Shown in pieces: positions 1 through 64,000 of a stretch of 64,000 bases of DNA (its first letter is position 1; each line of letters opens with the position of its first letter). Location: the IMG/VR virus record IMGVR_UViG_3300021091_005330, positions 1 to 64,000 of that record, one strand, 5' to 3'. This DNA comes from a virus. The translations under genes and the position numbers were made by a program. Below the pieces are notes generated by a model. The model was not told the origin of the DNA. It did no database searches and saw only the letters and a list, made by a program, of their open reading frames with translations.

Positions 1-402
1 CCACCTCCGCCACCTCCACCACCTCCGCCTCCACCGCCAAGTCCAGTTCCAGTTTCGCCTTCAAGCCCAAGCGCGCCAGCGACTACAAATCCACCTCCAC
101 CTCCTCCTGATTGTAGTTGTCCAGCAGGTTTTGTAAATTGCGCACAGTTTCAACTAAGTTGCTGTCCATGTCTGCGGTGCGAATGTGATAGACATATTCC
201 ACCAGATCCCCGCTGTACGAATTCGTGTTCACTATGCAGTGATCCTTGTCCTACCCCATTGTCTCAAGCTTGCGCGCCTTATGGACCTTGTGATTGTGGA
301 ACCGAATCTTATGATACATCTTATTATTGCGAATGTGAAAGTAAAGCTGTTACTTGTACGCGTTGCGCAACTTGTAGCAGTAGTAGTAGTAGTAGTAGTT
401 AA
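1..402 (+). CDS. Pro-rich/Cys-rich virion protein, C-terminal part (5' truncated by the window)
   Basis: The frame is open from base 1 and ends at TAA 400-402, giving 133 visible residues; the start lies upstream of the window. The visible part begins with a proline tract, continues with a Pro/Ser/Ala spacer, then has a Cys-rich module of about 90 residues with 20 cysteines in CxC, CC and CxxC spacings, and ends in a run of eight serines encoded by repeated AGT. The same order, a proline tract followed by a Cys-rich module, is seen in the protein at 11606-13804, so the two are probably related virion or adhesion proteins. The cysteine density suggests metal binding or many disulphides outside the cell; that is inference. 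No named family is recognised. Confidence 0.8.
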   Translation, partial: PPPPPPPPPPPPPSPVPVSPSSPSAPATTNPPPPPPDCSCPAGFVNCAQFQLSCCPCLRCECDRHIPPDPRCTNSCSLCSDPCPTPLSQACAPYGPCDCGTESYDTSYYCECESKAVTCTRCATCSSSSSSSS

Positions 403-404
403 AA

Positions 405-410
405 GTGTAA
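405..410 (+). promoter_or_regulatory. GTGTAA-class promoter element
   Basis: AAAGTGTAAT directly follows the stop of the upstream gene and lies 15 nt before the ATG at 426. It is the first of 17 intergenic or gene-border copies of this element in the window. Confidence 0.6.
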
Positions 411-425
411 TTATTTGTACGAATT

Positions 426-1031
426 ATGAGCACTAGAACTCCTAAAATTTTAAAAGTCTCAAATCTACCTAATAATATATTTTATAATCAAAATAATAAA
501 TTTTTGCAAGGATATCTCGAAGACGAAGGAGTATATAATATAAAGATATTTATAGAAGAAAATGGAGAGATTTGTGAAAAAATCTTAAGAATAAATGTAT
601 TTAAAAAATATAAAAAATATATATATCCAATAAATTATCCTATCAATTTAGGATTTATTAAATATAATCCACAAGAAAGATTAGGGATTATTCCAAAGAT
701 AGAAATTTATCAAGATCCGTTTTTAGGTAATGTGTTAAGACATTCTGTTCTAGGAACAATCTACGTTTTTTCGAAAGATACTAATAATCAAATTTCCATG
801 AATATCAATAAAGATTTCTCTCTAATATTTTTAGATAAAATTATAGAAAAAGATACTGGTATTAATATACAACTTTCTTTAAAATATTCTTCATTTTTAA
901 GGAAAAAATATTTAACAATAAATGGTTACCCAGCTTATATTTATCATGGTGATAAAAATATGTACTCTATTGATGGAATTTATCTAAAAGGTTGGGGGTT
1001 TTTTAGGGAAACCGGTCAAAGAGTGTTTTAA
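426..1031 (+). CDS. Small virion-associated protein, unknown function
   Basis: 201 residues. The ATG at 426 is chosen because a GTGTAA element lies just upstream. The N-terminal half (around 12-60) has a beta-rich, Ig/cadherin-like look similar to modules in the next gene. The C-terminal segment (about 165-200) contains a short GYPAYIYHGDKN stretch followed by GWGFFRE, weakly reminiscent of small secreted beta-sheet repeats that contain a Y-x-(F/W/Y)-x-x-D motif. It sits between two clearly virion-type proteins on the same strand and probably belongs to the same particle structure. No confident family assignment. Confidence 0.7.
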   Translation: MSTRTPKILKVSNLPNNIFYNQNNKFLQGYLEDEGVYNIKIFIEENGEICEKILRINVFKKYKKYIYPINYPINLGFIKYNPQERLGIIPKIEIYQDPFLGNVLRHSVLGTIYVFSKDTNNQISMNINKDFSLIFLDKIIEKDTGINIQLSLKYSSFLRKKYLTINGYPAYIYHGDKNMYSIDGIYLKGWGFFRETGQRVF

Positions 1032-1035
1032 AATT

Positions 1036-1063
1036 GTGTAATTTATTTTAAATAGGTAAAAGG
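1036..1063 (+). promoter_or_regulatory. GTGTAA element plus GGTAAAAGG leader motif
   Basis: GTGTAA at 1036-1041 is followed by GGTAAAAGG at 1055-1063, five bases before the ATG at 1069. The second motif can act as the ribosome-binding site and recurs before 6159, 11606 and 14905. Confidence 0.6.
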
Positions 1064-1068
1064 ATAAT

Positions 1069-4000
1069 ATGGGACTCTATTATATAGAAAATCGACGAGA
1101 GTACAAACACAGTTTCAGTTCAGAAAGTGTAATGGAGGGAGCATATTATTACGTAGGAGGTCAGAGAGATAGTAGACCAGAAGCAAATTTTGGCAAAGTA
1201 AATATATATAAAATAAAAAATTCTTGCAGCAAACCAACAGAAAATTTTATATGGAGAAACAAAACTAAAACCTTTAAAGTTTGCAATACAAAAAATAATA
1301 AAGGAATTTCTTTGGTAGCATCTTATACTCCATACGAAGAGTGGCAGCATAGTCGATTTGATAATACCTTATCGTATAGCGACTTAACTACAGATGACAA
1401 AGGAAATACATATGTTTTTATATACGCTGGAAGTGGTGGATCAAAAAGTTTTATTAAAAAAATTGATATAAATAATAAAAGTTCTTTTTACTGGGGTTAT
1501 CCTGACTTTTTAGATCCTAAAAATGATGAATTACTTATAGGAGGTTGGAAAGAAACTAGCAATAAAGTATTTCAGGAATGGGGTAATTCTGCTATAGTTA
1601 GAGATGCTAGAGGTTATAAAAGTATGACTATAGATGAAGATGATAATATATATTTTATAACTTCTCAAAGAGGATCTGCTGCTGGAGGATATGTTTGGTG
1701 GGAACAGCAAAACGTAATATGGAAACTAAGCAAAGACAAAAAAATATCTAGATTGTGTGGTCATCCATCTGTTACTCTTTTGGGTCCAAATGAGTGGGAA
1801 AAAACTAAAAGGAAAAGTTTATATAATTTTAAGGCAGAAACATTTGATGGGAACGGAACTTCTGTAAGAATAGATACTCCAACTCACATTCAATATAGTA
1901 AAGGATATGTTTATTGGTTAGAAAATAGAGAGCTTATAAGAAGATCAGACCTTCAAGGAAATGTAAGATCATTAATTAGTAGTATAAGGAATAATTTTGT
2001 AAATTTTTGGAATTTTGAAATATATGATAATATTTTATATGTAATTGCTGATGGCACAAACCTAAAAAAAAATCAAAAACTCAGTGATCAAGCTCGACAA
2101 GATAAATCAATTTATAAAATTCCATTAGAAGATATTTTAGAATGCAAATCAGTAGAAGAAGCTAACAAAAAAATATTTGCGAATCCAGAAAAATATCATT
2201 TTGAAGTAGATACAACAGATCCAAATTTTGGATTTTATCTTAACTATAATACAATAGAAGAAGCCTCAATATTTAATTTTGGAGATCAAAGAAATGCACA
2301 AATTAAAATCGATGAAACTGGAACCAAGATGTATGTGCTAAACGCATGGTGGAAAAATAACTTCATCAGAGAAATAGATTTAAATACTGGTAAGGTCATT
2401 GCGTATGCAGGAGAAGTAACGCAAGATAGAATAGGATCAAAAAGCCAAGGATATAAAACCGTAATAAAAAAATCTGCATCTGGTTACCCCTATGAAGACA
2501 GTATACCTCTTGGATCAGACGTAAGCTATACAGATATCTCATGGACTAATCATAATCAAATAATATTTTTTCGAAATGATCCAATAGAAATTACTAGTGA
2601 TTTAAATGTTCAAGGAGAGTTTAATTCTTCTTTTATTTATCAAATAAAAGCAGATGGACTTCCTCAAAGATACTCTTTAACTGGATCGTTGCCCCAAGGA
2701 TTAACTTTTAACGCAAATACTGGAAGAATAACTGGAATTCCTACTGATACAGGAAAATTTTCTGTAGTTATTGGGGCAGAAAAAACTGAAAAAGGAGTAA
2801 AAATATTTGATACTAAAATTTTAGAAATAGGAATTAGTCCAAAAATAACGAGTTCATTAGAAACAATAGGCAAATATAATTCATTTTTATCGTATTTAAT
2901 AACAACTCAAGGATCTACTGATAATTTTGATGCAAAAGTCTTACCAAATAAGACAAACATAAGTACTATTGGTTTGAGTATAAATGCTTCTACTGGAGAG
3001 ATAAGTGGAATTTTAAATTCAGGCGGAGTTTTTGAAATAGAAATTTCTGCATCTATTCAGGGAATAAAATCTACAAGAATATTAAAAATATTCTCTTTAA
3101 GAATTACGAGTCCGTCTAGTATATCAGTAAGCACTAATTCTTATGTTTATTATAAAATAGAATATATAGGAGAACCAGATTCAGTAGAAGTTTTAGGTAA
3201 TTTACCAAATAATCTAGTCTTTAATAATGCATTCGATAAAAATATATCAGGCGTTATTGTAGGTCAAGCCGGAGTGACGATGCCTCAATTATTATTAAAA
3301 ATATCAAAAGGCTCAGTGATCTACACTCATCCTTTAACCATATCAATTGGTATTAAAATATTAAATACTGAATTAGAAAGAAATTTATCTCATTATGAAG
3401 ACTTTGAATATCAATTAGCTTTAGACGATGGTAATCAAATCTTTAATCCTAGTGGGGTAAGCGTCACAATATCAAATCTACCACAAGGATTAGTCTTTAA
3501 TCCTAATAATTTATTGATTTCTGGTAAAATTACAAATAAAAATATTACAGGTCTTTTTAATGCTATAATAAATATAACAAAAAATTCTATAAATGTCTCT
3601 AGAACGTTATCAATTAAAATACCACCATTAATTAATTATGATGGTAAAAAAATTGAAGTTCCTTTAGATAAAAATTTTGAATATACAATTGATGCTCCAG
3701 GTGCAATAGATTTTTTTGCGTTTGGTTTACCTGATGGATTTAAAGTAGATATAGCTAGAGGAGTTATTTCCGGAAAAGCTATTCCAGAATTAATAGGAGA
3801 ATATTTCGTAGAATTTTCTGCTTCAAATTTAGGCGGATCTAGCTCAATTAAAGCACTATTTTTTATAGGACCAAATTTTATTGTAACCAAAAGAAATAAA
3901 ACTGATAAAAATTCTTTTTATGGCAAGGGGCATGATCAAACATTTTTCTTAAATAATGAAGAGTGCCCGCTAATTTATTTAGAGAAAGGTAAATCATATA

Positions 4001-4902
4001 CTTTCGATCAATCAGATCCATCTAATGCTAATGACCGTTTAGGTATATATTTAGATATTAATAAAAAGAATAAACTAAAAGCGCAATATATAAAATCTAA
4101 AGGTACAGAAGGCGTTAATAGAATAATTACTATAACTATTCCTAAAGATTTTGAAGAAAAGAAATTGTATTATTTAAGCGAAACAAAAAATTATGTAGGC
4201 GGAGAAATAAAAATTGTTTCTAAAAATTATAAACTAAAATATAATTTAAAATTGTTAGTTTTTGGAGCCAAACATGACGGAGAAAAATATTATCTCCCAA
4301 ATAAGATATTGAATAATTCCTATTTATTGCGAAATGGAGGTGATTTATATTCAGACAAAGAAAAAGGTATATTAGCTATTTTGTCTTATCCAAAAAATAA
4401 TACAGATCAAGAAATTTCTTACAATAAATTTCCTATTCGAAAAGACATATTAGAGATCAATTTAATAAAAGATGGAGAGTTGCAAACAGATAAATTTCTT
4501 ATAAACTTTTTTGATAATGAATTAAGCTATTCGTATTACGATTATAATCCTGCATCAAATTGGAAAGACCTAGGAGATTTATACGAAAAAATTAATAATA
4601 TAGCTTTTAAAAGTAGTGGATTTTTAGATTTATCCACGTCAAATGATAGACAAATCTATCAGGACATTGGTTATCAACTAACCCCTTGTCGAGGATGCAT
4701 CTTAAAAACTAATTTAATTACTGGTCAAAATAATTTATTTAGTGGACAAATAGAAATATATTATGATACGTTAAAAATTATTAAAGACAACAAAGATTTA
4801 AGCATAATTAATACTAAAGATTTAAAGACAAAAGACTTTATAAGTAGTGATTATATTGGTTTTACTTGTAAAAAAACTTTTGAAGAAATCGAATTAACAT
4901 GA
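1069..4902 (+). CDS. Large virion/adhesion protein: NHL-like propeller, putative-Ig repeats, cupredoxin-like domain
   Basis: 1277 residues. Residues about 1-500 contain repeated strands such as DDKGNTYVF, DEDDNIYFI and DETGTKMYVL, typical of NHL/SMP-type beta-propeller blades. Residues about 505-928 hold five degenerate putative-Ig (He_PIG/cadherin-like) repeats; the clearest reads GLTFNANTGRITGIP, and later copies have GEISGIL, GVIVGQA and GVISGKA. Residues about 935-1040 contain KSYTFDQSDPSNAN and a YYLSE block, resembling a cupredoxin-like module I associate with marine-phage structural proteins. The remaining roughly 240 residues are unassigned. It overlaps the next gene by 4 nt (ATGA). 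A role in the tail or particle surface binding a host glycan or protein is inferred from domains and position. Confidence 0.8.
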   Translation: MGLYYIENRREYKHSFSSESVMEGAYYYVGGQRDSRPEANFGKVNIYKIKNSCSKPTENFIWRNKTKTFKVCNTKNNKGISLVASYTPYEEWQHSRFDNTLSYSDLTTDDKGNTYVFIYAGSGGSKSFIKKIDINNKSSFYWGYPDFLDPKNDELLIGGWKETSNKVFQEWGNSAIVRDARGYKSMTIDEDDNIYFITSQRGSAAGGYVWWEQQNVIWKLSKDKKISRLCGHPSVTLLGPNEWEKTKRKSLYNFKAETFDGNGTSVRIDTPTHIQYSKGYVYWLENRELIRRSDLQGNVRSLISSIRNNFVNFWNFEIYDNILYVIADGTNLKKNQKLSDQARQDKSIYKIPLEDILECKSVEEANKKIFANPEKYHFEVDTTDPNFGFYLNYNTIEEASIFNFGDQRNAQIKIDETGTKMYVLNAWWKNNFIREIDLNTGKVIAYAGEVTQDRIGSKSQGYKTVIKKSASGYPYEDSIPLGSDVSYTDISWTNHNQIIFFRNDPIEITSDLNVQGEFNSSFIYQIKADGLPQRYSLTGSLPQGLTFNANTGRITGIPTDTGKFSVVIGAEKTEKGVKIFDTKILEIGISPKITSSLETIGKYNSFLSYLITTQGSTDNFDAKVLPNKTNISTIGLSINASTGEISGILNSGGVFEIEISASIQGIKSTRILKIFSLRITSPSSISVSTNSYVYYKIEYIGEPDSVEVLGNLPNNLVFNNAFDKNISGVIVGQAGVTMPQLLLKISKGSVIYTHPLTISIGIKILNTELERNLSHYEDFEYQLALDDGNQIFNPSGVSVTISNLPQGLVFNPNNLLISGKITNKNITGLFNAIINITKNSINVSRTLSIKIPPLINYDGKKIEVPLDKNFEYTIDAPGAIDFFAFGLPDGFKVDIARGVISGKAIPELIGEYFVEFSASNLGGSSSIKALFFIGPNFIVTKRNKTDKNSFYGKGHDQTFFLNNEECPLIYLEKGKSYTFDQSDPSNANDRLGIYLDINKKNKLKAQYIKSKGTEGVNRIITITIPKDFEEKKLYYLSETKNYVGGEIKIVSKNYKLKYNLKLLVFGAKHDGEKYYLPNKILNNSYLLRNGGDLYSDKEKGILAILSYPKNNTDQEISYNKFPIRKDILEINLIKDGELQTDKFLINFFDNELSYSYYDYNPASNWKDLGDLYEKINNIAFKSSGFLDLSTSNDRQIYQDIGYQLTPCRGCILKTNLITGQNNLFSGQIEIYYDTLKIIKDNKDLSIINTKDLKTKDFISSDYIGFTCKKTFEEIELT

Positions 4903-6110
4903 ACTCAAATATATTTTTACTAAACAATATAAAGAGCATTAACAAAAAAATACAAGCATATACTCCTTCTGGAATAAGAAATGAAGATGAAAATCCATTA
5001 AATTCTGGAGAAATTATTTATTTTATAAATAAAATTGGTGATAGTGGATTAGAAAATAAAGGAATAAGTGGTTTAAAGATATTGAACGATATATCTTTTA
5101 TACCATTATCAGAATATTTAGGATATATATATACAGGCTTATTTAATCAATATGAAACTTTAGAATATGATATTGATGAAAATAATTTACCAAAAATAGA
5201 AAAAAGAATAGTAGAAAATTTTAATTTTGAAGAATTAATTAATAAAAATAATCTTTCAGATCGAATAGCTGTTGGATATAATCATAATCTAATAATTTTA
5301 AATGATGGAAGAGTAACTGGTTGGGGATTTAATACTTATGGAGAATTAAATATACCCTCTTCGATACAAGAAAAAACTGTAAAAGTTTATGCTGGAAAGG
5401 ATTATAGTTTTGCTATATTAAATAGCGGTATAATTACTGGGTGGGGAGATAATTCGTCTAACCAGTTAAACGTACCACCTGAAATAATTAATAGTGGGTT
5501 AGATTTAAGTTGCGGAAACGATCATGTTTTAGCAATTTTAAAAAACGGTAGAATAACAGGATGGGGAAATAATACCTTAGGTCAAATTAATATACCACCA
5601 GAATTACAATTTAACGCTAAACAAATTTTAGCTGGAAATGGTATTAGTTTCGCTTTATCAAATAATAACCAAATTTTAATGTGGGGAAATGTCTTTTATA
5701 GAGATAATATACCAATAGATATCCAAGGAAAAACAAAGAAAATATTTGGTCAATACAATCATCGATTAGCTCTTACAGAAGAAAACATAATATATGCGTG
5801 GGGAGAGAATAATGCTAATCAATCTATGCTTCCATTTGATCAATTCTCTTATTCTTTTTTAATAGCTTCTGCTGGAGAAAATCATAGTATAGCTATTTCA
5901 AATGACGCTCTTATAACTGGATGGGGAGGATTATATTCACCGATCCCTTCTGAATTAATATCTACAGGTATAATAGATTTATTCTGTGGGCAAAATCATA
6001 CTGTTGTTATTTTATACGATGGGAAAGTTACTGGTTGGGGAGTGACAATGGACGATTACGGTGACGCAATGAAAATAGCTTTCCCCGCTAATTTAAATTT
6101 ATTTGATTAA
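4899..6110 (+). CDS. RCC1-repeat beta-propeller virion protein
   Basis: 403 residues. From about residue 120 to 400 there are seven repeats of the RCC1 type: a (A/S)xGxxH-like core (AVGYNHNLII, YAGKDYSFAI, SCGNDHVLAI, ASAGENHSIAI, FCGQNHTVVI) followed by VTGWG/ITGWG/YAWGE and a short turn ending in a proline. Seven copies match the seven blades of RCC1-family propellers. Residues 1-115 are a separate, unrecognised N-terminal part, perhaps the virion anchor. Translation is probably coupled to the upstream gene through the ATGA overlap. In phages such propellers are plausible receptor-binding or structural modules; there is no sign of a nucleotide-exchange role. Confidence 0.85.
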   Translation: MNSNIFLLNNIKSINKKIQAYTPSGIRNEDENPLNSGEIIYFINKIGDSGLENKGISGLKILNDISFIPLSEYLGYIYTGLFNQYETLEYDIDENNLPKIEKRIVENFNFEELINKNNLSDRIAVGYNHNLIILNDGRVTGWGFNTYGELNIPSSIQEKTVKVYAGKDYSFAILNSGIITGWGDNSSNQLNVPPEIINSGLDLSCGNDHVLAILKNGRITGWGNNTLGQINIPPELQFNAKQILAGNGISFALSNNNQILMWGNVFYRDNIPIDIQGKTKKIFGQYNHRLALTEENIIYAWGENNANQSMLPFDQFSYSFLIASAGENHSIAISNDALITGWGGLYSPIPSELISTGIIDLFCGQNHTVVILYDGKVTGWGVTMDDYGDAMKIAFPANLNLFD

Positions 6111-6118
6111 TATTAAAT

Positions 6119-6145
6119 GTGTAAAATATTAAGTAAGGAAAAAGG
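6119..6145 (+). promoter_or_regulatory. GTGTAA element plus GGAAAAAGG leader motif
   Basis: GTGTAA at 6119-6124 follows the stop of the RCC1 gene. GGAAAAAGG at 6137-6145 lies 13 nt before the ATG at 6159. Confidence 0.6.
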
Positions 6146-6158
6146 AAAATAGTATTTT

Positions 6159-9100
6159 ATGCCAAATGATGAGCCTATAATTCTAATATCTCCAATAGAA
6201 ACCCCAATAGCGTTTGGAAAAGAGCTTGTGATAAGCTGGACTATTAATCCTTATGTAAATACAGAGATTAAGAAAACATCAGGTAATGCAGAGATTGTTT
6301 TAAATAGAACAGAAACTCCTTCGAAATATAAAAAAATAGCTTATTTTACTATATTAAAAAGTGGCAGTTTAACACTTAACATTAATGGAAAAAATGATTC
6401 AAATAATGAAACTTCAATCATGCCAGAAGAATATACAATTATATTAGATATAGTTGAAGCAGAAAATAAGAATTTTGATTTAATTAATGAATCAAATAAA
6501 AGTCTTTACGCTGAAGGAGGGTCTCAACCATTAACCGAATATAAATTACTACTTGAAGGTTATGGAGAAAATTATATATCGAATATTATACAAACAGTTA
6601 ATTATACTGAATCTACTGAGCAATTTTATTTAGAAGATAATATACCTCCTTCTAATCCAATCGCACCTTTAACAAACCTGTATCCTATACAAGCTATTTC
6701 GAGTGATCCTAGTATCGCTACTGTTTATTTCTTTACTTCTATTCATAGCCCAAATACTCCTATACCTAGACCAAGTTCTTCGAAAATTTGTCCAGAAAGC
6801 TATAATTGCAATAACTTTAATTTTGAAACTTTAACAAAAATAAACACTAGAGGTTTTACTTATTATCACGGTTTAATTATTGAGCCTAAAAAACAAGGCA
6901 ACGTAAGTATAAAGTTATTTCATAATTCAGATAGAAAATTTAAAAATCAAGAAATACCTTTTCAAATTATAAATTTTAATATAAAAAGAAAAGAATTAGA
7001 TGATCTTGGGATAAAGCCTTTCGATTTAAATGCTACCGCTTCAGAAGTTTTAATAAATAAAAAAATAAAAGTAGGCGCTTCTACTGGACCGTTTCCTCGA
7101 TATAATCAAATTAATCAAGAAATAAAATATTATGAATCTTCTATAATTTCTTCCAAAGAAATAACTACTTCTCCAATACCATCTGGTTCTAGTCGTTTAT
7201 TAGTAAAACATATAGATGAAATCATGGATGAAGTTTATTTTTCTGGAACATTCGCTTCTTTACCAGTTAATAATCAAATTAATACGACAATCATTGGATA
7301 CCAATCTGGAAATGATGAATTTTTACCAAAAGCTAATATTTTTGAAACAATTGCTATTGAACCTTTAGAGGTAAGCTGTAATTTTTTGCCAATTACAGGC
7401 TCTTTCAAACAGCAAATTGTATTAAATAATTTTATAGAAAATGGAAGACATTTCGATGCTCGAACTTTTAAAAATACAAACAATATAAATACTGGTATTG
7501 TTTTTAATTTTGTAGATGAAGATAAATTTAAAGTTTTAGGAATAACTATTTCTGGTAGTGGAGAAGGAATTAATACTCAATATATATTAAAAATTCCAGA
7601 AGGAAAACATTTAAGAGACACAAATGAGAGCTATAAAATATCCTGCGAAATACCAGCTTCAAAAAAATACAAAAGAGCAATTCTAGATTCTTTTTTAAGC
7701 TTAACTAAAGTACATATAAATGGAAAATTCGAATTAGGATCTGAAGCTAAAAAAGACGACGTCCTTTTAGATACTTATAATATAAAATATACCTACGCTT
7801 TGCCTTTTAATTTTTTATCTGATCTTAAACTTGAACCTGTATTTGCGTTAGGAGAGCCTTATAATAATGTTGAAGAGGCTTATGAAGCTAATCAAAATGG
7901 ACTGAACAAAAAATTTCTTGAAGACGATGTAGCAAAAATTAATACAATTTCAAAAACTATATTATTAAAAAAAGCTGGAACAATTAAGTTAACGGCTTAT
8001 CTCGACGGAGGATTAGCGTATAATGACTTAATAAAAACAATCACAATTAACATACAGAAAAATGTTCCTAAATTAGTTTTTCCAAATATACCTCAAAAAA
8101 AAGCTGGAGATGGTAAGTTTTCTTTAAATATCAGTACAGATAATATTGATGGAAAAAAGAATTTTTCAATTTCTAGCCCAATTGCTTCAATTAATGAATT
8201 TGGTGTAGTTAATATTTTAAGACAAGGAACAGCTACTATTACTGTATCTCAAGATGAAGACGACAAATTTTTATTCAAATTTGTATCTCAAAACTTAGTA
8301 GTTACCAAAGGAAATCAAGAAGTAAATTTTCAATTACCTAAAATTACTTTTGGTTTAGATGAATTGCCATTAGAATTATTTGCTTCAAGTAATACTTTAA
8401 ATCCAATTATATTTTCTAGCTCGAATTCTTCTATCGCAAGAATTGTAGACAAAAATCGTTTAGAATTTTTATCAGTTGGTAAAACTACTATATCTGCTTA
8501 TCAAACTTCAACCTTAGATTTTAATGCTTCAGAAATAATTTCTATCCCAATTACTATAAAAAATAAAACGGTTTTAAGTTTTCCTACTATAAAATATAAA
8601 AGAATTGGAGATATTAATTTTAATTTAAATATAACATCAAATAATCCTAGACAAATTATATATTTTAGCACAAATCCTTCAGTAGCAACCGTAGATGATT
8701 TAGGAATGGTATCAATAAAATCCGTGGGGGAAACAAAAATTATAGTACATCAAAAAGAATCTATTCAATTTTTACCAATTATTGAAGAAAGATTATTAGT
8801 CATTAATGATGAAAAAGAAATGACTACTTATCTAAGTCCTACAAATAAATATATAGATCATAGAGCTAAAAAATATAAAATAAGTCAAGAAGATCTTGTT
8901 TATAATTTAGATTTTCCCAGAAAGAACGAGGAACATGTTTTATTATTAGATTTAAACTTATATGGTTTTGAAGAAGATAAAATAGAAGATTGCGATATAG
9001 AACTTAATGCTCAAATATTAAAAACTGGTTATTTTTATCAAATGCCTAAAGATCCTATATTTTTAAATTTTAAAATCCAAGACGCACAGCATCCTTTGCA

Positions 9101-11567
9101 ACCAGTTTTAGGATTAGAAGATTTGCTTTATCAAAAAAATATTATCAAGAATTTTAATGTTCACAACAATATTTATTATAATAATTACTTAGAAAATAGT
9201 TTTGAATTCTCTTCAAATAGCCGTATGATTAGAACAGAATTTGAGATATCTAAACCATTAGCAAGTTTATCGGATATAGTTGGTATACCTATTTTATTTG
9301 AATATAAATCTAATCCATCTAATAATTTTAATTATAATATCGATGAGTATTCTTTAATTATATCTGGAATAAAATCTGAAGAAGAAACTTTTTCAGAATC
9401 AGAACCTGAATTTTTGGAAGAAGGTGCAATAGAAGCAGGAAATATACAAGAATCAGAAATTCAATATAAAAAAGCCGATTATATCACTGGAGAAGTGACT
9501 GGTTTTATGGTTCTACTAAAACCAGGAAAATATGCAGCAATTTTATCTGGAGATGAAAAAGATTTTATTTACAATCAAAATCTTAGCTACGCAAAGAATC
9601 AAAACTTTAATACTGTTCAAATTAACTTGGAATATTTAAGTGGCGATAAATATAAAAAAGTATTTTTAGAAAATCCAGAAGTTGTCTGGGCTAGTTATAA
9701 TTTAGATTATGCAGAATTAATACCAGATTCTGGATACGAAAAATTAACTTCTCAAAATCCAGTAGGATTTAGTATTGACTTTACAAAAGGAATTAGCGGA
9801 ATTAAAGATTTTAGTATACCTAATTTGCTTTATAAAGAATATAGTGGTGATTTTATAGATTTTTGCGGAGTAGATAGAATATTCGTTACTGACACAGATC
9901 CTTTTTGTACTTTAAAATTAAAATTTATATGTCAATTAGCAGTCACATACGAAGGCTCTGGAATATATCAAATGGATGTTCCTAGAACCGCTTTACCTAA
10001 AAGTAAATATCAACAACAAATACCAGGAAATTCTCTTAGGACTGCTAGTTTGCTAGCTTCAGCTGAAGATCCATCCGAAGCTTTAACTGCAATTACTTAC
10101 TTAAACGATCCAGTTGATAAAAACTTTTATACAATTGCCGTAGATGAAAACCTAAAAGCGACTTGCTGTTATTGTCAAGAGCAAGCTAGTCTTGGAGAAA
10201 TTAAATGGGAAGACCCAAAAAGATTAATTCAAAAACAGTTGTATGAGGGATTTACTGTTTCAGATAGCGGAGATGCAATTTATGAAAAAGTGTTCTTTTT
10301 AGATAATATGTCTCCAAATGCTATTCAATTAAAATATAATTTTTCATATTATTCTGGAGATCTAAAATTTAAACAAGAAGATCTTTATGAAGGAGATAAA
10401 ATTATATTTAATCAATATCCATTTGATTTTGAATTTATATATAAAAATTTATATGATAACTATCCTCCGGCATCTCGAACAGCTTTAAAAAAAGAATTTA
10501 TTTATTCAAAAACTTTAAGAGGAGAAAATTATTGGAGTGGAGCAAATGAATTAATTGAAAGAATTAATTCATCGTTAGCTAATAAAAATTATTATACTTG
10601 GAAACCTTTGAAGCATGCAAAAAATGTAGAGTATTTATATGGGCCATTATTAACTGGTATTAATTTAGGTATTAATGATAGTGGAGAAAACGTTTTAGGT
10701 TTAGTAGCTTTACAAAGTGGAAAATTTGGAGCTTTTGATATTCAGCTAGAGTTAGCTAATCGAAATACTGTTTATCCGTATTTACTTCCTAAAGTAGTTA
10801 AAATGCAAACTTCTGAAGACGGAATAAATTGGCAAGATGTTGTTAGTTCTACAAATCGTTTGCCTGTAAATACTTATCTTAAAAATTCTTCTACAGAAAT
10901 TAGTAATATATACAACATTAAATATAATAAAATAGAAGAAACAGCCGTAATTCAAACAAAAAGCATACCTATTGGATCAGAAATAGAAAACGTTGTAAGC
11001 GAAGAACCTGCGTTAGAAGAAGATTTAGCAGATATGGTGACAGGAATTGCTTCTCAATCTCCTTTGGCTTCTGGCAGCTCTAAACCTAAGAAAAGATCAG
11101 ATGTATATTGCTTGCCAAATAAAACGGGCAGCGGAATACAATGCGGAAGTGGATTTATAGATTTTGTCGTTGTACTTCCTTCTGGTGAAAATGTATTTAG
11201 ATATTGTAAACAATCTGAACCTCAAGAACCTTGTCCAATTTGGCCAGGAGATACTATTGTTGATGAATATGGAGAAAGAGGAGAGAGTTTATCTATATTT
11301 TATGATGAAGAACTAGCTTTCTCTCCTTACTTTGGACACAGCGGCTCTTGTTGTACTGGAATATATTCTAGATCTAGAACAGAAGGGTGGTGTTGTTCAG
11401 GGTCATATTCTCCTCTAAATCCTTCTGGATGTAAGCGTGAAGGAGAAAAAGAAAAAGAAAAAAGTAAAAAAGAAAAAGAAAGCAGCAAAACAGCTCTTTT
11501 CCAAACAGTAAAACAGAAAATTAATAGCTATCGATTAGCCTTTTATGATTATTTATCTGAAGATTAA
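6159..11567 (+). CDS. Giant virion protein with bacterial Ig-like (BIG2-like) repeats and Cys-rich tail
   Basis: 1802 residues, the largest gene in the window. Three tandem repeats at about residues 635-710, 718-795 and 804-875 have the bacterial Ig-like group 2 pattern: a first strand LVFP/LSFP, a PSVATVDDLGMVSI-type core and a GxxKI/GTATIT final strand. Residues 1-630 and 900-1600 are beta-rich, with many GITG, SGEV and TGVI-type turns, but are not assignable. The last roughly 140 residues contain clustered cysteines (GSCCTG, GWCCSG) and a charged Glu/Lys run before the C-terminus. The gene has its own GTGTAA element and leader. Size, repeats and position suggest a tail-fibre, tape-like or baseplate-fibre component; which one cannot be told from the sequence. 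Confidence 0.8.
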   Translation: MPNDEPIILISPIETPIAFGKELVISWTINPYVNTEIKKTSGNAEIVLNRTETPSKYKKIAYFTILKSGSLTLNINGKNDSNNETSIMPEEYTIILDIVEAENKNFDLINESNKSLYAEGGSQPLTEYKLLLEGYGENYISNIIQTVNYTESTEQFYLEDNIPPSNPIAPLTNLYPIQAISSDPSIATVYFFTSIHSPNTPIPRPSSSKICPESYNCNNFNFETLTKINTRGFTYYHGLIIEPKKQGNVSIKLFHNSDRKFKNQEIPFQIINFNIKRKELDDLGIKPFDLNATASEVLINKKIKVGASTGPFPRYNQINQEIKYYESSIISSKEITTSPIPSGSSRLLVKHIDEIMDEVYFSGTFASLPVNNQINTTIIGYQSGNDEFLPKANIFETIAIEPLEVSCNFLPITGSFKQQIVLNNFIENGRHFDARTFKNTNNINTGIVFNFVDEDKFKVLGITISGSGEGINTQYILKIPEGKHLRDTNESYKISCEIPASKKYKRAILDSFLSLTKVHINGKFELGSEAKKDDVLLDTYNIKYTYALPFNFLSDLKLEPVFALGEPYNNVEEAYEANQNGLNKKFLEDDVAKINTISKTILLKKAGTIKLTAYLDGGLAYNDLIKTITINIQKNVPKLVFPNIPQKKAGDGKFSLNISTDNIDGKKNFSISSPIASINEFGVVNILRQGTATITVSQDEDDKFLFKFVSQNLVVTKGNQEVNFQLPKITFGLDELPLELFASSNTLNPIIFSSSNSSIARIVDKNRLEFLSVGKTTISAYQTSTLDFNASEIISIPITIKNKTVLSFPTIKYKRIGDINFNLNITSNNPRQIIYFSTNPSVATVDDLGMVSIKSVGETKIIVHQKESIQFLPIIEERLLVINDEKEMTTYLSPTNKYIDHRAKKYKISQEDLVYNLDFPRKNEEHVLLLDLNLYGFEEDKIEDCDIELNAQILKTGYFYQMPKDPIFLNFKIQDAQHPLQPVLGLEDLLYQKNIIKNFNVHNNIYYNNYLENSFEFSSNSRMIRTEFEISKPLASLSDIVGIPILFEYKSNPSNNFNYNIDEYSLIISGIKSEEETFSESEPEFLEEGAIEAGNIQESEIQYKKADYITGEVTGFMVLLKPGKYAAILSGDEKDFIYNQNLSYAKNQNFNTVQINLEYLSGDKYKKVFLENPEVVWASYNLDYAELIPDSGYEKLTSQNPVGFSIDFTKGISGIKDFSIPNLLYKEYSGDFIDFCGVDRIFVTDTDPFCTLKLKFICQLAVTYEGSGIYQMDVPRTALPKSKYQQQIPGNSLRTASLLASAEDPSEALTAITYLNDPVDKNFYTIAVDENLKATCCYCQEQASLGEIKWEDPKRLIQKQLYEGFTVSDSGDAIYEKVFFLDNMSPNAIQLKYNFSYYSGDLKFKQEDLYEGDKIIFNQYPFDFEFIYKNLYDNYPPASRTALKKEFIYSKTLRGENYWSGANELIERINSSLANKNYYTWKPLKHAKNVEYLYGPLLTGINLGINDSGENVLGLVALQSGKFGAFDIQLELANRNTVYPYLLPKVVKMQTSEDGINWQDVVSSTNRLPVNTYLKNSSTEISNIYNIKYNKIEETAVIQTKSIPIGSEIENVVSEEPALEEDLADMVTGIASQSPLASGSSKPKKRSDVYCLPNKTGSGIQCGSGFIDFVVVLPSGENVFRYCKQSEPQEPCPIWPGDTIVDEYGERGESLSIFYDEELAFSPYFGHSGSCCTGIYSRSRTEGWCCSGSYSPLNPSGCKREGEKEKEKSKKEKESSKTALFQTVKQKINSYRLAFYDYLSED

Positions 11568-11568
11568 A

Positions 11569-11592
11569 GTGTAAAATTATTAAGGAAAAAGG
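11569..11592 (+). promoter_or_regulatory. GTGTAA element plus GGAAAAAGG leader motif
   Basis: GTGTAA at 11569-11574 starts two bases after the stop codon of the giant gene. GGAAAAAGG at 11584-11592 precedes the ATG at 11606 by 13 nt. Confidence 0.6.
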
Positions 11593-11605
11593 TATAATAT
11601 AGCAA

Positions 11606-13804
11606 ATGAGTCTTACTTTTCCAATTATTAATAATAAATTGTTAGGGGATTTGCCTTTTAATTTAAATGTTACTAGCACTTTATCTGATACAATATCTTA
11701 CAATAGTTCTCATGAAAATGTGGCTCTAGTAGATTACAATGGAAACGTTAGTATTGTTGGCGTAGGAGATTGTGTAATAACCGCTACTCAAAATCAAAAT
11801 ACAGCAAATAGAACTTTAAGAGTTATTATGCCAAATATTTGTGGAGATTTACCTCCAGAGATTTGTGGTTATAATTTTTATAATTATAAATTAACTTTAT
11901 CTGGAGATGAAAATAATGTTAATTTACCAAATACAAAACATAAATTAATCATATCAACAAATTGTAGCGGTAATTTTGTCCCTTTCCATGAAAGCGAATA
12001 TCTTCCGTATAATTCAGAGAATGTATATTATGCTAATTTGAATTCTGGAGATTATAAAGTAGAAATCAAAACTTTACATACTGATCCAACTACTTTTCCA
12101 TGCTGTCCAGTAATTGGAGTAGAAGTACTAAATTTAATAGATTATACATATAGTAATAAAACATCATTATGTGTATTTAATAATAATTTCTTGACTTTTA
12201 TAAGTGGATTTTTAGCGGAAAATCCTTATAATCAAGCTTCAAATATTTATTTTGCAGACAATCCATTTTTTATATCAGGCTCTGATTTAACAAGAAATAC
12301 TGGAGATTTAATTAATACTTTAGTGAAATCAAAAGCAAAAGAAAAAGAATATGAAAGATCTTGCCTTAATCAAGTATTAGATTTAGTAACAGGGAAAGTA
12401 CTAAAAAATGAAGAAGAAGTTCCGTATATTAATTGGAATGAAAATGCTTTTAAAGTAATTAATATTATTACAAATAATCTGCCTTTATTAGAAACATTTC
12501 ATAAGGAACAAGACGATTGTAAAACTTTAGATCCAAATTATCATCCTTCAGTTGGAACAGAAATTACTGGTTTTTATCAAAAATTAAAAGATATAAAAAA
12601 TTTATTGAATCCAGAAAAAACAACTATTAATTTTGTATTTTCAGATAAAGAATTAAATCTTAATTTAGATCAAGAACAATCTTTTGTAAATGAAGAATCA
12701 GCCGTATTAATGTATCAAAAAGCTGCAGAAATTGTTAGCGGATCTTTTTTTAGAAATTCAATCGCTCCTGTATTCCAATCAATTAATGCTATATCAAACT
12801 TTACATGCTCTGGTCAATCTAAAATAGAAATTTCATCTTCATCTTCATCTTCTTCAATCCCACCATTTAATAATCCAATTATTATTTTCCCACCTCCACC
12901 TCCACCACCTCCTCCACCACCTCGGCCACCACCACCTCCGCCACCACCACCTCCACCACCTCCGCCACCACCACCTCCACCACCTCCCCCACCACCCCCT
13001 CCACCTCCCCCCCCCCCACCCCCACCCCCCCCTTCACCACCACCATCTCCTGCTTATCCATCTCCAGTTCCACCTCCTCCTCCACCACCACCATCTCCTG
13101 CTTATCCATCTCCAGCGCCTGTTTCACCACCACCGCCAAATCCTGGTCCTCCTCCACCCAATATTCGATGTAGAGCTTGTGCAAGTTATGATGGAGGAGT
13201 TGGTAATAAAAATCCCTGGTGTGACGCATTTTCTTGTGCAGCTAAACATGGAGGGAGTATTTTTGATTATCAATCTTGCGCTGATGTAGTAGTGGAGGGC
13301 ACACCTGGTTGCGCACGTCCAACATATGTTTGTCAAAAATGTAGAAAAAAATGTTGGGATAATTGCCAATGTAAAGGCTGTCGTGGGTGTACTGCATGTT
13401 GTCCTTGTCCATATTTTTGTTGCGATGCATTTTGTGTTTCTTGTGGAGATTGTGGAACTTGCGTTTATGAATGCAATTGTTTAAGCATAAAAGTAAACTC
13501 TTTGTATGATGCAAACCTATCTAGTAATGATGCAGAATCAATTGCATACGAAATTGTGTTAAAAGAAATTTCTGAATTAAATGATAATTTACAATTTATA
13601 GAATCTGCAATTAGCGCAGCAATGTATATTGGAATGTATCATTTAGATACAAATACAATTAAATTTTCTCCAAACGGAAGAAAGCATTTAGTTTTTTGTT
13701 TAAATGAAATGCTGGGGGCAGATTATTCTAATTATAATGAGATTATTGAGCGACATCAAAATAATGCAAAAAATGAAGTTAAAGCTCAAAGAGGTATATT
13801 ATGA
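11606..13804 (+). CDS. Virion protein with Ig-like head, long polyproline segment and Cys-rich module
   Basis: 732 residues. Residues 1-73 are a BIG2-like Ig domain that resembles the repeats of the preceding protein (LTFPIINNKLLGDLPFNLN). Residues 74-405 are mixed and unassigned. A serine run (about 410-418) leads into a nearly pure proline tract at about 428-518. This is followed by a Cys-rich module (about 520-630) with more than twenty cysteines (CRACAS, CQCKGCRGC, CCPCPYFCC). The C-terminal 100 residues are helical and Cys-poor. The architecture, a folded base, a stiff polyproline rod and a compact Cys-rich knob, suggests an extended surface appendage; that is inference. It overlaps the next gene by 4 nt. 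The proline tract contains long C homopolymers, so its length may vary or be misassembled. Confidence 0.8.
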   Translation: MSLTFPIINNKLLGDLPFNLNVTSTLSDTISYNSSHENVALVDYNGNVSIVGVGDCVITATQNQNTANRTLRVIMPNICGDLPPEICGYNFYNYKLTLSGDENNVNLPNTKHKLIISTNCSGNFVPFHESEYLPYNSENVYYANLNSGDYKVEIKTLHTDPTTFPCCPVIGVEVLNLIDYTYSNKTSLCVFNNNFLTFISGFLAENPYNQASNIYFADNPFFISGSDLTRNTGDLINTLVKSKAKEKEYERSCLNQVLDLVTGKVLKNEEEVPYINWNENAFKVINIITNNLPLLETFHKEQDDCKTLDPNYHPSVGTEITGFYQKLKDIKNLLNPEKTTINFVFSDKELNLNLDQEQSFVNEESAVLMYQKAAEIVSGSFFRNSIAPVFQSINAISNFTCSGQSKIEISSSSSSSSIPPFNNPIIIFPPPPPPPPPPPRPPPPPPPPPPPPPPPPPPPPPPPPPPPPPPPPPPPPSPPPSPAYPSPVPPPPPPPPSPAYPSPAPVSPPPPNPGPPPPNIRCRACASYDGGVGNKNPWCDAFSCAAKHGGSIFDYQSCADVVVEGTPGCARPTYVCQKCRKKCWDNCQCKGCRGCTACCPCPYFCCDAFCVSCGDCGTCVYECNCLSIKVNSLYDANLSSNDAESIAYEIVLKEISELNDNLQFIESAISAAMYIGMYHLDTNTIKFSPNGRKHLVFCLNEMLGADYSNYNEIIERHQNNAKNEVKAQRGIL
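12889..13160 (+). repeat. Low-complexity CCN/CCA proline tract with C homopolymers
   Basis: Repeated CCA/CCT/CCG codons include uninterrupted C runs of 11 (13007-13017) and 8 (13025-13032). The complementary strand is G-rich with several closely spaced runs of at least four G, so it could form G-quadruplexes. A similar but shorter tract starts at base 1. Runs like this are prone to slippage and assembly error. Confidence 0.9.
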
Positions 13805-14010
13805 ACTGTAAATCATATAAAGAATATTTATTAAAAAGATCTTATATAAATGATCCATTCAAATCGTATAAATTTGTTAATCATTGTAAAATTATAGAGC
13901 AAATATTAGGCCTAAATTGTTCTGATAATTGTCAAGAAAATATATATAAATTATATTGTGAGAAACCAGAAGAACTTAAAGAAATAATAGATTCTATTAC
14001 TTTAGAATGA
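13801..14010 (+). CDS. Small Cys-containing protein, unknown
   Basis: 69 residues with five cysteines (NCKSY, NHCK, LNCSDNCQ, LYCEK) and a helical, charged C-terminus. It is fixed between 4-nt overlaps with both neighbours (ATGA at each junction), which supports translation as part of the same mRNA. No family recognised. It could be a chaperone or accessory for the Cys-rich virion protein upstream, but only position suggests this. Confidence 0.65.
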   Translation: MNCKSYKEYLLKRSYINDPFKSYKFVNHCKIIEQILGLNCSDNCQENIYKLYCEKPEELKEIIDSITLE

Positions 14011-14867
14011 AATTTTTTTATTCTTTTTCTTTAAAAAATACGCCAATTAACAAAAAAGAAGAAATATTAAATAAAGATTATTGGAAATTATCTACAGATT
14101 TAGTAAAAAAACACTATAATGAAGTTTATCTTATAACAGATCTTGAAGGCGAAAAATTTTTAAAACATTTAAATTTTACAAAAATATACACAGTATTAGA
14201 TAAAGTCCCAAAATTTAAGAATAAAGTTTTATGGTCATTGTCAAAAATTTATGCATATAGGTTTATAGCTAAAAATTTTAATTCCTTTTGTCATATAGAC
14301 CATGACGTATTTCTTTGGAAACCTATACCAAAATTTTTAATAGAATCTTCAGTATTTCTTCAATCTTATGATGTACCATTATGGAATAAAAATAAAAAAT
14401 CGGGCGTTTACAACGTACACGGTTTTTATGATATAAAAAATATATTATATCCAGTATCTAGAAAAATACCTAACGTTTGGGAAAATCATATTATAAAACC
14501 TAATTTAAATATTAATTTATATAATATGGGCTTGTTTGGAGCTAATAATTCTGAAATTATTTTAAATTATACAAAATTTGTAATAGATATGGTCAGGAAT
14601 CCTGATTATCAAAACGTATGGGAATTTTATTTAGATTATCATAATGTTGCGGTCTTTTTAGAACAATTAAATCTTGGAGTATTTTTTTATATTAATAACA
14701 TTACTCCCAATTTATACTTTAATTCCTATACTAATGGAAGATTTGAAAGTCCGTTAGAATACACCCATCTAATGGTACATAAACAAAGAAATGATATAAA
14801 AAATATAATTAATAATATCGTCAACAAAGATCCTTACGATTTATCTCCTAAAGTTATTTTTAAATAG
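14007..14867 (+). CDS. Predicted GT-A-fold glycosyltransferase (DUF6734-like)
   Basis: 286 residues. The segment FCHIDHDVFLWKPIP around residues 94-108 has the DxD-type motif (DHD) of GT-A glycosyltransferases, and the surroundings resemble, from memory, the DUF6734 family. A later NMGLFGANN is compatible with the acceptor side of the fold. It is the only enzyme-like gene inside the virion block, placed after the Cys/Pro-rich protein and before the next GTGTAA element, so it may glycosylate a virion protein; that is inference. It overlaps the upstream gene by 4 nt. Confidence 0.65.
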   Translation: MKFFYSFSLKNTPINKKEEILNKDYWKLSTDLVKKHYNEVYLITDLEGEKFLKHLNFTKIYTVLDKVPKFKNKVLWSLSKIYAYRFIAKNFNSFCHIDHDVFLWKPIPKFLIESSVFLQSYDVPLWNKNKKSGVYNVHGFYDIKNILYPVSRKIPNVWENHIIKPNLNINLYNMGLFGANNSEIILNYTKFVIDMVRNPDYQNVWEFYLDYHNVAVFLEQLNLGVFFYINNITPNLYFNSYTNGRFESPLEYTHLMVHKQRNDIKNIINNIVNKDPYDLSPKVIFK

Positions 14868-14878
14868 AAATTTAATAA

Positions 14879-14902
14879 GTGTAATCCTATAAAGGTAAAA
14901 GG
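14879..14902 (+). promoter_or_regulatory. GTGTAA element plus GGTAAAAGG leader motif
   Basis: AAGTGTAAT at 14878-14885 is followed by GGTAAAAGG at 14894-14902, two bases before the ATG at 14905. Here the motif is very close to the start codon, which argues that it may have a role beyond ribosome binding. Confidence 0.55.
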
Positions 14903-14904
14903 TT

Positions 14905-16572
14905 ATGCCAAAATACGCAAGAATATTATTAAGCGGCTTTGAAAGCGCAAGTTACAAATTAGATGGTAGACCTATGATTATACCTCAAAATAAAATGATA
15001 GTTAAAAAAATTACATTGTATAATGAACATAATTTAGAGCTTGGAGATCCTAAAAATTTAATCTTAACTGGTATGGCTGATATAAATCAATCATTTTTTT
15101 CAGGAGACGCTTTTCCTAAAATTGTTGGATACGCTGAATTTCAAGACGAAGGATCGACTAATGAAAGCGGAGAGTATATAGCTGAAGGTACTGCTATAGG
15201 AAAATTTATAGATAATCAATTTTTTACAGATAAGTTCGGAAGAGAAGTGCAACCAATAAATGAAATAATAAATTTTGAGTGTGATCCTGCTTATAAACTT
15301 ACAGATGAATTTAAAGATATAAATTATTCTGTCTCTGGAACTTATCAACAAAAAGATTTTCAATTAATAGACGGGCAAGTAGAGACATTTCAAATTACTC
15401 CTCCAATTTGCAACAGATATAAAATCTATACAGGAGTCTTTTCAGGATCAAGCATTATCGAAGATAATTTTTATTTTCCAGATGAGTTAAAAGTAAAATT
15501 TAACAAGACAATAAATTATGTTGTTACAGGTACTCAATCATGGAGCCAAAATCATTTGGTTGTTTCAGACGCATCTCCTTCTGGAGGAGGAGTCCCCGGT
15601 ATTAATGTTTTGCAAAAAGTTTTAACAGAAGGAAGTGGTTTTGTTTACATAAAAGAAACTGGACTAATAACTGGAGAATTTTTTAATGTAGGTTTACCTA
15701 GAACAGGCATAACTGGACAATGTAAAATTACTGGTTATGTTACTGGAATTTTAGGGTTTGATGAAAAAGGAATATTTATTTTTAATGATATTGTAACTGG
15801 ACAAAAACTTGGAGAAGCTATACAATTAAATGCAACAGGATATAAAAATGCATATAATTATTTAATTTATAACAATCCAAATTTATTAGATTCAATAGCC
15901 ATCGAAGATGAAGCAAACGATATTTTAAATACTATAACCTTCTCAAATGAACAAGGATTTAATCCTCCAACATATTTTTCTAATATACAAGTTTTAAATA
16001 ATATTATTAATTCTGGTTCCGGATATGGAGTAACATCTAAAATTATTAGCGGAAATATATTATATTTAGAATCTACAATTTCTGGAGAAAGTGGTAATTT
16101 AATTAGAGTAACTTCTATAGGCAGTCAAACAAAACCTTATTTATTAAATGGAGAATATCTCGTCAGCGGAGTAAGCTATTATCCAAGATTAACTCCTACA
16201 GGAGATTATACAGGTTTATTTTCGGGTGAAACTCAAATCACGGGTTATATGAGAATCCCATATGAACATTTTACTACAGGAAATATCAATACTGTTTTAG
16301 GATACAGAACATTTAATGACGAAAATCCAATATGGAGCGTAAGAGTTTCCGAAGATAATGTAGGATTTATTAATTTAACAAGCACAAGATATAAAGAGTT
16401 TAATAAATATAAGTTTACAGGAGATTTTGTAGATGATGCCACAACAAATAACTATAATGTAATTATAGGGTATAATAATCAAGGAAATGTATACAACGAA
16501 GATGCTGTCGAGCTTAAACTTAAAATTAACAATAATGAAGCATATACAGGAGTATTTGTAAAAAGTTTATGA
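14905..16572 (+). CDS. Structural protein, unknown
   Basis: 555 residues, beta-rich throughout, with recurring short turns of the TG(x)FSG / TGEF / ITGY type (for example YTGVFSGSS, LITGEFFNV, ITGYVTGI, YTGLFSGETQ). The same turn style occurs in the 6159-11567 protein, suggesting common ancestry or a shared fold for the particle. No transmembrane segment or enzymatic motif is visible. It starts a transcription unit with the 238- and 475-residue proteins downstream and overlaps the next gene by 4 nt. Tail, baseplate or sheath-like roles are all possible. Confidence 0.7.
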   Translation: MPKYARILLSGFESASYKLDGRPMIIPQNKMIVKKITLYNEHNLELGDPKNLILTGMADINQSFFSGDAFPKIVGYAEFQDEGSTNESGEYIAEGTAIGKFIDNQFFTDKFGREVQPINEIINFECDPAYKLTDEFKDINYSVSGTYQQKDFQLIDGQVETFQITPPICNRYKIYTGVFSGSSIIEDNFYFPDELKVKFNKTINYVVTGTQSWSQNHLVVSDASPSGGGVPGINVLQKVLTEGSGFVYIKETGLITGEFFNVGLPRTGITGQCKITGYVTGILGFDEKGIFIFNDIVTGQKLGEAIQLNATGYKNAYNYLIYNNPNLLDSIAIEDEANDILNTITFSNEQGFNPPTYFSNIQVLNNIINSGSGYGVTSKIISGNILYLESTISGESGNLIRVTSIGSQTKPYLLNGEYLVSGVSYYPRLTPTGDYTGLFSGETQITGYMRIPYEHFTTGNINTVLGYRTFNDENPIWSVRVSEDNVGFINLTSTRYKEFNKYKFTGDFVDDATTNNYNVIIGYNNQGNVYNEDAVELKLKINNNEAYTGVFVKSL

Positions 16573-17285
16573 TTTATACCCCAGTTAGTATAGGAGGAGG
16601 AGGAGGCTGTTGCAAGTGCAGTTGGTTTAAGCCTACGATAATACCTAGTGGACAAGACAATTATGTTAGTATAAATCCAGGCATAATATATAGGTCCTTT
16701 AATTTGAAAGATATGATGGTCTATACTGGATATATAGATGACGCTACAAAATCTCAAATAGAAGCAAAAGAAGGAAATATTAGCGGACATGTTATTAATG
16801 GTTTAATGGAAAATATTGAAATAGAAGAATTTGATGGTATTATTTTAAAAATAGGAGTAGGCCCAAATTTATATGCTACTGGCGCGACTATAGAAAAAGT
16901 AAGTTTAGATGATGACCCAATTTGGTCTGGGTATCCAGAACCTTTTGTTTGGAATCCTCCTTTTGAATTTGAAGACGATGGAACTCCAAAAAATGATGTT
17001 AAATACAGAAGGCAAACACATTGCATAATTCCTGTGGCTTATTTAACCGACGACGAATTTCAAGAAGGCCAAACTGTAACATTTGGAAGCGGAGAGAATG
17101 CTAAAACGCAAAAATTAGTAAGAGTCTTATGCGATAATTTAATGATGACATCTTTTAATTATGACGGAACTCCTGTTGCTTTTCCAATGCAAGCAACTCT
17201 TCATCCGTTTTTTTGGTATAAAACAGGAAGTAATAGTAGCGAAGGTAATGGTGGCGAAGGTAATGGTGGCGGAGGTGGAAGTTAA
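16569..17285 (+). CDS. Structural protein with Gly-rich ends, unknown
   Basis: 238 residues. It begins with a glycine run and a CCKCSW cluster at residues 9-19, has an acidic beta-rich middle (EEFDGIILKIGVGPN, DDDPIWSGYPEPF) and ends in a Gly/Ser/Asn-rich low-complexity tail. The NNLMMTSF/HPFFWYK region near the end is unusually aromatic. It is co-transcribed with its neighbours: 4-nt overlap upstream and a single base between its stop and the next ATG. It looks like a particle component; no family recognised. Confidence 0.65.
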   Translation: MIYTPVSIGGGGGCCKCSWFKPTIIPSGQDNYVSINPGIIYRSFNLKDMMVYTGYIDDATKSQIEAKEGNISGHVINGLMENIEIEEFDGIILKIGVGPNLYATGATIEKVSLDDDPIWSGYPEPFVWNPPFEFEDDGTPKNDVKYRRQTHCIIPVAYLTDDEFQEGQTVTFGSGENAKTQKLVRVLCDNLMMTSFNYDGTPVAFPMQATLHPFFWYKTGSNSSEGNGGEGNGGGGGS

Positions 17286-17286
17286 A

Positions 17287-18714
17287 ATGAGTTTTATTCT
17301 CAATAAAAAAGTATTAACTCCTAATTGGAATCCTGCATATGGTTTGCAAAGTAAAAGTATTTTAAATAAAACTCCTATGCTCAATGCTGTACCAGTAACA
17401 AATTCTTATATATTTTTTAGAAATGGCGCAATGAAATCAATACCAGAAGATAATATCGTAGATGACCAAGTCAAAACAATCTTTGAAGAAGATAGAAAAC
17501 AATTTCTTTCTGAAACAAGTTTGCAGAATGTAGTTGGTTTTGGTCCAGGAACAAATAGACCGATGGCCTTTACCGAAACAAAATTTTCTGATTTATATTA
17601 TAATGATTATGGATTTTATTTAAATTGGGGAAGTCTTCTCTTTGGTGCATTAACCCCATTGGCAGTATCTGTAGTTTTTGGAATACCTATAACTAGTTTA
17701 ATAGGATTAATGATATGCATAGCGGTATCATTAATGATTATGAATACCCTAAGTCCTAGTTTTGTTGGAGCAGGAGCAGTAAGAATTCCAAGGATGGGCG
17801 TATCTAGAATGTATTTTTATGAACAAGTAACTAAAGCAGAAAATACAAAAATGATTGGCCAAACAATTAACCGTTTTTTTCCTTTAGCTAACACTAGAGA
17901 AAGAAAAATAATTTACAAAAAAATGATTAATTTATGTAGTGATAAAGAATTTCAAAAAACAGTTGGAACTATTAGTGACGCACTTTTGAGTAAAGGAGAA
18001 TGCATGGCTGGAGTTGGATACAGTTCTTCACCGTGGAGGAGCGTTCAAGAAAGTAAAATAAAATCTTACATCAACAATTTAAAAACTAATTCTACAAAAA
18101 AATACGAAAAGCTAGGAAATTTAGGATTTCAAGATCTTGAAGATTTTGAAGAAGGTGAAGAAGATTTTTTAAACGCATTAGAAGAAGTTGGTCTTACTAA
18201 TAGAGTAATGTTTTCAGGAAGACCAACCTCAGTATATATTGATTTTACAGATTGGATTCCTAGTAAAATAACCCGAAGTGGAGTAGGAACAGGATTTTTT
18301 GGAACTTTTTCTTGGGCAGATGGAGGTATAGCCGGCGGAGGAGGAAATAGAACTTATAGAAATATGTATAAAAATCCAGAAAATACAAAATCTATTTTTG
18401 GTCCGTATATTTGCAGAAGTAGATCTAATTGGTTTTATTATCCAAAAATAAATATTACAACTCCAACTTTTTCTACAGGACTTTTGCCTCAAACCTCTGG
18501 TACGCGAGTAAGTTATCTAGGAGGTATAAATTGCTTTGGAGGAATATTGGTAGGAAATACTATTGGTGGCTATAATTTTTTAGAGTTATTACTATTTATA
18601 ATCTCGGTCAGCTTTCCAATATTAGTAGGCACAGGAGGAATGTTTGGTTCTGCAAAAGAGTTAGGGCCTGTATTAAATAGTCCTCCTATATGGTTTCCTA
18701 GAGAAAAAAAATAA
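17287..18714 (+). CDS. Virion-region protein with membrane segments
   Basis: 475 residues from the ATG at 17287. The frame is open further upstream, but that extension overlaps the previous gene's Gly tail and reads as low-complexity, so the start right after the upstream stop is preferred. Two hydrophobic stretches are visible, at about residues 115-155 (LLFGALTPLAVSVVFGIP then ITSLIGLMICIAVSLMIM) and about 425-445 (LLLFIISVSFPILVGTGG). The middle has Gly-rich aromatic segments (GGGNRTYRNMYKNP). Hydrophobic segments in a virion block suggest a membrane-penetrating or membrane-docked particle protein; this is inference. Confidence 0.7.
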   Translation: MSFILNKKVLTPNWNPAYGLQSKSILNKTPMLNAVPVTNSYIFFRNGAMKSIPEDNIVDDQVKTIFEEDRKQFLSETSLQNVVGFGPGTNRPMAFTETKFSDLYYNDYGFYLNWGSLLFGALTPLAVSVVFGIPITSLIGLMICIAVSLMIMNTLSPSFVGAGAVRIPRMGVSRMYFYEQVTKAENTKMIGQTINRFFPLANTRERKIIYKKMINLCSDKEFQKTVGTISDALLSKGECMAGVGYSSSPWRSVQESKIKSYINNLKTNSTKKYEKLGNLGFQDLEDFEEGEEDFLNALEEVGLTNRVMFSGRPTSVYIDFTDWIPSKITRSGVGTGFFGTFSWADGGIAGGGGNRTYRNMYKNPENTKSIFGPYICRSRSNWFYYPKINITTPTFSTGLLPQTSGTRVSYLGGINCFGGILVGNTIGGYNFLELLLFIISVSFPILVGTGGMFGSAKELGPVLNSPPIWFPREKK

Positions 18715-18742
18715 ACCTATGATTTCACAATAAATTTATGGT

Positions 18743-18748
18743 GTGTAA
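18743..18748 (+). promoter_or_regulatory. GTGTAA-class promoter element
   Basis: GGTGTGTAAT lies 12 nt before the ATG at 18761, in a 46-nt gap between two virion genes. Confidence 0.6.
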
Positions 18749-18760
18749 TATTATTTAAAT

Positions 18761-19192
18761 ATGCCTTTCACAGTTACTATTACCAAAACTACAGCTGGAT
18801 TAGAAAATTCTTATACTGTTCCAGAAAACTATATAGCAGGAGCCAAACAAGCTATAAGTGAAACTATTAGTGGTTCTACAACTAATCAATTAGTGAATTT
18901 TGATTTCGTACCAGCTAGTGGTAAAGTATTGGCATTTTCTACAGATGCTGATTACAATGTAACGGTAAAAGCAAATAGCACATCTTCTCCAATTAATACA
19001 TTTATTATAACATCGACAACTCCAATGTTATTTAATGCTATAACTGGTTCTAATGGATCTATAGCTAGTTGGGGAGAATATGACTCAAATGGAGCCGATT
19101 TAAGTGCAACTATAACTAGTCTCTATGTGACAAATACCGGCACCACAGATGTCACTTTTAATGTAGATTCTTTGTACGACCCAACTCCATAA
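18761..19192 (+). CDS. Small beta-rich virion protein, unknown
   Basis: 143 residues, Ser/Thr/Asn-rich and almost entirely beta-prone (TVTITKTTAG, VLAFSTDADYNVTVKA, YVTNTGTTDVTFNV). Low Lys/Arg and Cys-free composition is typical of small head-decoration or tail-tube-type phage proteins, but no family can be assigned. It has its own GTGTAA element, suggesting separately boosted expression. Its stop is one base from the stop of the convergent minus-strand gene, so no terminator hairpin fits between them. Confidence 0.65.
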   Translation: MPFTVTITKTTAGLENSYTVPENYIAGAKQAISETISGSTTNQLVNFDFVPASGKVLAFSTDADYNVTVKANSTSSPINTFIITSTTPMLFNAITGSNGSIASWGEYDSNGADLSATITSLYVTNTGTTDVTFNVDSLYDPTP

Positions 19193-19193
19193 G

Positions 19194-19430
19194 TCACCTA
19201 TTATTTTCTAATTTTTCTACAATATTTGTTATTGTATTTCTGTGTTCATCTTTTAATATATTACTATATTTATTTAATATAGGTAACACCGCTTGATTTT
19301 TAAAACTTTTAATAAAGTTAAAATTAAAAGGATATTTCATACCTATATTTTGCCATTCAGTTTTAAAACAAAGATACAAATACCCAAGCTCTTCTTCAGT
19401 TAAAGAATCTAACTGAACTTTTGTTATCAT
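19194..19430 (-). CDS. Small hypothetical protein at end of replication operon
   Basis: 78 residues; an alpha-helical sequence with charged and aromatic residues (TEEELGYLYLCFKTEWQN). It shares a one-base junction with the upstream gene (its ATG starts in the last base of the previous stop), so it is co-translated with the 259-residue protein. No family recognised. Confidence 0.6.
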   Translation of the reverse strand: MITKVQLDSLTEEELGYLYLCFKTEWQNIGMKYPFNFNFIKSFKNQAVLPILNKYSNILKDEHRNTITNIVEKLENNR

Positions 19431-20209
19431 TACGCTTTAATTTTTTTTAATCTTTCTATCAATTCAAATATTTTAGTCTTGGGTATATCATTGATAGAGC
19501 TAATATTGTCTGCATTATCAAATTTTTCTTTAATTAATTTTGATTTTAAATTATCTAAAGTAATTGATTTTTCTTTCATTACCTTTTCTAGAAGAGAGTG
19601 CGGAGAAGTAGGATTATCTACCGTTACTGCTTCTTCTAGTATTTTTGCATCTCCGAGTTCTTCTTGACTTACGATATTAATTTTAAGGAAATTTCTGACA
19701 CATCTTACGAAAGCCCTATTTTCGGCAATTGCAGCTAAAAAGAATCTAGCAAAACTTTTTGTATTTTGTAATGAAGCATCAGCAAGAGCTTCGAAAGTAA
19801 CTATTTTATTTTGGGTTTCATAGTTTGGTACCCACGTTATTTTACAGCTAGTAGCAAAATAATTTTCTGAGGCTGCTACCACCTTATAGGTAACATCAGT
19901 ATATCCTCTTATTTGAGCCAACTCTTTAATTCCGCCCAAAAGAATTAATAAGTCTTTATCTTCTAGCTTTGAGACATCTGTTTCTTGTGTCCTTTGTCTG
20001 TTTGGTACGAGATATTGATGTTTAACCATTCCTCTCCAATTAATAAATCCATCCTCATTGAAATTATATTTTATGCTTTGATCTTCAAGAAGACCGTAGC
20101 CGTTTCTTGTGATAGCTTTGGGCGGACAATTTTTACATGGTTCATTAGTTTCTTCTACGAACTTAATATTGGGTTGAATAATTGTAGTCTGTGTTTCTGT
20201 ATTTTCCAT
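19430..20209 (-). CDS. Possible DNA-annealing/recombination protein
   Basis: 259 residues. The central segment, ALADASLQNTKSF followed by AIAENRAFVRCVRNFLKI (about residues 140-180), resembles in pattern the (A)E(T/N)RA-x-x-R-x-(L/V)R motif of ERF/Rad52-type phage annealing proteins. I cannot confirm the family by eye. The N-terminus has a CKNCPP motif; the C-terminus (about 205-259) is helical and looks like a SAP- or HeH-type DNA-binding end (SLEKVMKEKSITLDNLKSKL-like spacing). Its promoter is a textbook TTGACA/TAATAT ending 6 nt before the ATG. Placement in the replication block fits a recombination role. Confidence 0.5.
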   Translation of the reverse strand: MENTETQTTIIQPNIKFVEETNEPCKNCPPKAITRNGYGLLEDQSIKYNFNEDGFINWRGMVKHQYLVPNRQRTQETDVSKLEDKDLLILLGGIKELAQIRGYTDVTYKVVAASENYFATSCKITWVPNYETQNKIVTFEALADASLQNTKSFARFFLAAIAENRAFVRCVRNFLKINIVSQEELGDAKILEEAVTVDNPTSPHSLLEKVMKEKSITLDNLKSKLIKEKFDNADNISSINDIPKTKIFELIERLKKIKA

Positions 20210-20215
20210 ATAGAT

Positions 20216-20244
20216 ATATTAATATAATTTTAAGATTTTGTCAA
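20216..20244 (-). promoter_or_regulatory. Sigma70-like promoter, leaderless geometry
   Basis: On the minus strand: TTGACA (20239-20244), 17-bp spacer, TAATAT (20216-20221), 6 nt, then the ATG at 20209. Confidence 0.75.
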
Positions 20245-21426
20245 GTCTAGGCCAAATACATAAAATTTATCAGGATTCTCGTTGATAATATTTATATCAT
20301 AATATTCTTGAGTATTGTCGTTTAATGAATCTACTGGTTTATCATCAAAAAATGCTTTTTCGCTTAAAAATACTTTACCTTTACTTAAGATAAAATTATT
20401 ACTTTTATAAAAAATAGATAAGCCTTTACCTTCGATATTTTTTATTTTTTCTTTAATCTTAGGATGATTTAAATTAATTTTTATAATATTTCCATAATCC
20501 ATAAAATGAAGCTTATATTTGTTTAATTCTTCTTCTTTTAAATATGAAAAAAGCTGATATTTTATATTAAGCGATCTTAAAGTTTTAACAAAGTTTAAAT
20601 TAGATTCGTTTTCTATAAAACAATTAACGCCCATAATATTCTCTTTATTATTTTTTAATATCTCTGTGGTTATTGGCTCAGAGCAAGTTATAACGCATTT
20701 CATTATTTGTAATTGTTTCTTTAAAACTTCTTCATCATGAAGTAAATCCATTCTTGAAATTATATGATTTATAGTTTGATTTTGTTTTACCAAATGATCT
20801 GGTACAACATTAAAAATCTTATTATTATAATAATCACCAATAAAAATTGTTTTTAATTTATTTAAATTGTTTTTAATATTTAATTTATTTAATATCTCTA
20901 TAGCAACTGATTCTGGATTAATAAAATTAATAGTCTTAGGATCTTCTTTAGCAGAAAATGTTGGTTTTTTGCCATCCCTATGAGATTCAATTATTGTATA
21001 GTCTTCTTTGTTACTCCAATAAGGATAAAAATTAGAAGAATACAATACGGTAGATACGCAAACAATTTTCTTTTGAAAATAAGAAGCGAAATGAAGACTC
21101 ATTGTATCATTACCAAAATATAATTTTGAATTATTTAAAATGTAAGCCATTTGTCTTTTGGAAGATCCTCTAGCGTCAAAACACCCTTCTAATAGCTTTT
21201 CTTTTGAGCCTCCGATTTGAATAATTCTTATTTTATACTTGTGCAAAAGTGGACTAATTAAATTAATTACCTCTTGAAAATGATCATAGTTTTTTGAATC
21301 CATACCACTTCCAGAATGAATACATATATAATCTTCTTGGAATGGTATTGGATAAAATTCTTCTAAAATATATGGTTTATTTATTTTAGCCCCACAATTA
21401 ACAGCGTATTGTTCTAGAATATGCAT
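20230..21426 (-). CDS. GT9-type (heptosyltransferase-like) C-terminal half plus extension
   Basis: 398 residues. Residues about 28-130 match the C-terminal Rossmann domain of GT9 (ADP-heptose:LPS heptosyltransferase-like) enzymes: YICIHSGSG near the start, RIIQIGGSKE, then the donor-binding pattern YILNNSKLYFGNDTMSLHFA. The N-terminal GT9 domain is missing here but is fused to the C-terminus of the protein at 21809-23725, two genes upstream. The first residues (MHILEQYAVNCGA) are what would follow that domain in an intact enzyme. Residues about 180-398 are an unrecognised extension. It lies 3 nt from the upstream gene in a sugar-transfer operon embedded in the replication block. Confidence 0.7.
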   Translation of the reverse strand: MHILEQYAVNCGAKINKPYILEEFYPIPFQEDYICIHSGSGMDSKNYDHFQEVINLISPLLHKYKIRIIQIGGSKEKLLEGCFDARGSSKRQMAYILNNSKLYFGNDTMSLHFASYFQKKIVCVSTVLYSSNFYPYWSNKEDYTIIESHRDGKKPTFSAKEDPKTINFINPESVAIEILNKLNIKNNLNKLKTIFIGDYYNNKIFNVVPDHLVKQNQTINHIISRMDLLHDEEVLKKQLQIMKCVITCSEPITTEILKNNKENIMGVNCFIENESNLNFVKTLRSLNIKYQLFSYLKEEELNKYKLHFMDYGNIIKINLNHPKIKEKIKNIEGKGLSIFYKSNNFILSKGKVFLSEKAFFDDKPVDSLNDNTQEYYDINIINENPDKFYVFGLDLTKS

Positions 21427-21429
21427 ATA

Positions 21430-21807
21430 TCAATTATATTTTTCGTAGCTTTTTTGTTCCATTATATTTGATTTGTAGTAATTATTAATTTGATTTTTTA
21501 TGTCAAACCTTTGATCATTAGTAATATATACTGCTCTCGCTAATTCTATAAACTCAGAATCAAATTCTTTTTTTCTTTCCTTATCTCTTATATCGTCTTC
21601 TATTTTCCAAAGCTTTAAATTAATTTCTTTAATTTTTAAAACCCAATTTATATAAGAATATAATCTATCGGCTTCTTTTGTAAGCGACTCTTTTTCTTTG
21701 TTTATACATAATAATTTAATTGGATCTTTAATTTTTTCCGCTTTTATTTCTAAAATAGAAATTTTATCTATTAATTCTCCAGCAGAAATTTCGCAAAATA
21801 GATTCAT
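21430..21807 (-). CDS. DUF6165-like protein
   Basis: 125 residues, mostly coiled-coil-like helix. The start CEISAGELIDKISILEIKAE matches my memory of the DUF6165 signature (SxGELxDKIxILExKxxRI), a family found near polysaccharide genes. Function unknown. It lies exactly between the genes for the two halves of a GT9 glycosyltransferase, with 1- and 3-nt gaps, so it could be a partner or clamp for the split enzyme; that is inference. Confidence 0.7.
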   Translation of the reverse strand: MNLFCEISAGELIDKISILEIKAEKIKDPIKLLCINKEKESLTKEADRLYSYINWVLKIKEINLKLWKIEDDIRDKERKKEFDSEFIELARAVYITNDQRFDIKNQINNYYKSNIMEQKSYEKYN

Positions 21808-21808
21808 A

Positions 21809-23725
21809 TTAAAAGTCTTTTATATCAAAAGCTAACTTGTCTTTTCCATTATGCAGATAATTAAGTATTCTTTGAGTTCCTATATATGGAAGGAATGTAA
21901 TTTCAAAATGTCCATTGTGATTACCAACTCCTTCTGACCATAATAAATTATCCATAATTGGATTATACTCTATTGTTTTATAAACATATGGATTTCCATC
22001 TAAAATTTCCATATATTGTTTTTGCGTAGCAAAATATATATTATATTCTGGATATGTATTTTTAATAGAAGGAAGTAGCGATGTGCACCAAAAAACATCT
22101 CCCGCGCTTTGTGGCATTACGAATAATAGCCTTTTACCTTCATCATCTTTAGATAGAATAGTCGAGAAATCATCCTTTTGAAATTGTCCATTTTCTTTAG
22201 CGGCAATTTCTCTAAAATATTGTTCTATAGTGCTTCTTTTTACGCCTTTTTTAATTTCATTAGCCCAATATTTATATCCATCATCATGTTCGTCAACCTC
22301 TTTCATTTTTAAAATATTATGGTAAATATAAATAAGCCATTCTTTATCATCTTTAATTTCTGGTATAACATGGAGCGGATCTCTTTTTTCTTCTTCTAGG
22401 GAAAAATCATAATTGGTAAAAGGCGCATCATCAATAAATTTAGATATTTTCTGGCCTATTGTTTCTATAGAATAATTTTTAATAGTCCATTCTCTAGACT
22501 TTGAACCAATTTCTCTTCTTTTTTCTAAAGACATATTATAGACTTTATTTATTTGCTTGGCTATTGAAGTAGGTTTTGTTGAAGCTTTTCTAAATTCTGT
22601 TCCATGCTCTCTATATTCTGACCATTCCAAAGGAAAACTACCGGATCCTTCTTCGCAAAGCTCTTCTCCACAAGAATAATTAGTGACTAATGTTATTAGT
22701 TCTGTTAACTTAGCTTCTTGTATAGGTATTTCTTGACCTCCACTTGTAAAGGGATGGCAGTAAACATCCATTAAATTATAAATCTGATTCAATTGCTCTT
22801 CTGTAACACCTAGTCCTACATTTGTCGTAATTTGAGACTTTTCTGTTTTGCAAAATCTACAATTTAAATCTTGTCCTTGGAATGGTTTAATTTCATATTC
22901 TCCACAGTTTTTACATATATATGTTGTTAGAATTTCTTTTGGATCTATATTATATTCTTGTGCTAATTTATGTATATTCCAACCTTCTGACCAGTGAGTA
23001 TGCAAAAGCAAAAATGTATTCTTAATTTGTGGATTTGATCTTTTCCATAAAGCATATCCTTCTAACAAATTGGGCACGCTTTTTCTTAATTGATTTCTAA
23101 AAACAAAACCTATAATAAATGAATCTAACGGTATGTTGTACAATTTTCTTAGATTTTCTTTTTCGGAATTAGATAATTTATAAAAACTTTTTGTTTCTAA
23201 TGGTCCGTGCATAGTTTGCGCGTGGGTATGCCCCATGTCGTGCAAAGCTTTTGTGGCAAAATCACTCCAAATCCAATAATTTTTCGTTTTCTTCGCAGCG
23301 TTTATGGCTGTTGGTAGTATAGGAAGAGAATCTAAGGTCGTCCAAAGAACAGAAGTAATTTTATTAAACCATTTTTTTTGTATTGCGAAATCTATGCCCC
23401 AAATGTCTTGGACAGCTATATAAACATCTGGTTTTTCTTCTTTTATAACTTTATCTAAATAATAGGCTCCATAACTAGCCATTCTAGCCATATTCGGATC
23501 TTTTTGTATTTCCTCAAACTCTTTAGAATTAGATGGTAATGTTCCAACAGTCTTCCAAGGAGTCCTAGAAAAATCTGGATGATTACATGGTAGTCCACAT
23601 GAATAGTGTACTATATCATATTTTTCTGTAGAATAAAGATATGATAATAGAGCTTTTGAAGCTCTTCCGAATCCTGTTTTAGCTAAACTAAAATCGGATT
23701 GATATAATAACTTTTTCTTTTTCAT
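21809..23725 (-). CDS. GT4-type glycosyltransferase fused to a GT9 N-terminal domain
   Basis: 638 residues. Residues about 1-450 are a GT-B, GT4-like glycosyltransferase: LLYQSDFSLAKTGFGRAS at the start and, in the donor domain, YCHPFTSGGQEIPIQEA, the E-x7-E-like region of retaining GT4 enzymes. An unusual insertion at about 271-292 carries two CxxC pairs (CKNCG, CRFCK), a likely zinc ribbon. From about residue 532 the sequence changes to a GT9 N-terminal domain (LLFVMPQSAGDVFWCTSLLP, FATQKQYMEIL) and stops at the point where a GT9 C-domain would follow. That C-domain is encoded separately at 20230-21426. The two enzymes probably act on one glycan. Confidence 0.8.
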   Translation of the reverse strand: MKKKKLLYQSDFSLAKTGFGRASKALLSYLYSTEKYDIVHYSCGLPCNHPDFSRTPWKTVGTLPSNSKEFEEIQKDPNMARMASYGAYYLDKVIKEEKPDVYIAVQDIWGIDFAIQKKWFNKITSVLWTTLDSLPILPTAINAAKKTKNYWIWSDFATKALHDMGHTHAQTMHGPLETKSFYKLSNSEKENLRKLYNIPLDSFIIGFVFRNQLRKSVPNLLEGYALWKRSNPQIKNTFLLLHTHWSEGWNIHKLAQEYNIDPKEILTTYICKNCGEYEIKPFQGQDLNCRFCKTEKSQITTNVGLGVTEEQLNQIYNLMDVYCHPFTSGGQEIPIQEAKLTELITLVTNYSCGEELCEEGSGSFPLEWSEYREHGTEFRKASTKPTSIAKQINKVYNMSLEKRREIGSKSREWTIKNYSIETIGQKISKFIDDAPFTNYDFSLEEEKRDPLHVIPEIKDDKEWLIYIYHNILKMKEVDEHDDGYKYWANEIKKGVKRSTIEQYFREIAAKENGQFQKDDFSTILSKDDEGKRLLFVMPQSAGDVFWCTSLLPSIKNTYPEYNIYFATQKQYMEILDGNPYVYKTIEYNPIMDNLLWSEGVGNHNGHFEITFLPYIGTQRILNYLHNGKDKLAFDIKDF

Positions 23726-23728
23726 TAA

Positions 23729-24277
23729 TCACCAAAGATCACTATCTTCAGACTCTTCAATTTTTTCTGTAGATTTATTTTGATCTTTAGGATTATTTTT
23801 TAGTTTTTTAATTGTTTCAATTCTTTGAGATTCAAATATACAGTTTAAAGCATATTGCAAGAACTCTTTGAGAAGTCTAGCCTCATTAAAATAAAATCCT
23901 ATTAAATAAGATTGCTTGTTTTCACTATTTTGTTTATCGGTTTTATTCACAATATAAGAATATCCAACCTGTTTCTCATCCCTTATGTAAGGGCTTAGTT
24001 TAATTTGAGTAGATTGTTTTTCTGAAGTGTGATACGCAGAAAATTCAGTATTTCTTTCAAGAGCGTCAAGTAGTCCAGCGGCTTCTGTAAGAGCAAATTT
24101 AATTTTTACACTTTTGTTTGGATTATTTTGATTTTCGGAAAATGATCCTATTTTTTTAGAATCATTCCAGGAGCTCTGTTTAATCAATGAACTCCATATA
24201 GATTCGTCTTTTGGGTTAACTGAAAAACTACAGGCTGTCCCTGTATTCTTGCTATTTGGTTTATAAAATGATATCAT
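23729..24277 (-). CDS. Candidate ssDNA-binding protein with acidic tail
   Basis: 182 residues. A beta-rich body (about 1-150) is followed by a Lys/Asn-rich linker and an acidic, aromatic C-terminus, EESEDSDLW. This is the layout of bacterial and phage SSB proteins, whose acidic tails recruit partners. The body (GTACSFSVNP, KIKFALTEAAGLLDAL, QIKLSPYIRD) does not let me name an OB fold; a whirly/PC4-like fold is an alternative. It has a strong leaderless-type promoter of its own and lies next to the polymerase gene, consistent with an abundant replication protein. Confidence 0.5.
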   Translation of the reverse strand: MISFYKPNSKNTGTACSFSVNPKDESIWSSLIKQSSWNDSKKIGSFSENQNNPNKSVKIKFALTEAAGLLDALERNTEFSAYHTSEKQSTQIKLSPYIRDEKQVGYSYIVNKTDKQNSENKQSYLIGFYFNEARLLKEFLQYALNCIFESQRIETIKKLKNNPKDQNKSTEKIEESEDSDLW

Positions 24278-24283
24278 AATAAT

Positions 24284-24312
24284 ATAGTATCCTATATATA
24301 AATATTTGTCAA
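24284..24312 (-). promoter_or_regulatory. Sigma70-like promoter, leaderless geometry
   Basis: Minus strand: TTGACA (24307-24312), 17-bp spacer, TACTAT (24284-24289), 6 nt, then the ATG at 24277. Confidence 0.75.
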
Positions 24313-24316
24313 GTTT

Positions 24317-26890
24317 TTATTTAATTTTAAGTTCACTCAATTTCATATATATTTTTTGATCTTGAATGGCTATAACCTCTCCAAATACAGCATTATCTTT
24401 TTTAGTACCTTTAACAACTACTATATTTTTTTCTTGATAATTTTTATTGTTATTAAGAGATTTGTTAGTTTCTATAAAATCATTAAATAAAAGAGTATCT
24501 ATAGTATTAGTTTCGTCCGTAATTGTTACTCTACAAAATTTAGTTTTTCTTTCGTTTTGGGCTATGCCAGTATAAACATCTACTATTTCTCCTACAAAGA
24601 ATAATCTTGTCCCAATAGGGGCATTTAATACTTCGGTAATAGAAAGCAAGTCTTGCCTTTTATCGGCAAAAATATCTCTCAATGTTTTTTCATAGGTATA
24701 TCCAAGAAGCCTTCTTTCGTAATACCAATTAGCAAAACTTTCGCTTTTGCTGTTTTGATTATAAATATCCAAATAAGGCTCATACCTTTTTTTAATGGTT
24801 TCGAGTCTGGTAGTTTTAATTATTACTTTACCTTTTTCATCCGTGAATGTATTAAGATGTTTTATAATTTTAATTAAATCATAATCAAATTTTTCTCCAA
24901 AAGATATAGAAAATTTCTTCTCTTTAACATTTAAAATATTCCATAATTGGGCCTCTAATACAATTTTACTTCTAGATTGCTTGAACCCAGTTAAAGCCCC
25001 TGCCTGTATCAATGAGCATAGTACTCCAATATTTAAATCTGCTTCTTCTGCGGCTTGGAATATTTCAAATTTATTAGAGTACTTATTTCTAAAACTATTT
25101 AATTTTTCTATTGATTTATCTGATATACCTTTAACAGAAAGTAATCCAAATCTAATATCTTCATTTTCAATTGAAAAATCCATATCAGATTTAATAATAT
25201 GAGGTCTAAGAAGTTTTATTCCAAAGGATCCCATTTCTTTTTGAATTTTAGATATTTCACCAATAGGATCAGGTTCGTGTCTAGTCATTTTTAACAAAGA
25301 TAAAAAGAATTGTTTTGGATAGTTAAATTTCAAATATATTGTACATGCTGCTAAAGCCGCATAAGCAATAGAATGAGATTTATTAAAAGAGTAATTCGCA
25401 GAATCTTCTAAAATTTTCCATAAAATATCACCTACTTCTTTTGGTACTTTATTATTTTTACATTTTTCTTTAATCTTATTTTTCCACTCTTTAATTTCTT
25501 CTACCTTTTTCTTACCCACAATTCTTCTTAGAATTTCTGCTTCATCTAGAGTAAATCCAATTTTATTAGCCATTTGCATTAATTGTTCTTGATATAATGC
25601 TACTCCGCCAGTCTGTTTTAAAATATCATCGAAGAACGGATGTATTCCTTCGTATTCCTTTGTGTTTGTATATCTAGCGTATGTATCAGCGAAATCTAAA
25701 GCTCCAGGTCTAGCCAAAGCTAACACAGCGCTAAGTTCTTCTAAATTTTTAGGTTTGACTTTTTGACACACTCTAAAGTTTGTATCCGCTTCGATTTGAA
25801 ATAGTCCATGTGGGGTTTGAAGATCTTGCAGAGATCTATAAATAGATGGATCATTTAAGTCTATTTCCGTTATTTTTATGCCTATTTGTTTGCAAACGTC
25901 ATCTACTACGGAAACGCTTCTTAATCCGAGAATATCTAACTTGATATTAAACAAAGAGACCCAATTCATATCAAAAGATGACACCGGTTCTTTATCGCTA
26001 GAAAACTCTGTTGGACAAGATTCTTCTAGTTTATTATAAGATAACAATACTCCAGAAGGATGAACTCCTTTATTCTTAATAAGATTTCTAAGTTTTAAAG
26101 CGATTTCATAAGTTTCTTTATTTTCATCACACCATTTTCTGAATTTAGAAACTTCTTCATAAGCCTCTTTGATGTCTTTAACTTGACCGAAAATTTTTGG
26201 AACCATTCCAGATACCAGGGTCATTTCTTGATCAGATTTTTCTCCGATTATTTTTCCACATTCTTTAATTAAAAGTCTTCCGCTCAAACTGTTTAAGGTT
26301 AAAATTTTGCTAGTCTTGCCTTTAAATTTTTCTTCTAAATGTTGAAGTACTTTTTGTCTATTGTAGTAACATATATCTAAATCAACATCACACATCAACG
26401 TGCCGTCTAGATACATTACCCCGTTTACTTCTTGTTTTTTTGCTCTAATCTTAGATATAAATCTTTCAAAATAAAGGTTGTATTTCAAACTGTCTATTTG
26501 CGTGACTCCTATTAAAAATAAAATTAATGATCCTGCGGCAGATCCTCTTCCTAAGCCGACCGGAATATTGTTTTCTTTACAATAATTAATAACATACCAA
26601 ACGAGTAAGATATAATCTATAAATCCTAATTCTTTAATTGTATCTAATTCGTATTTAATTCTATTAATATAATTATGATATTCCTCAGAATCCTTTTTAA
26701 GATTCAAGCTTTTTAGCCCTTTTAAGGTTAAAGCTCTAAGAAAATCATAATTCGACGAGTCTTCGCTAATGCCTACTTCGTGTTTATATTTATCATCTAT
26801 AATAAATTCTGGTAGCCTTACCCCATGAAGCGGAAGATCTATGTTAGAAAAATTGGATTCGAACTTTTTTAAATCAACTAAATTCACCAT
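24317..26890 (-). CDS. dnaE: DNA polymerase III alpha subunit, polymerase core without PHP domain
   Basis: 857 residues, close to a bacterial DnaE minus its roughly 270-residue N-terminal PHP domain. The palm is clear: VGLGRGSAAGSLILFLIG (about 105-122), then CDVDLDIC, which carries the two catalytic aspartates of the PDxDxD motif, and VHPSGVLLS further on. The fingers and thumb include SFNKSHSIAYAALAA and the HhH region; an OB-fold domain (about 745-857) begins near GTRLFFVGEIVDVYTG. PHP and exonuclease parts are separate upstream genes. It overlaps the 71-residue gene by 17 nt. An in-frame GTG is the second codon, so the exact start is uncertain by one codon. It is the phage replicase. Confidence 0.93.
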   Translation of the reverse strand: MVNLVDLKKFESNFSNIDLPLHGVRLPEFIIDDKYKHEVGISEDSSNYDFLRALTLKGLKSLNLKKDSEEYHNYINRIKYELDTIKELGFIDYILLVWYVINYCKENNIPVGLGRGSAAGSLILFLIGVTQIDSLKYNLYFERFISKIRAKKQEVNGVMYLDGTLMCDVDLDICYYNRQKVLQHLEEKFKGKTSKILTLNSLSGRLLIKECGKIIGEKSDQEMTLVSGMVPKIFGQVKDIKEAYEEVSKFRKWCDENKETYEIALKLRNLIKNKGVHPSGVLLSYNKLEESCPTEFSSDKEPVSSFDMNWVSLFNIKLDILGLRSVSVVDDVCKQIGIKITEIDLNDPSIYRSLQDLQTPHGLFQIEADTNFRVCQKVKPKNLEELSAVLALARPGALDFADTYARYTNTKEYEGIHPFFDDILKQTGGVALYQEQLMQMANKIGFTLDEAEILRRIVGKKKVEEIKEWKNKIKEKCKNNKVPKEVGDILWKILEDSANYSFNKSHSIAYAALAACTIYLKFNYPKQFFLSLLKMTRHEPDPIGEISKIQKEMGSFGIKLLRPHIIKSDMDFSIENEDIRFGLLSVKGISDKSIEKLNSFRNKYSNKFEIFQAAEEADLNIGVLCSLIQAGALTGFKQSRSKIVLEAQLWNILNVKEKKFSISFGEKFDYDLIKIIKHLNTFTDEKGKVIIKTTRLETIKKRYEPYLDIYNQNSKSESFANWYYERRLLGYTYEKTLRDIFADKRQDLLSITEVLNAPIGTRLFFVGEIVDVYTGIAQNERKTKFCRVTITDETNTIDTLLFNDFIETNKSLNNNKNYQEKNIVVVKGTKKDNAVFGEVIAIQDQKIYMKLSELKIK

Positions 26891-27089
26891 CGTTTTTCCT
26901 TTTATCTATTTCTTCGCTAAAAATTTTTAAACCTTTAGTTAAAATTCTTAGAGAATCGTCATTTTTAAGATTATAAAAAACATCTGCCTTGCCTTGTTTT
27001 TTTCCTTTTTGGATAGCTATCAATAGATATTCTGCTCCAGCTTTATCAAGAATATCGATAGAATCATATATGTCGTCCAAAGAGGCCAT
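26874..27089 (-). CDS. Small protein between polymerase and exonuclease genes, unknown
   Basis: 71 residues, helical and Lys-rich (SIDILDKAGAEYLLIAIQKG). It is embedded between exonuclease (1-nt gap) and polymerase (17-nt overlap). The position suggests an accessory bridging the split polymerase subunits, comparable in place though not in sequence to small theta-like subunits. No family recognised. Confidence 0.6.
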   Translation of the reverse strand: MASLDDIYDSIDILDKAGAEYLLIAIQKGKKQGKADVFYNLKNDDSLRILTKGLKIFSEEIDKRKNDGEFS

Positions 27090-27090
27090 A

Positions 27091-27729
27091 TCAGAGATCC
27101 ACCTGCCATTTTAATTTATTCCATATTTTTAAATTTAATTCGAGGTCATTCAAAGCGTCGTGTAGTCTTTCGTAATCGTGATCTATTGCGTTCTCTTTAC
27201 CTAGTGTGATTAAAGAGCTTTTTACATCTTTTCTTCTTGTGTGATATATTTTGTATTGATATTCTAGAAAATTCTCTGATCTTTTATATGGAAGATTGTA
27301 TTTTATGCCTCTAGCTACGCAGTTTGTATCTATGAGTTTATTTACAAGATGATCCCAATGACATCCCATTTTTTTGTAAAGTTCTTTAATTAAGTAAATA
27401 TCAAATCCTAATATATTGTGACCGATGATATAATCTGAATGATCTAGCCAATCTTTAATAGTAGGGAAAACTTCTTCTGGTTTCATTCCTAGTTTTTTTA
27501 CTTTATTATGATCGTATCTAGTTATTCTTGCTGCATCATCACTTATTTTTAAGTCAGTATCCCAATTAACATAATAGTTTTTGCTATCAGTTTTAAAATC
27601 TCCTTTTACTTTAATCATACCAATTTGCCAAGGTAAATTGTGACAAAAATTTAAACATAAATTAAATGTCTCACAGTCAATAAAAACATAATTTTTATTT
27701 TTATCGTATCTTAAAAGATGCTCGTCCAT
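27091..27729 (-). CDS. DnaQ-like 3'-5' proofreading exonuclease (DEDDh)
   Basis: 212 residues. All exonuclease motifs are visible: Exo I YVFIDCETF (D and E), Exo II HNILGFDIYLI (D), and Exo III with HDALNDLELN (H and D), as in the DEDDh/epsilon type. It lies directly between the PHP gene and the polymerase gene in the same operon, so it should act as the replicative proofreader. In PolC enzymes an exonuclease is inserted into the PHP domain, so this gene order mimics a PolC cut into separate cistrons. Confidence 0.9.
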   Translation of the reverse strand: MDEHLLRYDKNKNYVFIDCETFNLCLNFCHNLPWQIGMIKVKGDFKTDSKNYYVNWDTDLKISDDAARITRYDHNKVKKLGMKPEEVFPTIKDWLDHSDYIIGHNILGFDIYLIKELYKKMGCHWDHLVNKLIDTNCVARGIKYNLPYKRSENFLEYQYKIYHTRRKDVKSSLITLGKENAIDHDYERLHDALNDLELNLKIWNKLKWQVDL

Positions 27730-27730
27730 T

Positions 27731-28492
27731 TTAGCCTCTTTCTTTCTCTTTCCAACTTTCGAAAGAAAAGTCGTTACTAGTCATATGTTCAATTTCTGGT
27801 TTATTTAAATTAGTTCTTGCATTGATGCATCTAAAAGTCAAGTAAGCTTTAAAATCTGTTTTTAGTTTATAATAAATACTTTTTACATTAATAATTTGAT
27901 TTTTATTTTTCGAACAATAATCTATTACTTTTGATTTTATTAAGTTATCGAATGGAATATTATTATTTTCAATAAAAAATATAGGGGAGCAGAAGTCTAT
28001 CTGTGGGGTACAAAGAGTATTTTTTAATACATTATTAAATATGAATGAATCGTAAAAGGGGACAGAGAGTAATAAATCATTATTATCCCATATAGATTTT
28101 AACGTTTTAAAATCTGTTCTTGGTTCATAATAGAAACCATTTTTTGCTGCTATACTAAATATTTTAATAAGTCTTTTGTAGCCTTCATTATTTTTAAAAA
28201 AAATTACGAACTTAGAATTTTTTACTCTACTCTCTTCGCTTTTGTCCTCTAGATTATCTGTTACAGTTAATCTTAACCCGTATCTTAAATTAATATTATT
28301 TTTCTTGCAATTTGTATAGGCTTGTAAAAAGGATGTCATATTATCTTCTACTAGATAAAGATTCTTTAAATTATTTTCTTTTATAATATTAATAATTGAA
28401 TTGGGATAAAATTCTTCTTGGGCCTCATCTTCAAGAGTCAATATAGATCTACCTATGCTATAGTGAGATTTAAATAAAGGTAATGCATCCAT
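27731..28492 (-). CDS. PHP domain of DNA polymerase III alpha, separate and degenerate
   Basis: 253 residues, close to the size of a DnaE PHP domain. The start (PLFKSHYSIGRSILTLEDEA, then NSIINIIKENNLKNLYLVED) aligns by pattern with the DnaE opening (HLHVHSEYSLLDG...A...TDH...G). The HxH motif is reduced to KSH and the TDH motif to VEDN, so most metal ligands appear lost; a structural rather than catalytic role is likely. It is the first gene of the unit PHP, exonuclease, 71-residue protein, polymerase, and has its own promoter. Confidence 0.8.
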   Translation of the reverse strand: MDALPLFKSHYSIGRSILTLEDEAQEEFYPNSIINIIKENNLKNLYLVEDNMTSFLQAYTNCKKNNINLRYGLRLTVTDNLEDKSEESRVKNSKFVIFFKNNEGYKRLIKIFSIAAKNGFYYEPRTDFKTLKSIWDNNDLLLSVPFYDSFIFNNVLKNTLCTPQIDFCSPIFFIENNNIPFDNLIKSKVIDYCSKNKNQIINVKSIYYKLKTDFKAYLTFRCINARTNLNKPEIEHMTSNDFSFESWKEKERG

Positions 28493-28498
28493 AAGCTA

Positions 28499-28526
28499 AT
28501 TATATTTATAATATTTATCTTGTCAA
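28499..28526 (-). promoter_or_regulatory. Sigma70-like promoter, leaderless geometry
   Basis: Minus strand: TTGACA (28521-28526), 16-bp spacer, TATAAT (28499-28504), 6 nt, then the ATG at 28492. The -35 overlaps the stop codon of the upstream nuclease gene. Confidence 0.75.
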
Positions 28527-29488
28527 TCTAAAAATTCGTCTTTTGTTAGAGTATTATTTTCTGATTTATTGATAGGCTGCTTCCATCTTGGACAACCATC
28601 ATATACCCTTTTTTCTACTTTAAATCCATTTAAATTTTTAAATTTACCATCTAAGCTTGATTCTATTATCTCTCCTTCATTGTTTAATTTAACGTAATAT
28701 TCATATGAATCTTTATAAGGGCATTTCCATCCTCCAACTTGACACATCCATTTATTTTTATCATTATCCGCCGCAAAGTTTGTTTGAGCAGATTTTTCGT
28801 CAAATTTATTAATATAATCATTAATGTGTTCTAAATAATATTCAAATCCTTTGATTTGATCTTCTGTAAAAGTCAATTCTTGGATAGGTTGCTTAGGAAA
28901 TCTTAAAAATAAGAATTTAACTATTGGTTTTAATTTAGGCCAAGTTTTTAAACTAGCTAAACTATACATCATTGCTTGAATATTTGCTTCGAGGTCATCT
29001 CCTCTAAATTTATATTTAGAGCTTTTATAATCGATTATATGCATTTCTTTTTTCTTTTTAATAGGCTTATCAATAAAACCCTTGATATGATACTTGGGAG
29101 TTTCATTCTTTATTTCAAATGGGTATTCTGGTTGAATGATTTTACCATCTTCGCCAAAAAAATCATGTTTTAGTCCTACCATTATCATTTGGTCTAGTAT
29201 TTCAAAATTAGATTCACTTAATCCGAATTTTGCTTTTAACTTTTTAACTAATCTTGTTATGGCTTCACTTCCTTTAATAGAATTTTTCTTTATAATTTTA
29301 TTAAAATGTCTTTTATGTTTTGAATTTAAGAGTAATTCAAATATAGTGTGACAAATCGTTCCTCTGAGTGCGCCATCATTTTGGGTTTGTGGTACTTTAG
29401 TGTGATAATTATTCCAATAAACCCAAGAGCAAGTCTCTAGGGTTTTAATTCTTGAAGCAGATAAAATTTTTAAATTTTTGTCTTCCAT
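28523..29488 (-). CDS. RecB/Cas4-like PD-(D/E)XK nuclease
   Basis: 321 residues. The N-terminal LSASRIKTLETCSWVYW is the start typical of RecB-family/Cas4-like nucleases; RGTICHTIFELLL supplies the first conserved His. The core HIIDYKSSKY gives the D...(E/D)xK-type catalytic motif (about residues 165-175), followed by the Q-containing helix (NIQAMMYSLA). One cysteine near the N-terminus and CQVGGWKCP plus GC near the C-terminus could bind an Fe-S cluster, as in Cas4/AddB; that is inference. It overlaps the primase gene by 19 nt. Likely a 5' or end-processing nuclease in replication and recombination. Confidence 0.85.
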   Translation of the reverse strand: MEDKNLKILSASRIKTLETCSWVYWNNYHTKVPQTQNDGALRGTICHTIFELLLNSKHKRHFNKIIKKNSIKGSEAITRLVKKLKAKFGLSESNFEILDQMIMVGLKHDFFGEDGKIIQPEYPFEIKNETPKYHIKGFIDKPIKKKKEMHIIDYKSSKYKFRGDDLEANIQAMMYSLASLKTWPKLKPIVKFLFLRFPKQPIQELTFTEDQIKGFEYYLEHINDYINKFDEKSAQTNFAADNDKNKWMCQVGGWKCPYKDSYEYYVKLNNEGEIIESSLDGKFKNLNGFKVEKRVYDGCPRWKQPINKSENNTLTKDEFLD

Positions 29489-30381
29489 GCTCTTATTTCT
29501 TCTATAGACATTTCTCCAAAATCTTTTTTATTTGGTAATTTTATTTCTAATTGCTTATTGTCAAAATACCTTAATAATTTTTTAATAGCTTTTTGAGAAG
29601 CATTATTTCCGGCATTATTTTTTTCGGCATCATTATTCAGAGAGATATAAATTTTATTTGGATCTACTTTAAGTAGAAGATTCAGTATTGATATGCTTAT
29701 TTCTAACCCAAATGTAACGACAGTATTTTTGATTCCAGCATCCCATAATGATAAACAATCACCAATGCTTTCAATAAGATATATTTCTTTATTTTCTTTT
29801 AAGTAGTTTAAGTTAAAACACGTTGGATAACACCAATTAGATTTATCTCCAAGATGTTTCCACTTTATTTTACTTTCATTCGTAATATCTCTTCCAGAAA
29901 ATCCCACAATTTCTTCTTTACTATTAAAGATGGGGAAAACATATCTATTTTTCATTTTGCCAGCTTTAGCTAATCCGCCTTTAAATAAATTTAAAGTTTC
30001 TACTTGGACTCCTCTATTAATCCAATAAGAATGATTCTTTTCGAGTTTCAATAATAGGTCTTTATCAAATGTTTTTTTATCTTTTATTTTTGGTTGGTCT
30101 GCTTCGTTGTTATTTATATAAGAATAATTTTTTTCTTTTAGCCATACTTTAGCTTGATCTTCAGAGTCTAATTTTAAACTTTTTTTAATTAGTAACGGAA
30201 AATTTCCACTTATATTTTCTTTAAAATCTACCCAAAAACCTGTGTCTTTGTATATTCTTAATACTGTATCATTATCGCTATCTCTATAAAGAGGCTTAGT
30301 TCTATACTCTCTTCCATAATCTTTCAAAGAGTAACCAATATTCGTAAGAATTTGATATATATTATTTATATTTTCTTCCAT
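29470..30381 (-). CDS. DnaG-like DNA primase with TOPRIM domain
   Basis: 303 residues. The N-terminal about 75 residues (KPLYRDSDNDTVLRIYKDTG, WVDFKENISGNFPLLI) resemble the primase zinc-binding module but without the zinc-binding cysteines. The TOPRIM domain starts near IYLIESIGDCLSLWDAG (Glu and GD pattern) and continues with TFGLEIS and IYISLNNDAEKNNAG, where the acidic pair lies. No helicase domain is fused; the separate DnaB-like gene is two genes upstream. Length is about half of bacterial DnaG, usual for phage primases. It overlaps thyX by 16 nt. Confidence 0.85.
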   Translation of the reverse strand: MEENINNIYQILTNIGYSLKDYGREYRTKPLYRDSDNDTVLRIYKDTGFWVDFKENISGNFPLLIKKSLKLDSEDQAKVWLKEKNYSYINNNEADQPKIKDKKTFDKDLLLKLEKNHSYWINRGVQVETLNLFKGGLAKAGKMKNRYVFPIFNSKEEIVGFSGRDITNESKIKWKHLGDKSNWCYPTCFNLNYLKENKEIYLIESIGDCLSLWDAGIKNTVVTFGLEISISILNLLLKVDPNKIYISLNNDAEKNNAGNNASQKAIKKLLRYFDNKQLEIKLPNKKDFGEMSIEEIRAWKTKI

Positions 30382-31025
30382 TCTAATGCCTCAGAGATTA
30401 TTGGAAATTTTTCTATAAAGATATTTTTACATTCGTCTGCTATAATTCTATGTTCTTTTTGAGTGTTCTGTTCTGCTCTTAATTCTATATAATGAACCCA
30501 AGATCTCAAATTACCTTTCATATACATCGTAGTTTGAGTAGTTAAGGGAAGGATCATTCTTGCTACTTCTTTTGCTATTCCGTTCTCTATCATTGTATTA
30601 TAACAATGATCACTTAAGGATAAAACTTCTGCCACCAAATGATTTAAAGAGTCATGAGCTGGGTTATTTTTTGGCAATAAATTCTCGCCGACTTGTCTAT
30701 TTTTATCTCCTTGTAATCTTAATTCTATATCTTCATATTCTGTAGCAGTACTATACCTTAAACTAAATTCTTGAAATGAAAAAGATTTATGTCTTAAAAT
30801 TTGAGCAGCAATAGCTCTACTAGTTTTTATTTCTAAAGTCATATCTACCATTTCTAATGGTGACCAATGTTTATGTTTTATTAAAAATTTTAATAATTTA
30901 GGCGCAGTTTCTGTATTTATTTGATTCGACGGGTTACTGACTCTAGCGCAATAAGCGACTAAATCTTCTGAGTTGATAATCCCTTCAACACTGGGTTGAG
31001 TTACAGAAATAAATTTTACATTCAC
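30366..31025 (-). CDS. thyX: Flavin-dependent thymidylate synthase ThyX
   Basis: 219 residues. The ThyX signature is clear: RHKSFSFQEFSLRYS (RHRxxSxNExSxRY-type) at about residues 78-92, with HWSPLEMVDMTLEI before it and LRSWVHYIELRAEQNTQKE near the C-terminus. The enzyme makes dTMP from dUMP using FAD and methylenetetrahydrofolate, supplying a very AT-rich genome. The start is GTG, formed within the GTGA overlap with the stop of the helicase gene, so translation is coupled to it. Confidence 0.95.
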   Translation of the reverse strand: MNVKFISVTQPSVEGIINSEDLVAYCARVSNPSNQINTETAPKLLKFLIKHKHWSPLEMVDMTLEIKTSRAIAAQILRHKSFSFQEFSLRYSTATEYEDIELRLQGDKNRQVGENLLPKNNPAHDSLNHLVAEVLSLSDHCYNTMIENGIAKEVARMILPLTTQTTMYMKGNLRSWVHYIELRAEQNTQKEHRIIADECKNIFIEKFPIISEALEWKKI

Positions 31026-32506
31026 AAAATTTCTCCATCATTTTGGTTTCTATCATTTAATTCATACTGCTCTCTTTGCCTTTGAGCGATTGTTAATAAC
31101 GAACCTCTTTCTTCTATTTTAAAATTATGTACATTATAATTTAAATAATTTTGAGCCCAAATTTGTTTGCCACTAGCGTCCAGTCTTCTAACCAAATCTT
31201 GGTGTCCGGCTGCTTCTTTTCCTTGAAATCTTGTTTTTGTTGGTATTAGTTTATGAGTGCCAAAGTCTTGACCATCTAGAGCCAGTTCGTCTAATGTCTT
31301 TCTCCTAAAGATGGCTACAAAAGAAGCAAACCACTGAAGTCTATCTGACAAAGCTATGACAGAACTATCGTCCACTACATTGGCAGCGGTTCTATTAAAA
31401 TTCTCTCCAGTTCTATTTAATTGCATCGCTGTTACAATTGGACATTGTATTTCTTCTGATATTCTTTTTAACTTATCTATTTTTTGTCCTATCGCTTGAT
31501 GTTCCGCCCAATTTTGACCAACTTTTTCGCCAGTAAGCTTAACGTAATCATAAGCGATCAGAGCTTGATTTCCTCGTCCGACTTTAGAAAGATACCACCT
31601 TCTAATAATAGAACAGATCTGATCTATGTTTTTGCTACCGACATGATAATGATAATATTCATGATTTTTAATGACAGCCCAAGCAGCTCTAACTTTTGAT
31701 GTCATTTCCTCGTTCTTTCTCCAATTTCCTGTTTCCAAATACCACATTGGAACATCAGTCATAGAAGATATCATCCTTAATTGAATGTCTAGAGTTTGCA
31801 TCTCTGTATCTAGAACTAGTGTTTTAGTTTTATTTCTTGGAATTTTACTGGTATTAAAACATATATCATTTATCCAAGTAGATTTTCCTTGACCAGGTCT
31901 ACTAACAATTGCATAAATATTGCCATTTTTTAATCCTCCATACAGCCTATTAAATTCTTGATATGGAGTTATTAATCCAACTTCTTCTCTTGGAGAATTT
32001 CCAATTTCTTCGATGATATCTTCTACGTTTTCAAAAAGATTTACTGGCTCTTCATTTGATTCATAAGAAGATATTTTATCGTTGTAAATCGCATCAGCCT
32101 CAGATATAATTTTATCTATTGGTTCTTCTCCACTTTCGGCAACATATTTTTTTAATTTTTCTGCTGTTTCCGCTATCTCTCTTCTTATTCTTAATTTCAT
32201 TAGCTCTTTACAGGCATTCATTGTGGCTTCTTCTGTTATTTGAGAAAAACTTAAATTATCTATATAGTCATATATATTAATATCATCTTTAAAAGAAATG
32301 CCTAAATTTTTGATTTTTTCTGCTAGTAAAACTTTATCTACTTTTTCTCCTTTATATTTAGTGTTTTTGTATACAGCATATATAGTAGAATGAACATCAT
32401 GATAAAAATCATCTTCTGATAGGAAGATGTCTACATCTGTGAATAAATGTTGATATTTTATTAGCCCGCTTAATACGTGGCGCTCAATCTGAAGAGAATA
32501 AATCAT
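31022..32506 (-). CDS. Replicative DNA helicase, DnaB-like
   Basis: 494 residues. The N-terminal helical domain has the DnaB-like LQIERHVLSGLIKYQ start. The RecA-like motor carries Walker A SRPGQGKSTW (about residues 205-215), Walker B in QALIAYDYVKL, and later CPIVTAMQLNR and SDRLQW blocks typical of the family. It would unwind DNA ahead of the split polymerase and recruit the primase encoded two genes downstream. It has its own promoter and begins a unit with ThyX, primase and nuclease. Confidence 0.92.
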   Translation of the reverse strand: MIYSLQIERHVLSGLIKYQHLFTDVDIFLSEDDFYHDVHSTIYAVYKNTKYKGEKVDKVLLAEKIKNLGISFKDDINIYDYIDNLSFSQITEEATMNACKELMKLRIRREIAETAEKLKKYVAESGEEPIDKIISEADAIYNDKISSYESNEEPVNLFENVEDIIEEIGNSPREEVGLITPYQEFNRLYGGLKNGNIYAIVSRPGQGKSTWINDICFNTSKIPRNKTKTLVLDTEMQTLDIQLRMISSMTDVPMWYLETGNWRKNEEMTSKVRAAWAVIKNHEYYHYHVGSKNIDQICSIIRRWYLSKVGRGNQALIAYDYVKLTGEKVGQNWAEHQAIGQKIDKLKRISEEIQCPIVTAMQLNRTGENFNRTAANVVDDSSVIALSDRLQWFASFVAIFRRKTLDELALDGQDFGTHKLIPTKTRFQGKEAAGHQDLVRRLDASGKQIWAQNYLNYNVHNFKIEERGSLLTIAQRQREQYELNDRNQNDGEIL

Positions 32507-32513
32507 CTCTATA

Positions 32514-32542
32514 ATGATATCTATTTATATTTTAAAAGTCAA
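32514..32542 (-). promoter_or_regulatory. Sigma70-like promoter, leaderless geometry
   Basis: Minus strand: TTGACT (32537-32542), 17-bp spacer, TATCAT (32514-32519), 7 nt, then the ATG at 32506. Confidence 0.65.
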
Positions 32543-32550
32543 GTAAAGTA

Positions 32551-32826
32551 TTAATCTTCTGATTCTTCGTCTTCTTGGCTATTATGTTTATTGTTTTCTC
32601 TGTTTATTGCATCAGCCGTAGCGTCTATATTCATTTGATCCACGGTGCTAATCCATGAGCCTAAATAATATAGCAAAGCCATAGCATTCATTTGATTGTC
32701 AAATTTTGTAAAAACTTGTGGGTCTCCTTGAGAATTAAAATTAAATAAAATATATCCTCCAAAACTACATTCGTCTAGCTGTTTAAGAAGATTATTTGGA
32801 AAGTTAAACTTTTTTTTATTTGTCAC
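32551..32826 (-). CDS. Small acidic-tailed protein, unknown
   Basis: 91 residues from GTG at 32826. TTG codons exist further upstream, but the GTG lies 9 nt after a GTGTAA element, the usual spacing. The body is helical with aromatic residues (GGYILFNFNSQGDP, MALLYYLGSWIST); the C-terminus is strongly acidic (SQEDEESED). Position next to RecA and nuclease genes hints at replication or recombination. No family recognised. Confidence 0.6.
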   Translation of the reverse strand: MTNKKKFNFPNNLLKQLDECSFGGYILFNFNSQGDPQVFTKFDNQMNAMALLYYLGSWISTVDQMNIDATADAINRENNKHNSQEDEESED

Positions 32827-32835
32827 CAACAATTT

Positions 32836-32841
32836 TTACAC
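32836..32841 (-). promoter_or_regulatory. GTGTAA-class promoter element, minus strand
   Basis: Minus strand AAGTGTAAAA, 9 nt before the GTG at 32826. It is the only copy of this class found inside the minus-strand replication block. Confidence 0.55.
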
Positions 32842-33261
32842 TTAAATAATTAAAATTCCACATTTTTCTTCTATATATTCTGGTGATAAATTTGTTAAAT
32901 CATTTTCGTACAACTCTAAGAATTTAAAATTATTCATCTCTAGCCATTTAACTTTTTGAACATCTCGTTTGATGCTTTGTAAATATTTTAATCTAGAGTT
33001 TTCGTGAAAAAATTTATTAAATGATTCATGTTGATTTCCTTGTATCTCAACAGCTATTCGTTTTGTTGCATTTAAAAAATCAACTTTAAGCATTGTCCCA
33101 TATACAGGAAACTCTTCATAAACTATATGGTTTCTCCAAAGTGGGTAAAAGAAATTTTTAAACTCTAATTGTAGTTTGCTTCTGCTTTTGCCCTGCCAGT
33201 CTATTAAATTTTTTCTTACATTTTTATTAACGAGTTTACCGTTAATATTTAATAATCTCAT
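32842..33261 (-). CDS. Predicted PD-(D/E)XK endonuclease (Vsr/DUF559-like)
   Basis: 139 residues. The pattern EEFPVYGTMLKVDFLN...RIAVEIQGNQHES, then RDVQKVKWLEMNNFKFLELYE, matches the small endonuclease fold of the Vsr/DUF559/resolvase-like group: Asp in KVDF, Glu-x-Gln in EIQG, and the QH pair. It may act as a junction resolvase or nicking enzyme. It overlaps RecA by 4 nt (ATGA), which supports a recombination role. Confidence 0.75.
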   Translation of the reverse strand: MRLLNINGKLVNKNVRKNLIDWQGKSRSKLQLEFKNFFYPLWRNHIVYEEFPVYGTMLKVDFLNATKRIAVEIQGNQHESFNKFFHENSRLKYLQSIKRDVQKVKWLEMNNFKFLELYENDLTNLSPEYIEEKCGILII

Positions 33262-34403
33262 GATGCCAATGTGTTTATAAATTTATTGTAAAAATAATCT
33301 ACGATTGATTTATTATCTTCTAAATAAGATCTTAAATTATCTATTCCTTGATGCTGTTTTTTAAGTTCTAAATTAGACTTTTTAAGCTCTTCAATTATCT
33401 CATCAGTAAATGTAACCCAAGCCCCTTTTGCTGTAGCAAATTCCCATGATAATATTTGGTCTATTACTTCGTACTCTTTCCAAATAGAAGAGCCATCTTT
33501 TCTTCCATATTTAATAGGATATTGAATTTTAGAATTAGTCGTTTCGTTTGTAGATTTTTTAATAGTAATTTTTACATTATGACCTATAATTTTATTTTTA
33601 ATTTGATCATATTTTTCATTAGGTTTTTCTAATATCAGGTCTTTGTTATATCTTGGTTCAAATTCAAGAATCCAATTAGCAAAATGCAAAAGAGCATTTC
33701 CACCTGTAGCGGTTGTTTGCCTAATATCTTTATTAGCAGCATACGGATCTAATTTGATGTCTGATCTAACTTGGCTAATAAATATAGCCATATGTCCGCG
33801 CTTAGATAAAGCTAGAGAAATCTTTTTCATTAGCATTGAAGATATAACTGCCCCACCAGCAACTTTAGTTGCTTCATTTAAGCTTTTTTGACTATCGCTT
33901 TTAGTCATTAAACCATCTACGGAATCTAGAATAAAAATATACCTTTTATTTTCATCATTATTTTGAATTAAGTCTTTCATTAATTCAGAAACTGTTTCAA
34001 ATATATTTGACTCAAATACAAAACAAGTGCCATCTTCCCATTCTTCTGGATTTGTAACAAATTTAATGCCCGATCTTTCTTGTATTTCTTTACTTAATCT
34101 TCCTTCGGCTTTAAGCAATAAAGCTCTTGAGCCATTAACTGAGTTTAAGAAGTTCTTAGTAACCTCTAATGCTTCACTAGTCTTGCCCCCTTCATTCATT
34201 CCAAGAAATCTATGCAGTCCTGGGCTTAATCCTCCTCCAGTCGCTATATCAAGATTTAAACTACCAGTTGAAACTTTATAATAAATTTCTTCTTCAAAAT
34301 TATAATGATCTTCTTTGTTTTCTTTTAAAAAAGATAAAAGCCTTGATTTTGCTGAAGGTCCAGTGGACTCTATTGCAGATTCTTCTTTTAGTTTACGTCC
34401 CAT
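33258..34403 (-). CDS. recA: RecA-like recombinase
   Basis: 381 residues from the ATG at 34403. A TTG further upstream (34442) is in frame but would lie deep in the preceding gene. Residues about 35-60 start the ATPase core (VSTGSLNLDIATGGGLSPGL); Walker A is GMNEGGKTS, Walker B lies in RYIFILDSVDGL, and AIFISQVRS plus TTATGGNALLHFA match loop L1/L2 and the GGxAL motif of RecA. It catalyses strand exchange in phage recombination and repair. Its start overlaps the preceding gene by 16 nt. Confidence 0.93.
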   Translation of the reverse strand: MGRKLKEESAIESTGPSAKSRLLSFLKENKEDHYNFEEEIYYKVSTGSLNLDIATGGGLSPGLHRFLGMNEGGKTSEALEVTKNFLNSVNGSRALLLKAEGRLSKEIQERSGIKFVTNPEEWEDGTCFVFESNIFETVSELMKDLIQNNDENKRYIFILDSVDGLMTKSDSQKSLNEATKVAGGAVISSMLMKKISLALSKRGHMAIFISQVRSDIKLDPYAANKDIRQTTATGGNALLHFANWILEFEPRYNKDLILEKPNEKYDQIKNKIIGHNVKITIKKSTNETTNSKIQYPIKYGRKDGSSIWKEYEVIDQILSWEFATAKGAWVTFTDEIIEELKKSNLELKKQHQGIDNLRSYLEDNKSIVDYFYNKFINTLAS

Positions 34404-34723
34404 AATCTTATAAATTCTAGTACATTCTTGGGTTTTTGGCAAGTCTTTTTATCTTCTCCTATTTTTTTGTCTTGAATATTATGAATTTGTTTTTTTATCT
34501 CTTTTAAAGATTGTTTCTTTAATTCAAGATTTATAAATCTTTTGCCATCTTCAGTAAGAAACCAAGCTAAACTATTCAGTTTAATTTGATTTAAATTATT
34601 CCAAAAGGTATATCCTTTGTATTCTTTGAGTAATTTTTGGGCTATTTTTATTTCTCTAGGCCAATTAATATTGATTGGTATATACTTTTTAATTATAAAT
34701 TGGCACAGTTTATGACTATTCAC
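34388..34723 (-). CDS. Hypothetical protein at head of recA operon
   Basis: 111 residues, starting with GTG at 34723. The GTG is supported by a complete promoter whose -10 box lies 6 nt upstream. Lys-rich and helical (WPREIKIAQKLLKEYKG, KKQSLKEIKKQIHNIQDK); possibly a small DNA-binding protein, but no motif is diagnostic. First gene of the minus-strand recombination/replication unit. Confidence 0.65.
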   Translation of the reverse strand: MNSHKLCQFIIKKYIPININWPREIKIAQKLLKEYKGYTFWNNLNQIKLNSLAWFLTEDGKRFINLELKKQSLKEIKKQIHNIQDKKIGEDKKTCQKPKNVLEFIRLWDVN

Positions 34724-34729
34724 TAAATA

Positions 34730-34758
34730 AGTTTAACACGATAGTATTTTATTGTCAA
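34730..34758 (-). promoter_or_regulatory. Sigma70-like promoter, leaderless geometry
   Basis: Minus strand: TTGACA (34753-34758), 17-bp spacer, TAAACT (34730-34735), 6 nt, then the GTG at 34723. The same 6-nt spacing with a GTG start strengthens the start call. Confidence 0.7.
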
Positions 34759-34784
34759 ATTCTTTTTTAATAGCGACTCATAGA

Positions 34785-34790
34785 TTACAC
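34785..34790 (-). promoter_or_regulatory. GTGTAA-class element, minus strand
   Basis: Minus strand TTAAGTGTAATC, lying 27 bp upstream of the sigma70-like promoter of the recA operon. The next ATG (3 nt on) opens only a five-codon frame, so it more likely serves the operon at another stage of infection. Confidence 0.45.
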
Positions 34791-34842
34791 TTAAGAGATT
34801 ATGTTCAGTTTAATAATTTTATGAATTTTTTCCACGAATATT

Positions 34843-34848
34843 TTACAC
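34843..34848 (-). promoter_or_regulatory. GTGTAA-class element, minus strand
   Basis: Minus strand AAAGTGTAAAAT. A GTG 7 nt downstream opens a 14-codon frame that I cannot support as a gene. It lies only 18 bp from the oppositely directed copy at 34867. Confidence 0.4.
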
Positions 34849-34866
34849 TTTTTAATTAGAAATAAT

Positions 34867-34872
34867 GTGTAA
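34867..34872 (+). promoter_or_regulatory. GTGTAA-class promoter element
   Basis: AATGTGTAATT, 8 nt before the ATG at 34881. Confidence 0.6.
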
Positions 34873-34880
34873 TTTAAGTC

Positions 34881-35276
34881 ATGATAGAAAACTATGGCTC
34901 GATTTATTATAATAAAGATAAGATCGAGATCCATAACCCTTGGGAGTTAGCGCAACTTCAAAAGGAATATCCTATCTTTAAAGATCAAGAAATCTTAAAT
35001 TTAATTGAATTAATAAATAATCCTGTGGTGGCCTGTAAAGATTTAAGAGAAAATGAATATGTTGATCTCTCTAAAGAAATAAATAAAAAATATAAGTCCG
35101 TATTTACTAATACATTTGATTTTATATCAGCAATAAACTGGTCCGCTGTTCCTAATGAATGGGCAGCAAAAAAAATTATAATTTTGTGTGATTCTTTAAT
35201 TTTAAAATCTGTAAGCGTATCGCCCGTCTTCTCAAGATTGCCACCATTTTTCTCCGTCACTGGGGAATATATTTAA
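34881..35276 (+). CDS. Hypothetical protein
   Basis: 131 residues. Mostly helical with NPWELAQLQKEYP and INWSAVPNEWAAKKIIIL segments. It is an isolated plus-strand gene between two minus-strand blocks. The start is supported by the GTGTAA element at the usual 8-nt distance. Its last 15 codons overlap the end of the convergent gene at 35232-36143, so the true C-terminus may matter less than the first 115 residues. No family recognised. Confidence 0.6.
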   Translation: MIENYGSIYYNKDKIEIHNPWELAQLQKEYPIFKDQEILNLIELINNPVVACKDLRENEYVDLSKEINKKYKSVFTNTFDFISAINWSAVPNEWAAKKIIILCDSLILKSVSVSPVFSRLPPFFSVTGEYI

Positions 35277-36143
35277 GTCCCTTAGTAATGTTTTTGTGTC
35301 ATATGCTGGGCCAAAAACTATCGACCAAGATCTTTCGCATAAATATCCATACACCCAGTGTTTTAAATTTAAATCTTTTATTTTTTTATAGCTCTCTATA
35401 GAGTTTTGTAAAATTCTATCTTTTTTAACACCGAAGCATGCGCCAATGCACATAAAATATATTGATGGAAATTTTCTTTGATTAAATTTTGGAGTTATCT
35501 CGCATTTATTTAAAAAATTTTCAATTATATTGATATTAGCATCTTTCTTGAGCGTATGACACAAACTATCTATACTTGTAAATTTTTCATTTGGAAATCC
35601 AAGTTCTTTTAAAACTTCTAAATATAAATTCATATCATATGGAAAAAAATAATCTGCCGCTAATAAATACTTTAAATTATAAAGATGCCCTGAGCATCTG
35701 TATTCTTTTAAATGCTTATTTTTTATGTGCTCTGCCTCTAAAACTTTTTTTGGAGGAACTTCGTGTTCATCTGAATATCGGTCAGTCAAACACTGAAAAC
35801 TTTCATAATCTTCATAATTTTTTAATAATTTCGAAAAATCAGGAGAGTGCTTATGAGGTTCAGCCTGAGTAAATATTGTTAAATCTGCTAAATTATCATA
35901 GTTTTTTATTATGTGGTGTAAGTATGTATCGCTTTCTCTGCCTTCGTTGGGTAATTTTAATATTTTAGATTTTGGATTTTTTTGTAATGTTGTTAAAAAA
36001 TAAGATAAAGACATAGTCGGTTCTAAATTGGATTCATCTAATTTCTGATAAAAATATACATTAAAATTATTTGGTATATCATTTAAAATCCAATTAATTT
36101 CAGATTCATTATAATAAGATATAACTATGTCTATTTTATTCAT
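35232..36143 (-). CDS. DUF3431-like protein, predicted glycan-related
   Basis: 303 residues. The N-terminal part matches the DUF3431 pattern: IDIVISYYNES, YFYQKLDES, then LPNEGRESDTYLHHIIKNYDNLADLTIFTQAEPHKHSPD (about 60-105), and ERSWSIVFGPA near the C-terminus. A second member is at 37230-37853. These proteins are thought to be glycosyltransferase-like, but the reaction is unknown. Its start overlaps the UDP-galactopyranose mutase gene by 8 nt, placing it in the sugar operon. Confidence 0.75.
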   Translation of the reverse strand: MNKIDIVISYYNESEINWILNDIPNNFNVYFYQKLDESNLEPTMSLSYFLTTLQKNPKSKILKLPNEGRESDTYLHHIIKNYDNLADLTIFTQAEPHKHSPDFSKLLKNYEDYESFQCLTDRYSDEHEVPPKKVLEAEHIKNKHLKEYRCSGHLYNLKYLLAADYFFPYDMNLYLEVLKELGFPNEKFTSIDSLCHTLKKDANINIIENFLNKCEITPKFNQRKFPSIYFMCIGACFGVKKDRILQNSIESYKKIKDLNLKHWVYGYLCERSWSIVFGPAYDTKTLLRDLNIFPSDGEKWWQS

Positions 36144-37227
36144 TTATTTTATTAAATTTATTTATAGCAGATCCAATAATTTGATGCATATCATAATACT
36201 TATATTCTGCTAATCTCCCTCCAAAGATTACCTTTGTTTCTTTTACACTCAAATCTTTATATTTTTTATAAACTTCATTATTCATGTCATTATTAACTGG
36301 GTAGTATGGAGTTTTGTCTTTATTCCATTCGTCTGGATATTCTTTAGTTACATATGTGTATTCTTGGTCTTTAAATTCGAAATGTTTATGTTCTATTATC
36401 CTTGTGTAAGGTATATTATAATCCGTATAGTTTATAACCGCATTTCCTTGGTAATCCTTAATTAAATATTTTTTCGTTTCAAATCTCAAGCTTCTGTATT
36501 CTAGTTGTCCGTATTCATAATTAAAAAATTCATCTATTTTACCAGTATAAACTATACATTTAGCTTTTTTATCCCAATAATCTTTTCTGTCAAAATAATT
36601 TTCATTCAAGATGATATCCGCACCATCTACCATATTTTCTATCATTTTTGTATAACCCCCAATTGGAATTCCTTGATATTTATCAAAAAAATAATTATCA
36701 TCAAAATTTAATCTAATTGGTAGTCTTTTTATAATAAAAGATGGAAGCTCTTTGGGCTCTTTTCCCCATTGTTTTTTAGTATAACCATATATAAAGGTAT
36801 GATAAATTTCTTCCCCAACTTGACTTAATATCCATTCTTCTAGATTCTTTGGTTCTTTGATTTTAAGTTTAACTTCTTTTAGTTTATTTTTCGCTTCTTC
36901 TGGCGTATTAACTCCCCAAAGCTGGTATAATGTGAAAAGATTGATAGGAAAAGAAAACAATTTATTCTTAAAATTAACTTTTGGTCTATTAATATAATTA
37001 TTAAATTTTGTAAATTTATTTATATAATCCCAAATTTCATCATTATTTGTATGAAATATATGAGGGCCATACTTGTGGATATTAATTCCTTCAATATTTT
37101 CTGTATAGCAATTTCCTCCTATATGATTTCTTGAGTCTATGATTAAACATTTTTTACCGTTTTCTTTGGCTTTATTCGCAAATGTAGCTCCAAAAAGACC
37201 ACAACCAACAATTAGAAAATCATACAT
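36136..37227 (-). CDS. glf: UDP-galactopyranose mutase
   Basis: 363 residues, the usual size. The FAD-binding start FLIVGCGLFGATFA (GxGxxG) is followed by CLIIDSRNHIGGNCYTE and INIHKYGPHIFHT, all hallmarks of Glf. Later blocks include FSFPINLFTLYQLWG, YGYTKKQWGKEPKELP and GGRLAEYKYYDMHQ. The enzyme interconverts UDP-galactopyranose and UDP-galactofuranose, so the phage can supply or enforce a Galf-containing glycan. The gene is in the sugar operon between two DUF3431-like genes. Confidence 0.95.
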   Translation of the reverse strand: MYDFLIVGCGLFGATFANKAKENGKKCLIIDSRNHIGGNCYTENIEGINIHKYGPHIFHTNNDEIWDYINKFTKFNNYINRPKVNFKNKLFSFPINLFTLYQLWGVNTPEEAKNKLKEVKLKIKEPKNLEEWILSQVGEEIYHTFIYGYTKKQWGKEPKELPSFIIKRLPIRLNFDDNYFFDKYQGIPIGGYTKMIENMVDGADIILNENYFDRKDYWDKKAKCIVYTGKIDEFFNYEYGQLEYRSLRFETKKYLIKDYQGNAVINYTDYNIPYTRIIEHKHFEFKDQEYTYVTKEYPDEWNKDKTPYYPVNNDMNNEVYKKYKDLSVKETKVIFGGRLAEYKYYDMHQIIGSAINKFNKINE

Positions 37228-37229
37228 AA

Positions 37230-37853
37230 TTATTCTGTGTTAAATATTTTAGCCCAAGATCTTTCATAAAAATGTCCAATTTCGGGATCTAATTCGTTTA
37301 GTTCTGGATCATTTAATAAACTCTCATAAAACTTTAAGGGTCTAGTATGAATATATTCTCTAGAAATAGCAAAAATAGCCTTTTGATACCACTTAAACTT
37401 TCCTTCATCATCAGAGATTTCAAAATGTTTTTTCCATTCGTATAAGGTATGTCTTGATTTCGAAACAGGTTTGTTTCCGTGATTGTTGATTTTAAAATTT
37501 TTATAACCGCCAAATGGTTCAACCCATTCTGGATAAAAATTTTTGTTTAAAGAATAGCCATAAATTTGTGCTTCAATATATAGCTTGTGTAAATAGCTCT
37601 CTGAAAAGCCGTGGTCATTAATTGATCCTTGAGAAAATATATTTATTTCATTTAAATTATTGTATTTATTTACAATATGATATATATACGTATGAGATTC
37701 TCGACCAACATTTTCTAATTTAGTAATATTAAAAGTTCCATTTAAGTCTTCTTCTCCTTTATTATATACAAAAATATTATCGTATTCAGATGTTACCCAT
37801 GATAAATCTTCTTTATATCTTGCGACTATTAAATCTGCTTTATGAAATTTCAT
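37230..37853 (-). CDS. DUF3431-like protein, predicted glycan-related
   Basis: 207 residues. The same signature as its paralogue at 35232: DLIVARYKEDLSWV, IFVYNKGE, NVGRESHTYIYHIVNKYNNL, NIFSQGSINDHGF, and a final GHFYERSWAKIF. It is shorter because it lacks the roughly 90-residue middle insertion of the paralogue. It overlaps the dehydratase gene by 14 nt and lies 2 nt from glf. Function is probably sugar transfer or modification of the same glycan. Confidence 0.75.
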   Translation of the reverse strand: MKFHKADLIVARYKEDLSWVTSEYDNIFVYNKGEEDLNGTFNITKLENVGRESHTYIYHIVNKYNNLNEINIFSQGSINDHGFSESYLHKLYIEAQIYGYSLNKNFYPEWVEPFGGYKNFKINNHGNKPVSKSRHTLYEWKKHFEISDDEGKFKWYQKAIFAISREYIHTRPLKFYESLLNDPELNELDPEIGHFYERSWAKIFNTE

Positions 37854-38913
37854 TATTTTCTATATCATTTTTCACCATTCTTTTCACTAAATCATCAAAA
37901 GAATTTTTTGGATTCCATTTTAATTCATTTCTAGCTATAGAAGAATCTCCTAACAAAAGACTGACTTCAGCTGGTCTATAAAATTGTTTATTTATTTTAA
38001 CCAAAGTCAATGGCATATATCTTGGTGTGGAATTAATTGCAGTTTTATATTCTAGATTTTCTGGAATTTCTTCATTAGAAGAATATGACCAATGAGCTAA
38101 AACCCCTGCTGATTTAAAAGCTTTTTCTACGAACTCTTTAATAGTATGAGTTTCGCCAGAAGAAAGTATATATTCTTTGGGCTCATTTTGATTTAACATC
38201 AGCCAGATGCCTTCAATAAAATCTTCTGCATGACTCCAATCTCTTTTAGCTTCTAAATTGCCAAGTTCAATTGGCAAAAAATTTTCATTCTTTTTTAAGC
38301 TATGAAATATTCTTGCTACTCCTTTTGTAATTTTTCTGCTTACGAATTCTTCTCCTCTTCTTTCGCTTTCGTGATTATAAAGTATTGAGTGAATAGCATA
38401 TAAATTATAAGATTCCCTATATACCTTTGTTATATGTCTAGCAGAAGCTTTTGCTGCTCCATAAGGGCTTCTAGGTCTAATTGGATGATTTAAATCTTGA
38501 GGACTATACAAAACATCTCCCATTTCTTCGCTAGAACCAGCAGAATAAAATCTACAATTCGGCGCATATTTTCTTATTGCTTCTAAGCACCTTAGAACTC
38601 CTAAAGCTACAGTATCAAATGTTTGTATAGGCAGTTGCCAACTACTACCTACAAAAGATTGAGCCGCAAAATTAATAAAATAGTCTGGCTTAACATCTTT
38701 TACTATTTCGTCTATAGAATTGCTATCAGATAGGTCAGCTATAATAATTTTTAGTCTAGGGTTATTAATATTATGTTTTATATTTTTTAAATTTGGATTA
38801 GAGCTTCTTCTTCTTATGCCATAAATTTCATAATCAGTATTATTTAATATAAAATCAACCATATAAGAGCCATCTTGTCCCGTGACTCCTGTGACTATAA
38901 CTTTTTTGCTCAT
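37840..38913 (-). CDS. gmd: GDP-mannose 4,6-dehydratase
   Basis: 357 residues. Short-chain dehydrogenase fold: NAD(P) motif VTGVTGQDGSYMVD, catalytic Tyr/Lys in SPYGAAKAS, and the SSE-type triad partner in SAGSSEEMGD. LYNHESERRGEEFVSRKI is the specific Gmd signature that separates it from other sugar epimerases. The product is GDP-4-keto-6-deoxy-mannose, precursor of fucose, rhamnose or related deoxysugars. No follow-up reductase is visible in the window, so the next step is host-encoded or elsewhere. Confidence 0.95.
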   Translation of the reverse strand: MSKKVIVTGVTGQDGSYMVDFILNNTDYEIYGIRRRSSNPNLKNIKHNINNPRLKIIIADLSDSNSIDEIVKDVKPDYFINFAAQSFVGSSWQLPIQTFDTVALGVLRCLEAIRKYAPNCRFYSAGSSEEMGDVLYSPQDLNHPIRPRSPYGAAKASARHITKVYRESYNLYAIHSILYNHESERRGEEFVSRKITKGVARIFHSLKKNENFLPIELGNLEAKRDWSHAEDFIEGIWLMLNQNEPKEYILSSGETHTIKEFVEKAFKSAGVLAHWSYSSNEEIPENLEYKTAINSTPRYMPLTLVKINKQFYRPAEVSLLLGDSSIARNELKWNPKNSFDDLVKRMVKNDIENNEIS

Positions 38914-39548
38914 ACTTTTATAATATCTTTAAGTTGTTCTAATTTAGATTTTTCATTTCCAGTATTATTTTCGGTAAGTCCTAAGGCATGATAAATAAAG
39001 CTTCCATGATCATTAAAAGAGTGAGACGGAAAAGTAGAAGTTTTTTCAGCAAATTTTTTATAATTTTCTCTAAGCATGGCTTGAAAAATTGGTTGATCGT
39101 CTATTGAGCCATCGTTTATTTCACAAGCTTCTATTGAGGAATTAATTATATCCAACATATATTCAGAACTTTTAATAAAAAATACTCCAAAATTAAAATT
39201 CCAATATCTATCTTGTGGCTTTTGATTAACGTAACATACTATAAATTCAGCATTTTTGTCGGACATCTCTATAAAATTTTTTAAATTGATGTCATGATTT
39301 AATATTACAGCATCCGCATCTAAATAAAAAATCCAGTCATATTTTTCATTTTCTATTATTGATTTTAATATAAATGGTTTATTCCAGTATGCTCTTCTTT
39401 CATTAGTTATGCTTTTAGGAACAAAATCTCCAATATAGTCTTGATAATCTAAATTGTATTTTTTGCAATACTCTATATTCTTTGGTTTAGTTAAATTGAG
39501 CGCGTTCATAAACCTGTCATCGGAATGTTGTATGACTTTAATACGCAT
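38910..39548 (-). CDS. Predicted GT-A glycosyltransferase (GT34/GMA12-like)
   Basis: 212 residues. WIFYLDADAVILNHD (about 69-83) contains the DxD motif (DAD) in the context seen in GMA12/MNN10-like galactosyl or mannosyl transferases. NFNFGVFFIKSSEY and DDQPIFQAMLREN match the acceptor-side blocks of that group. It is first in the sugar operon, driven by a leaderless-type promoter, and overlaps gmd by 4 nt. Confidence 0.8.
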   Translation of the reverse strand: MRIKVIQHSDDRFMNALNLTKPKNIEYCKKYNLDYQDYIGDFVPKSITNERRAYWNKPFILKSIIENEKYDWIFYLDADAVILNHDINLKNFIEMSDKNAEFIVCYVNQKPQDRYWNFNFGVFFIKSSEYMLDIINSSIEACEINDGSIDDQPIFQAMLRENYKKFAEKTSTFPSHSFNDHGSFIYHALGLTENNTGNEKSKLEQLKDIIKV

Positions 39549-39554
39549 ATTAAA

Positions 39555-39583
39555 ATTATAAAATAAAAATATTTTTAAGTCAA
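39555..39583 (-). promoter_or_regulatory. Sigma70-like promoter, leaderless geometry
   Basis: Minus strand: TTGACT (39578-39583), 17-bp spacer, TATAAT (39555-39560), 6 nt, then the ATG at 39548. It is back to back with the plus-strand promoter at 39592; only 8 bp separate the two -35 boxes. Confidence 0.75.
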
Positions 39584-39591
39584 AATAATTT

Positions 39592-39620
39592 TTGACAAAA
39601 TTATAAATACTTTATAATAT
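39592..39620 (+). promoter_or_regulatory. Sigma70-like promoter of the structured RNA
   Basis: TTGACA (39592-39597), 17-bp spacer, TAATAT (39615-39620). Predicted transcription start is about 39627, six bases before the first hairpin of the RNA. No start codon is nearby, unlike the other promoters of this class. Confidence 0.75.
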
Positions 39621-39830
39621 AAATCATACATACCGCTCAATTAGCGGATAAGGTTTGTCGTACTCCGTGAAACGATAAGTCTTATTAGTTCGCGCGTGGG
39701 CAACGCTATCGGAGCTTGCGACCCAGAAAACCACTAGTAATAATGGGTGTGTAGGTGTAAGGGCTAACACGAGAATGACAGTCCTACCGGTGTCTGATAA
39801 GTGTTAGGAGCCGAAAGGCTTATGGACTCA

Positions 39831-39841
39831 ATTGGGAAGTT
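39831..39841 (+). repeat. Direct repeat ATTGGGAAGTT, copy 1
   Basis: First of two identical 11-mers inside the structured RNA, preceded by CTCA and able to form TCAA/TTGA around a GGGAAG loop. Confidence 0.75.
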
Positions 39842-39896
39842 GAACTAATAGACTTTTATAGCCCTTTTACAGGGAAAGCTCCGCTTTGGGGAGCTC

Positions 39897-39907
39897 ATTG
39901 GGAAGTT
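39897..39907 (+). repeat. Direct repeat ATTGGGAAGTT, copy 2
   Basis: Second copy, 66 nt downstream of the first, preceded by CTC directly after the AGCTCC/GGAGCT hairpin. Duplication in one RNA suggests a protein- or RNA-binding unit. Confidence 0.75.
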
Positions 39908-40034
39908 AAATAATTAAACGTAACGATACACTTGATTATGTCTTTTTATTAAATGTTAATAACAAATTAAAATTTTCTTTTTAAAAAAGTAAAACTACTG
40001 TAACATAAATATATCTGTTGGAGAAAGTTATTTA

Positions 40035-42296
40035 ATGAATAAAAGTTTTAATGTAAAAAAAAGAAATGGGGCAACTGAAAAATTTGATATAGAAAAAATA
40101 CATAAAGTAATTAACTGGGCGATAGAAGATTTATCTAATGTTAGCTTAACGGATATAGAAATAAATGCTAAAATTAATTTGCACGACGGAGTTTCAACAA
40201 AAGAAATACATAAACTTTTAATTGAATCTGCTGCCAATTTAATTTCTGTACAAAAACCTAATTATCAATATGTCGCTGGTAGGCTTTTGAATTATCAACT
40301 TAGAAAAGATGTATGGAAAGGAAAGCATGCTCCAAGATTACTAGAATTCCTTAATCAAGGACTAAAAAATAAAATTTATGATCCTATCATATTAGGAAAA
40401 TATACAGAAGATGAAATTAACAAAATGGGTGAATTTGTGGACCATGAAAAAGATTATGATTTTACATACGCTGGTATAAAACAATTGTGTGACAAATATT
40501 TAATAAAAGATCGGGTTACGCATAAGATATACGAAACTCCTCAATTTGCTTATGTATTAATATCTGCTTATGCTTTTATTAACTATCCAAAAGAAACTAG
40601 ATTATCATATGTTAGAAAATTTTATGAGGCTATAAGCAAACATAAGATTAATCTTCCTACGCCAGTTATGGCTGGAGTAAGAACTCCTAGTAAGAATTAT
40701 GCTAGTTGTTGCTTAATTGGTGTTGACGATACTCGCGAAAGCATAACAGCAAGTGCTACTGCAGTTAGTATGGCTACAGCTAACAGATGTGGCATTGGAA
40801 TAGATGTTAGCAAAATTAGAGCTCTTGGCTCTCCAATTAAAAACGGAGAAGTAGTGCATACAGGTTTGATTCCTTTTTTAAAAATCTATGAAAGTAGTGT
40901 TAAAGCTTGGCAGCAAAATGGGTTAAGAGGAGGAAGCGCCACTTGTAATATTCAATGGTGGCATTATGAAATAGAAGACATTGTTGTATTAAAAAATAAT
41001 GCTGGTACAGATGATAATCGTGTTAGAAAATTAGATTATACAGTTGGAATGAGTAAACTTTTTTACGATAGAGTATTAAAAGATGAAGACATTATTCTAT
41101 TTAATACTGTTGAAGTTCCAGAACTTTATGAAGCTTGGGGCACGAAAGACTTTGATAAAATATATAAAGAATGCGAATCTAAAAAATTAAAAATAAAAAA
41201 GAAAATTTCTGCTAGAAGATTATTTTCTTTAATAATTAAAGAAAGAGTTGAGACTGGAAGAATTTATATTCTTAACGTAGATCACGCTAATAATCATGGG
41301 GCTTGGTTAGACAAAGTAACAATGAGTAATTTATGTACCGAAGTTATACATCCAACTATTCCTTTAAACGATTATAATGATAAAGACGGAGAAATTGGAA
41401 TGTGCATTCTTTCAGCAGTCAATATGCTTGAAATTAAAAATTGGCAAGATTTAGAAAAAACTTGTGATCTTATCGTTAGGTTTCTTGACGAAATTATCGA
41501 GCTTCAAGATTATTTTAATATTGCTGCAGAAAATTTTGCAAAAAAACGTCGTAGTCTTGGAATAGGCATAACAAATCTTGCTGCTTATTTCGCTAAAAAT
41601 GAATTAAAATATACTTCTGATAAAACGTTATCAACTTTAGACGAATGGATGGAGCACTTTCAATATTATCTTTTAAAATCTAGTTTAGAATTAGCCAAAG
41701 AAAAAGGTAAATGCGAAAAATTTGATAGAACAAAATACGCTAAAGGTATACTTCCTATTGATACATACAAAGATAAAGTAGATGAAATTTGTAAAAGGAA
41801 ACTTTGTTTAGATTGGGAATCTCTTAGGAAAGAAATAAAAGAACATGGTTTAAGACATTCTACATTATCTTCATGTATGCCTTGTGAAAGTAGTTCTGTT
41901 ATTCAATCTTCTACTAATGGAGTAGAGCCAATAAGAAGCTTAATAACGTATAAAATGAGTAAAATGGGTAAGCTACCAGTATTAGTTCCAGGGGTTGGTA
42001 AATATGATGATAATTATGAATTAGCCTATGATTTTAAAGATAATACTGGAATATTAAAAGTTAATGCTATTATTCAAAAATATATTGACATGGCTATTTC
42101 AACTAATGTATACTATAATTATTCACATTATGAAAACAATATTCTTCCAGATTCAAAAGTTATGAAAGAAATTATGTATGCTTATAGTTTAGGCTTAATT
42201 AGCTTATATTACAATAATAGCGATGATGGAGATAAAGAACAGCTAATGAACCAAAAAGAAGATAGAGATTGCTCCTCTGGAGCATGTAAACTATAA
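40035..42296 (+). CDS. nrdA: Class Ia ribonucleotide reductase, alpha subunit
   Basis: 753 residues, close to E. coli NrdA. An N-terminal ATP-cone is present (about 1-95; VKKRNGATEKFDIEKIHKV). Catalytic residues are visible: ASCCLIG (first active-site Cys), NLCTE (Asn, Cys and Glu of the radical site), CILSAVNM (second active-site Cys). The C-terminal CSSGACKL closely matches the redox-active tail of E. coli NrdA. It should be allosterically controlled and active. GGAG at 40020-40023 gives a ribosome-binding site 11 nt from the ATG, in contrast to the leaderless genes. The stop abuts the next start. The 5' leader includes or follows the structured RNA. Confidence 0.96.
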   Translation: MNKSFNVKKRNGATEKFDIEKIHKVINWAIEDLSNVSLTDIEINAKINLHDGVSTKEIHKLLIESAANLISVQKPNYQYVAGRLLNYQLRKDVWKGKHAPRLLEFLNQGLKNKIYDPIILGKYTEDEINKMGEFVDHEKDYDFTYAGIKQLCDKYLIKDRVTHKIYETPQFAYVLISAYAFINYPKETRLSYVRKFYEAISKHKINLPTPVMAGVRTPSKNYASCCLIGVDDTRESITASATAVSMATANRCGIGIDVSKIRALGSPIKNGEVVHTGLIPFLKIYESSVKAWQQNGLRGGSATCNIQWWHYEIEDIVVLKNNAGTDDNRVRKLDYTVGMSKLFYDRVLKDEDIILFNTVEVPELYEAWGTKDFDKIYKECESKKLKIKKKISARRLFSLIIKERVETGRIYILNVDHANNHGAWLDKVTMSNLCTEVIHPTIPLNDYNDKDGEIGMCILSAVNMLEIKNWQDLEKTCDLIVRFLDEIIELQDYFNIAAENFAKKRRSLGIGITNLAAYFAKNELKYTSDKTLSTLDEWMEHFQYYLLKSSLELAKEKGKCEKFDRTKYAKGILPIDTYKDKVDEICKRKLCLDWESLRKEIKEHGLRHSTLSSCMPCESSSVIQSSTNGVEPIRSLITYKMSKMGKLPVLVPGVGKYDDNYELAYDFKDNTGILKVNAIIQKYIDMAISTNVYYNYSHYENNILPDSKVMKEIMYAYSLGLISLYYNNSDDGDKEQLMNQKEDRDCSSGACKL

Positions 42297-42833
42297 ATGT
42301 ATTTTTCTCAGATAGGACAGGATAGGCTTGTGGATAATTTTTTAGATTTTAAAACTAATGGATATTTTTTAGATATAGGAGCTCATCATTACAGACACAT
42401 AAGTAATACTTACTTTTTTGAAAAGGTAAGAAATTGGCGAGGAATCGCAGTAGAGCTAGATCAATCATTTCAAAACGAATGGATCTCTAATAGACCTAAT
42501 TCTATTTTTATTAATCAAAACGCTTTAGATATTAACTATAGAGATTTATTATTAAAATATGATTTTTCATTAAAAATAGATTTTCTTTCTTTAGATTTAG
42601 AGCCACCAGAAGTAACTCTTGAGGCTTTATACAAAATATTTCAAAGTGATATTACTTTTAACACTATAGCTTTTGAAGTAGATGATTATAGACAAAAGAA
42701 TACTAAGAATAAATCTCGGGAATTTTTATCATCTAAAGGTTACCATTTTGTAGCAGAACTTTATGATAGAAATAATTCTGGTATGATACATGTAGACGAT
42801 TTTTGGGTACATAAGTCTATTCTAAAAAATTAG
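42297..42833 (+). CDS. FkbM-family methyltransferase
   Basis: 178 residues. YFSQIGQDRLVDNFLDFKTNG leads into the SAM-binding motif GYFLDIGAHH (about 20-30), then GIAVELDQ (acidic residue at the end of beta-2) and DFLSLDLEPPE, matching FkbM-type methyltransferases that modify sugars or glycolipids. It begins on the base after the nrdA stop, yet is unrelated to nucleotide metabolism, so it looks like a glycan gene inserted between nrdA and nrdB. Confidence 0.85.
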   Translation: MYFSQIGQDRLVDNFLDFKTNGYFLDIGAHHYRHISNTYFFEKVRNWRGIAVELDQSFQNEWISNRPNSIFINQNALDINYRDLLLKYDFSLKIDFLSLDLEPPEVTLEALYKIFQSDITFNTIAFEVDDYRQKNTKNKSREFLSSKGYHFVAELYDRNNSGMIHVDDFWVHKSILKN

Positions 42834-42838
42834 TGTAA
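42833..42838 (+). promoter_or_regulatory. GTGTAA-class promoter element
   Basis: TTAGTGTAAAT, sharing its G with the stop codon of the upstream gene and lying 9 nt before the nrdB ATG at 42848. Confidence 0.6.
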
Positions 42839-42847
42839 ATATAAGCT

Positions 42848-43912
42848 ATGAAATCAGTTTTAAATTTAAAAAATATAGACCATACTAAACAACCATTATT
42901 TTTTGGAGAAGATCTCAATCTACAAAGATATGATCGATTTAAATATCCTATATTTTTTGAGTTATTTAAAAAACAAGAAGAATTTTTTTGGTGGCCCCAC
43001 GAAGTATCCTTAAACAAAGACAGAAGTGATTATAAAGAACTAGCTGGTCAAGAAAGATTTGTTTTTGATACTAATTTAAAATTTCAAACTCTTGGAGATA
43101 GTATGCTTTCTAGAAGCATTCATTCTCTTAAAGATTACGTAAGTAATCCAGAGCTTGAAATATGTATGAACACTTGGCAAAGATTTGAAGGAATTCATAG
43201 TTATTCTTATTCATATTTACTTAATAATGTGCACCCAGATGCTAGTAAATTTTTTGATAGCATTATGGAAGATAAAGAGATTACTTCTAGAGCAGAGTTA
43301 ATAAAAAATAATTTTGATAAAATCCTTGGCTCAGATGAGAAAAAAGACTTAAAACAAAAAATATTTGATTGTGTTCTTTCCGTTAATGTAATGGAAGGGC
43401 TTGTGTTTTATGTATCTTTTGCTTGTTCTTTTTATTTTGGATATCGCGGCAAGATGGAAGGGAATGCCAAAATTATTAAATTTATTCAAAGAGATGAAGC
43501 CTTACATTTTGCGACTACTCAAAATATCATTAAGATATTAAAAGAAGAAGATAAAGAAGGTTTTACTTCTATAGTAAAGAAAAGCGAAGATAAGATTTAT
43601 GCATTTTATGAACAAGCTGCGAAGAATGAAATAGAGTGGGCGCAGTACCTCTTCAAGAATGGATCATTACTTGGATTAAATGCTGAAGTTTTAGGGGGAT
43701 ATGCAAAATGGTTATGCGACAACAGATTAAGATCTTTAGGATATAAAAAGATTTTTAATCAAAAAGATAATCCTATAGCTGGTTGGATGGATAGCTATAT
43801 GGATAGTAGTAAGGTACAAACTGCTCCACAAGAGACAGAGCTACAATCTTATAAAATAGGAGCTAGAAAAACCGATATATCTGATAACGATTTTAATGAT
43901 TTAAAATTATAA
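42848..43912 (+). CDS. nrdB: Class Ia ribonucleotide reductase, beta subunit
   Basis: 354 residues. All di-iron ligands and the radical tyrosine can be placed: Asp in FQTLGDSML, Glu and His in RFEGIHSYSY (with Tyr four residues after the His), Glu in VMEGLVFYVSFACSF, Glu and His in RDEALHFATTQ. The pattern is that of the standard tyrosyl-radical beta subunit. It has its own GTGTAA element, so alpha and beta can be expressed differently although both belong to one complex. Confidence 0.96.
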   Translation: MKSVLNLKNIDHTKQPLFFGEDLNLQRYDRFKYPIFFELFKKQEEFFWWPHEVSLNKDRSDYKELAGQERFVFDTNLKFQTLGDSMLSRSIHSLKDYVSNPELEICMNTWQRFEGIHSYSYSYLLNNVHPDASKFFDSIMEDKEITSRAELIKNNFDKILGSDEKKDLKQKIFDCVLSVNVMEGLVFYVSFACSFYFGYRGKMEGNAKIIKFIQRDEALHFATTQNIIKILKEEDKEGFTSIVKKSEDKIYAFYEQAAKNEIEWAQYLFKNGSLLGLNAEVLGGYAKWLCDNRLRSLGYKKIFNQKDNPIAGWMDSYMDSSKVQTAPQETELQSYKIGARKTDISDNDFNDLKL

Positions 43913-43939
43913 TTTTACATATAATATTAATTCCCATTA

Positions 43940-43945
43940 GTGTAA
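43940..43945 (+). promoter_or_regulatory. GTGTAA-class promoter element
   Basis: TTAGTGTAATT, 8 nt before the ATG at 43954. Confidence 0.6.
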
Positions 43946-43953
43946 TTATTTAT

Positions 43954-44289
43954 ATGGAACATCTTCAGTGGTTATTAAATATATCTTTTGGAATTGGAGC
44001 CTTTCTTGCAGGATGGGTATTTACCCGTCTTTTTTCTATGATGGATAATCAAGATAAATTAATGAAAGATATAAATGACAAAACTTTCACAGATTTTATT
44101 ACTTTAAGAAAAGAAGTAGAAGCAGAAAGCAGAAAACATCAACAAGATATATCTGATTTAGCATTAAAAATAAGCACTACTTATGTTACAAAAGAGTCGT
44201 TTGAGATATATTTTGATAGGATAGAAGCTAAATTAGATAGAAATTTTGAAATTATTCAACAGCATTTAATCAATAAAAATAAACATTAA
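43954..44289 (+). CDS. Membrane-anchored coiled-coil protein
   Basis: 111 residues. One N-terminal membrane segment (about 7-27; WLLNISFGIGAFLAGWVF) is followed by a charged coiled coil (about 35-105; LRKEVEAESRKHQQDISDLA). This layout resembles phage holin-accessory or spanin-like proteins, but no cassette partner (endolysin) is seen next to it. Its end overlaps the convergent glycosyltransferase gene by 4 nt. Confidence 0.65.
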   Translation: MEHLQWLLNISFGIGAFLAGWVFTRLFSMMDNQDKLMKDINDKTFTDFITLRKEVEAESRKHQQDISDLALKISTTYVTKESFEIYFDRIEAKLDRNFEIIQQHLINKNKH

Positions 44290-45065
44290 CTATATAGTTT
44301 ATCTATTTTACCTCTCATAGAAACTTTTGAATAATTTTTAACTTGTTCGTCTATTGGCATCAGCTCATTATTATTATTTAGCTGAAAAAATTGTTTAGCT
44401 AAATGCATTTTAGGGTCGAACATATAAATATTTAACATTGGATTGCATATCATAGATATGTCAATCTCATTAACCATAGGAATCATTTTGGTTAAGACTT
44501 TATTTATATTTTCACCTTTAATTAAATATGCATGACATCCTATGCCTGGATAATCCGGCCATGGAGGATTGTAAACGCCTTGGAAAACATTATGTTTTTG
44601 AAAATTTATTTTTTTAACTTTAGTAGAATATATTTCATTATCTTTGTAATTAAAATTCTCTTCTGTTAGGGTATCTAGAAAGCAAATATCATAGTTATTT
44701 GGTATACTATTGGTTATTATATTTAATATATTTCTATTTACGACTACATCATCTTCTAAAATTAAGAAATCTTCATTTCCTAAAGCTTGATTTTTTTTTA
44801 CTTTATCTTGTATATTTTTCCACATTTTAATATGAGATAAGGCTGCCCCAGCCGACCATTTAACTTTCTTTAATCTTCCATATAAAAATGCACCACTTAA
44901 ATTCGGGTTTTTTAATTCATCGTCCAGCAATGCTCCATTAATTCCATCGAAATAAATTATTTCGTATTTATTTAAATTAGCTTCTTTTATATAGTTTTTT
45001 ATTACTTCTAATCTATCTTGACATTCTTTAAAATGTTTAGCTAAAGTTAGTACATATATGATCAT
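44286..45065 (-). CDS. Glycosyltransferase family 25-like
   Basis: 259 residues. Typical GT25 layout: IIYVLTLAKHFKECQDRLE at the start, IIYFDGINGALLD, then KWSAGAALSHIKMWKNI and the metal-binding acidic motif FLILEDDVVV (about 95-105), followed by YLIKGENINKVL. GT25 enzymes add galactose or related sugars to lipooligosaccharide or proteins. It is last in the minus-strand unit that also holds another glycosyltransferase and the sigma factor. Confidence 0.85.
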   Translation of the reverse strand: MIIYVLTLAKHFKECQDRLEVIKNYIKEANLNKYEIIYFDGINGALLDDELKNPNLSGAFLYGRLKKVKWSAGAALSHIKMWKNIQDKVKKNQALGNEDFLILEDDVVVNRNILNIITNSIPNNYDICFLDTLTEENFNYKDNEIYSTKVKKINFQKHNVFQGVYNPPWPDYPGIGCHAYLIKGENINKVLTKMIPMVNEIDISMICNPMLNIYMFDPKMHLAKQFFQLNNNNELMPIDEQVKNYSKVSMRGKIDKLYS

Positions 45066-45070
45066 ATATG

Positions 45071-45418
45071 TTAATTTTCTAAAGTAGGATGTCTTTTATT
45101 TTTTCTTTTTTTCTTCCACCCTTGTAAATATTTCTTTTTTAGTGGATCTTCTCCATATATTTTTTTTCTTTTTTCAGAAAGTTCAGAGCTTCTATCCATT
45201 AGATCACCGATAGTACCTTTTTTATTTTTTGTAAATTCAGAAAATTGTTTTTCTGTGCAATTAACATCAAGAGTACCTTCTGTATTTAATTGAGGAATCG
45301 TAAATACTCTTTCCCACTTAACACCTTCTTTATCAATGTATTCGTGTGTCTCATGAATACTTTGAATTATTTCTATGATTTTTTTAGTAGTGGGATGCTG
45401 ATATATATATTGAGGCAT
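45071..45418 (-). CDS. Conserved phage protein, FmdB-like N-terminus without zinc cysteines
   Basis: 115 residues. MPQYIYQHPTTKKIIEIIQSI follows the FmdB zinc-ribbon start (MPxYxYxC...), but the cysteines are replaced. The rest (KGTIGDLMDRSSELSEKRKKIYG, DPLKKKYLQGWKKKRK) is a basic helical tail that I have seen in phage proteins of unknown function. It may bind nucleic acid. It touches the next gene upstream by one base. Confidence 0.6.
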   Translation of the reverse strand: MPQYIYQHPTTKKIIEIIQSIHETHEYIDKEGVKWERVFTIPQLNTEGTLDVNCTEKQFSEFTKNKKGTIGDLMDRSSELSEKRKKIYGEDPLKKKYLQGWKKKRKNKRHPTLEN

Positions 45419-46515
45419 TATTTATTTATAATATTTATAATATTATCATACATTTTTTTATCAGAGAAAGATTCTTGTAATTTTAATCCTTCTGTATTAA
45501 TTGGATCTTTTTCTACTTTTTCTATTGCTTTTTCGCAACCATGTATGAATTCTTCTTCATCAAAATCGTATATATGTCCTTGATTAAATGGGATATCTTT
45601 TTTGAAGAACATATTATCATACGCTTCTATTTTATCCTTACTAGGGTTTACTAATATAGAATTGTTTTCATTAGCCCATCCTTTGTATCCGTGAGCATTC
45701 ATAATAATTCCATGTTTACCTAACGCAACAGAATGAAACTCGGGTAAACCCCAACCTTCGCCGCCACTCATACCAATTATAATATTCGCACTATTTAGAA
45801 AATCATTGTACGCCGTATTTTTTTCCATCATGCCTAAGAAAGATATATTAAAATATTTATTTCCTTCTAAAATATTTAAAATAAGATTCTGTTGATCTTC
45901 AATTTTTAAAAACGGATTAAATATAGCGCACTGTAAGAAATATTTTTTATTATTTCCAAATTTTTTAATCCATGATTTTATTATTTTCTGATGTCTTTTT
46001 CTTTTTTCTAATTTGCCACATAGATTGAAAACTATTCTTCCATCTTGAAAATACTTTTTTGATGTCTGTTTAAAATTGTAATGATCAAACGCTAATGGTA
46101 CGTAATGCACATTTTTACAGCCCTTAGATCTAAAATTTTCTACCGAAAATTCAGAACTAAATATTACATTTTTTTGATTTGCTACGATGTTTACTTCTTC
46201 TTTTGTTGGAGCATCTAATTCGTAGAATGTGAATAAATTTTGTTCTTTAGAAAGACTCTCTAAAGAACCGTTAAGATGCCATAATTTAAAATTAGGATTA
46301 TTTCTATCATGCCTACTTAATGATATAGAAATTTTATTTTCTATCCATTTTATAAAATTAGGATTGATAGATTCTTGAGCTGATAAATCTATTTGATTTC
46401 CTATAACAAATAAATCAGGATCTACCTTACTATCAAGAAGAAAATTTCTCAATAATAAGGTAGAAACCTGACCAAAACTTACAGAATTAACTGGAAGATT
46501 TAGACAAATTCTCAC
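45418..46515 (-). CDS. GT4-type glycosyltransferase
   Basis: 365 residues, GT-B fold. The N-domain opens with ICLNLPVNSVSFGQVS; the C-domain has VFNLCGKLEKRKRHQKIIKSW and the donor-site block MSGGEGWGLPEFHSVALGKHG, where EGWGLPEFHSVALG supplies the ExxxxGLPxxEA-like motif of GT4 enzymes. The start is GTG within the GTGA overlap with the upstream gene. It probably acts with the GT25 gene downstream. Confidence 0.85.
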   Translation of the reverse strand: MRICLNLPVNSVSFGQVSTLLLRNFLLDSKVDPDLFVIGNQIDLSAQESINPNFIKWIENKISISLSRHDRNNPNFKLWHLNGSLESLSKEQNLFTFYELDAPTKEEVNIVANQKNVIFSSEFSVENFRSKGCKNVHYVPLAFDHYNFKQTSKKYFQDGRIVFNLCGKLEKRKRHQKIIKSWIKKFGNNKKYFLQCAIFNPFLKIEDQQNLILNILEGNKYFNISFLGMMEKNTAYNDFLNSANIIIGMSGGEGWGLPEFHSVALGKHGIIMNAHGYKGWANENNSILVNPSKDKIEAYDNMFFKKDIPFNQGHIYDFDEEEFIHGCEKAIEKVEKDPINTEGLKLQESFSDKKMYDNIINIINK

Positions 46516-46832
46516 AATAGAGATTCGTCGCTTTCTTCTACAACTTCCTTAGTTTTTTTAACAGAAGCAGTTACTTTTTTAGCAACTACTGGTTCGTTAG
46601 ATGATTTTGTAGTTTCTAATGGTTTAGAAATATAGATTCTATAATCGGGAGCTTTTTCATTATTGTTTTTATTCTTATTAGAAAATACAACAATTTTTAG
46701 CTCTTTTTCAATACCTAATTCGTCTACTTTTACATAGCCAGATAGATACTTTTGACTTTGTCCTTCTCTTTTCCAGAGAGCTCCAATATCTCTTTTTGAC
46801 CATTCATTTTGTGTTTTATTATTTGTATTCAT
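46512..46832 (-). CDS. DUF736-like protein
   Basis: 106 residues. WSKRDIGALWKREGQSQKY, then KIVVFSNK...APDYRIYIS, follows the DUF736 pattern (IGALW...G...NK...PDYRIY). A Lys-rich linker ends in EESDESLL, an acidic tail. The function of the family is unknown; replication-linked roles have been suggested by context elsewhere. An AAAGG lies about 10 nt before the ATG. It sits directly downstream of the sigma factor. Confidence 0.65.
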   Translation of the reverse strand: MNTNNKTQNEWSKRDIGALWKREGQSQKYLSGYVKVDELGIEKELKIVVFSNKNKNNNEKAPDYRIYISKPLETTKSSNEPVVAKKVTASVKKTKEVVEESDESLL

Positions 46833-46868
46833 ATATACTTACCTTTCGTTGTTTATTTTTTTGTCCTT

Positions 46869-47480
46869 TTAAATAGTATCATAAAGTTTGTCACTTTCTA
46901 ATTTATTTTTAAGAAATTTTAAAGTTTTGTTATGCAAATTTATGACTGTTTGCGTACTGACTTTTAGTTTCTTAGCGATTTTACTCCATGATACATTTTT
47001 TTTATCAGAAAAATATCTTATTTTAAATATTTTTTCTATTCTTTTGTCTTTTAATTTAGATAATATATTAAATATATATTCATAATTTTCTTTGTGAATA
47101 ATTTTAAATATCTCTAAAGACTGCTTTTGTTCAATAATATTTTTAATATTTTCATGATCCATAGATATTGAAGAGTTATTTTTATTCATAGAATTTAAAC
47201 AATAAAATCTCATTTGATTACCTACCCAAGTAGAAAATTTAATATTTTTTGTAGGATCAAAATTTAGTGCAGATTTATACATAACATAATCTTTCTCTTT
47301 CGCTAATTCATTTGGGTCTACTCCCACGGAAGATAAAGCATTATAATATTTTTTAATCATAGAGAAACATACTCCGCTATGTCTTTGTTCTAGTTCTTTC
47401 ATTGCTTCGCTGCAATTCTTACATTTTACTTCTTCTACAAGATCTAAATCGTTTTTAAGTTTGTATATTGAGTTTTCCAT
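46869..47480 (-). CDS. Phage sigma70-family RNA polymerase sigma factor
   Basis: 203 residues. Region 2 is recognisable around residues 65-95 (ALNFDPTKNIKFSTWVGNQMR, matching the FDPxxxxxFSTYA core-binding/-10 helix pattern). Region 4 is the C-terminal helix-turn-helix (about 160-195; SWSKIAKKLKVSTQTVINLH). No region 1.1 or full region 3 is present. Small sigma factors like this direct late transcription in large phages. It is the best candidate to recognise the GTGTAA element, which stands alone like a -10-only late promoter; that link is inference. The gene starts inside the 3' end of the kinase gene (26-nt overlap). Confidence 0.85.
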   Translation of the reverse strand: MENSIYKLKNDLDLVEEVKCKNCSEAMKELEQRHSGVCFSMIKKYYNALSSVGVDPNELAKEKDYVMYKSALNFDPTKNIKFSTWVGNQMRFYCLNSMNKNNSSISMDHENIKNIIEQKQSLEIFKIIHKENYEYIFNILSKLKDKRIEKIFKIRYFSDKKNVSWSKIAKKLKVSTQTVINLHNKTLKFLKNKLESDKLYDTI

Positions 47481-48060
47481 ATATTTGTTCTAGAAATTTT
47501 AAATGCTCATAATAAAGAGCATCATTATTTTCTTCCGTTCTCCATGTTAATTTTAAGTCAGCCATATTTTTTATCTTTACATCGTTTTCTTTTTCTTCTA
47601 TATTTGCTGGTGGTATTAAATTACCATTAAGATCTAATCTTGAAATATGAATTAAAATGCCATTTTTATTTTTAAGCCAATAGTATTCGTCTTCTGGATA
47701 TTCCATATACCTAATGTCAGTTATTATTGGTATAATATTTTTTGATATTAATCTCTCTAATTCATCCTCTACTTTCTGTGTCCAGTGTGTCCCTTTAGAT
47801 ATAGATCTTCTTATTTTTCCATATGAAACCATGATTGGTCTAACGAGAGATTTTTCTTCTGCTGTAGATTTAGTTATATCAATTAAAAATTTATCTAAGA
47901 TAAAATCTTTTAAATCATTTTTTAAATTATCAGCAAGAGCAATTCTTTTAGAAATTATATTTTTTTGGCTTAGATATCTAGCAATCATATTACAAAGAGT
48001 ATCTTTTCCAGATGTAGCTACTCCAGATATTCCAATTAGTTTAATTATATTTTTTGACAT
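47455..48060 (-). CDS. Deoxynucleoside monophosphate kinase-like
   Basis: 201 residues. P-loop GISGVATSGKDTLCNMIARYL near the N-terminus (GxxxxGKD, the Asp typical of T4 gp1-like dNMP kinases), then KRIALADNLKNDLKDF, VSYGKIRRSISKGTHW and PIITDIRYMEYPEDEYYW, which match the dNMP kinase/DUF-type adenylate-kinase-like fold. It phosphorylates dNMPs after host DNA breakdown. It overlaps the deaminase gene by 16 nt and the sigma factor by 26 nt. Confidence 0.85.
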   Translation of the reverse strand: MSKNIIKLIGISGVATSGKDTLCNMIARYLSQKNIISKRIALADNLKNDLKDFILDKFLIDITKSTAEEKSLVRPIMVSYGKIRRSISKGTHWTQKVEDELERLISKNIIPIITDIRYMEYPEDEYYWLKNKNGILIHISRLDLNGNLIPPANIEEKENDVKIKNMADLKLTWRTEENNDALYYEHLKFLEQIYGKLNIQT

Positions 48061-48452
48061 TTTATGTTATAAAATTTGAAAATATCTTTAGAAGAGCAGT
48101 CGTGTTCATACTCTTCTGAGTATACAACATGTTTTATTCCATAGCAAGCTATTAAATTAGCGCAATAACCGCAAGGAAGAAGTGTCACATATATAAAATA
48201 TGGATTATCATATCTAGATATGCAAGATAAAGCATTTACCTCTGCATGTATCATATACCCTCTTCTTGTGTTTCTATTGGTCCAAAACGATTTCTTTACA
48301 TTTTTATTTTGAATTAAACCATTATATCCAGTAGATAATATTCTTCCTTCATCATTTAATACTACTGCTCCTACTTTTCTGTGAGGGTCTTCTGATGTAG
48401 ACGCTATCTGTAAGCCTATTTTCTTAGCCATTAATATAAATTTTTCTTTCAT
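48045..48452 (-). CDS. dCMP (deoxycytidylate) deaminase
   Basis: 135 residues. Zinc site HAEVNAL (His and catalytic Glu) and LLPCGYCANL (PCxxC), with VGAVVLNDEGRILSTGYNG upstream, as in the dCMP/ComE deaminase family. It converts dCMP to dUMP, feeding ThyX. First gene of the minus-strand unit leading to the sigma factor. Confidence 0.92.
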   Translation of the reverse strand: MKEKFILMAKKIGLQIASTSEDPHRKVGAVVLNDEGRILSTGYNGLIQNKNVKKSFWTNRNTRRGYMIHAEVNALSCISRYDNPYFIYVTLLPCGYCANLIACYGIKHVVYSEEYEHDCSSKDIFKFYNIKCQKI

Positions 48453-48461
48453 TAAAAATAT

Positions 48462-48489
48462 TTGAAACCTATTCTATTTTAAATATAAT
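48462..48489 (+). promoter_or_regulatory. Sigma70-like promoter, overlapping divergent
   Basis: TTGAAA (48462-48467), 16-bp spacer, TATAAT (48484-48489), 11 nt before the ATG at 48501. It overlaps the minus-strand promoter almost completely, so only one can be occupied at a time. Confidence 0.55.
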
Positions 48490-48499
48490 TTATTGTCAA
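48471..48499 (-). promoter_or_regulatory. Sigma70-like promoter of the deaminase-kinase-sigma unit
   Basis: Minus strand: TTGACA (48494-48499), 17-bp spacer, TAGAAT (48471-48476), then 18 nt to the ATG at 48452. It is one of two promoters of this class with a real short leader. Confidence 0.65.
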
Positions 48500-48500
48500 G

Positions 48501-48842
48501 ATGATAGATATATTAAATCAAATAAGTCTTATAATTTTTATACTAGTTATCTGGTTCAAAACAGAAGCTTTTTTAGAATACTCTAGCTTATTTAAACTAG
48601 ATAAATTATTTAAAATAGATCAGTTTAAAGAATACAAGAAAATTAATATATCTATAGATTATATAACTTATTTATCTGTAAAACATAAAAATTTCTTTAC
48701 CAAACTAATTAGCTGCCCTTATTGCATAGGCTTTTGGGTTGTACTACTCTCTTGTTTATTATTTAATAATATTTTATTCTTGCCATTTTATTATGTTTTT
48801 GGTATTGTTGTGTATAAAATATTAGATAAATATATATTATGA
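48501..48842 (+). CDS. Membrane protein, DUF1360-like
   Basis: 113 residues with an N-terminal membrane segment (about 6-20), the motif LISCPYCIGFWVVLLSCLLF (about 74-93) and a final hydrophobic stretch. The CPYCIGFW block matches DUF1360, a family of small membrane proteins in bacteria and phages with unknown role. It overlaps the next gene by 4 nt. Confidence 0.7.
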   Translation: MIDILNQISLIIFILVIWFKTEAFLEYSSLFKLDKLFKIDQFKEYKKINISIDYITYLSVKHKNFFTKLISCPYCIGFWVVLLSCLLFNNILFLPFYYVFGIVVYKILDKYIL

Positions 48843-49123
48843 AAACCATATTGATAGGATCACTAGAGCACCTATATGATTTACTTGTGAATAATGAAGA
48901 CATAATTTACAAAGATGGAAGAATGGCTATAATCAAAGATTATCTTGATGCGGCGTATACTGGATGTTCTTGTCAAAGAAAAAATAATGAAGGTAAAGCA
49001 TTTGAAATTGTAAAGTCTTTAAAAGATACAATAAATCAAACAGTTCTAAAGGAATTAAAAGATAAAAATCAGGCAGAAAAAATAATTTTTCAATTTGAAA
49101 ACGTACTTTCATTCGAATTGTAA
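48839..49123 (+). CDS. Hypothetical protein
   Basis: 94 residues, helical, with AAYTGCSCQRK (two cysteines and basic residues) in the middle. Similar short proteins with a TGCSCQR-type motif occur in phage operons, but no function is known to me. It shares one base with the next gene and four with the previous one, so it is firmly within the operon. Confidence 0.65.
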   Translation: MKTILIGSLEHLYDLLVNNEDIIYKDGRMAIIKDYLDAAYTGCSCQRKNNEGKAFEIVKSLKDTINQTVLKELKDKNQAEKIIFQFENVLSFEL

Positions 49124-50139
49124 TGGATATTTACTTTTTTCAATGGATATCTGAACTCGGTGGAGCAGATACAAGACTTAAAGATTTAATTAAATTATTC
49201 AGTAATAATACAAATTTTAATTTACATTCAATACCAAATGATAGTTTTAGATTAAAAGAGAAGCATAATGTAGATTTTCTAAAATCTCATAATGTAAAAA
49301 TTTTAAGTTGGGACGAGCTTCCATATAAACTTAATGGCTTTGCAATTTCTTTTTGTAATTTTAAATTATTTTTAGATAGGTGGAGACTAGAAAGAATTAA
49401 ACAGTCTGGATTAAAATTTATATGGTCAAACGATATGACTTGGAGACTAGAAGAAGAAGTCTCAGCTATTCAAAATGGATGCGTAGATGCACTTTTATAT
49501 ATAGATGAATACCATAGAGACAATCTCTTAAAAGAAAAATATGATTCGCATAAATCTTTTTTTATAGAAAATTATTTTGATATTGAATCGTATCCGTTAA
49601 TTAATAGAAGTAATGATATTTTTTCCGTAGGTAAACACAGCAGACCAGATTATTTGAAATTTTCTGATGATTTTCCGCAGGTTTATGATTTAGGTCTTAA
49701 CTCGGTAAAATATAAAATAATGGGAGTCCATAAAAATTTTAAAGAAAGATTTAGTTGGTTTAAATTCGATGATAAGTGGGATTTGATGGAAGCAAATACT
49801 CAACCTACATTAGAATTTTTAAAATCACTAGACCTATACATGTATAATAGTCATCATTCATTTACGGAAACTCAATGTAGAGCGACAATAGAATCTATGC
49901 TGACAGGCTTACCTGTCATTGCTCCTAAAAAACATAACTTTTTAAAACAAATTATTCATAATCAAACTGGATTTTTATTTAATTCGGCAGAAGAATCTAA
50001 ACAATACGCTAAAGAATTAGCTAGGAATAATAGCTTAAGATATCGAATGGGTAAAGAAGCTAGAGAGCTTAATAAAAGTTTATGGTGCAATGAGCAAAAA
50101 CATTTAGAAAAATGGCAAAAAATATTTAATGCTATATGA
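49123..50139 (+). CDS. GT-B glycosyltransferase, GT4-like
   Basis: 338 residues. The start IYFFQWISELGGADTRLKDLI matches the acceptor domain of GT4-like enzymes. In the donor domain, YNSHHSFTETQCRATIESMLTGLPVIAPKKH (about 245-275) has the E-x7-E pattern (ETQCRATIE) and the GLPVIA turn. GKEARELNKSLW ends the protein as in many GT4 enzymes. It overlaps the following glycosyltransferase by 4 nt; the two probably add consecutive sugars. Confidence 0.8.
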   Translation: MDIYFFQWISELGGADTRLKDLIKLFSNNTNFNLHSIPNDSFRLKEKHNVDFLKSHNVKILSWDELPYKLNGFAISFCNFKLFLDRWRLERIKQSGLKFIWSNDMTWRLEEEVSAIQNGCVDALLYIDEYHRDNLLKEKYDSHKSFFIENYFDIESYPLINRSNDIFSVGKHSRPDYLKFSDDFPQVYDLGLNSVKYKIMGVHKNFKERFSWFKFDDKWDLMEANTQPTLEFLKSLDLYMYNSHHSFTETQCRATIESMLTGLPVIAPKKHNFLKQIIHNQTGFLFNSAEESKQYAKELARNNSLRYRMGKEARELNKSLWCNEQKHLEKWQKIFNAI

Positions 50140-50936
50140 AAATTTGTTATTGGACTATAGCTTACGGAGAATACGCTTATATGGCTCAAGCTCTTATCGA
50201 TTCTTTTAATAGACACGAAATTCATGGAGACTTTCTTTGTTATTCAAATCTAGAACTTAAAAATTGCATCAATAAAAGCATAGATAAAGATATATCTTTA
50301 GACCTAAACTCTTATTTATTTAAATTTTTATATTTAAATAAATTAAAAGATTTTGATTATGATTATTTTATTTTTTTAGATTGCGATTCTTTCTTTGTTA
50401 GAAAACCAGAGATTGGTATATCTTATATTATTGAAGATGGAGTTCCTTGGCATTCTTTTTTAGAAAGTCCAATAAATTCGTATAAAACACTTAGAAGAGA
50501 TTGGTGGGGCGTAGAAGTTAATGATCTTACTACATTTTATAGAGAACTAGGAGTTAATCACGAAGAAATAAGAAATACAAACGCTGGATTCTGGATCTGC
50601 AAAAAAGATTTTATAGACGAAGCAATAAACTTAGGAATGAAATGCTATAATTATATTTCAAATAAAGGATATAAAATAACAGAAGAAATCCCTATGGCTT
50701 ATATAGCTAATATAGTTAGCAAAAAAGTAGAGAAAAGATTTCATGATTATTATTTTAATTATTGGGCTTCTGATTGGACGGGTGCATTTAGGAACATTAT
50801 TCCATATAACAAAGCTTGGGAATATGAGTCTTATATGACTACTGAAAAATATATTATACAACCAGCCTTAATCCACGCTATGAGAAGTAAAAGAGCTTTA
50901 ATTGATCTTGGCAAAAATATCTTGACCCAATCATAA
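50136..50936 (+). CDS. GT-A glycosyltransferase (DxD)
   Basis: 266 residues. Start ICYWTIAYGEYAYMAQALIDS and the motif YFIFLDCDSFFVRKP (about 81-95; DCD) define a GT-A fold; NTNAGFWICKKDF is the usual acceptor-side block. A related small DxD glycosyltransferase is at 38910-39548. The last bases contain the -35 box of the next gene's promoter. Confidence 0.75.
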   Translation: MKICYWTIAYGEYAYMAQALIDSFNRHEIHGDFLCYSNLELKNCINKSIDKDISLDLNSYLFKFLYLNKLKDFDYDYFIFLDCDSFFVRKPEIGISYIIEDGVPWHSFLESPINSYKTLRRDWWGVEVNDLTTFYRELGVNHEEIRNTNAGFWICKKDFIDEAINLGMKCYNYISNKGYKITEEIPMAYIANIVSKKVEKRFHDYYFNYWASDWTGAFRNIIPYNKAWEYESYMTTEKYIIQPALIHAMRSKRALIDLGKNILTQS

Positions 50937-50950
50937 ATATAAAATAAAAT
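50922..50950 (+). promoter_or_regulatory. Sigma70-like promoter, near-leaderless
   Basis: TTGACC (50922-50927), 17-bp spacer, TAAAAT (50945-50950), 7 nt, then the ATG at 50958. Confidence 0.65.
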
Positions 50951-50957
50951 TGTTCTT

Positions 50958-52061
50958 ATGTTTAATTTTAAAGAATCAATAGGTTACGATGATATTTGTT
51001 TGTTACCAAACTTTTCAGATATTGTTTCCAGAAAAGAGGTTAATACGATAACTAAAATAAGTAGGACAAAATATATAGATTATCCAATAATTATATCTCC
51101 TATGGATACTGTCTCTTCAGTTAAAGGCTGTATTAAAATAAATAAATTAGGTGGAGCAGGAGTTTTGCATAGATTTATGTCCGTAGAAGAGCAAGCAGCA
51201 AAAGCGAAAAGAATAAAAGATGAAAGCGGTTTTTGTATTACTGCAATAGGTTTAAAAGATTTTCACGAAAGGGTAGAAGCCACTAAAAATTATACAGATA
51301 TTTATTTTCTAGACACAGCGAACGGTCTATCTAAAAATGTCGAAGACTTTTTAATTCAATTCAAAACTGCTAGTTATAATCAAGATATTATCGTTGGTAA
51401 TACTCTCACTAAAGAAAGCGTCTATAGATTAGCTAATTTAAAAGCTGATGGCTTTAGGCATTTAATAGGCCCTGGGAGTATGTGTTTGACCCAAATGAAA
51501 ACTGGAATAGGTTGTCCTAGCGTTACTGGATTGTATTATGCATGGAAAGCTGCAAGAAATTGGCAACTAGCTAATTTAGATTATTTTAGACACGAAAACA
51601 TTAGCGATGATAATCGCCCTAGTATTTTAGCGGATGGTGGCATAAGATATCCAAAAGATCTTGTGAAAGCTATAGCTAGTGGAGCAGACGCTGTAATTTG
51701 TGGAAGAATTTTTGCTGGACTAAGTGATATAGTTGATGAAGAAAATATTGTAAAAAGGGGAGGAAAGTATTATGCTAAATATAGAGGAATGGCTAGCAAA
51801 GATGTTGTTGAAGATTATGATTTATCCGATGGCTCAAAACAAAATCTTTTTGTAGAAGGAGATACTACGCTAATTCCTTTGATCACCAACAAAACCTTAG
51901 AGGATGTAGTATTTGATTTCGTTAATGGTTTAAGAAGTGCCATGAGTTATCTTGGATTTAGAAATATTCAAGAGATGCGCGGTGGGTTATGGACAGAAAA
52001 AATTAGAGCCATAAGAGTAACACCTAACAGTCTGTACGAAGGTTTCTCTCATGGTAAATAA
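50958..52061 (+). CDS. IMP dehydrogenase / GMP reductase family enzyme
   Basis: 367 residues, a TIM barrel without the CBS pair of ordinary IMPDH. Blocks: YDDICLLPNFSDI, IIISPMDTVSSVKG, GGAGVLHRFMSVEEQ, the catalytic-Cys loop GPGSMCLTQMKTGIGCPS, the phosphate loop ILADGGIRYPKDLVKAIASGADAVICG, and KYRGMAS. The loop following the Cys (KTGIG) is more like GMP reductase; the C-terminal EGDTT...VNGLRSAMSYLG is more like IMPDH. Which reaction it runs cannot be decided by eye. With PurA nearby it controls the purine branch point. Confidence 0.85.
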   Translation: MFNFKESIGYDDICLLPNFSDIVSRKEVNTITKISRTKYIDYPIIISPMDTVSSVKGCIKINKLGGAGVLHRFMSVEEQAAKAKRIKDESGFCITAIGLKDFHERVEATKNYTDIYFLDTANGLSKNVEDFLIQFKTASYNQDIIVGNTLTKESVYRLANLKADGFRHLIGPGSMCLTQMKTGIGCPSVTGLYYAWKAARNWQLANLDYFRHENISDDNRPSILADGGIRYPKDLVKAIASGADAVICGRIFAGLSDIVDEENIVKRGGKYYAKYRGMASKDVVEDYDLSDGSKQNLFVEGDTTLIPLITNKTLEDVVFDFVNGLRSAMSYLGFRNIQEMRGGLWTEKIRAIRVTPNSLYEGFSHGK

Positions 52062-52710
52062 ATATTTAATAATTTCAGACATTCATCTTGGAGACAAAGA
52101 TTCAAAACCAGAAGTATTACTAAAAGTATTAAAAAAATATAAAGCTAAAAATATTATTATTGCTGGTGATCTTTTCGACCATCATAATTTAAAAAGATTA
52201 AAAAAGAATCATTGGAAAGTATTGTCACAATTAAGAAAACTAAGCAAGAAATCAAAAGTAATTTATTTAATAGGCAATCATTGTTTTCTTAATTCAGAGT
52301 TTATGAGCATCTTATTAGGATTTGATTGTAGAGACGAATTAGAAATAGAATTAAACGGAAAAAAGATTTTAATAGTTCACGGCGATATATTTGATATATA
52401 TTTTACAAAGTATAAATGGATTAGTAATCTTATAATTAAAATATATTATTGTGCTAGAAAAACTATTATAGGAGAGATATTCTTTGATATTTTCAAACAC
52501 CATACTAAAAATTTTGTTGAAAAAAGCGGAAAAATAAAATACAACGCTCTCAAATATATAAAAGAGAATGGATACGATAAAGTTATATATGGGCATAGTC
52601 ACATCCCTGATCATGATGACAAATGTATTAATACAGGAAGCTTTTGCGAAGAAAAATGTTCGTTTGTTTTAATTAATAAAAAGAATGAAATTTTGTTAAA
52701 TTATTTATGA
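52051..52710 (+). CDS. Calcineurin-like phosphoesterase, LpxH-like
   Basis: 219 residues. Metallophosphatase motifs in order: ISDIHLGD (DxH), IIAGDLFDHH (GD), YLIGNHC (GNH), LIVHGDIFD (GD/H) and IYGHSHIPD (GHxH). The middle (HHTKNFVEKSGKIKY) fits the LpxH/UDP-2,3-diacylglucosamine diphosphatase branch, suggesting lipid A-type or nucleotide-sugar chemistry. General phosphoesterase activity is firm; the substrate is not. It overlaps the purine gene by 11 nt. Confidence 0.85.
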   Translation: MVNKYLIISDIHLGDKDSKPEVLLKVLKKYKAKNIIIAGDLFDHHNLKRLKKNHWKVLSQLRKLSKKSKVIYLIGNHCFLNSEFMSILLGFDCRDELEIELNGKKILIVHGDIFDIYFTKYKWISNLIIKIYYCARKTIIGEIFFDIFKHHTKNFVEKSGKIKYNALKYIKENGYDKVIYGHSHIPDHDDKCINTGSFCEEKCSFVLINKKNEILLNYL

Positions 52711-53222
52711 TTGTTAGCGTAGAAAACTTATTAGATTTTAATTGCTGTAATAATTTAATATCTATTTATAAAGATAACAGCGATAAAAGTAAACTATGGG
52801 GAACCTCTTTCCCATTAAATGTTTTTCAAATACCTTTTCGCAAACAACAAAATTATATTTTCGAAGTAAAAAATTTTATTAAAAATTTTGCTGTGAATTT
52901 CTATAAAGAAAATTTAATAGAAGAACATATAGATATTGTGAAGTGGCCTAATGATTCATATCAGAATTACCATTTAGACACAGCAAGAAATACTACAGTT
53001 TTAACTTCTATATCTTATTTAAATGATGATTTTCAAGGAGGAGAAACCATTATAAATACAGAAGAAAAAGCTGTGAAAATTGTTCCCACTAAGGGTAAAA
53101 CAGTATTTTTTGATGGTTTAAAATACTTGCATTGCGTAAATAAGGTTTTTGGAGAAAGATATGTTTTGGCTATATGGTATAAAAGTTTAAATTTAAAAAA
53201 TATTGACTTTAAAGCTACTTAA
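52707..53222 (+). CDS. 2-oxoglutarate/Fe(II) dioxygenase (prolyl-4-hydroxylase-like)
   Basis: 171 residues. The double-stranded beta-helix ligands are visible: YHLDTAR (HxD) at about residue 90, then SISYLNDDFQGGETII, KGKTVFFDGLKYLHCVNKV (distal His) and GERYVLAIWY (Arg for 2-oxoglutarate). This is the arrangement of phage 2OG-Fe(II) oxygenases related to prolyl hydroxylases. The target could be a virion protein, given the proline-rich virion proteins; that is inference. It overlaps upstream by 4 nt. Confidence 0.85.
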   Translation: MIVSVENLLDFNCCNNLISIYKDNSDKSKLWGTSFPLNVFQIPFRKQQNYIFEVKNFIKNFAVNFYKENLIEEHIDIVKWPNDSYQNYHLDTARNTTVLTSISYLNDDFQGGETIINTEEKAVKIVPTKGKTVFFDGLKYLHCVNKVFGERYVLAIWYKSLNLKNIDFKAT

Positions 53223-53231
53223 TGGTATTAT
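53203..53231 (+). promoter_or_regulatory. Sigma70-like promoter, leaderless geometry
   Basis: TTGACT (53203-53208), 17-bp spacer, TATTAT (53226-53231), 6 nt, then the ATG at 53238. The -35 lies inside the end of the dioxygenase gene. Confidence 0.65.
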
Positions 53232-53237
53232 TTAAAA

Positions 53238-53450
53238 ATGAGCGAAAAAACAAGTTTAAAATTTAATATTTTAAAAAAAATAATTGGAAGAAAGATGGTT
53301 GTAGTTAAAGACTATATTAAAAATCAATATTACTATGGAACAGTTCAGTCTATTGTAGATGATACGACTGTGAAAATAAAAAGTCCTTCTGGAGAAACAG
53401 AAAATATCTCGATTTTTGATTTAAGGTCTCCGTCATCAGATTATGAATGA
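53238..53450 (+). CDS. Small beta-barrel-like protein, unknown
   Basis: 70 residues. KMVVVKDYIKNQYYYGTVQSIVDDTTVKIKSPSG has the strand-turn pattern of small SH3/KOW-like folds that bind RNA or proteins. The start is set by the promoter 6 nt upstream. It overlaps the next gene by 8 nt. Confidence 0.6.
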   Translation: MSEKTSLKFNILKKIIGRKMVVVKDYIKNQYYYGTVQSIVDDTTVKIKSPSGETENISIFDLRSPSSDYE

Positions 53451-53721
53451 AGAAAAAAAATATATAGAAGTCGAAGCTGAGCAGCTTGACAATGGAGACA
53501 TAGATTTTTCGTCAATAAAACCTTACGTTCAACCTTATGAAAGAGGCCCAATCCATAGAATAGCACCTAAAATGGGTAGAAATGAATATTGCCTAATCGA
53601 AAGTAAAAAATTTAAAGATTGTTGTGGTAAAAATGGAAATAATTTTTGTCATAAAATGCTCGCTACTTTTTTAGAAAAAGCTCAAACACCTAATTCAGGT
53701 TTAGCGAATGAATCAAATTAA
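53443..53721 (+). CDS. Small Cys-motif protein (SEC-C-like), unknown
   Basis: 92 residues. MGRNEYCLIESKKFKDCCG resembles the SEC-C zinc motif (GRNxPCPCGSGKKYKxCCG), but the first CxC is reduced to a single Cys, so zinc binding may be altered. Two further cysteines/histidines (NFCHKM) follow. The N-terminus is acidic. It overlaps PurA by 14 nt. Confidence 0.6.
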   Translation: MNEEKKYIEVEAEQLDNGDIDFSSIKPYVQPYERGPIHRIAPKMGRNEYCLIESKKFKDCCGKNGNNFCHKMLATFLEKAQTPNSGLANESN

Positions 53722-54721
53722 TTATGTAGATATTATTTTTGGTCTTCAATGGGGAGATGAAGGAAAAGGAAAAATTAGTAACGCTATATCAAATGATTAT
53801 GATATAGTTTGCCGTTGGAATGGTGGGCCAAATGCTGGTCATACGGTTTACATCAATGATAAAAAATATAAAACACATATAATTCCATGTGGAGTATTTA
53901 AAAACAAATTAAGCATTATTGGTCCAAATTGCGTTATTAATATAAAGAAATTTTATGAGGAGATAGAATATTTAAATAAAGAAGGCTTTGACACTTCTTT
54001 GGTTAAGGTTAGCCCTAAAGCACATATTATAACAGAGAAGCATATTGCTTACGATAAACTGCATCTTCAAGAAAAATTAGGCACTACGGCTCAAGGTATA
54101 GCCCCCGCTTATTCAGACAAGATGCTTAGGTGCGGTAATCTTGCTAAAGATTATATTGATAAAAAATATATTTGGGATGAGAATTTATATGGTAAAATAT
54201 TATGCGAAGGAGCGCAAAGTTTTTGGTTAGATATAAATTATGGAAATTATCCATATGTTACAAGTAGTGAAACGTTACCTTATTCAGCTTGTTCTTTAGG
54301 ATTTTCTCCTAAAATTATTAGAGATATTATTGGTATCGCTAAGATTTATGACACAAAAAGCGGAGTAGATCCCCTTTTTCCAAATTCATTATGGGAAAAT
54401 GAAGAAATAAATATGCTTATTCAATTAGGAAATGAGTATGGATCTACTACTGGAAGAAAAAGATGCGCCAATTGGATAAGGCTTAATCACCTTATTAAAG
54501 CCATAAATATTTCTGGTACAACTAAACTTATTTTGAATAAATGTGATGTTATAGAAAATTTAGGAATTTATAAAACTATTCTTGATAGCGCAAAAGATGG
54601 TCCTAATTTTTTAAAATTCATATCATTTGATGCTATGAAAAATTTTATATTTAAATATATTAAAGAAAATACCAACAAAGATCTTGAGATAATTTTTTCT
54701 GGAGATAAATCAAAAATATGA
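53708..54721 (+). CDS. purA: Short adenylosuccinate synthetase (PurA-type)
   Basis: 337 residues, about 100 shorter than bacterial PurA and like the archaeal/phage short form. IIFGLQWGDEGKGKIS holds the GTP/IMP-binding loop with the catalytic Asp; NGGPNAGHTVYI holds the catalytic His; GSTTGRKRCANWIRL and LILNKCDVIENL complete the family blocks. Phage PurZ enzymes, which make the 2-aminoadenine precursor, are reported to carry Ser or another residue in place of that Asp, so the visible residue favours PurA chemistry (IMP to adenylosuccinate). No DatZ- or MazZ-like gene was seen in the window. Confidence 0.9.
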   Translation: MNQINYVDIIFGLQWGDEGKGKISNAISNDYDIVCRWNGGPNAGHTVYINDKKYKTHIIPCGVFKNKLSIIGPNCVINIKKFYEEIEYLNKEGFDTSLVKVSPKAHIITEKHIAYDKLHLQEKLGTTAQGIAPAYSDKMLRCGNLAKDYIDKKYIWDENLYGKILCEGAQSFWLDINYGNYPYVTSSETLPYSACSLGFSPKIIRDIIGIAKIYDTKSGVDPLFPNSLWENEEINMLIQLGNEYGSTTGRKRCANWIRLNHLIKAINISGTTKLILNKCDVIENLGIYKTILDSAKDGPNFLKFISFDAMKNFIFKYIKENTNKDLEIIFSGDKSKI

Positions 54722-55461
54722 GTTGTCCATTTTTAAATAAAAATAATAAACCTGAATCAGAAGAGAAACCTTCAAAAAGAGTATTAAAAGAAAAAGATAT
54801 AGAACTATACCTTATGCTTCCGTACGATAAATCTCTTTTGCCCAAAAAACCAGAAATATATAGAGATTGGTGGGAAAAAGACAGAAAAACAATACAGCAT
54901 GCTAAATTTTGTTTACCGCTTTTGATGGCTAATGGTCTAGGTTATGATATATTATCCCCAGCTACATTTGAAGTAGAATGGGATGGGGATGAAAATCATA
55001 ATGCAGATATAAAAATTTTAGAGTCTGCAGCTCATTCAGTAGTAGACAATCATTCTGCTTGTGGGAGTTTTACTGTTCAAGCTCATTTTATCCCCAAAAC
55101 AGAAGAAGGATGCTTTACATTCATCAAAGGAATACCGAATGTACGTAGGCCTTTTTCTGTAATGGAAGGATTAGTCGAAACATGGTGGAATCCTGCTCAT
55201 TTTGGGATCGTGTGTTTGTGCAATTATGCAGGAAAGTTTACTATCCAAAAAGGAGAACCAATAGCTAGAATGGTATTTTTTGACGACACATATATTAAAA
55301 CTAATTTACTTATAAAAGACAATCAATACGAAGTGCATCAAAGAAATGAATTTCTTTCTAAAAGAGAAAAACAGATAGGACATGTATTAGATTATTTTAA
55401 AGGTTTTTTTCCAAATGGTGAAAAAACAAAATATCATTTAAAACCATCCGATTATAAATGA
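54718..55461 (+). CDS. DUF6065-like protein, paralogue 1
   Basis: 247 residues. Core YRDWWEKDRKTIQHAKFCLPL, LLMANGLGYDILSPATFEVEWDGDEN, then VEGLVETWWNPAHF-like aromatic blocks and KGEPIARMVFFDD. From memory this resembles DUF6065, a beta-rich, cupin-like family without known function. The next gene is a clear paralogue. N-terminal SCPFLNK also resembles the C-terminal KCPFGFG of the next protein, a possible shared binding motif. It overlaps PurA by 4 nt. Confidence 0.65.
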   Translation: MSCPFLNKNNKPESEEKPSKRVLKEKDIELYLMLPYDKSLLPKKPEIYRDWWEKDRKTIQHAKFCLPLLMANGLGYDILSPATFEVEWDGDENHNADIKILESAAHSVVDNHSACGSFTVQAHFIPKTEEGCFTFIKGIPNVRRPFSVMEGLVETWWNPAHFGIVCLCNYAGKFTIQKGEPIARMVFFDDTYIKTNLLIKDNQYEVHQRNEFLSKREKQIGHVLDYFKGFFPNGEKTKYHLKPSDYK

Positions 55462-56252
55462 ATAAAACTTTAGATATAAAAGAAAATATTCCTGATCTTG
55501 TAGACGTTCCAGAAAACGTATTACTAGCCATAACTCATCATGATGTTTATAAAGAAGCAGCAAAAAATTTGATAGTTAATTTAAATGGTAAAAAATTAAG
55601 AGATTGGTTTATAGATCATGCTTATTTTTGTCTTCCATTAACTATAGCTAATGAACACGGATTTATTTTGAAGGCAGCTTTTGATTTTAGCGTTATTTGG
55701 AATGGAGATGAATGCCCACAAGCAGTAAAAGTTTTTCATGATGGACAGCAACCTCCTTACCAACAAATAAAATCACATTTCGGTATGGGTACAATTACAA
55801 TAGAAACTCCTTGGATAATAAGAACTCCAAAAGGAGTAAACACATTAATAATGAATCCGCCAAATTATTATATAGATGGTATAGTTCATATGTCTGCTTG
55901 CGTAGAAACAGATAATTTACGAAGAAATTTTACGTTTAATTTAAAAATTACTAGACCAAATTTTTTGATTGAAATTAAAAAAGATACGCCAATAGGCTAC
56001 ATGCTTCCATATCCAAGGCATTTTATAGATAAATATCAATTAAAAATTGATGAGGAAGTTATCTCTAAAGAGACTATTGAAAATGAAAGAAAAACTAGTT
56101 CTCTTTTTGGTAGAGAAAGGTCTGAAATAGACACGTATTCAAACAAAAGACAAATAGGTAAAAGATACATGAATGGCGTAGATATATATGGAAATAAATT
56201 TTCAGATCATCAAAAAAGCTTAAAATGTCCATTCGGTTTTGGGAGTAAATAA
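55458..56252 (+). CDS. DUF6065-like protein, paralogue 2
   Basis: 264 residues. It shares the order LRDWFIDHAYFCLPLTIANEHGF, FDFSVIWNGDECP, a central aromatic block and KKDTPIGYMLPYPR with the previous gene. The C-terminal tail (about 200-264) is charged and ends KCPFGFGSK. Tandem duplication with divergence suggests a two-subunit complex. Its stop is one base from the stop of the convergent HNH gene. Confidence 0.65.
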   Translation: MNKTLDIKENIPDLVDVPENVLLAITHHDVYKEAAKNLIVNLNGKKLRDWFIDHAYFCLPLTIANEHGFILKAAFDFSVIWNGDECPQAVKVFHDGQQPPYQQIKSHFGMGTITIETPWIIRTPKGVNTLIMNPPNYYIDGIVHMSACVETDNLRRNFTFNLKITRPNFLIEIKKDTPIGYMLPYPRHFIDKYQLKIDEEVISKETIENERKTSSLFGRERSEIDTYSNKRQIGKRYMNGVDIYGNKFSDHQKSLKCPFGFGSK

Positions 56253-56253
56253 T

Positions 56254-56808
56254 TTAATTACTTTTAATTTGATTTATAAAATTTAAAGTTTCTTGTTTTG
56301 TAAAATCATTTTTCATTACATTGATACAATAGCATACAAATTCAACATTACCTTTAATGTAACCCTTATTTGGGTCTATTCTGTCAAGACTTGCTTTTAT
56401 TGGGGTTTTCTTAATATCTTCATCTCCGCTTGTTCTACCCAATTCCATTTCTAGTCCTGTATATGCACAAAGACCGTTTTGATTATCCCAAAGTTGTTTT
56501 AAATATTGTACATTTAAATCTGTCTCATATCCTTTTTGTTTGCTTCTAGATCTCGCTTTGTTTGCGTGATATTTAAATGGACTATATTCATCTAGCCTAT
56601 TACTTTCATAACCTTTTAATAAGCTAATATCGCCTCTATTTTTTTCTAATTTTTTTGGATTATTTTTATAATCAGCTTTACCAGAGCATTTTAGGCTGCA
56701 GTAAAATTTACCTTGACCAGCTTTAATTTTTCTATTATAGTCTCCTTGTCTTATTTCATGCTCTTTATTACAATTAGCGCAAATTATTTTTATCTTTTTT
56801 ATGTTCAT
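56254..56808 (-). CDS. HNH endonuclease
   Basis: 184 residues from the ATG at 56808. The in-frame ATG at 56832 is rejected because a full promoter ends 6 nt before 56808. N-terminal zinc-ribbon pairs (ICANCNKEH, YCSLKCSG) precede a basic middle. The HNH core is GLCAYTGLEM followed by KASLDRIDPNKGYIKGNVEFVCYCINVMKNDF. This class acts as free-standing homing or mobile nucleases. It lies 66 bp downstream of the tmRNA 3' end, suggesting that it targets or exploits this locus; that is inference. Confidence 0.88.
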   Translation of the reverse strand: MNIKKIKIICANCNKEHEIRQGDYNRKIKAGQGKFYCSLKCSGKADYKNNPKKLEKNRGDISLLKGYESNRLDEYSPFKYHANKARSRSKQKGYETDLNVQYLKQLWDNQNGLCAYTGLEMELGRTSGDEDIKKTPIKASLDRIDPNKGYIKGNVEFVCYCINVMKNDFTKQETLNFINQIKSN

Positions 56809-56814
56809 GTAAAG

Positions 56815-56843
56815 ATTGTATGAAGTATACATACGATTGTCTA
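56815..56843 (-). promoter_or_regulatory. Sigma70-like promoter, leaderless geometry
   Basis: Minus strand: TAGACA (56838-56843), 17-bp spacer, TACAAT (56815-56820), 6 nt, then the ATG at 56808. It lies between the tmRNA 3' end and the HNH gene. Confidence 0.65.
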
Positions 56844-56874
56844 ATAAAAATGCAGACAGGGGGATTCGTTTGCT

Positions 56875-57262
56875 TGGACCCGAAGAGAATTGAACTCTTG
56901 TCTTTTAGTGAATTTAAATTAAAATACTACAAGTTTAGTTATTTTTAGTTTTAGCTTTATATAGAAAAACAACAAACATATTTAGCGATTTTATTTTGAA
57001 TACTAAGCCAATAAAGAACAAAAAAACTTTAAAGACCAAGACATCTAAATACGCAACTATCCATTAGATGTGTCATGGTAATCACGCTGTAGAACTTAGG
57101 CTACAGATACGGTCTCCTCAACTAGAGAAACTCTAGCAGAGATATGACCTTTGTATTTGGCTGTTTTAGCAGTTAATACTTTTAAGGCTTTTTAAAGAGA
57201 CCCACCTAAACCTCTACCTGCATTTTAATTTCGACTCCTAAAATCGAAACCAGTACGGGCCC
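56875..57262 (-). ncRNA. ssrA: Transfer-messenger RNA (tmRNA)
   Basis: 388 nt. The acceptor stem pairs GGGCCCG (57262-57256) with CGGGTCC (56882-56876): seven pairs including the G3-U70 wobble that makes tmRNA an alanine acceptor, followed by discriminator A. The T arm is AAGAG-TTCAATT-CTCTT with the normal 7-nt loop, directly before the 3' acceptor strand. CTGGTTTCGA near the 5' end is the conserved tmRNA D-region. The tag frame most likely resumes at GCT (57170-57168), starts AKTAKYKGH, ends EETVSVA, and stops at TAA 57098-57096, 24 residues. CCA is not encoded. Pseudoknot-like pairings follow the tag. Its promoter is 22 bp upstream. It would rescue stalled ribosomes with a phage-specified tag. 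Confidence 0.93.
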
Positions 57263-57283
57263 AATGAGAAAGAACTATATTGA

Positions 57284-57312
57284 ATTATACACTATGTTTT
57301 GAATATATTCAA
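57284..57312 (-). promoter_or_regulatory. Promoter of the tmRNA
   Basis: Minus strand: TTGAAT (57307-57312), 17-bp spacer, TATAAT (57284-57289), about 15 nt of precursor before G1 of the tmRNA. The -35 is one half of the palindrome TTGAATATATTCAA (57299-57312), shared with the divergent promoter. Confidence 0.75.
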
Positions 57313-57327
57313 GTTATTATATATAAT
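57299..57327 (+). promoter_or_regulatory. Sigma70-like promoter, near-leaderless, divergent from tmRNA
   Basis: TTGAAT (57299-57304), 17-bp spacer, TATAAT (57322-57327), 4 nt, then the ATG at 57332. It uses the other half of the 14-bp palindrome. Confidence 0.65.
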
Positions 57328-57331
57328 ATAT

Positions 57332-57556
57332 ATGAGTTTTATGGGACCAAGCGCATCGCCAGAAGATTTAAAAAAATCAGAAAAGTATTGGAAAGATGAA
57401 TTAAAATTAGCTTTTAATTTGTTAGACCAAATAATAGAAAAAAAACAATTCGATAATAGTAAAGAAAATAAACCAGGAGAATCTTGGGATTTGCACCATT
57501 TAAAATTACTTAAAAAGACACTAAGAAATGCCGTAGGTCCATTTGAAGTGGAATAA
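57332..57556 (+). CDS. Small hypothetical protein
   Basis: 74 residues from the ATG at 57332; a TTG 33 nt upstream is in frame but is part of the promoter. A helical, charged protein (PEDLKKSEKYWKDELKLAFN, HHLKLLKKTLRNAVG). First gene of a run of small plus-strand genes after the tmRNA. No family recognised. Confidence 0.6.
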   Translation: MSFMGPSASPEDLKKSEKYWKDELKLAFNLLDQIIEKKQFDNSKENKPGESWDLHHLKLLKKTLRNAVGPFEVE

Positions 57557-57561
57557 TTAAT

Positions 57562-57726
57562 ATGCCCAAAGTAAAAAAGAGTAAATATTATGCTATATAT
57601 TCTAAAAATGATAACTTTTTACATGGAGTATTCCCATTATCAAAAGATGGACTAAAATGTGCAAAGGCATATATAGGTAAAATAGCTCCTAAAAATCAAA
57701 AAAATTACTACATAGAGACAAAATAA
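57562..57726 (+). CDS. Small hypothetical protein (54 residues)
   Basis: ATG at 57562, TAA at 57724-57726, 5 nt after the previous gene. Basic and Tyr-rich (MPKVKKSKYYAIYSKND, PKNQKNYYIETK), with a strand-turn pattern like small nucleic-acid or ribosome-associated proteins. Its stop codon is followed at once by the GTGTAA element of the next gene. Codon use and tight spacing support it; no homologue is recognised. Confidence 0.6.
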   Translation: MPKVKKSKYYAIYSKNDNFLHGVFPLSKDGLKCAKAYIGKIAPKNQKNYYIETK

Positions 57727-57732
57727 GTGTAA
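57727..57732 (+). promoter_or_regulatory. GTGTAA-class promoter element
   Basis: TAAGTGTAATG, adjacent to a stop codon and 10 nt before the ATG at 57743. Confidence 0.6.
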
Positions 57733-57742
57733 TGTTATAGTA

Positions 57743-58342
57743 ATGAAAAAAACTATTTTTGAAGTTGATTTTGTTTCGTTTTCAGCCGAAGAAAAAAAGA
57801 AAAAAGCTCTTAATAAACCCTTTAGACTTCCAAAAGGTAGTAATAAAAAATTTGGAGTATATGTTAAAAATGATAAAGGTAATGTAGTAGTCGTTAAGTT
57901 TGGCGATCCAAATATGGAAATTAAAAGAGATAATCCAGAAAGAAGAAAAGCTTATAGAGCAAGACATAATTGCTCAAATCCTGGTCCTAAATGGAAAGCA
58001 AATTATTGGAGTTGTAAAATGTGGAGCGCAAAACCTGTTAGTAAGGTAGCTGGGTCTTGTGGCAAACCAGGATGTGGATCAAGCGAGGATTCTGAATCCA
58101 CTTTAGAGATAGATCTTCAAGCTAAAAACAAAGGTCTTTGGCACAACATTAGAGAAAAGAAAAAAAGAATGGGAAAAAATTATAAACCAGCAAAACCAGG
58201 TTCACCAGATCGCCCAAAGAAAGACGCTTGGGAAAAAGCTCAAGGCGAATACGAATGGGATGGTGAAGAAGAATTTAATCAAGAAGAATTTTTAAAATTA
58301 GACCCTACATTAGCTAACGCAGAAATTATTGAAGAAGATTAA
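57743..58342 (+). CDS. Conserved phage protein of the prohead/scaffold-associated type
   Basis: 199 residues. The block FGVYVKNDKGNVVVVKFGDPN followed by MEIKRDNPERRKAYRARHNC and KANYWSCKMWS (about 36-95) is one I recall from many marine phage genomes, sometimes joined to head maturation protease domains. The C-terminal half is charged and Gly/Pro-rich, ending in acidic residues. No protease residues are visible here, so a structural or scaffold-related role is a tentative call. It is preceded by a GTGTAA element. Confidence 0.65.
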   Translation: MKKTIFEVDFVSFSAEEKKKKALNKPFRLPKGSNKKFGVYVKNDKGNVVVVKFGDPNMEIKRDNPERRKAYRARHNCSNPGPKWKANYWSCKMWSAKPVSKVAGSCGKPGCGSSEDSESTLEIDLQAKNKGLWHNIREKKKRMGKNYKPAKPGSPDRPKKDAWEKAQGEYEWDGEEEFNQEEFLKLDPTLANAEIIEED

Positions 58343-58350
58343 TTAGATTC

Positions 58351-58356
58351 GTGTAA
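58351..58356 (+). promoter_or_regulatory. GTGTAA-class promoter element
   Basis: TTCGTGTAAAT, 8 nt before the ATG at 58365. Confidence 0.6.
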
Positions 58357-58364
58357 ATTACTGT

Positions 58365-58895
58365 ATGCTTGGCATTGGTGATTTAGAGTACCTATCGTAT
58401 AGAACTGGTTTAAGCGAAGAAAAAGTCATCTTGCTATCTGAGTCTCAAGAAGATTTAGATTTAATTATAAATGAATTAGCAAAAGAAGAAATAGAGGATG
58501 GTCTTTTACATATTAGTTTTGAACTTTTTACTAAGTTATATGTTTATAGAATAAGCTCAGAATTAGATTTTAAATTAAAAGAAAAAAGTTATGTTAGCTC
58601 TACTATTAGTTCTATATATCCCAAACTAGAAAAACACAAGATAGAAAACGTTACAATACAAGAAGACTGGGAAAGCTTGTGGAAGCCAGACGAAGAGATA
58701 GCAAAGTATTATTTTGTTTTATTAAGTATGTTTAAAGACAGCTTAGAAAGACGCAGGAGGTCTTATCCAAACTTAAATATGTTTTATTTAAAAGCTGTAG
58801 AGGGTTTTGAAAATTCAAACAAAAAAGAATTAGCGGCACATTTAAAAATTTGGATTAACTTGATGAGAAGAATGAAAGAAGAGTATTGGTTTTAA
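58365..58895 (+). CDS. Hypothetical helical protein
   Basis: 176 residues, all helical, acidic in the first half (EEKVILLSESQEDLDLIINE) and basic-aromatic later (DSLERRRRSYPNL, WINLMRRMKEEYWF). No motif recognised. Its own GTGTAA element places it with the particle-stage genes. Confidence 0.6.
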   Translation: MLGIGDLEYLSYRTGLSEEKVILLSESQEDLDLIINELAKEEIEDGLLHISFELFTKLYVYRISSELDFKLKEKSYVSSTISSIYPKLEKHKIENVTIQEDWESLWKPDEEIAKYYFVLLSMFKDSLERRRRSYPNLNMFYLKAVEGFENSNKKELAAHLKIWINLMRRMKEEYWF

Positions 58896-58921
58896 AATAT
58901 AGATTGAACGTTTTTGCTTTA

Positions 58922-58927
58922 GTGTAA
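58922..58927 (+). promoter_or_regulatory. GTGTAA-class promoter element
   Basis: TTTAGTGTAATC, 13 nt before the GTG start at 58941. Confidence 0.55.
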
Positions 58928-58940
58928 TCTATACTAAATA

Positions 58941-59474
58941 GTGAATAGAATTAAAAGATTCTTCGCTTGGTTTGGATGGAAAAGTAAACTAACATTAGTA
59001 CTTTTAATAAATGGAGCGATAGCTTATGGCGCACTCCAATTTGGATTTAACTTAGCAAAGACCAGAAGCATATCCAAACTACCAAATTCTTGCTTTGTTG
59101 ATTCTGTTGTTTTTGCTTCTAACGCCAATTATATACTATCTGATGAAAATGTATGGGCGCAAGTTTTTGCTTTTCAATTTCATTATACAGATGAATTAGA
59201 TAGCACAAAGGTCATCTTTGATAAAAATTTGATAGAGTATGTAGTATCTATACCTAGACACAGAGGACATGCAATATGTGTTTTTGAGCATAAGGGCATG
59301 CTTTGGGTTTATGACAGCAATCATGGTACTATGCCAGTTGGAGTTGCTGGTAATAGAGCAGAATATCAAATAAGAGTTACAAAATGGATTGAAGAAAAAT
59401 ACAAAGCTATAGTTTTTAATAGTATATTAATAGATGATGATACAGAAAGAACTAAAGCATGGATAAAAGAATAA
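58941..59474 (+). CDS. Membrane-anchored papain-like cysteine peptidase (predicted)
   Basis: 177 residues from GTG at 58941. One N-terminal membrane segment (about 15-37; KLTLVLLINGAIAYGALQFG) is followed by a globular part with NSCFVDSVVFA (Cys), RHRGHAICVFEH (His) and LWVYDSNHG (Asp/Asn), the order and spacing of a Cys-His-Asp papain/transglutaminase-like triad. A peptidase tied to the membrane could act in lysis or superinfection control; that is inference. It overlaps the next gene by 16 nt. Confidence 0.6.
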   Translation: MNRIKRFFAWFGWKSKLTLVLLINGAIAYGALQFGFNLAKTRSISKLPNSCFVDSVVFASNANYILSDENVWAQVFAFQFHYTDELDSTKVIFDKNLIEYVVSIPRHRGHAICVFEHKGMLWVYDSNHGTMPVGVAGNRAEYQIRVTKWIEEKYKAIVFNSILIDDDTERTKAWIKE

Positions 59475-59644
59475 CTAAATTAATTAGAGATGTTAAATTA
59501 ATAGCACCATCTTGCAATAACACTGAACAATTTATAGCTGAATTTTGGAAATATCACAAAAGAGAAAATAAGAAAAGAAACATCTTCTGGTTTTCACTTT
59601 TAGCTGTAATCTTCTTTATATGTTGGATACTATCAAAAAATTAA
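59459..59644 (+). CDS. Small membrane protein
   Basis: 61 residues: a charged helix followed by one C-terminal membrane segment (about 42-58; IFWFSLLAVIFFICWIL). Overlapped on both sides (16 and 25 nt) by its neighbours, which supports co-translation with the peptidase and the next membrane protein. Holin-like size, but one segment only. Confidence 0.6.
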   Translation: MDKRITKLIRDVKLIAPSCNNTEQFIAEFWKYHKRENKKRNIFWFSLLAVIFFICWILSKN

Positions 59645-59907
59645 AGGATTGGTGGAATGGACTTGAATATTACGAAAAGTTCTTTTTTATTGTTTTTATT
59701 CCAGCTATTTTGTTTACAATTTACGGAATCAGCGATCTTTACCTTAATCATTTTGATCTTCTTTCTAAAGATCACCATATGGGATTTTTTCTTAGATTCT
59801 TTTTTCCGATCTCTTTAGCTCTTTTAGTTACTAGTTTAGAACGCAGAAGAAGGAACAAATTAGTTAAAGATATAAAAGAATATTTAGAAGATGAAAAAGA
59901 TCAGTAA
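59620..59907 (+). CDS. Small membrane protein with two membrane segments
   Basis: 95 residues. Hydrophobic segments at about 20-38 (FFFIVFIPAILFTIYGI) and 56-71 (FFLRFFFPISLALLVT), followed by a basic-acidic tail (LERRRRNKLVKDIKEYLEDE). Small size, two membrane spans and charged tail are holin-like, but no sequence family is recognised. It overlaps the glycosyltransferase gene by 17 nt. Confidence 0.6.
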   Translation: MLDTIKKLKDWWNGLEYYEKFFFIVFIPAILFTIYGISDLYLNHFDLLSKDHHMGFFLRFFFPISLALLVTSLERRRRNKLVKDIKEYLEDEKDQ

Positions 59908-61138
59908 AGTTGTGTCTCTTGGCGCAACTTATTATTATATGGAGATCTGGCTTACAACCCTAAAAGACAATCTAGTAGATCCAAGTTCTGAAAGATATGA
60001 TTGGATAAAGAAAAATATTAATTTATACCCCGAAATCAAAATAATACATTCTGTAGATGGTAGGAATAAAGACTTAGTTAAACTTGCTTTAAAAGAATCT
60101 GGATTAAATCTTTATCAACTTGGATTTAGAACTTACGGAACTTTAGCTGTTTTTTTAACAAAATTTTTAGCGTGGAAAAAACAAGTCAAAGATAATATTC
60201 CTTACGTATGTCTTATAGAAGACGACATAGAATTAAATGAAGCATTTTGGCCTTTTTTAGAAAGCAAAAAACATTTACTAGAAGATCCAAGCATCAACAT
60301 TGTAAGGCTTGGCGACTGGGGCGAAGCCTATTTAACTTCTTTGTCTTCCGCCAAAAGATTAATAGAGAAAATACAAAAAGATGGAATTTGGAGAAATATT
60401 GATGAACAATTATGGGAATGCGGAGAGTCGGTTGTAAACAAATCTATTGGCGGGGGTCAATCTGGAGTTCATTACGAAAATAGGTGGGTAAATGGCGTAT
60501 GGGAACATACAGGTTATCAAGAAAATATATTTAAGCTTTTAAAGCAAACAAATGAAGGTTTACCATTAAACACCCAACTCATAGACCAAGAACTTAGCGA
60601 AAGTTATTTTGCGGGTGGACCATTTGACATGAGAAAACGAGAAATTCAAGACATTTTAGAAAGCGTAACGTCTCCTAGTAATTATCTAACTTTTGGTCTT
60701 GGCTCTTCGGCTATTATACTATTGAAAAATTTAAAAGAGAATGAATCTCTTACAAGTTATGAATGGGGCGAAAGCTATCTTTCTTGTCTTAAATATAAAA
60801 ATAGTTTTAATATTACTGATGAAAAGTTTATGATAAATGATTTGTCTAAAAATGATCCTTCTTTGTTGGAAGATTTTATCAAAAAATGGGGGAAGTATGA
60901 TGAAGAAATACCAAATAAAATTTTATACGATTTAATAGCGATTGACTATAAAAAATATGATACTTACATCTTAGACGGTTTTTTAAGGGGTTTGACTACT
61001 TTTTTAGCTTTAAATAATAATTCCAAGGCAGAAGTATTCATCCACGATGCTTCTAGAGATTGGTACGATTGGCTAAAGGTTATATTTAATGTAGAGCATA
61101 TCTCTCAAGATATAATTAAAATTTTTAATAAAAAATAA
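59891..61138 (+). CDS. GT25-like glycosyltransferase fused to a methyltransferase-like domain
   Basis: 415 residues. Residues about 1-150 have the GT25-type order: IIHSVDGRNKDL, a central FLTKFLAWKKQ, and the acidic motif VCLIEDDIELN followed by the glycine-rich VRLGDWG. From about residue 255 a second domain starts with LTFGLGSSAIILLKNL (glycine loop), SYEWGESY (acidic beta-2 end) and YDTYILDGFLRG, resembling a class I SAM methyltransferase. The middle (about 165-250) contains SIGGGQSG and WVNGVWEH. Glycosylation followed by methylation of one substrate would fit the fusion. Confidence 0.65.
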   Translation: MKKISKVVSLGATYYYMEIWLTTLKDNLVDPSSERYDWIKKNINLYPEIKIIHSVDGRNKDLVKLALKESGLNLYQLGFRTYGTLAVFLTKFLAWKKQVKDNIPYVCLIEDDIELNEAFWPFLESKKHLLEDPSINIVRLGDWGEAYLTSLSSAKRLIEKIQKDGIWRNIDEQLWECGESVVNKSIGGGQSGVHYENRWVNGVWEHTGYQENIFKLLKQTNEGLPLNTQLIDQELSESYFAGGPFDMRKREIQDILESVTSPSNYLTFGLGSSAIILLKNLKENESLTSYEWGESYLSCLKYKNSFNITDEKFMINDLSKNDPSLLEDFIKKWGKYDEEIPNKILYDLIAIDYKKYDTYILDGFLRGLTTFLALNNNSKAEVFIHDASRDWYDWLKVIFNVEHISQDIIKIFNKK

Positions 61139-61181
61139 ATTTATACAATTGAATTAACAGCTTATAGAGCCCCTCTTCTTT

Positions 61182-61451
61182 TTATCTCTTCTTCTGCAGT
61201 TTTTTTGTGATTGAATCATACGCTGGTTTAAGGCCTTTTGCTATTTTGAGAAGGTTTTCTCCGCTCATTCCTTTAGGAAGATTTAAATAGCCTCCAGGAA
61301 ATATACCGCCTACTTTGCTCAATCCGTCTTTATCATTTGGTGGAAAAATTATAAAAGAAAATTTTGATTTGAGCGACTTAAATAAAGTGTAATTTAAATA
61401 TAATGAGAATAAAAGGCGCGAGAATAAAAGGCACAAAACAATTAGGCTCAT
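61182..61451 (-). CDS. Possible minus-strand small protein or remnant
   Basis: 89 codons open. The last roughly 60 (FIIFPPNDKDGLSKVGGIFP, YLNLPKGMSGENLLKIAKG) look protein-like. The first 25-30 are hydrophobic low-complexity antisense to the start of the plus-strand gene at 61403, and no promoter of either class fits its start. It may be a real gene with a mis-set start, or the 3' remnant of one. Confidence 0.3.
   Translation of the reverse strand: MSLIVLCLLFSRLLFSLYLNYTLFKSLKSKFSFIIFPPNDKDGLSKVGGIFPGGYLNLPKGMSGENLLKIAKGLKPAYDSITKKLQKKR
61387..61392 (+). promoter_or_regulatory. GTGTAA-class promoter element
   Basis: TAAAGTGTAATT, 10 nt before the ATG at 61403. Confidence 0.6.
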
Positions 61452-62335
61452 TTAAAAGAGATATAAATTCATATAATAATCTTAAACTTTTTCCTAATCT
61501 TCCTAAATCTATACTAGATAATAATTCTTTATCCCCTTATCATCAATTTATAGATCTGCCTACTGCTAATGGGATACCCAAATGGACAGAAAGTGCACCA
61601 GTTGGTTGGCAGCAATCTGCACCATATTATAATGTATTTTTAAAATTTTATTTAAAATCAAATGGTGGAGACGAAACAGTTCCTAATGGAGGCCAAAGAA
61701 TTCATGCTTTAAAAGCTGCTAGTTTTGGTTCAGCTTTAGGTAATCACAAAGCCAAGAATGTTACGAAGAATACTATTGGTACATCTAATCACGCTAATGA
61801 TTGGAGTTTAAGCACCATAAGGCGCACCGTCAATATTCCACCATCCCAAACATTTGTTAATTTTGGATGTTTTTATAAAGTTCTTAGTAAAGATCCTTTA
61901 AGACCATTAAATTTTGGTGCAATTGCTATACATTTCTCAAGACAAGGAGTAGCAAGTTATGTAAATTATTCAGTAATACATGGCGGAGAAGTTGATCTTC
62001 TTGGAAACAGCGCTACATATACATATTTAAATACTTATAATTCATCTAAAGTTAGGGAATCTTATCATCAATGGCTTGGTCAACCAATAATAAGATTTAG
62101 AAAACTTTCTCAAATAAATCAAAATTCAGTATTTAATCGATGGCAATTTCTAAATCATAAAGTCGTAATACCAACATTTCAATCCTCCCCATCAGAAGGC
62201 GATATAGTCGATGGTAAAGCGGATTCTTGTACGATTATGATATGTTTTGGAGAGAATAATAGTTACCTTGATGATGGTTCTGGTTTAAATACTGGCGCTG
62301 TTCAATTTTTATATCCATTTTTAAGTTTAACTTAA
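61403..62335 (+). CDS. Probable virion protein, unknown
   Basis: 310 residues; a basic N-terminus (RIKGARIKGTKQLGSFKRD) and then a beta-rich body with many aromatic and His residues (TESAPVGWQQSAPYYNVFLKF, YHQWLGQPIIRF). It ends GAVQFLYPFLSLT. The composition resembles tail-fibre-tip or carbohydrate-binding proteins, but no domain is recognised. Preceded by GTGTAA, hence grouped with particle genes. Confidence 0.65.
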   Translation: MRIKGARIKGTKQLGSFKRDINSYNNLKLFPNLPKSILDNNSLSPYHQFIDLPTANGIPKWTESAPVGWQQSAPYYNVFLKFYLKSNGGDETVPNGGQRIHALKAASFGSALGNHKAKNVTKNTIGTSNHANDWSLSTIRRTVNIPPSQTFVNFGCFYKVLSKDPLRPLNFGAIAIHFSRQGVASYVNYSVIHGGEVDLLGNSATYTYLNTYNSSKVRESYHQWLGQPIIRFRKLSQINQNSVFNRWQFLNHKVVIPTFQSSPSEGDIVDGKADSCTIMICFGENNSYLDDGSGLNTGAVQFLYPFLSLT

Positions 62336-62360
62336 GCGGCGAGCGTTCAAATGCCTTAAT

Positions 62361-62435
62361 CTATTTAATTCTCTCTTTTAAATAAAGTATATAAAGCAAC
62401 ACAACACCACATAATAGCCAAGAAGATATACTCAT
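62361..62435 (-). CDS. 24-residue membrane micropeptide
   Basis: Minus-strand ATG 62435, stop TAG at 62361. The product is MSISSWLLCGVVLLYILYLK followed by four residues: a single hydrophobic membrane helix with a basic C-terminal end. A GTGTAA element lies 9 nt upstream on the same strand, the spacing seen at annotated genes. Too short for any homology argument; regulatory or holin-like roles are guesses. Confidence 0.45.
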   Translation of the reverse strand: MSISSWLLCGVVLLYILYLKERIK

Positions 62436-62444
62436 ACCTATAAC

Positions 62445-62450
62445 TTACAC
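62445..62450 (-). promoter_or_regulatory. GTGTAA-class promoter element, minus strand
   Basis: Minus strand CTATGTGTAAG, 9 nt before the micropeptide ATG at 62435. Confidence 0.5.
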
Positions 62451-62460
62451 ATAGAAATTA

Positions 62461-62489
62461 TTGATTTTCTATGGTTACGATAATATAAT
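62461..62489 (+). promoter_or_regulatory. Sigma70-like promoter, near-leaderless
   Basis: TTGATT (62461-62466), 17-bp spacer, TATAAT (62484-62489), 4 nt, then the ATG at 62494. Confidence 0.55.
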
Positions 62490-62493
62490 TATT

Positions 62494-63384
62494 ATGAATT
62501 TAGAACTTCTTAAAAATCATCCATATATTTCGCCAGATATAAAAATAGAAAGATTTAATAGCCCATACAATTATATTGTAATAGATAATTTATTTAAAGA
62601 AGAAATATACAACTCAATGTGCGAACTATTTCCTAAATATATTGATCGCCAGAAAAAGCCAGCAGGAAAAATAGGAGACAGCGAAAGATTTTACAATGCT
62701 CTTATATATTCTATGAAAGAAGAAGATTGCAAAGGCGGATATGATTTTTTTACAAGTGAAATATGGAAAGATTTTATAGCAGAAACTTTTGGATTAATAT
62801 TAAATCAACATACTGCATATTCTTTGCATTTTCATAATGGATCTCCAGAAACTCCTTCTAAAAGCGGTTGGCCTCATGGAGATATAGCTGTTTGCTCTGT
62901 TATAGATGATCCATCTAAAAAGATTAAAATAGCAGCGCATGATTGCATATATGATGAAGACACAGAAGATCTTCAACCTCACACCAATAAAGTTGTAAGA
63001 CAAGTTGCGCTCTTGTATTATTTTAATAACAAAAAAGACTTACAAGAAGGAGATGGTGGAGGTACTGGCGTTTATACTTCTTATGATGAAGAAAGTCTTG
63101 TAAAAGAAGTTAAACCAATTAATAATCGTATATTTGCTTTCGAAGTGTGCCCACATTCTTATCATGGATTTATTGGAGCAAAGTTTGATAGATCATCTAT
63201 AGTTCAATGGTTTCACTCAAGCCCTTCTTACTTTTTATATAGAAATTTGGCGGGGATGAAAAACAGAGTTAAGAACAACTTAGAGTTTTTTGAAAGATGG
63301 AAGAAGGGTACGCTTTGGAATATTGAAAAAGATCCTTACTATTTTAAATATTTTAATAGTAGTTTAAAAGAGTTGTTAAAGTGA
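62494..63384 (+). CDS. 2-oxoglutarate/Fe(II) dioxygenase
   Basis: 296 residues from the ATG at 62494; an in-frame TTG at 62461 is the -35 box of the promoter. Ligands: SGWPHGDIAV (HxD, about 128), RQVALLYYFNNK, EGDGGGTGVY, then FAFEVCPHSYHGFIGAKFDRSSIV (distal His and the Arg/Ser that bind 2-oxoglutarate). This is the 2OG-FeII_Oxy type common in aquatic phages. It overlaps the next oxygenase-like gene by 4 nt; the two probably act together. Confidence 0.85.
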   Translation: MNLELLKNHPYISPDIKIERFNSPYNYIVIDNLFKEEIYNSMCELFPKYIDRQKKPAGKIGDSERFYNALIYSMKEEDCKGGYDFFTSEIWKDFIAETFGLILNQHTAYSLHFHNGSPETPSKSGWPHGDIAVCSVIDDPSKKIKIAAHDCIYDEDTEDLQPHTNKVVRQVALLYYFNNKKDLQEGDGGGTGVYTSYDEESLVKEVKPINNRIFAFEVCPHSYHGFIGAKFDRSSIVQWFHSSPSYFLYRNLAGMKNRVKNNLEFFERWKKGTLWNIEKDPYYFKYFNSSLKELLK

Positions 63385-64000
63385 AAAAAGACATTATTAT
63401 TGTAGATGATTTTTATGAAAATCCAATTGAAGTAAGGCAGTATGCTTTAAAAGAATTAAGAGAAAAAGCGTATCGTCCATATAACGATGAACCTTCTAGT
63501 TGGTTTGCCACACCTTTTAAAGAATCCAAAGACTGTCCTTTTAAAAGTTCAAAAGAACTTATATCTAAGTTGGAATTTTTAATAGGAGAAACCATAGATT
63601 TAGAACATTGGAATAGTACTTTTGATCCATATTTTAATGGAGAGGTCTCTTCAAAAAGCACTAGATGGAATTGTTGTTTTCATTTTAAGCCTATTTGTCC
63701 TACAGAAAAACCTGGAAATAGAGTACATACTCATTGTGTTAATCCTAAGAATAGCTGGAATAACGTAGGATATAAAAATTGGGCAGGACTAATTTATTTA
63801 AATCCTTTACAGCCTTTGAATGCGGGCTTAATGAATTTTACACACATTCATGGAAAAGAAATGAATAATAAAGAATATATGTTTACGGATGTGCCTATAA
63901 ATCCAGAATCTAGATGGAAATGGGTAGATTCATTTGGAGCAGTTTTTAATAGGTTGATTTTAGAAAGATCAGACATACCTCATCAAGGAGCTAACGGGTT
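63381..64000 (+). CDS. 2OG-oxygenase-like protein (DUF6445-like), 3' truncated by window
   Basis: 206 codons visible from GTG at 63381 (GTGA overlap with the previous stop). The opening KDIIIVDDFYENPIEVRQYAL matches my memory of DUF6445/phytanoyl-type proteins (VDDFYxxPxxVRxxAL). Later blocks fit a beta-helix oxygenase: GNRVHTHCVNP, WAGLIYLNP, FGAVFNRLILERSDIPHQGANG. The first metal motif reads HTHC rather than HxD, so activity is uncertain. The C-terminus lies beyond base 64000. Confidence 0.75.
   Translation, partial: MKKDIIIVDDFYENPIEVRQYALKELREKAYRPYNDEPSSWFATPFKESKDCPFKSSKELISKLEFLIGETIDLEHWNSTFDPYFNGEVSSKSTRWNCCFHFKPICPTEKPGNRVHTHCVNPKNSWNNVGYKNWAGLIYLNPLQPLNAGLMNFTHIHGKEMNNKEYMFTDVPINPESRWKWVDSFGAVFNRLILERSDIPHQGANG

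Follow-up and report, generated by a model that had tools for sequence, protein, structure and literature searches.

A structured noncoding RNA class with two locked repeats in uncultured phages

The IMG/VR virus record IMGVR_UViG_3300021091_005330, of which positions 1 to 64,000 were analyzed (hereafter "the window"), contains a structured noncoding RNA for which we obtained 65 unique homologues after duplicate removal, all of them from uncultured phages. Judged by comparative analysis of these sequences, the RNA is a real and new class, unrelated to every family tested. Its own promoter, the lack of a reading frame and the compensatory changes in its helices mark it as a probable stand-alone structured noncoding RNA. 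The comparative evidence supports its fold, its promoter, its independence from the gene nrdA, its presence as a single copy, and a lock between two repeats, R1 and R2, which keeps them alike within each RNA. Of the two options offered in an earlier note on this DNA, that of an ornate phage RNA of a new class is borne out by the lack of a matching Rfam family, the strong covariation, the promoter and the single copy.

The probable ends of the RNA (Table 1) were placed where conservation between homologues begins and ceases, and its length across the phages is about 280–320 nt. In the window it forms a ~280 nt island with a GC content of 46%, compared to 29% for the whole window and 19–21% for the flanks, and no ORF of at least 60 aa was found inside this island. 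The earlier note had described a GC-richer stretch without a reading frame and had placed the structured RNA correctly. The RNA has a minus-strand glycosyltransferase gene on one side and nrdA, a complete frame of 753 codons that begins 3′ of the RNA, on the other. Two further genes of the window are a 178-aa ORF that separates nrdA from nrdB (42297–42833, plus strand) and had no Pfam or PHROG match, and a phage-borne adenylosuccinate synthetase (PF00709; 53708–54721, plus strand). The folding energy of the RNA was unremarkable (z = −1.3 on the RNA strand versus −2.5 on the opposite strand); hence, the single sequence alone is no proof of a structure, and the proof comes from the homologues.

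Table 1 Features of the RNA and its promoter in the window
Feature	Position	Strand	Remarks
Sigma70-type promoter	39592..39620	+	TTGACA 39592-39597, TATAAT/TAATAT 39613-39620; conserved in homologues
Structured noncoding RNA	39628..39907	+	conserved ACATA start to end of repeat R2
P1 hairpin CCGC/GCGG	39633..39647	+	both-side changes at 4/4 positions
P2 hairpin GTCGT/ACGAT	39657..39676	+	both-side changes at 3/4 inner positions
P3 5′ strand TATTAGTTC	39683..39691	+	long closing helix; both-side changes at 8/8 inner positions
P4 hairpin GGG/CCC + CGC/GCG	39698..39724	+	CAA and A bulges; both-side changes at 2/3 + 2/3
P5 hairpin CCACTA/TAATGG	39731..39746	+	GUAA loop; both-side changes at 4/4 inner positions
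Pseudoknot helix a, 5′ strand GTAGG	39751..39755	+	both-side changes at 5/5 positions
Pseudoknot helix b, 5′ strand CTAACAC	39764..39770	+	both-side changes at 6/6 inner positions
Pseudoknot helix c, 5′ strand GACA	39777..39780	+	both-side changes at 3/3 inner positions
Pseudoknot helix a, 3′ strand CCTAC	39783..39787	+	pairs with 39751-39755
Pseudoknot helix c, 3′ strand TGTC	39791..39794	+	pairs with 39777-39780
Pseudoknot helix b, 3′ strand GTGTTAG	39801..39807	+	pairs with 39764-39770
P6 hairpin GCC-GAAA-GGC	39810..39819	+	both-side changes at 3/3 inner positions
Repeat R1 GGACTCAATTGGGAAGTT	39824..39841	+	10-nt core identical to R2 core
P3 3′ strand GAACTAATA	39842..39850	+	pairs with 39683-39691
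P7 hairpin CCCT/AGGG	39862..39874	+	both-side changes at 3/3 inner positions
P8 mini-hairpin AAAGC/GCTTT	39875..39887	+	proposed, class A only; 2 distinct strand pairs, too constant
Repeat R2 GGAGCTCATTGGGAAGTT	39890..39907	+	3′ edge of conserved RNA; locked to R1

Homologues were retrieved from the flanks of 80 nrdA relatives, by means of the repeat pair, and with degenerate patterns from conserved stretches, and range from 96% identity down to about 50%. A BLAST search against phage records returned chance pieces only. The homologues fall into five classes (A, n = 18, including the window; B, n = 5; C, n = 9; D, n = 32; E, n = 1), whose representatives are 43–63% identical to each other. A covariance model (model R1) built from classes B, C, and D only, with class A left out, hit the window RNA (44 bits, E = 1.1e-5) as well as 15 other class A loci over the full length of the model. 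In the reverse search, a model built from classes A and E (model R2) recovered members of classes B, C, and D; its match to the window RNA (E = 6.8e-32) is to a sequence of its own training set. As each model finds the classes of the other, the homology does not depend on a single alignment.

From 5′ to 3′, the RNA consists of P1, P2, the 5′ strand of P3, P4, P5, the pseudoknot strands a, b, c, a′, c′, and b′, P6, repeat R1, the 3′ strand of P3, P7, and repeat R2. The long helix P3 closes a domain that encloses P4, P5, P6, and the pseudoknot, which is made up of three interleaved helices, with a–a′ crossing b–b′ and c–c′. As the earlier note had suggested, the pairings were examined for covariation across homologues, and 11 helices show compensatory changes. 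In these helices, which were assigned by hand for each class in a way that favours pairing in the representatives, 87–100% of the pairs are standard, compared to means of 47–77% with permuted partners (distinct strand pairs; 3′ strands permuted among sequences, 500 permutations). The observed pairing was reached in 3 of 500 permutations for P4a and P4b and in none for the other nine helices, a significance that is overstated because the tree is not modelled. In a control with slid partners, which retains relatedness, a pair counter that included the pseudoknot found 92.1% paired versus 28–54% for classes B–D, and 95.5% versus 28–44% for classes A and E. Considering this strong comparative support from 65 members, identities of 43–63% between classes and 11 covarying helices, we take most of the secondary structure as known.

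Several helices listed in the earlier note were right, among them the long stem, which is the covarying P3, and the GAAA tetraloop hairpin (GCCGAAAGGC), but the CTCCG–CGGAG loop pseudoknot that it named found no support (70% paired versus 72% with permuted partners). The supported pseudoknot lies elsewhere (39751–39807) and was absent from that list. The P2 loop ACTCC is conserved in most of class A, and the P6 loop is of the GNRA type in each of the 18 members of class A, in 7 of 9 class C members, and in the class E sequence.

None of the 4,227 families of Rfam release 15, the comparison that the earlier note had proposed, matches the RNA. Gathering scores were not reached for GOLLD, ROOL, HEARO, manA, wcaG, introns, riboswitches, or ribozymes; at E-values up to 5, the RNA region gave one 20-bit csRNA match (cut-off 57). 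In the window, Rfam found the tmRNA alone, 17 kb from the RNA, and loci carrying homologues from each of classes A to E gave no match over the RNA. The titles and abstracts retrieved in literature searches yielded no description of it. A tmRNA was rejected, with ARAGORN and Rfam placing this gene at 56874–57262 only (minus strand; unusual tag AKTAKYKGHISARVSLVEETVSVA), and so was a group I intron, with no family-model match and with nrdA uninterrupted 3′ of the RNA. A CRISPR array was discarded as the covarying P3 3′ strand and P7 occupy the space between R1 and R2. A type III antitoxin RNA does not fit just two short, separated repeats in place of a tandem array of whole repeats, nor the gene pairs around it: glycosyltransferase with nrdA, or a small ORF with tmRNA.

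Phages have a loose group of ornate RNAs whose function is not known; the new RNA may work like two ornate RNAs, GOLLD and ROOL, but belongs to neither family. Like GOLLD, which is also found near tRNA genes, it is large, structured, pseudoknotted, noncoding, and phage-borne; however, GOLLD is much longer (about 800 nt), and its covariance model gave no match. ROOL, an ornate stand-alone RNA of phages and mobile elements, is longer as well (about 580 nt) and likewise gave no covariance-model match. HEARO, the omega RNA of IscB, is similarly structured, mobile, and stand-alone, but its model did not match and the flanking genes examined here are not a nuclease partner. The tmRNA of the same phages is also single-copy and structured and adjoins most class C and D members, but is a separate gene, and neither ARAGORN nor the tmRNA model recognises the new RNA. 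ToxI resembles it in combining a pseudoknot with repeats that meet one partner; ToxI, however, strings together complete short repeats next to the gene of a toxin, whereas the new RNA has two cores of 10 nt set in dissimilar surroundings, and no toxin gene was noticed alongside. The raiA motif RNA (ModT) is stand-alone, ornate, and of comparable size, but occurs, according to a published report, in Bacillota and relatives (PMC11706538) rather than in these phages, and its model had no match.

Among 50 virus records searched over their whole length, 27 contained one true match to model R1 each. All main-clade records of at least 55 kb carry the RNA (the class E record was detected via model R2), and it was missing from a number of the shorter fragments. 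A weak match to model R1 within the nrdA coding sequence of one record (G038) was rejected as chance. In a second set the RNA was present in 22 of 22 virus records, with one extra match at E = 0.9 that represents noise, and the copy number was one in every positive record. At this sensitivity, no RNA was found in a sister clade (77–79% NrdA identity) or in three cultured relatives, the Pelagibacter phages HTVC008M and Mosig and Synechococcus phage ACG-2014d; the closest NrdA among cultured phages is 53% identical. Bacterial genome contigs gave no hit in a scan with a strict pattern that class E and more remote forms would escape, and no relative of the window NrdA was found in them.

The TTGACA/TAATAT promoter pointed out in the earlier note (39592–39597 and 39615–39620) is kept in the homologues. 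Upstream of the RNA, an exact TTGACA is present in 55 of 58 distinct loci, and both boxes together occur with at most two mismatches in 57 of 58 upstream regions versus 20 of 500 random windows. In classes A, B, and E the RNA precedes nrdA and has the same orientation, whereas in classes C and D it is encoded on the opposite strand, downstream of the nrd genes and kilobases away from nrdA. Phages of these two classes have no RNA of the family upstream of their nrdA, which still keeps a promoter-like stretch of its own. This stretch, TGTTARTAA...TTTTCTTTT...TGTAAYATA (window 39920–40030; also L003 and L012), is seen before nrdA with or without the RNA and is probably the nrdA promoter.

Most class C and D RNAs are divergent neighbours of the tmRNA gene, and a small ORF lies in between; in one class D match (G004), the RNA and tmRNA are about 16 kb apart. 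The ORF (MEIIKNKARW..., 69–92 aa) is located at L012:10380-10589 (+), L199:4832-5041 (−), L211:5943-6152 (−), and L016:9564-9842 (+). Its L012 copy matched nothing in Pfam or PHROG, and no copy turned up in the class A and B sequences tested. A phage tmRNA scored over the cut-off in 26 of the 50 records, with 68–92% identity among six compared.

The NrdA proteins of two loci, one with a class A RNA (L061) and one with a class B RNA (L053), are 99% identical, and the similarity of their nrd blocks breaks off no more than about 50 bp from the RNA's 3′ edge. Their nrd blocks (L061:4922-8633 and L053:3154-6881) share about 90% DNA identity, versus about 66% in the alignable flank. The idea that near-identical phages had swapped RNA classes was rejected here, as only the nrd block is alike; the nrd block is thus perhaps the part that moved, and judging from the alignments it seems to move between these phages.

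The two copies of ATTGGGAAGTT reported in the earlier note are indeed present, at 39831 and 39897, and are its sole exact copies in the window. They belong to repeats R1 and R2, which agree with each other at every one of their first ten positions in 64 of 64 unique RNAs parsed. Between phages the core varies, with CTTGGGAAGT, CCTGGGAAGT, CTTGGAAAGT, CTTGGGAATT, CTTGGGAAAT, CAAGAAAAGT, TAAGAAAAGT, and CGGGAAAAAG as examples, around a purine-rich pattern, U-Y-A-(A)-N-N-G-R-R-A-A. Across 17 distinct pairs the repeats are 96% identical versus 68% when permuted (maximum 85%), and within classes A and E alone 95% versus 79% (maximum 92%). When aligned, R1 has one more A than R2 (UYAA versus UYA). 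The repeats are spaced 66–75 bp apart, and the sequences downstream of R2 differ between classes. The tmRNA of the window has a match of 9 bases (CTCATTGGG) at its 5′ end, which was dismissed as coincidence because the tmRNA leaders are alike across classes and the repeats are not.

Such identity seems unlikely to be maintained by gene conversion, which would have to act on some ten bases at a spacing of 66–75 bp; this leaves one partner reading both copies as the likeliest cause of the lock. A search for an internal guide revealed no segment of the RNA that is consistently complementary to the repeats, and four phage sequences contained no complement beyond chance length; both results suggest that the partner is something other than phage nucleic acid.

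We therefore lean, with some caution, toward a free-standing phage RNA scaffold that acts in trans, with R1 and R2 as an equivalent pair of sites at which one partner docks. The RNA would be transcribed during infection by the host polymerase from the sigma70 promoter. The P3-closed domain would display R1 and the 3′ arm (P7) the identical R2, and both would be bound in trans by the same partner, which is most likely a phage or host protein that reads the purine-rich core. The RNA may then serve as a scaffold or sponge during infection, with a partner specificity that would differ among phages and coevolve with both repeat copies; a core that is variable between phages and identical within an RNA is what would be expected if both copies bind one coevolving partner. 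No obvious companion gene is apparent, as the neighbours of the RNA differ between classes. It is a tentative further step to regard it as an RNA machine, a single-copy pseudoknotted scaffold that captures two copies of a coevolving partner with a specificity differing between RNA classes. The locked repeats could alternatively serve RNA–RNA assembly or a host RNA target.

An assembly from RNA only, as in GOLLD and ROOL, in which R1 docks in a receptor of its own molecule and R2 in that of a neighbour to form a particle, is unlikely, although it is the alternative that fares best. Known ornate RNAs are reported to form homo-oligomers (PMC12286853), and the ornate fold, the GNRA-type P6 loops of classes A, C, and E, and the two identical elements on different arms of the new RNA would suit such a particle. 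However, no region covaries with the repeats by base pairing, and the models of GOLLD and ROOL found no match. Less probable still is a base-pairing regulator with R1 and R2 as two seeds for the same host mRNA, rRNA, or tRNA: one shared target would explain the locked copies, but an ornate platform of 250 nt exceeds the needs of a seed, and the phage sequences tested lack a complement beyond chance length. We give slightly less credence to an anti-defence decoy that imitates the ligand of a host defence system, with the repeats setting specificity. No member was found outside phages, the RNA is single-copy, its classes are strongly diverged, and class A and B RNAs occur beside nearly the same NrdA, all of which would fit a decoy; yet no likeness to a known decoy RNA was found, and phages of different classes differ in much else besides the RNA. 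That the RNA is a ribozyme or processes itself, with the repeats as cleavage or splice sites, is very improbable: the pseudoknotted core, the two identical elements, and the lack of an obvious terminator hairpin directly 3′ of R2 (in an unsystematic look) are compatible with it, but ribozyme and intron models gave no match and an internal guide complementary to the repeats is missing. Least credible is the other option of the earlier note, a very large regulatory leader or riboswitch of nrdA, which fits the placement in classes A, B, and E but cannot hold family-wide because the RNA keeps its own promoter, lies elsewhere in classes C and D, whose nrdA does without it, and is uncoupled in its class from the nrd block, while nrdA retains its proximal promoter-like stretch either way.

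To our knowledge, the large structured RNA classes of bacteria and phages are few, and those of known function are mostly ribozymes, riboswitches, or parts of larger machines. For the class described here, the locked pair of R1 and R2 offers a direct handle on the partner. The phage contigs in IMG/VR contain ornate RNA classes that are missing from Rfam.
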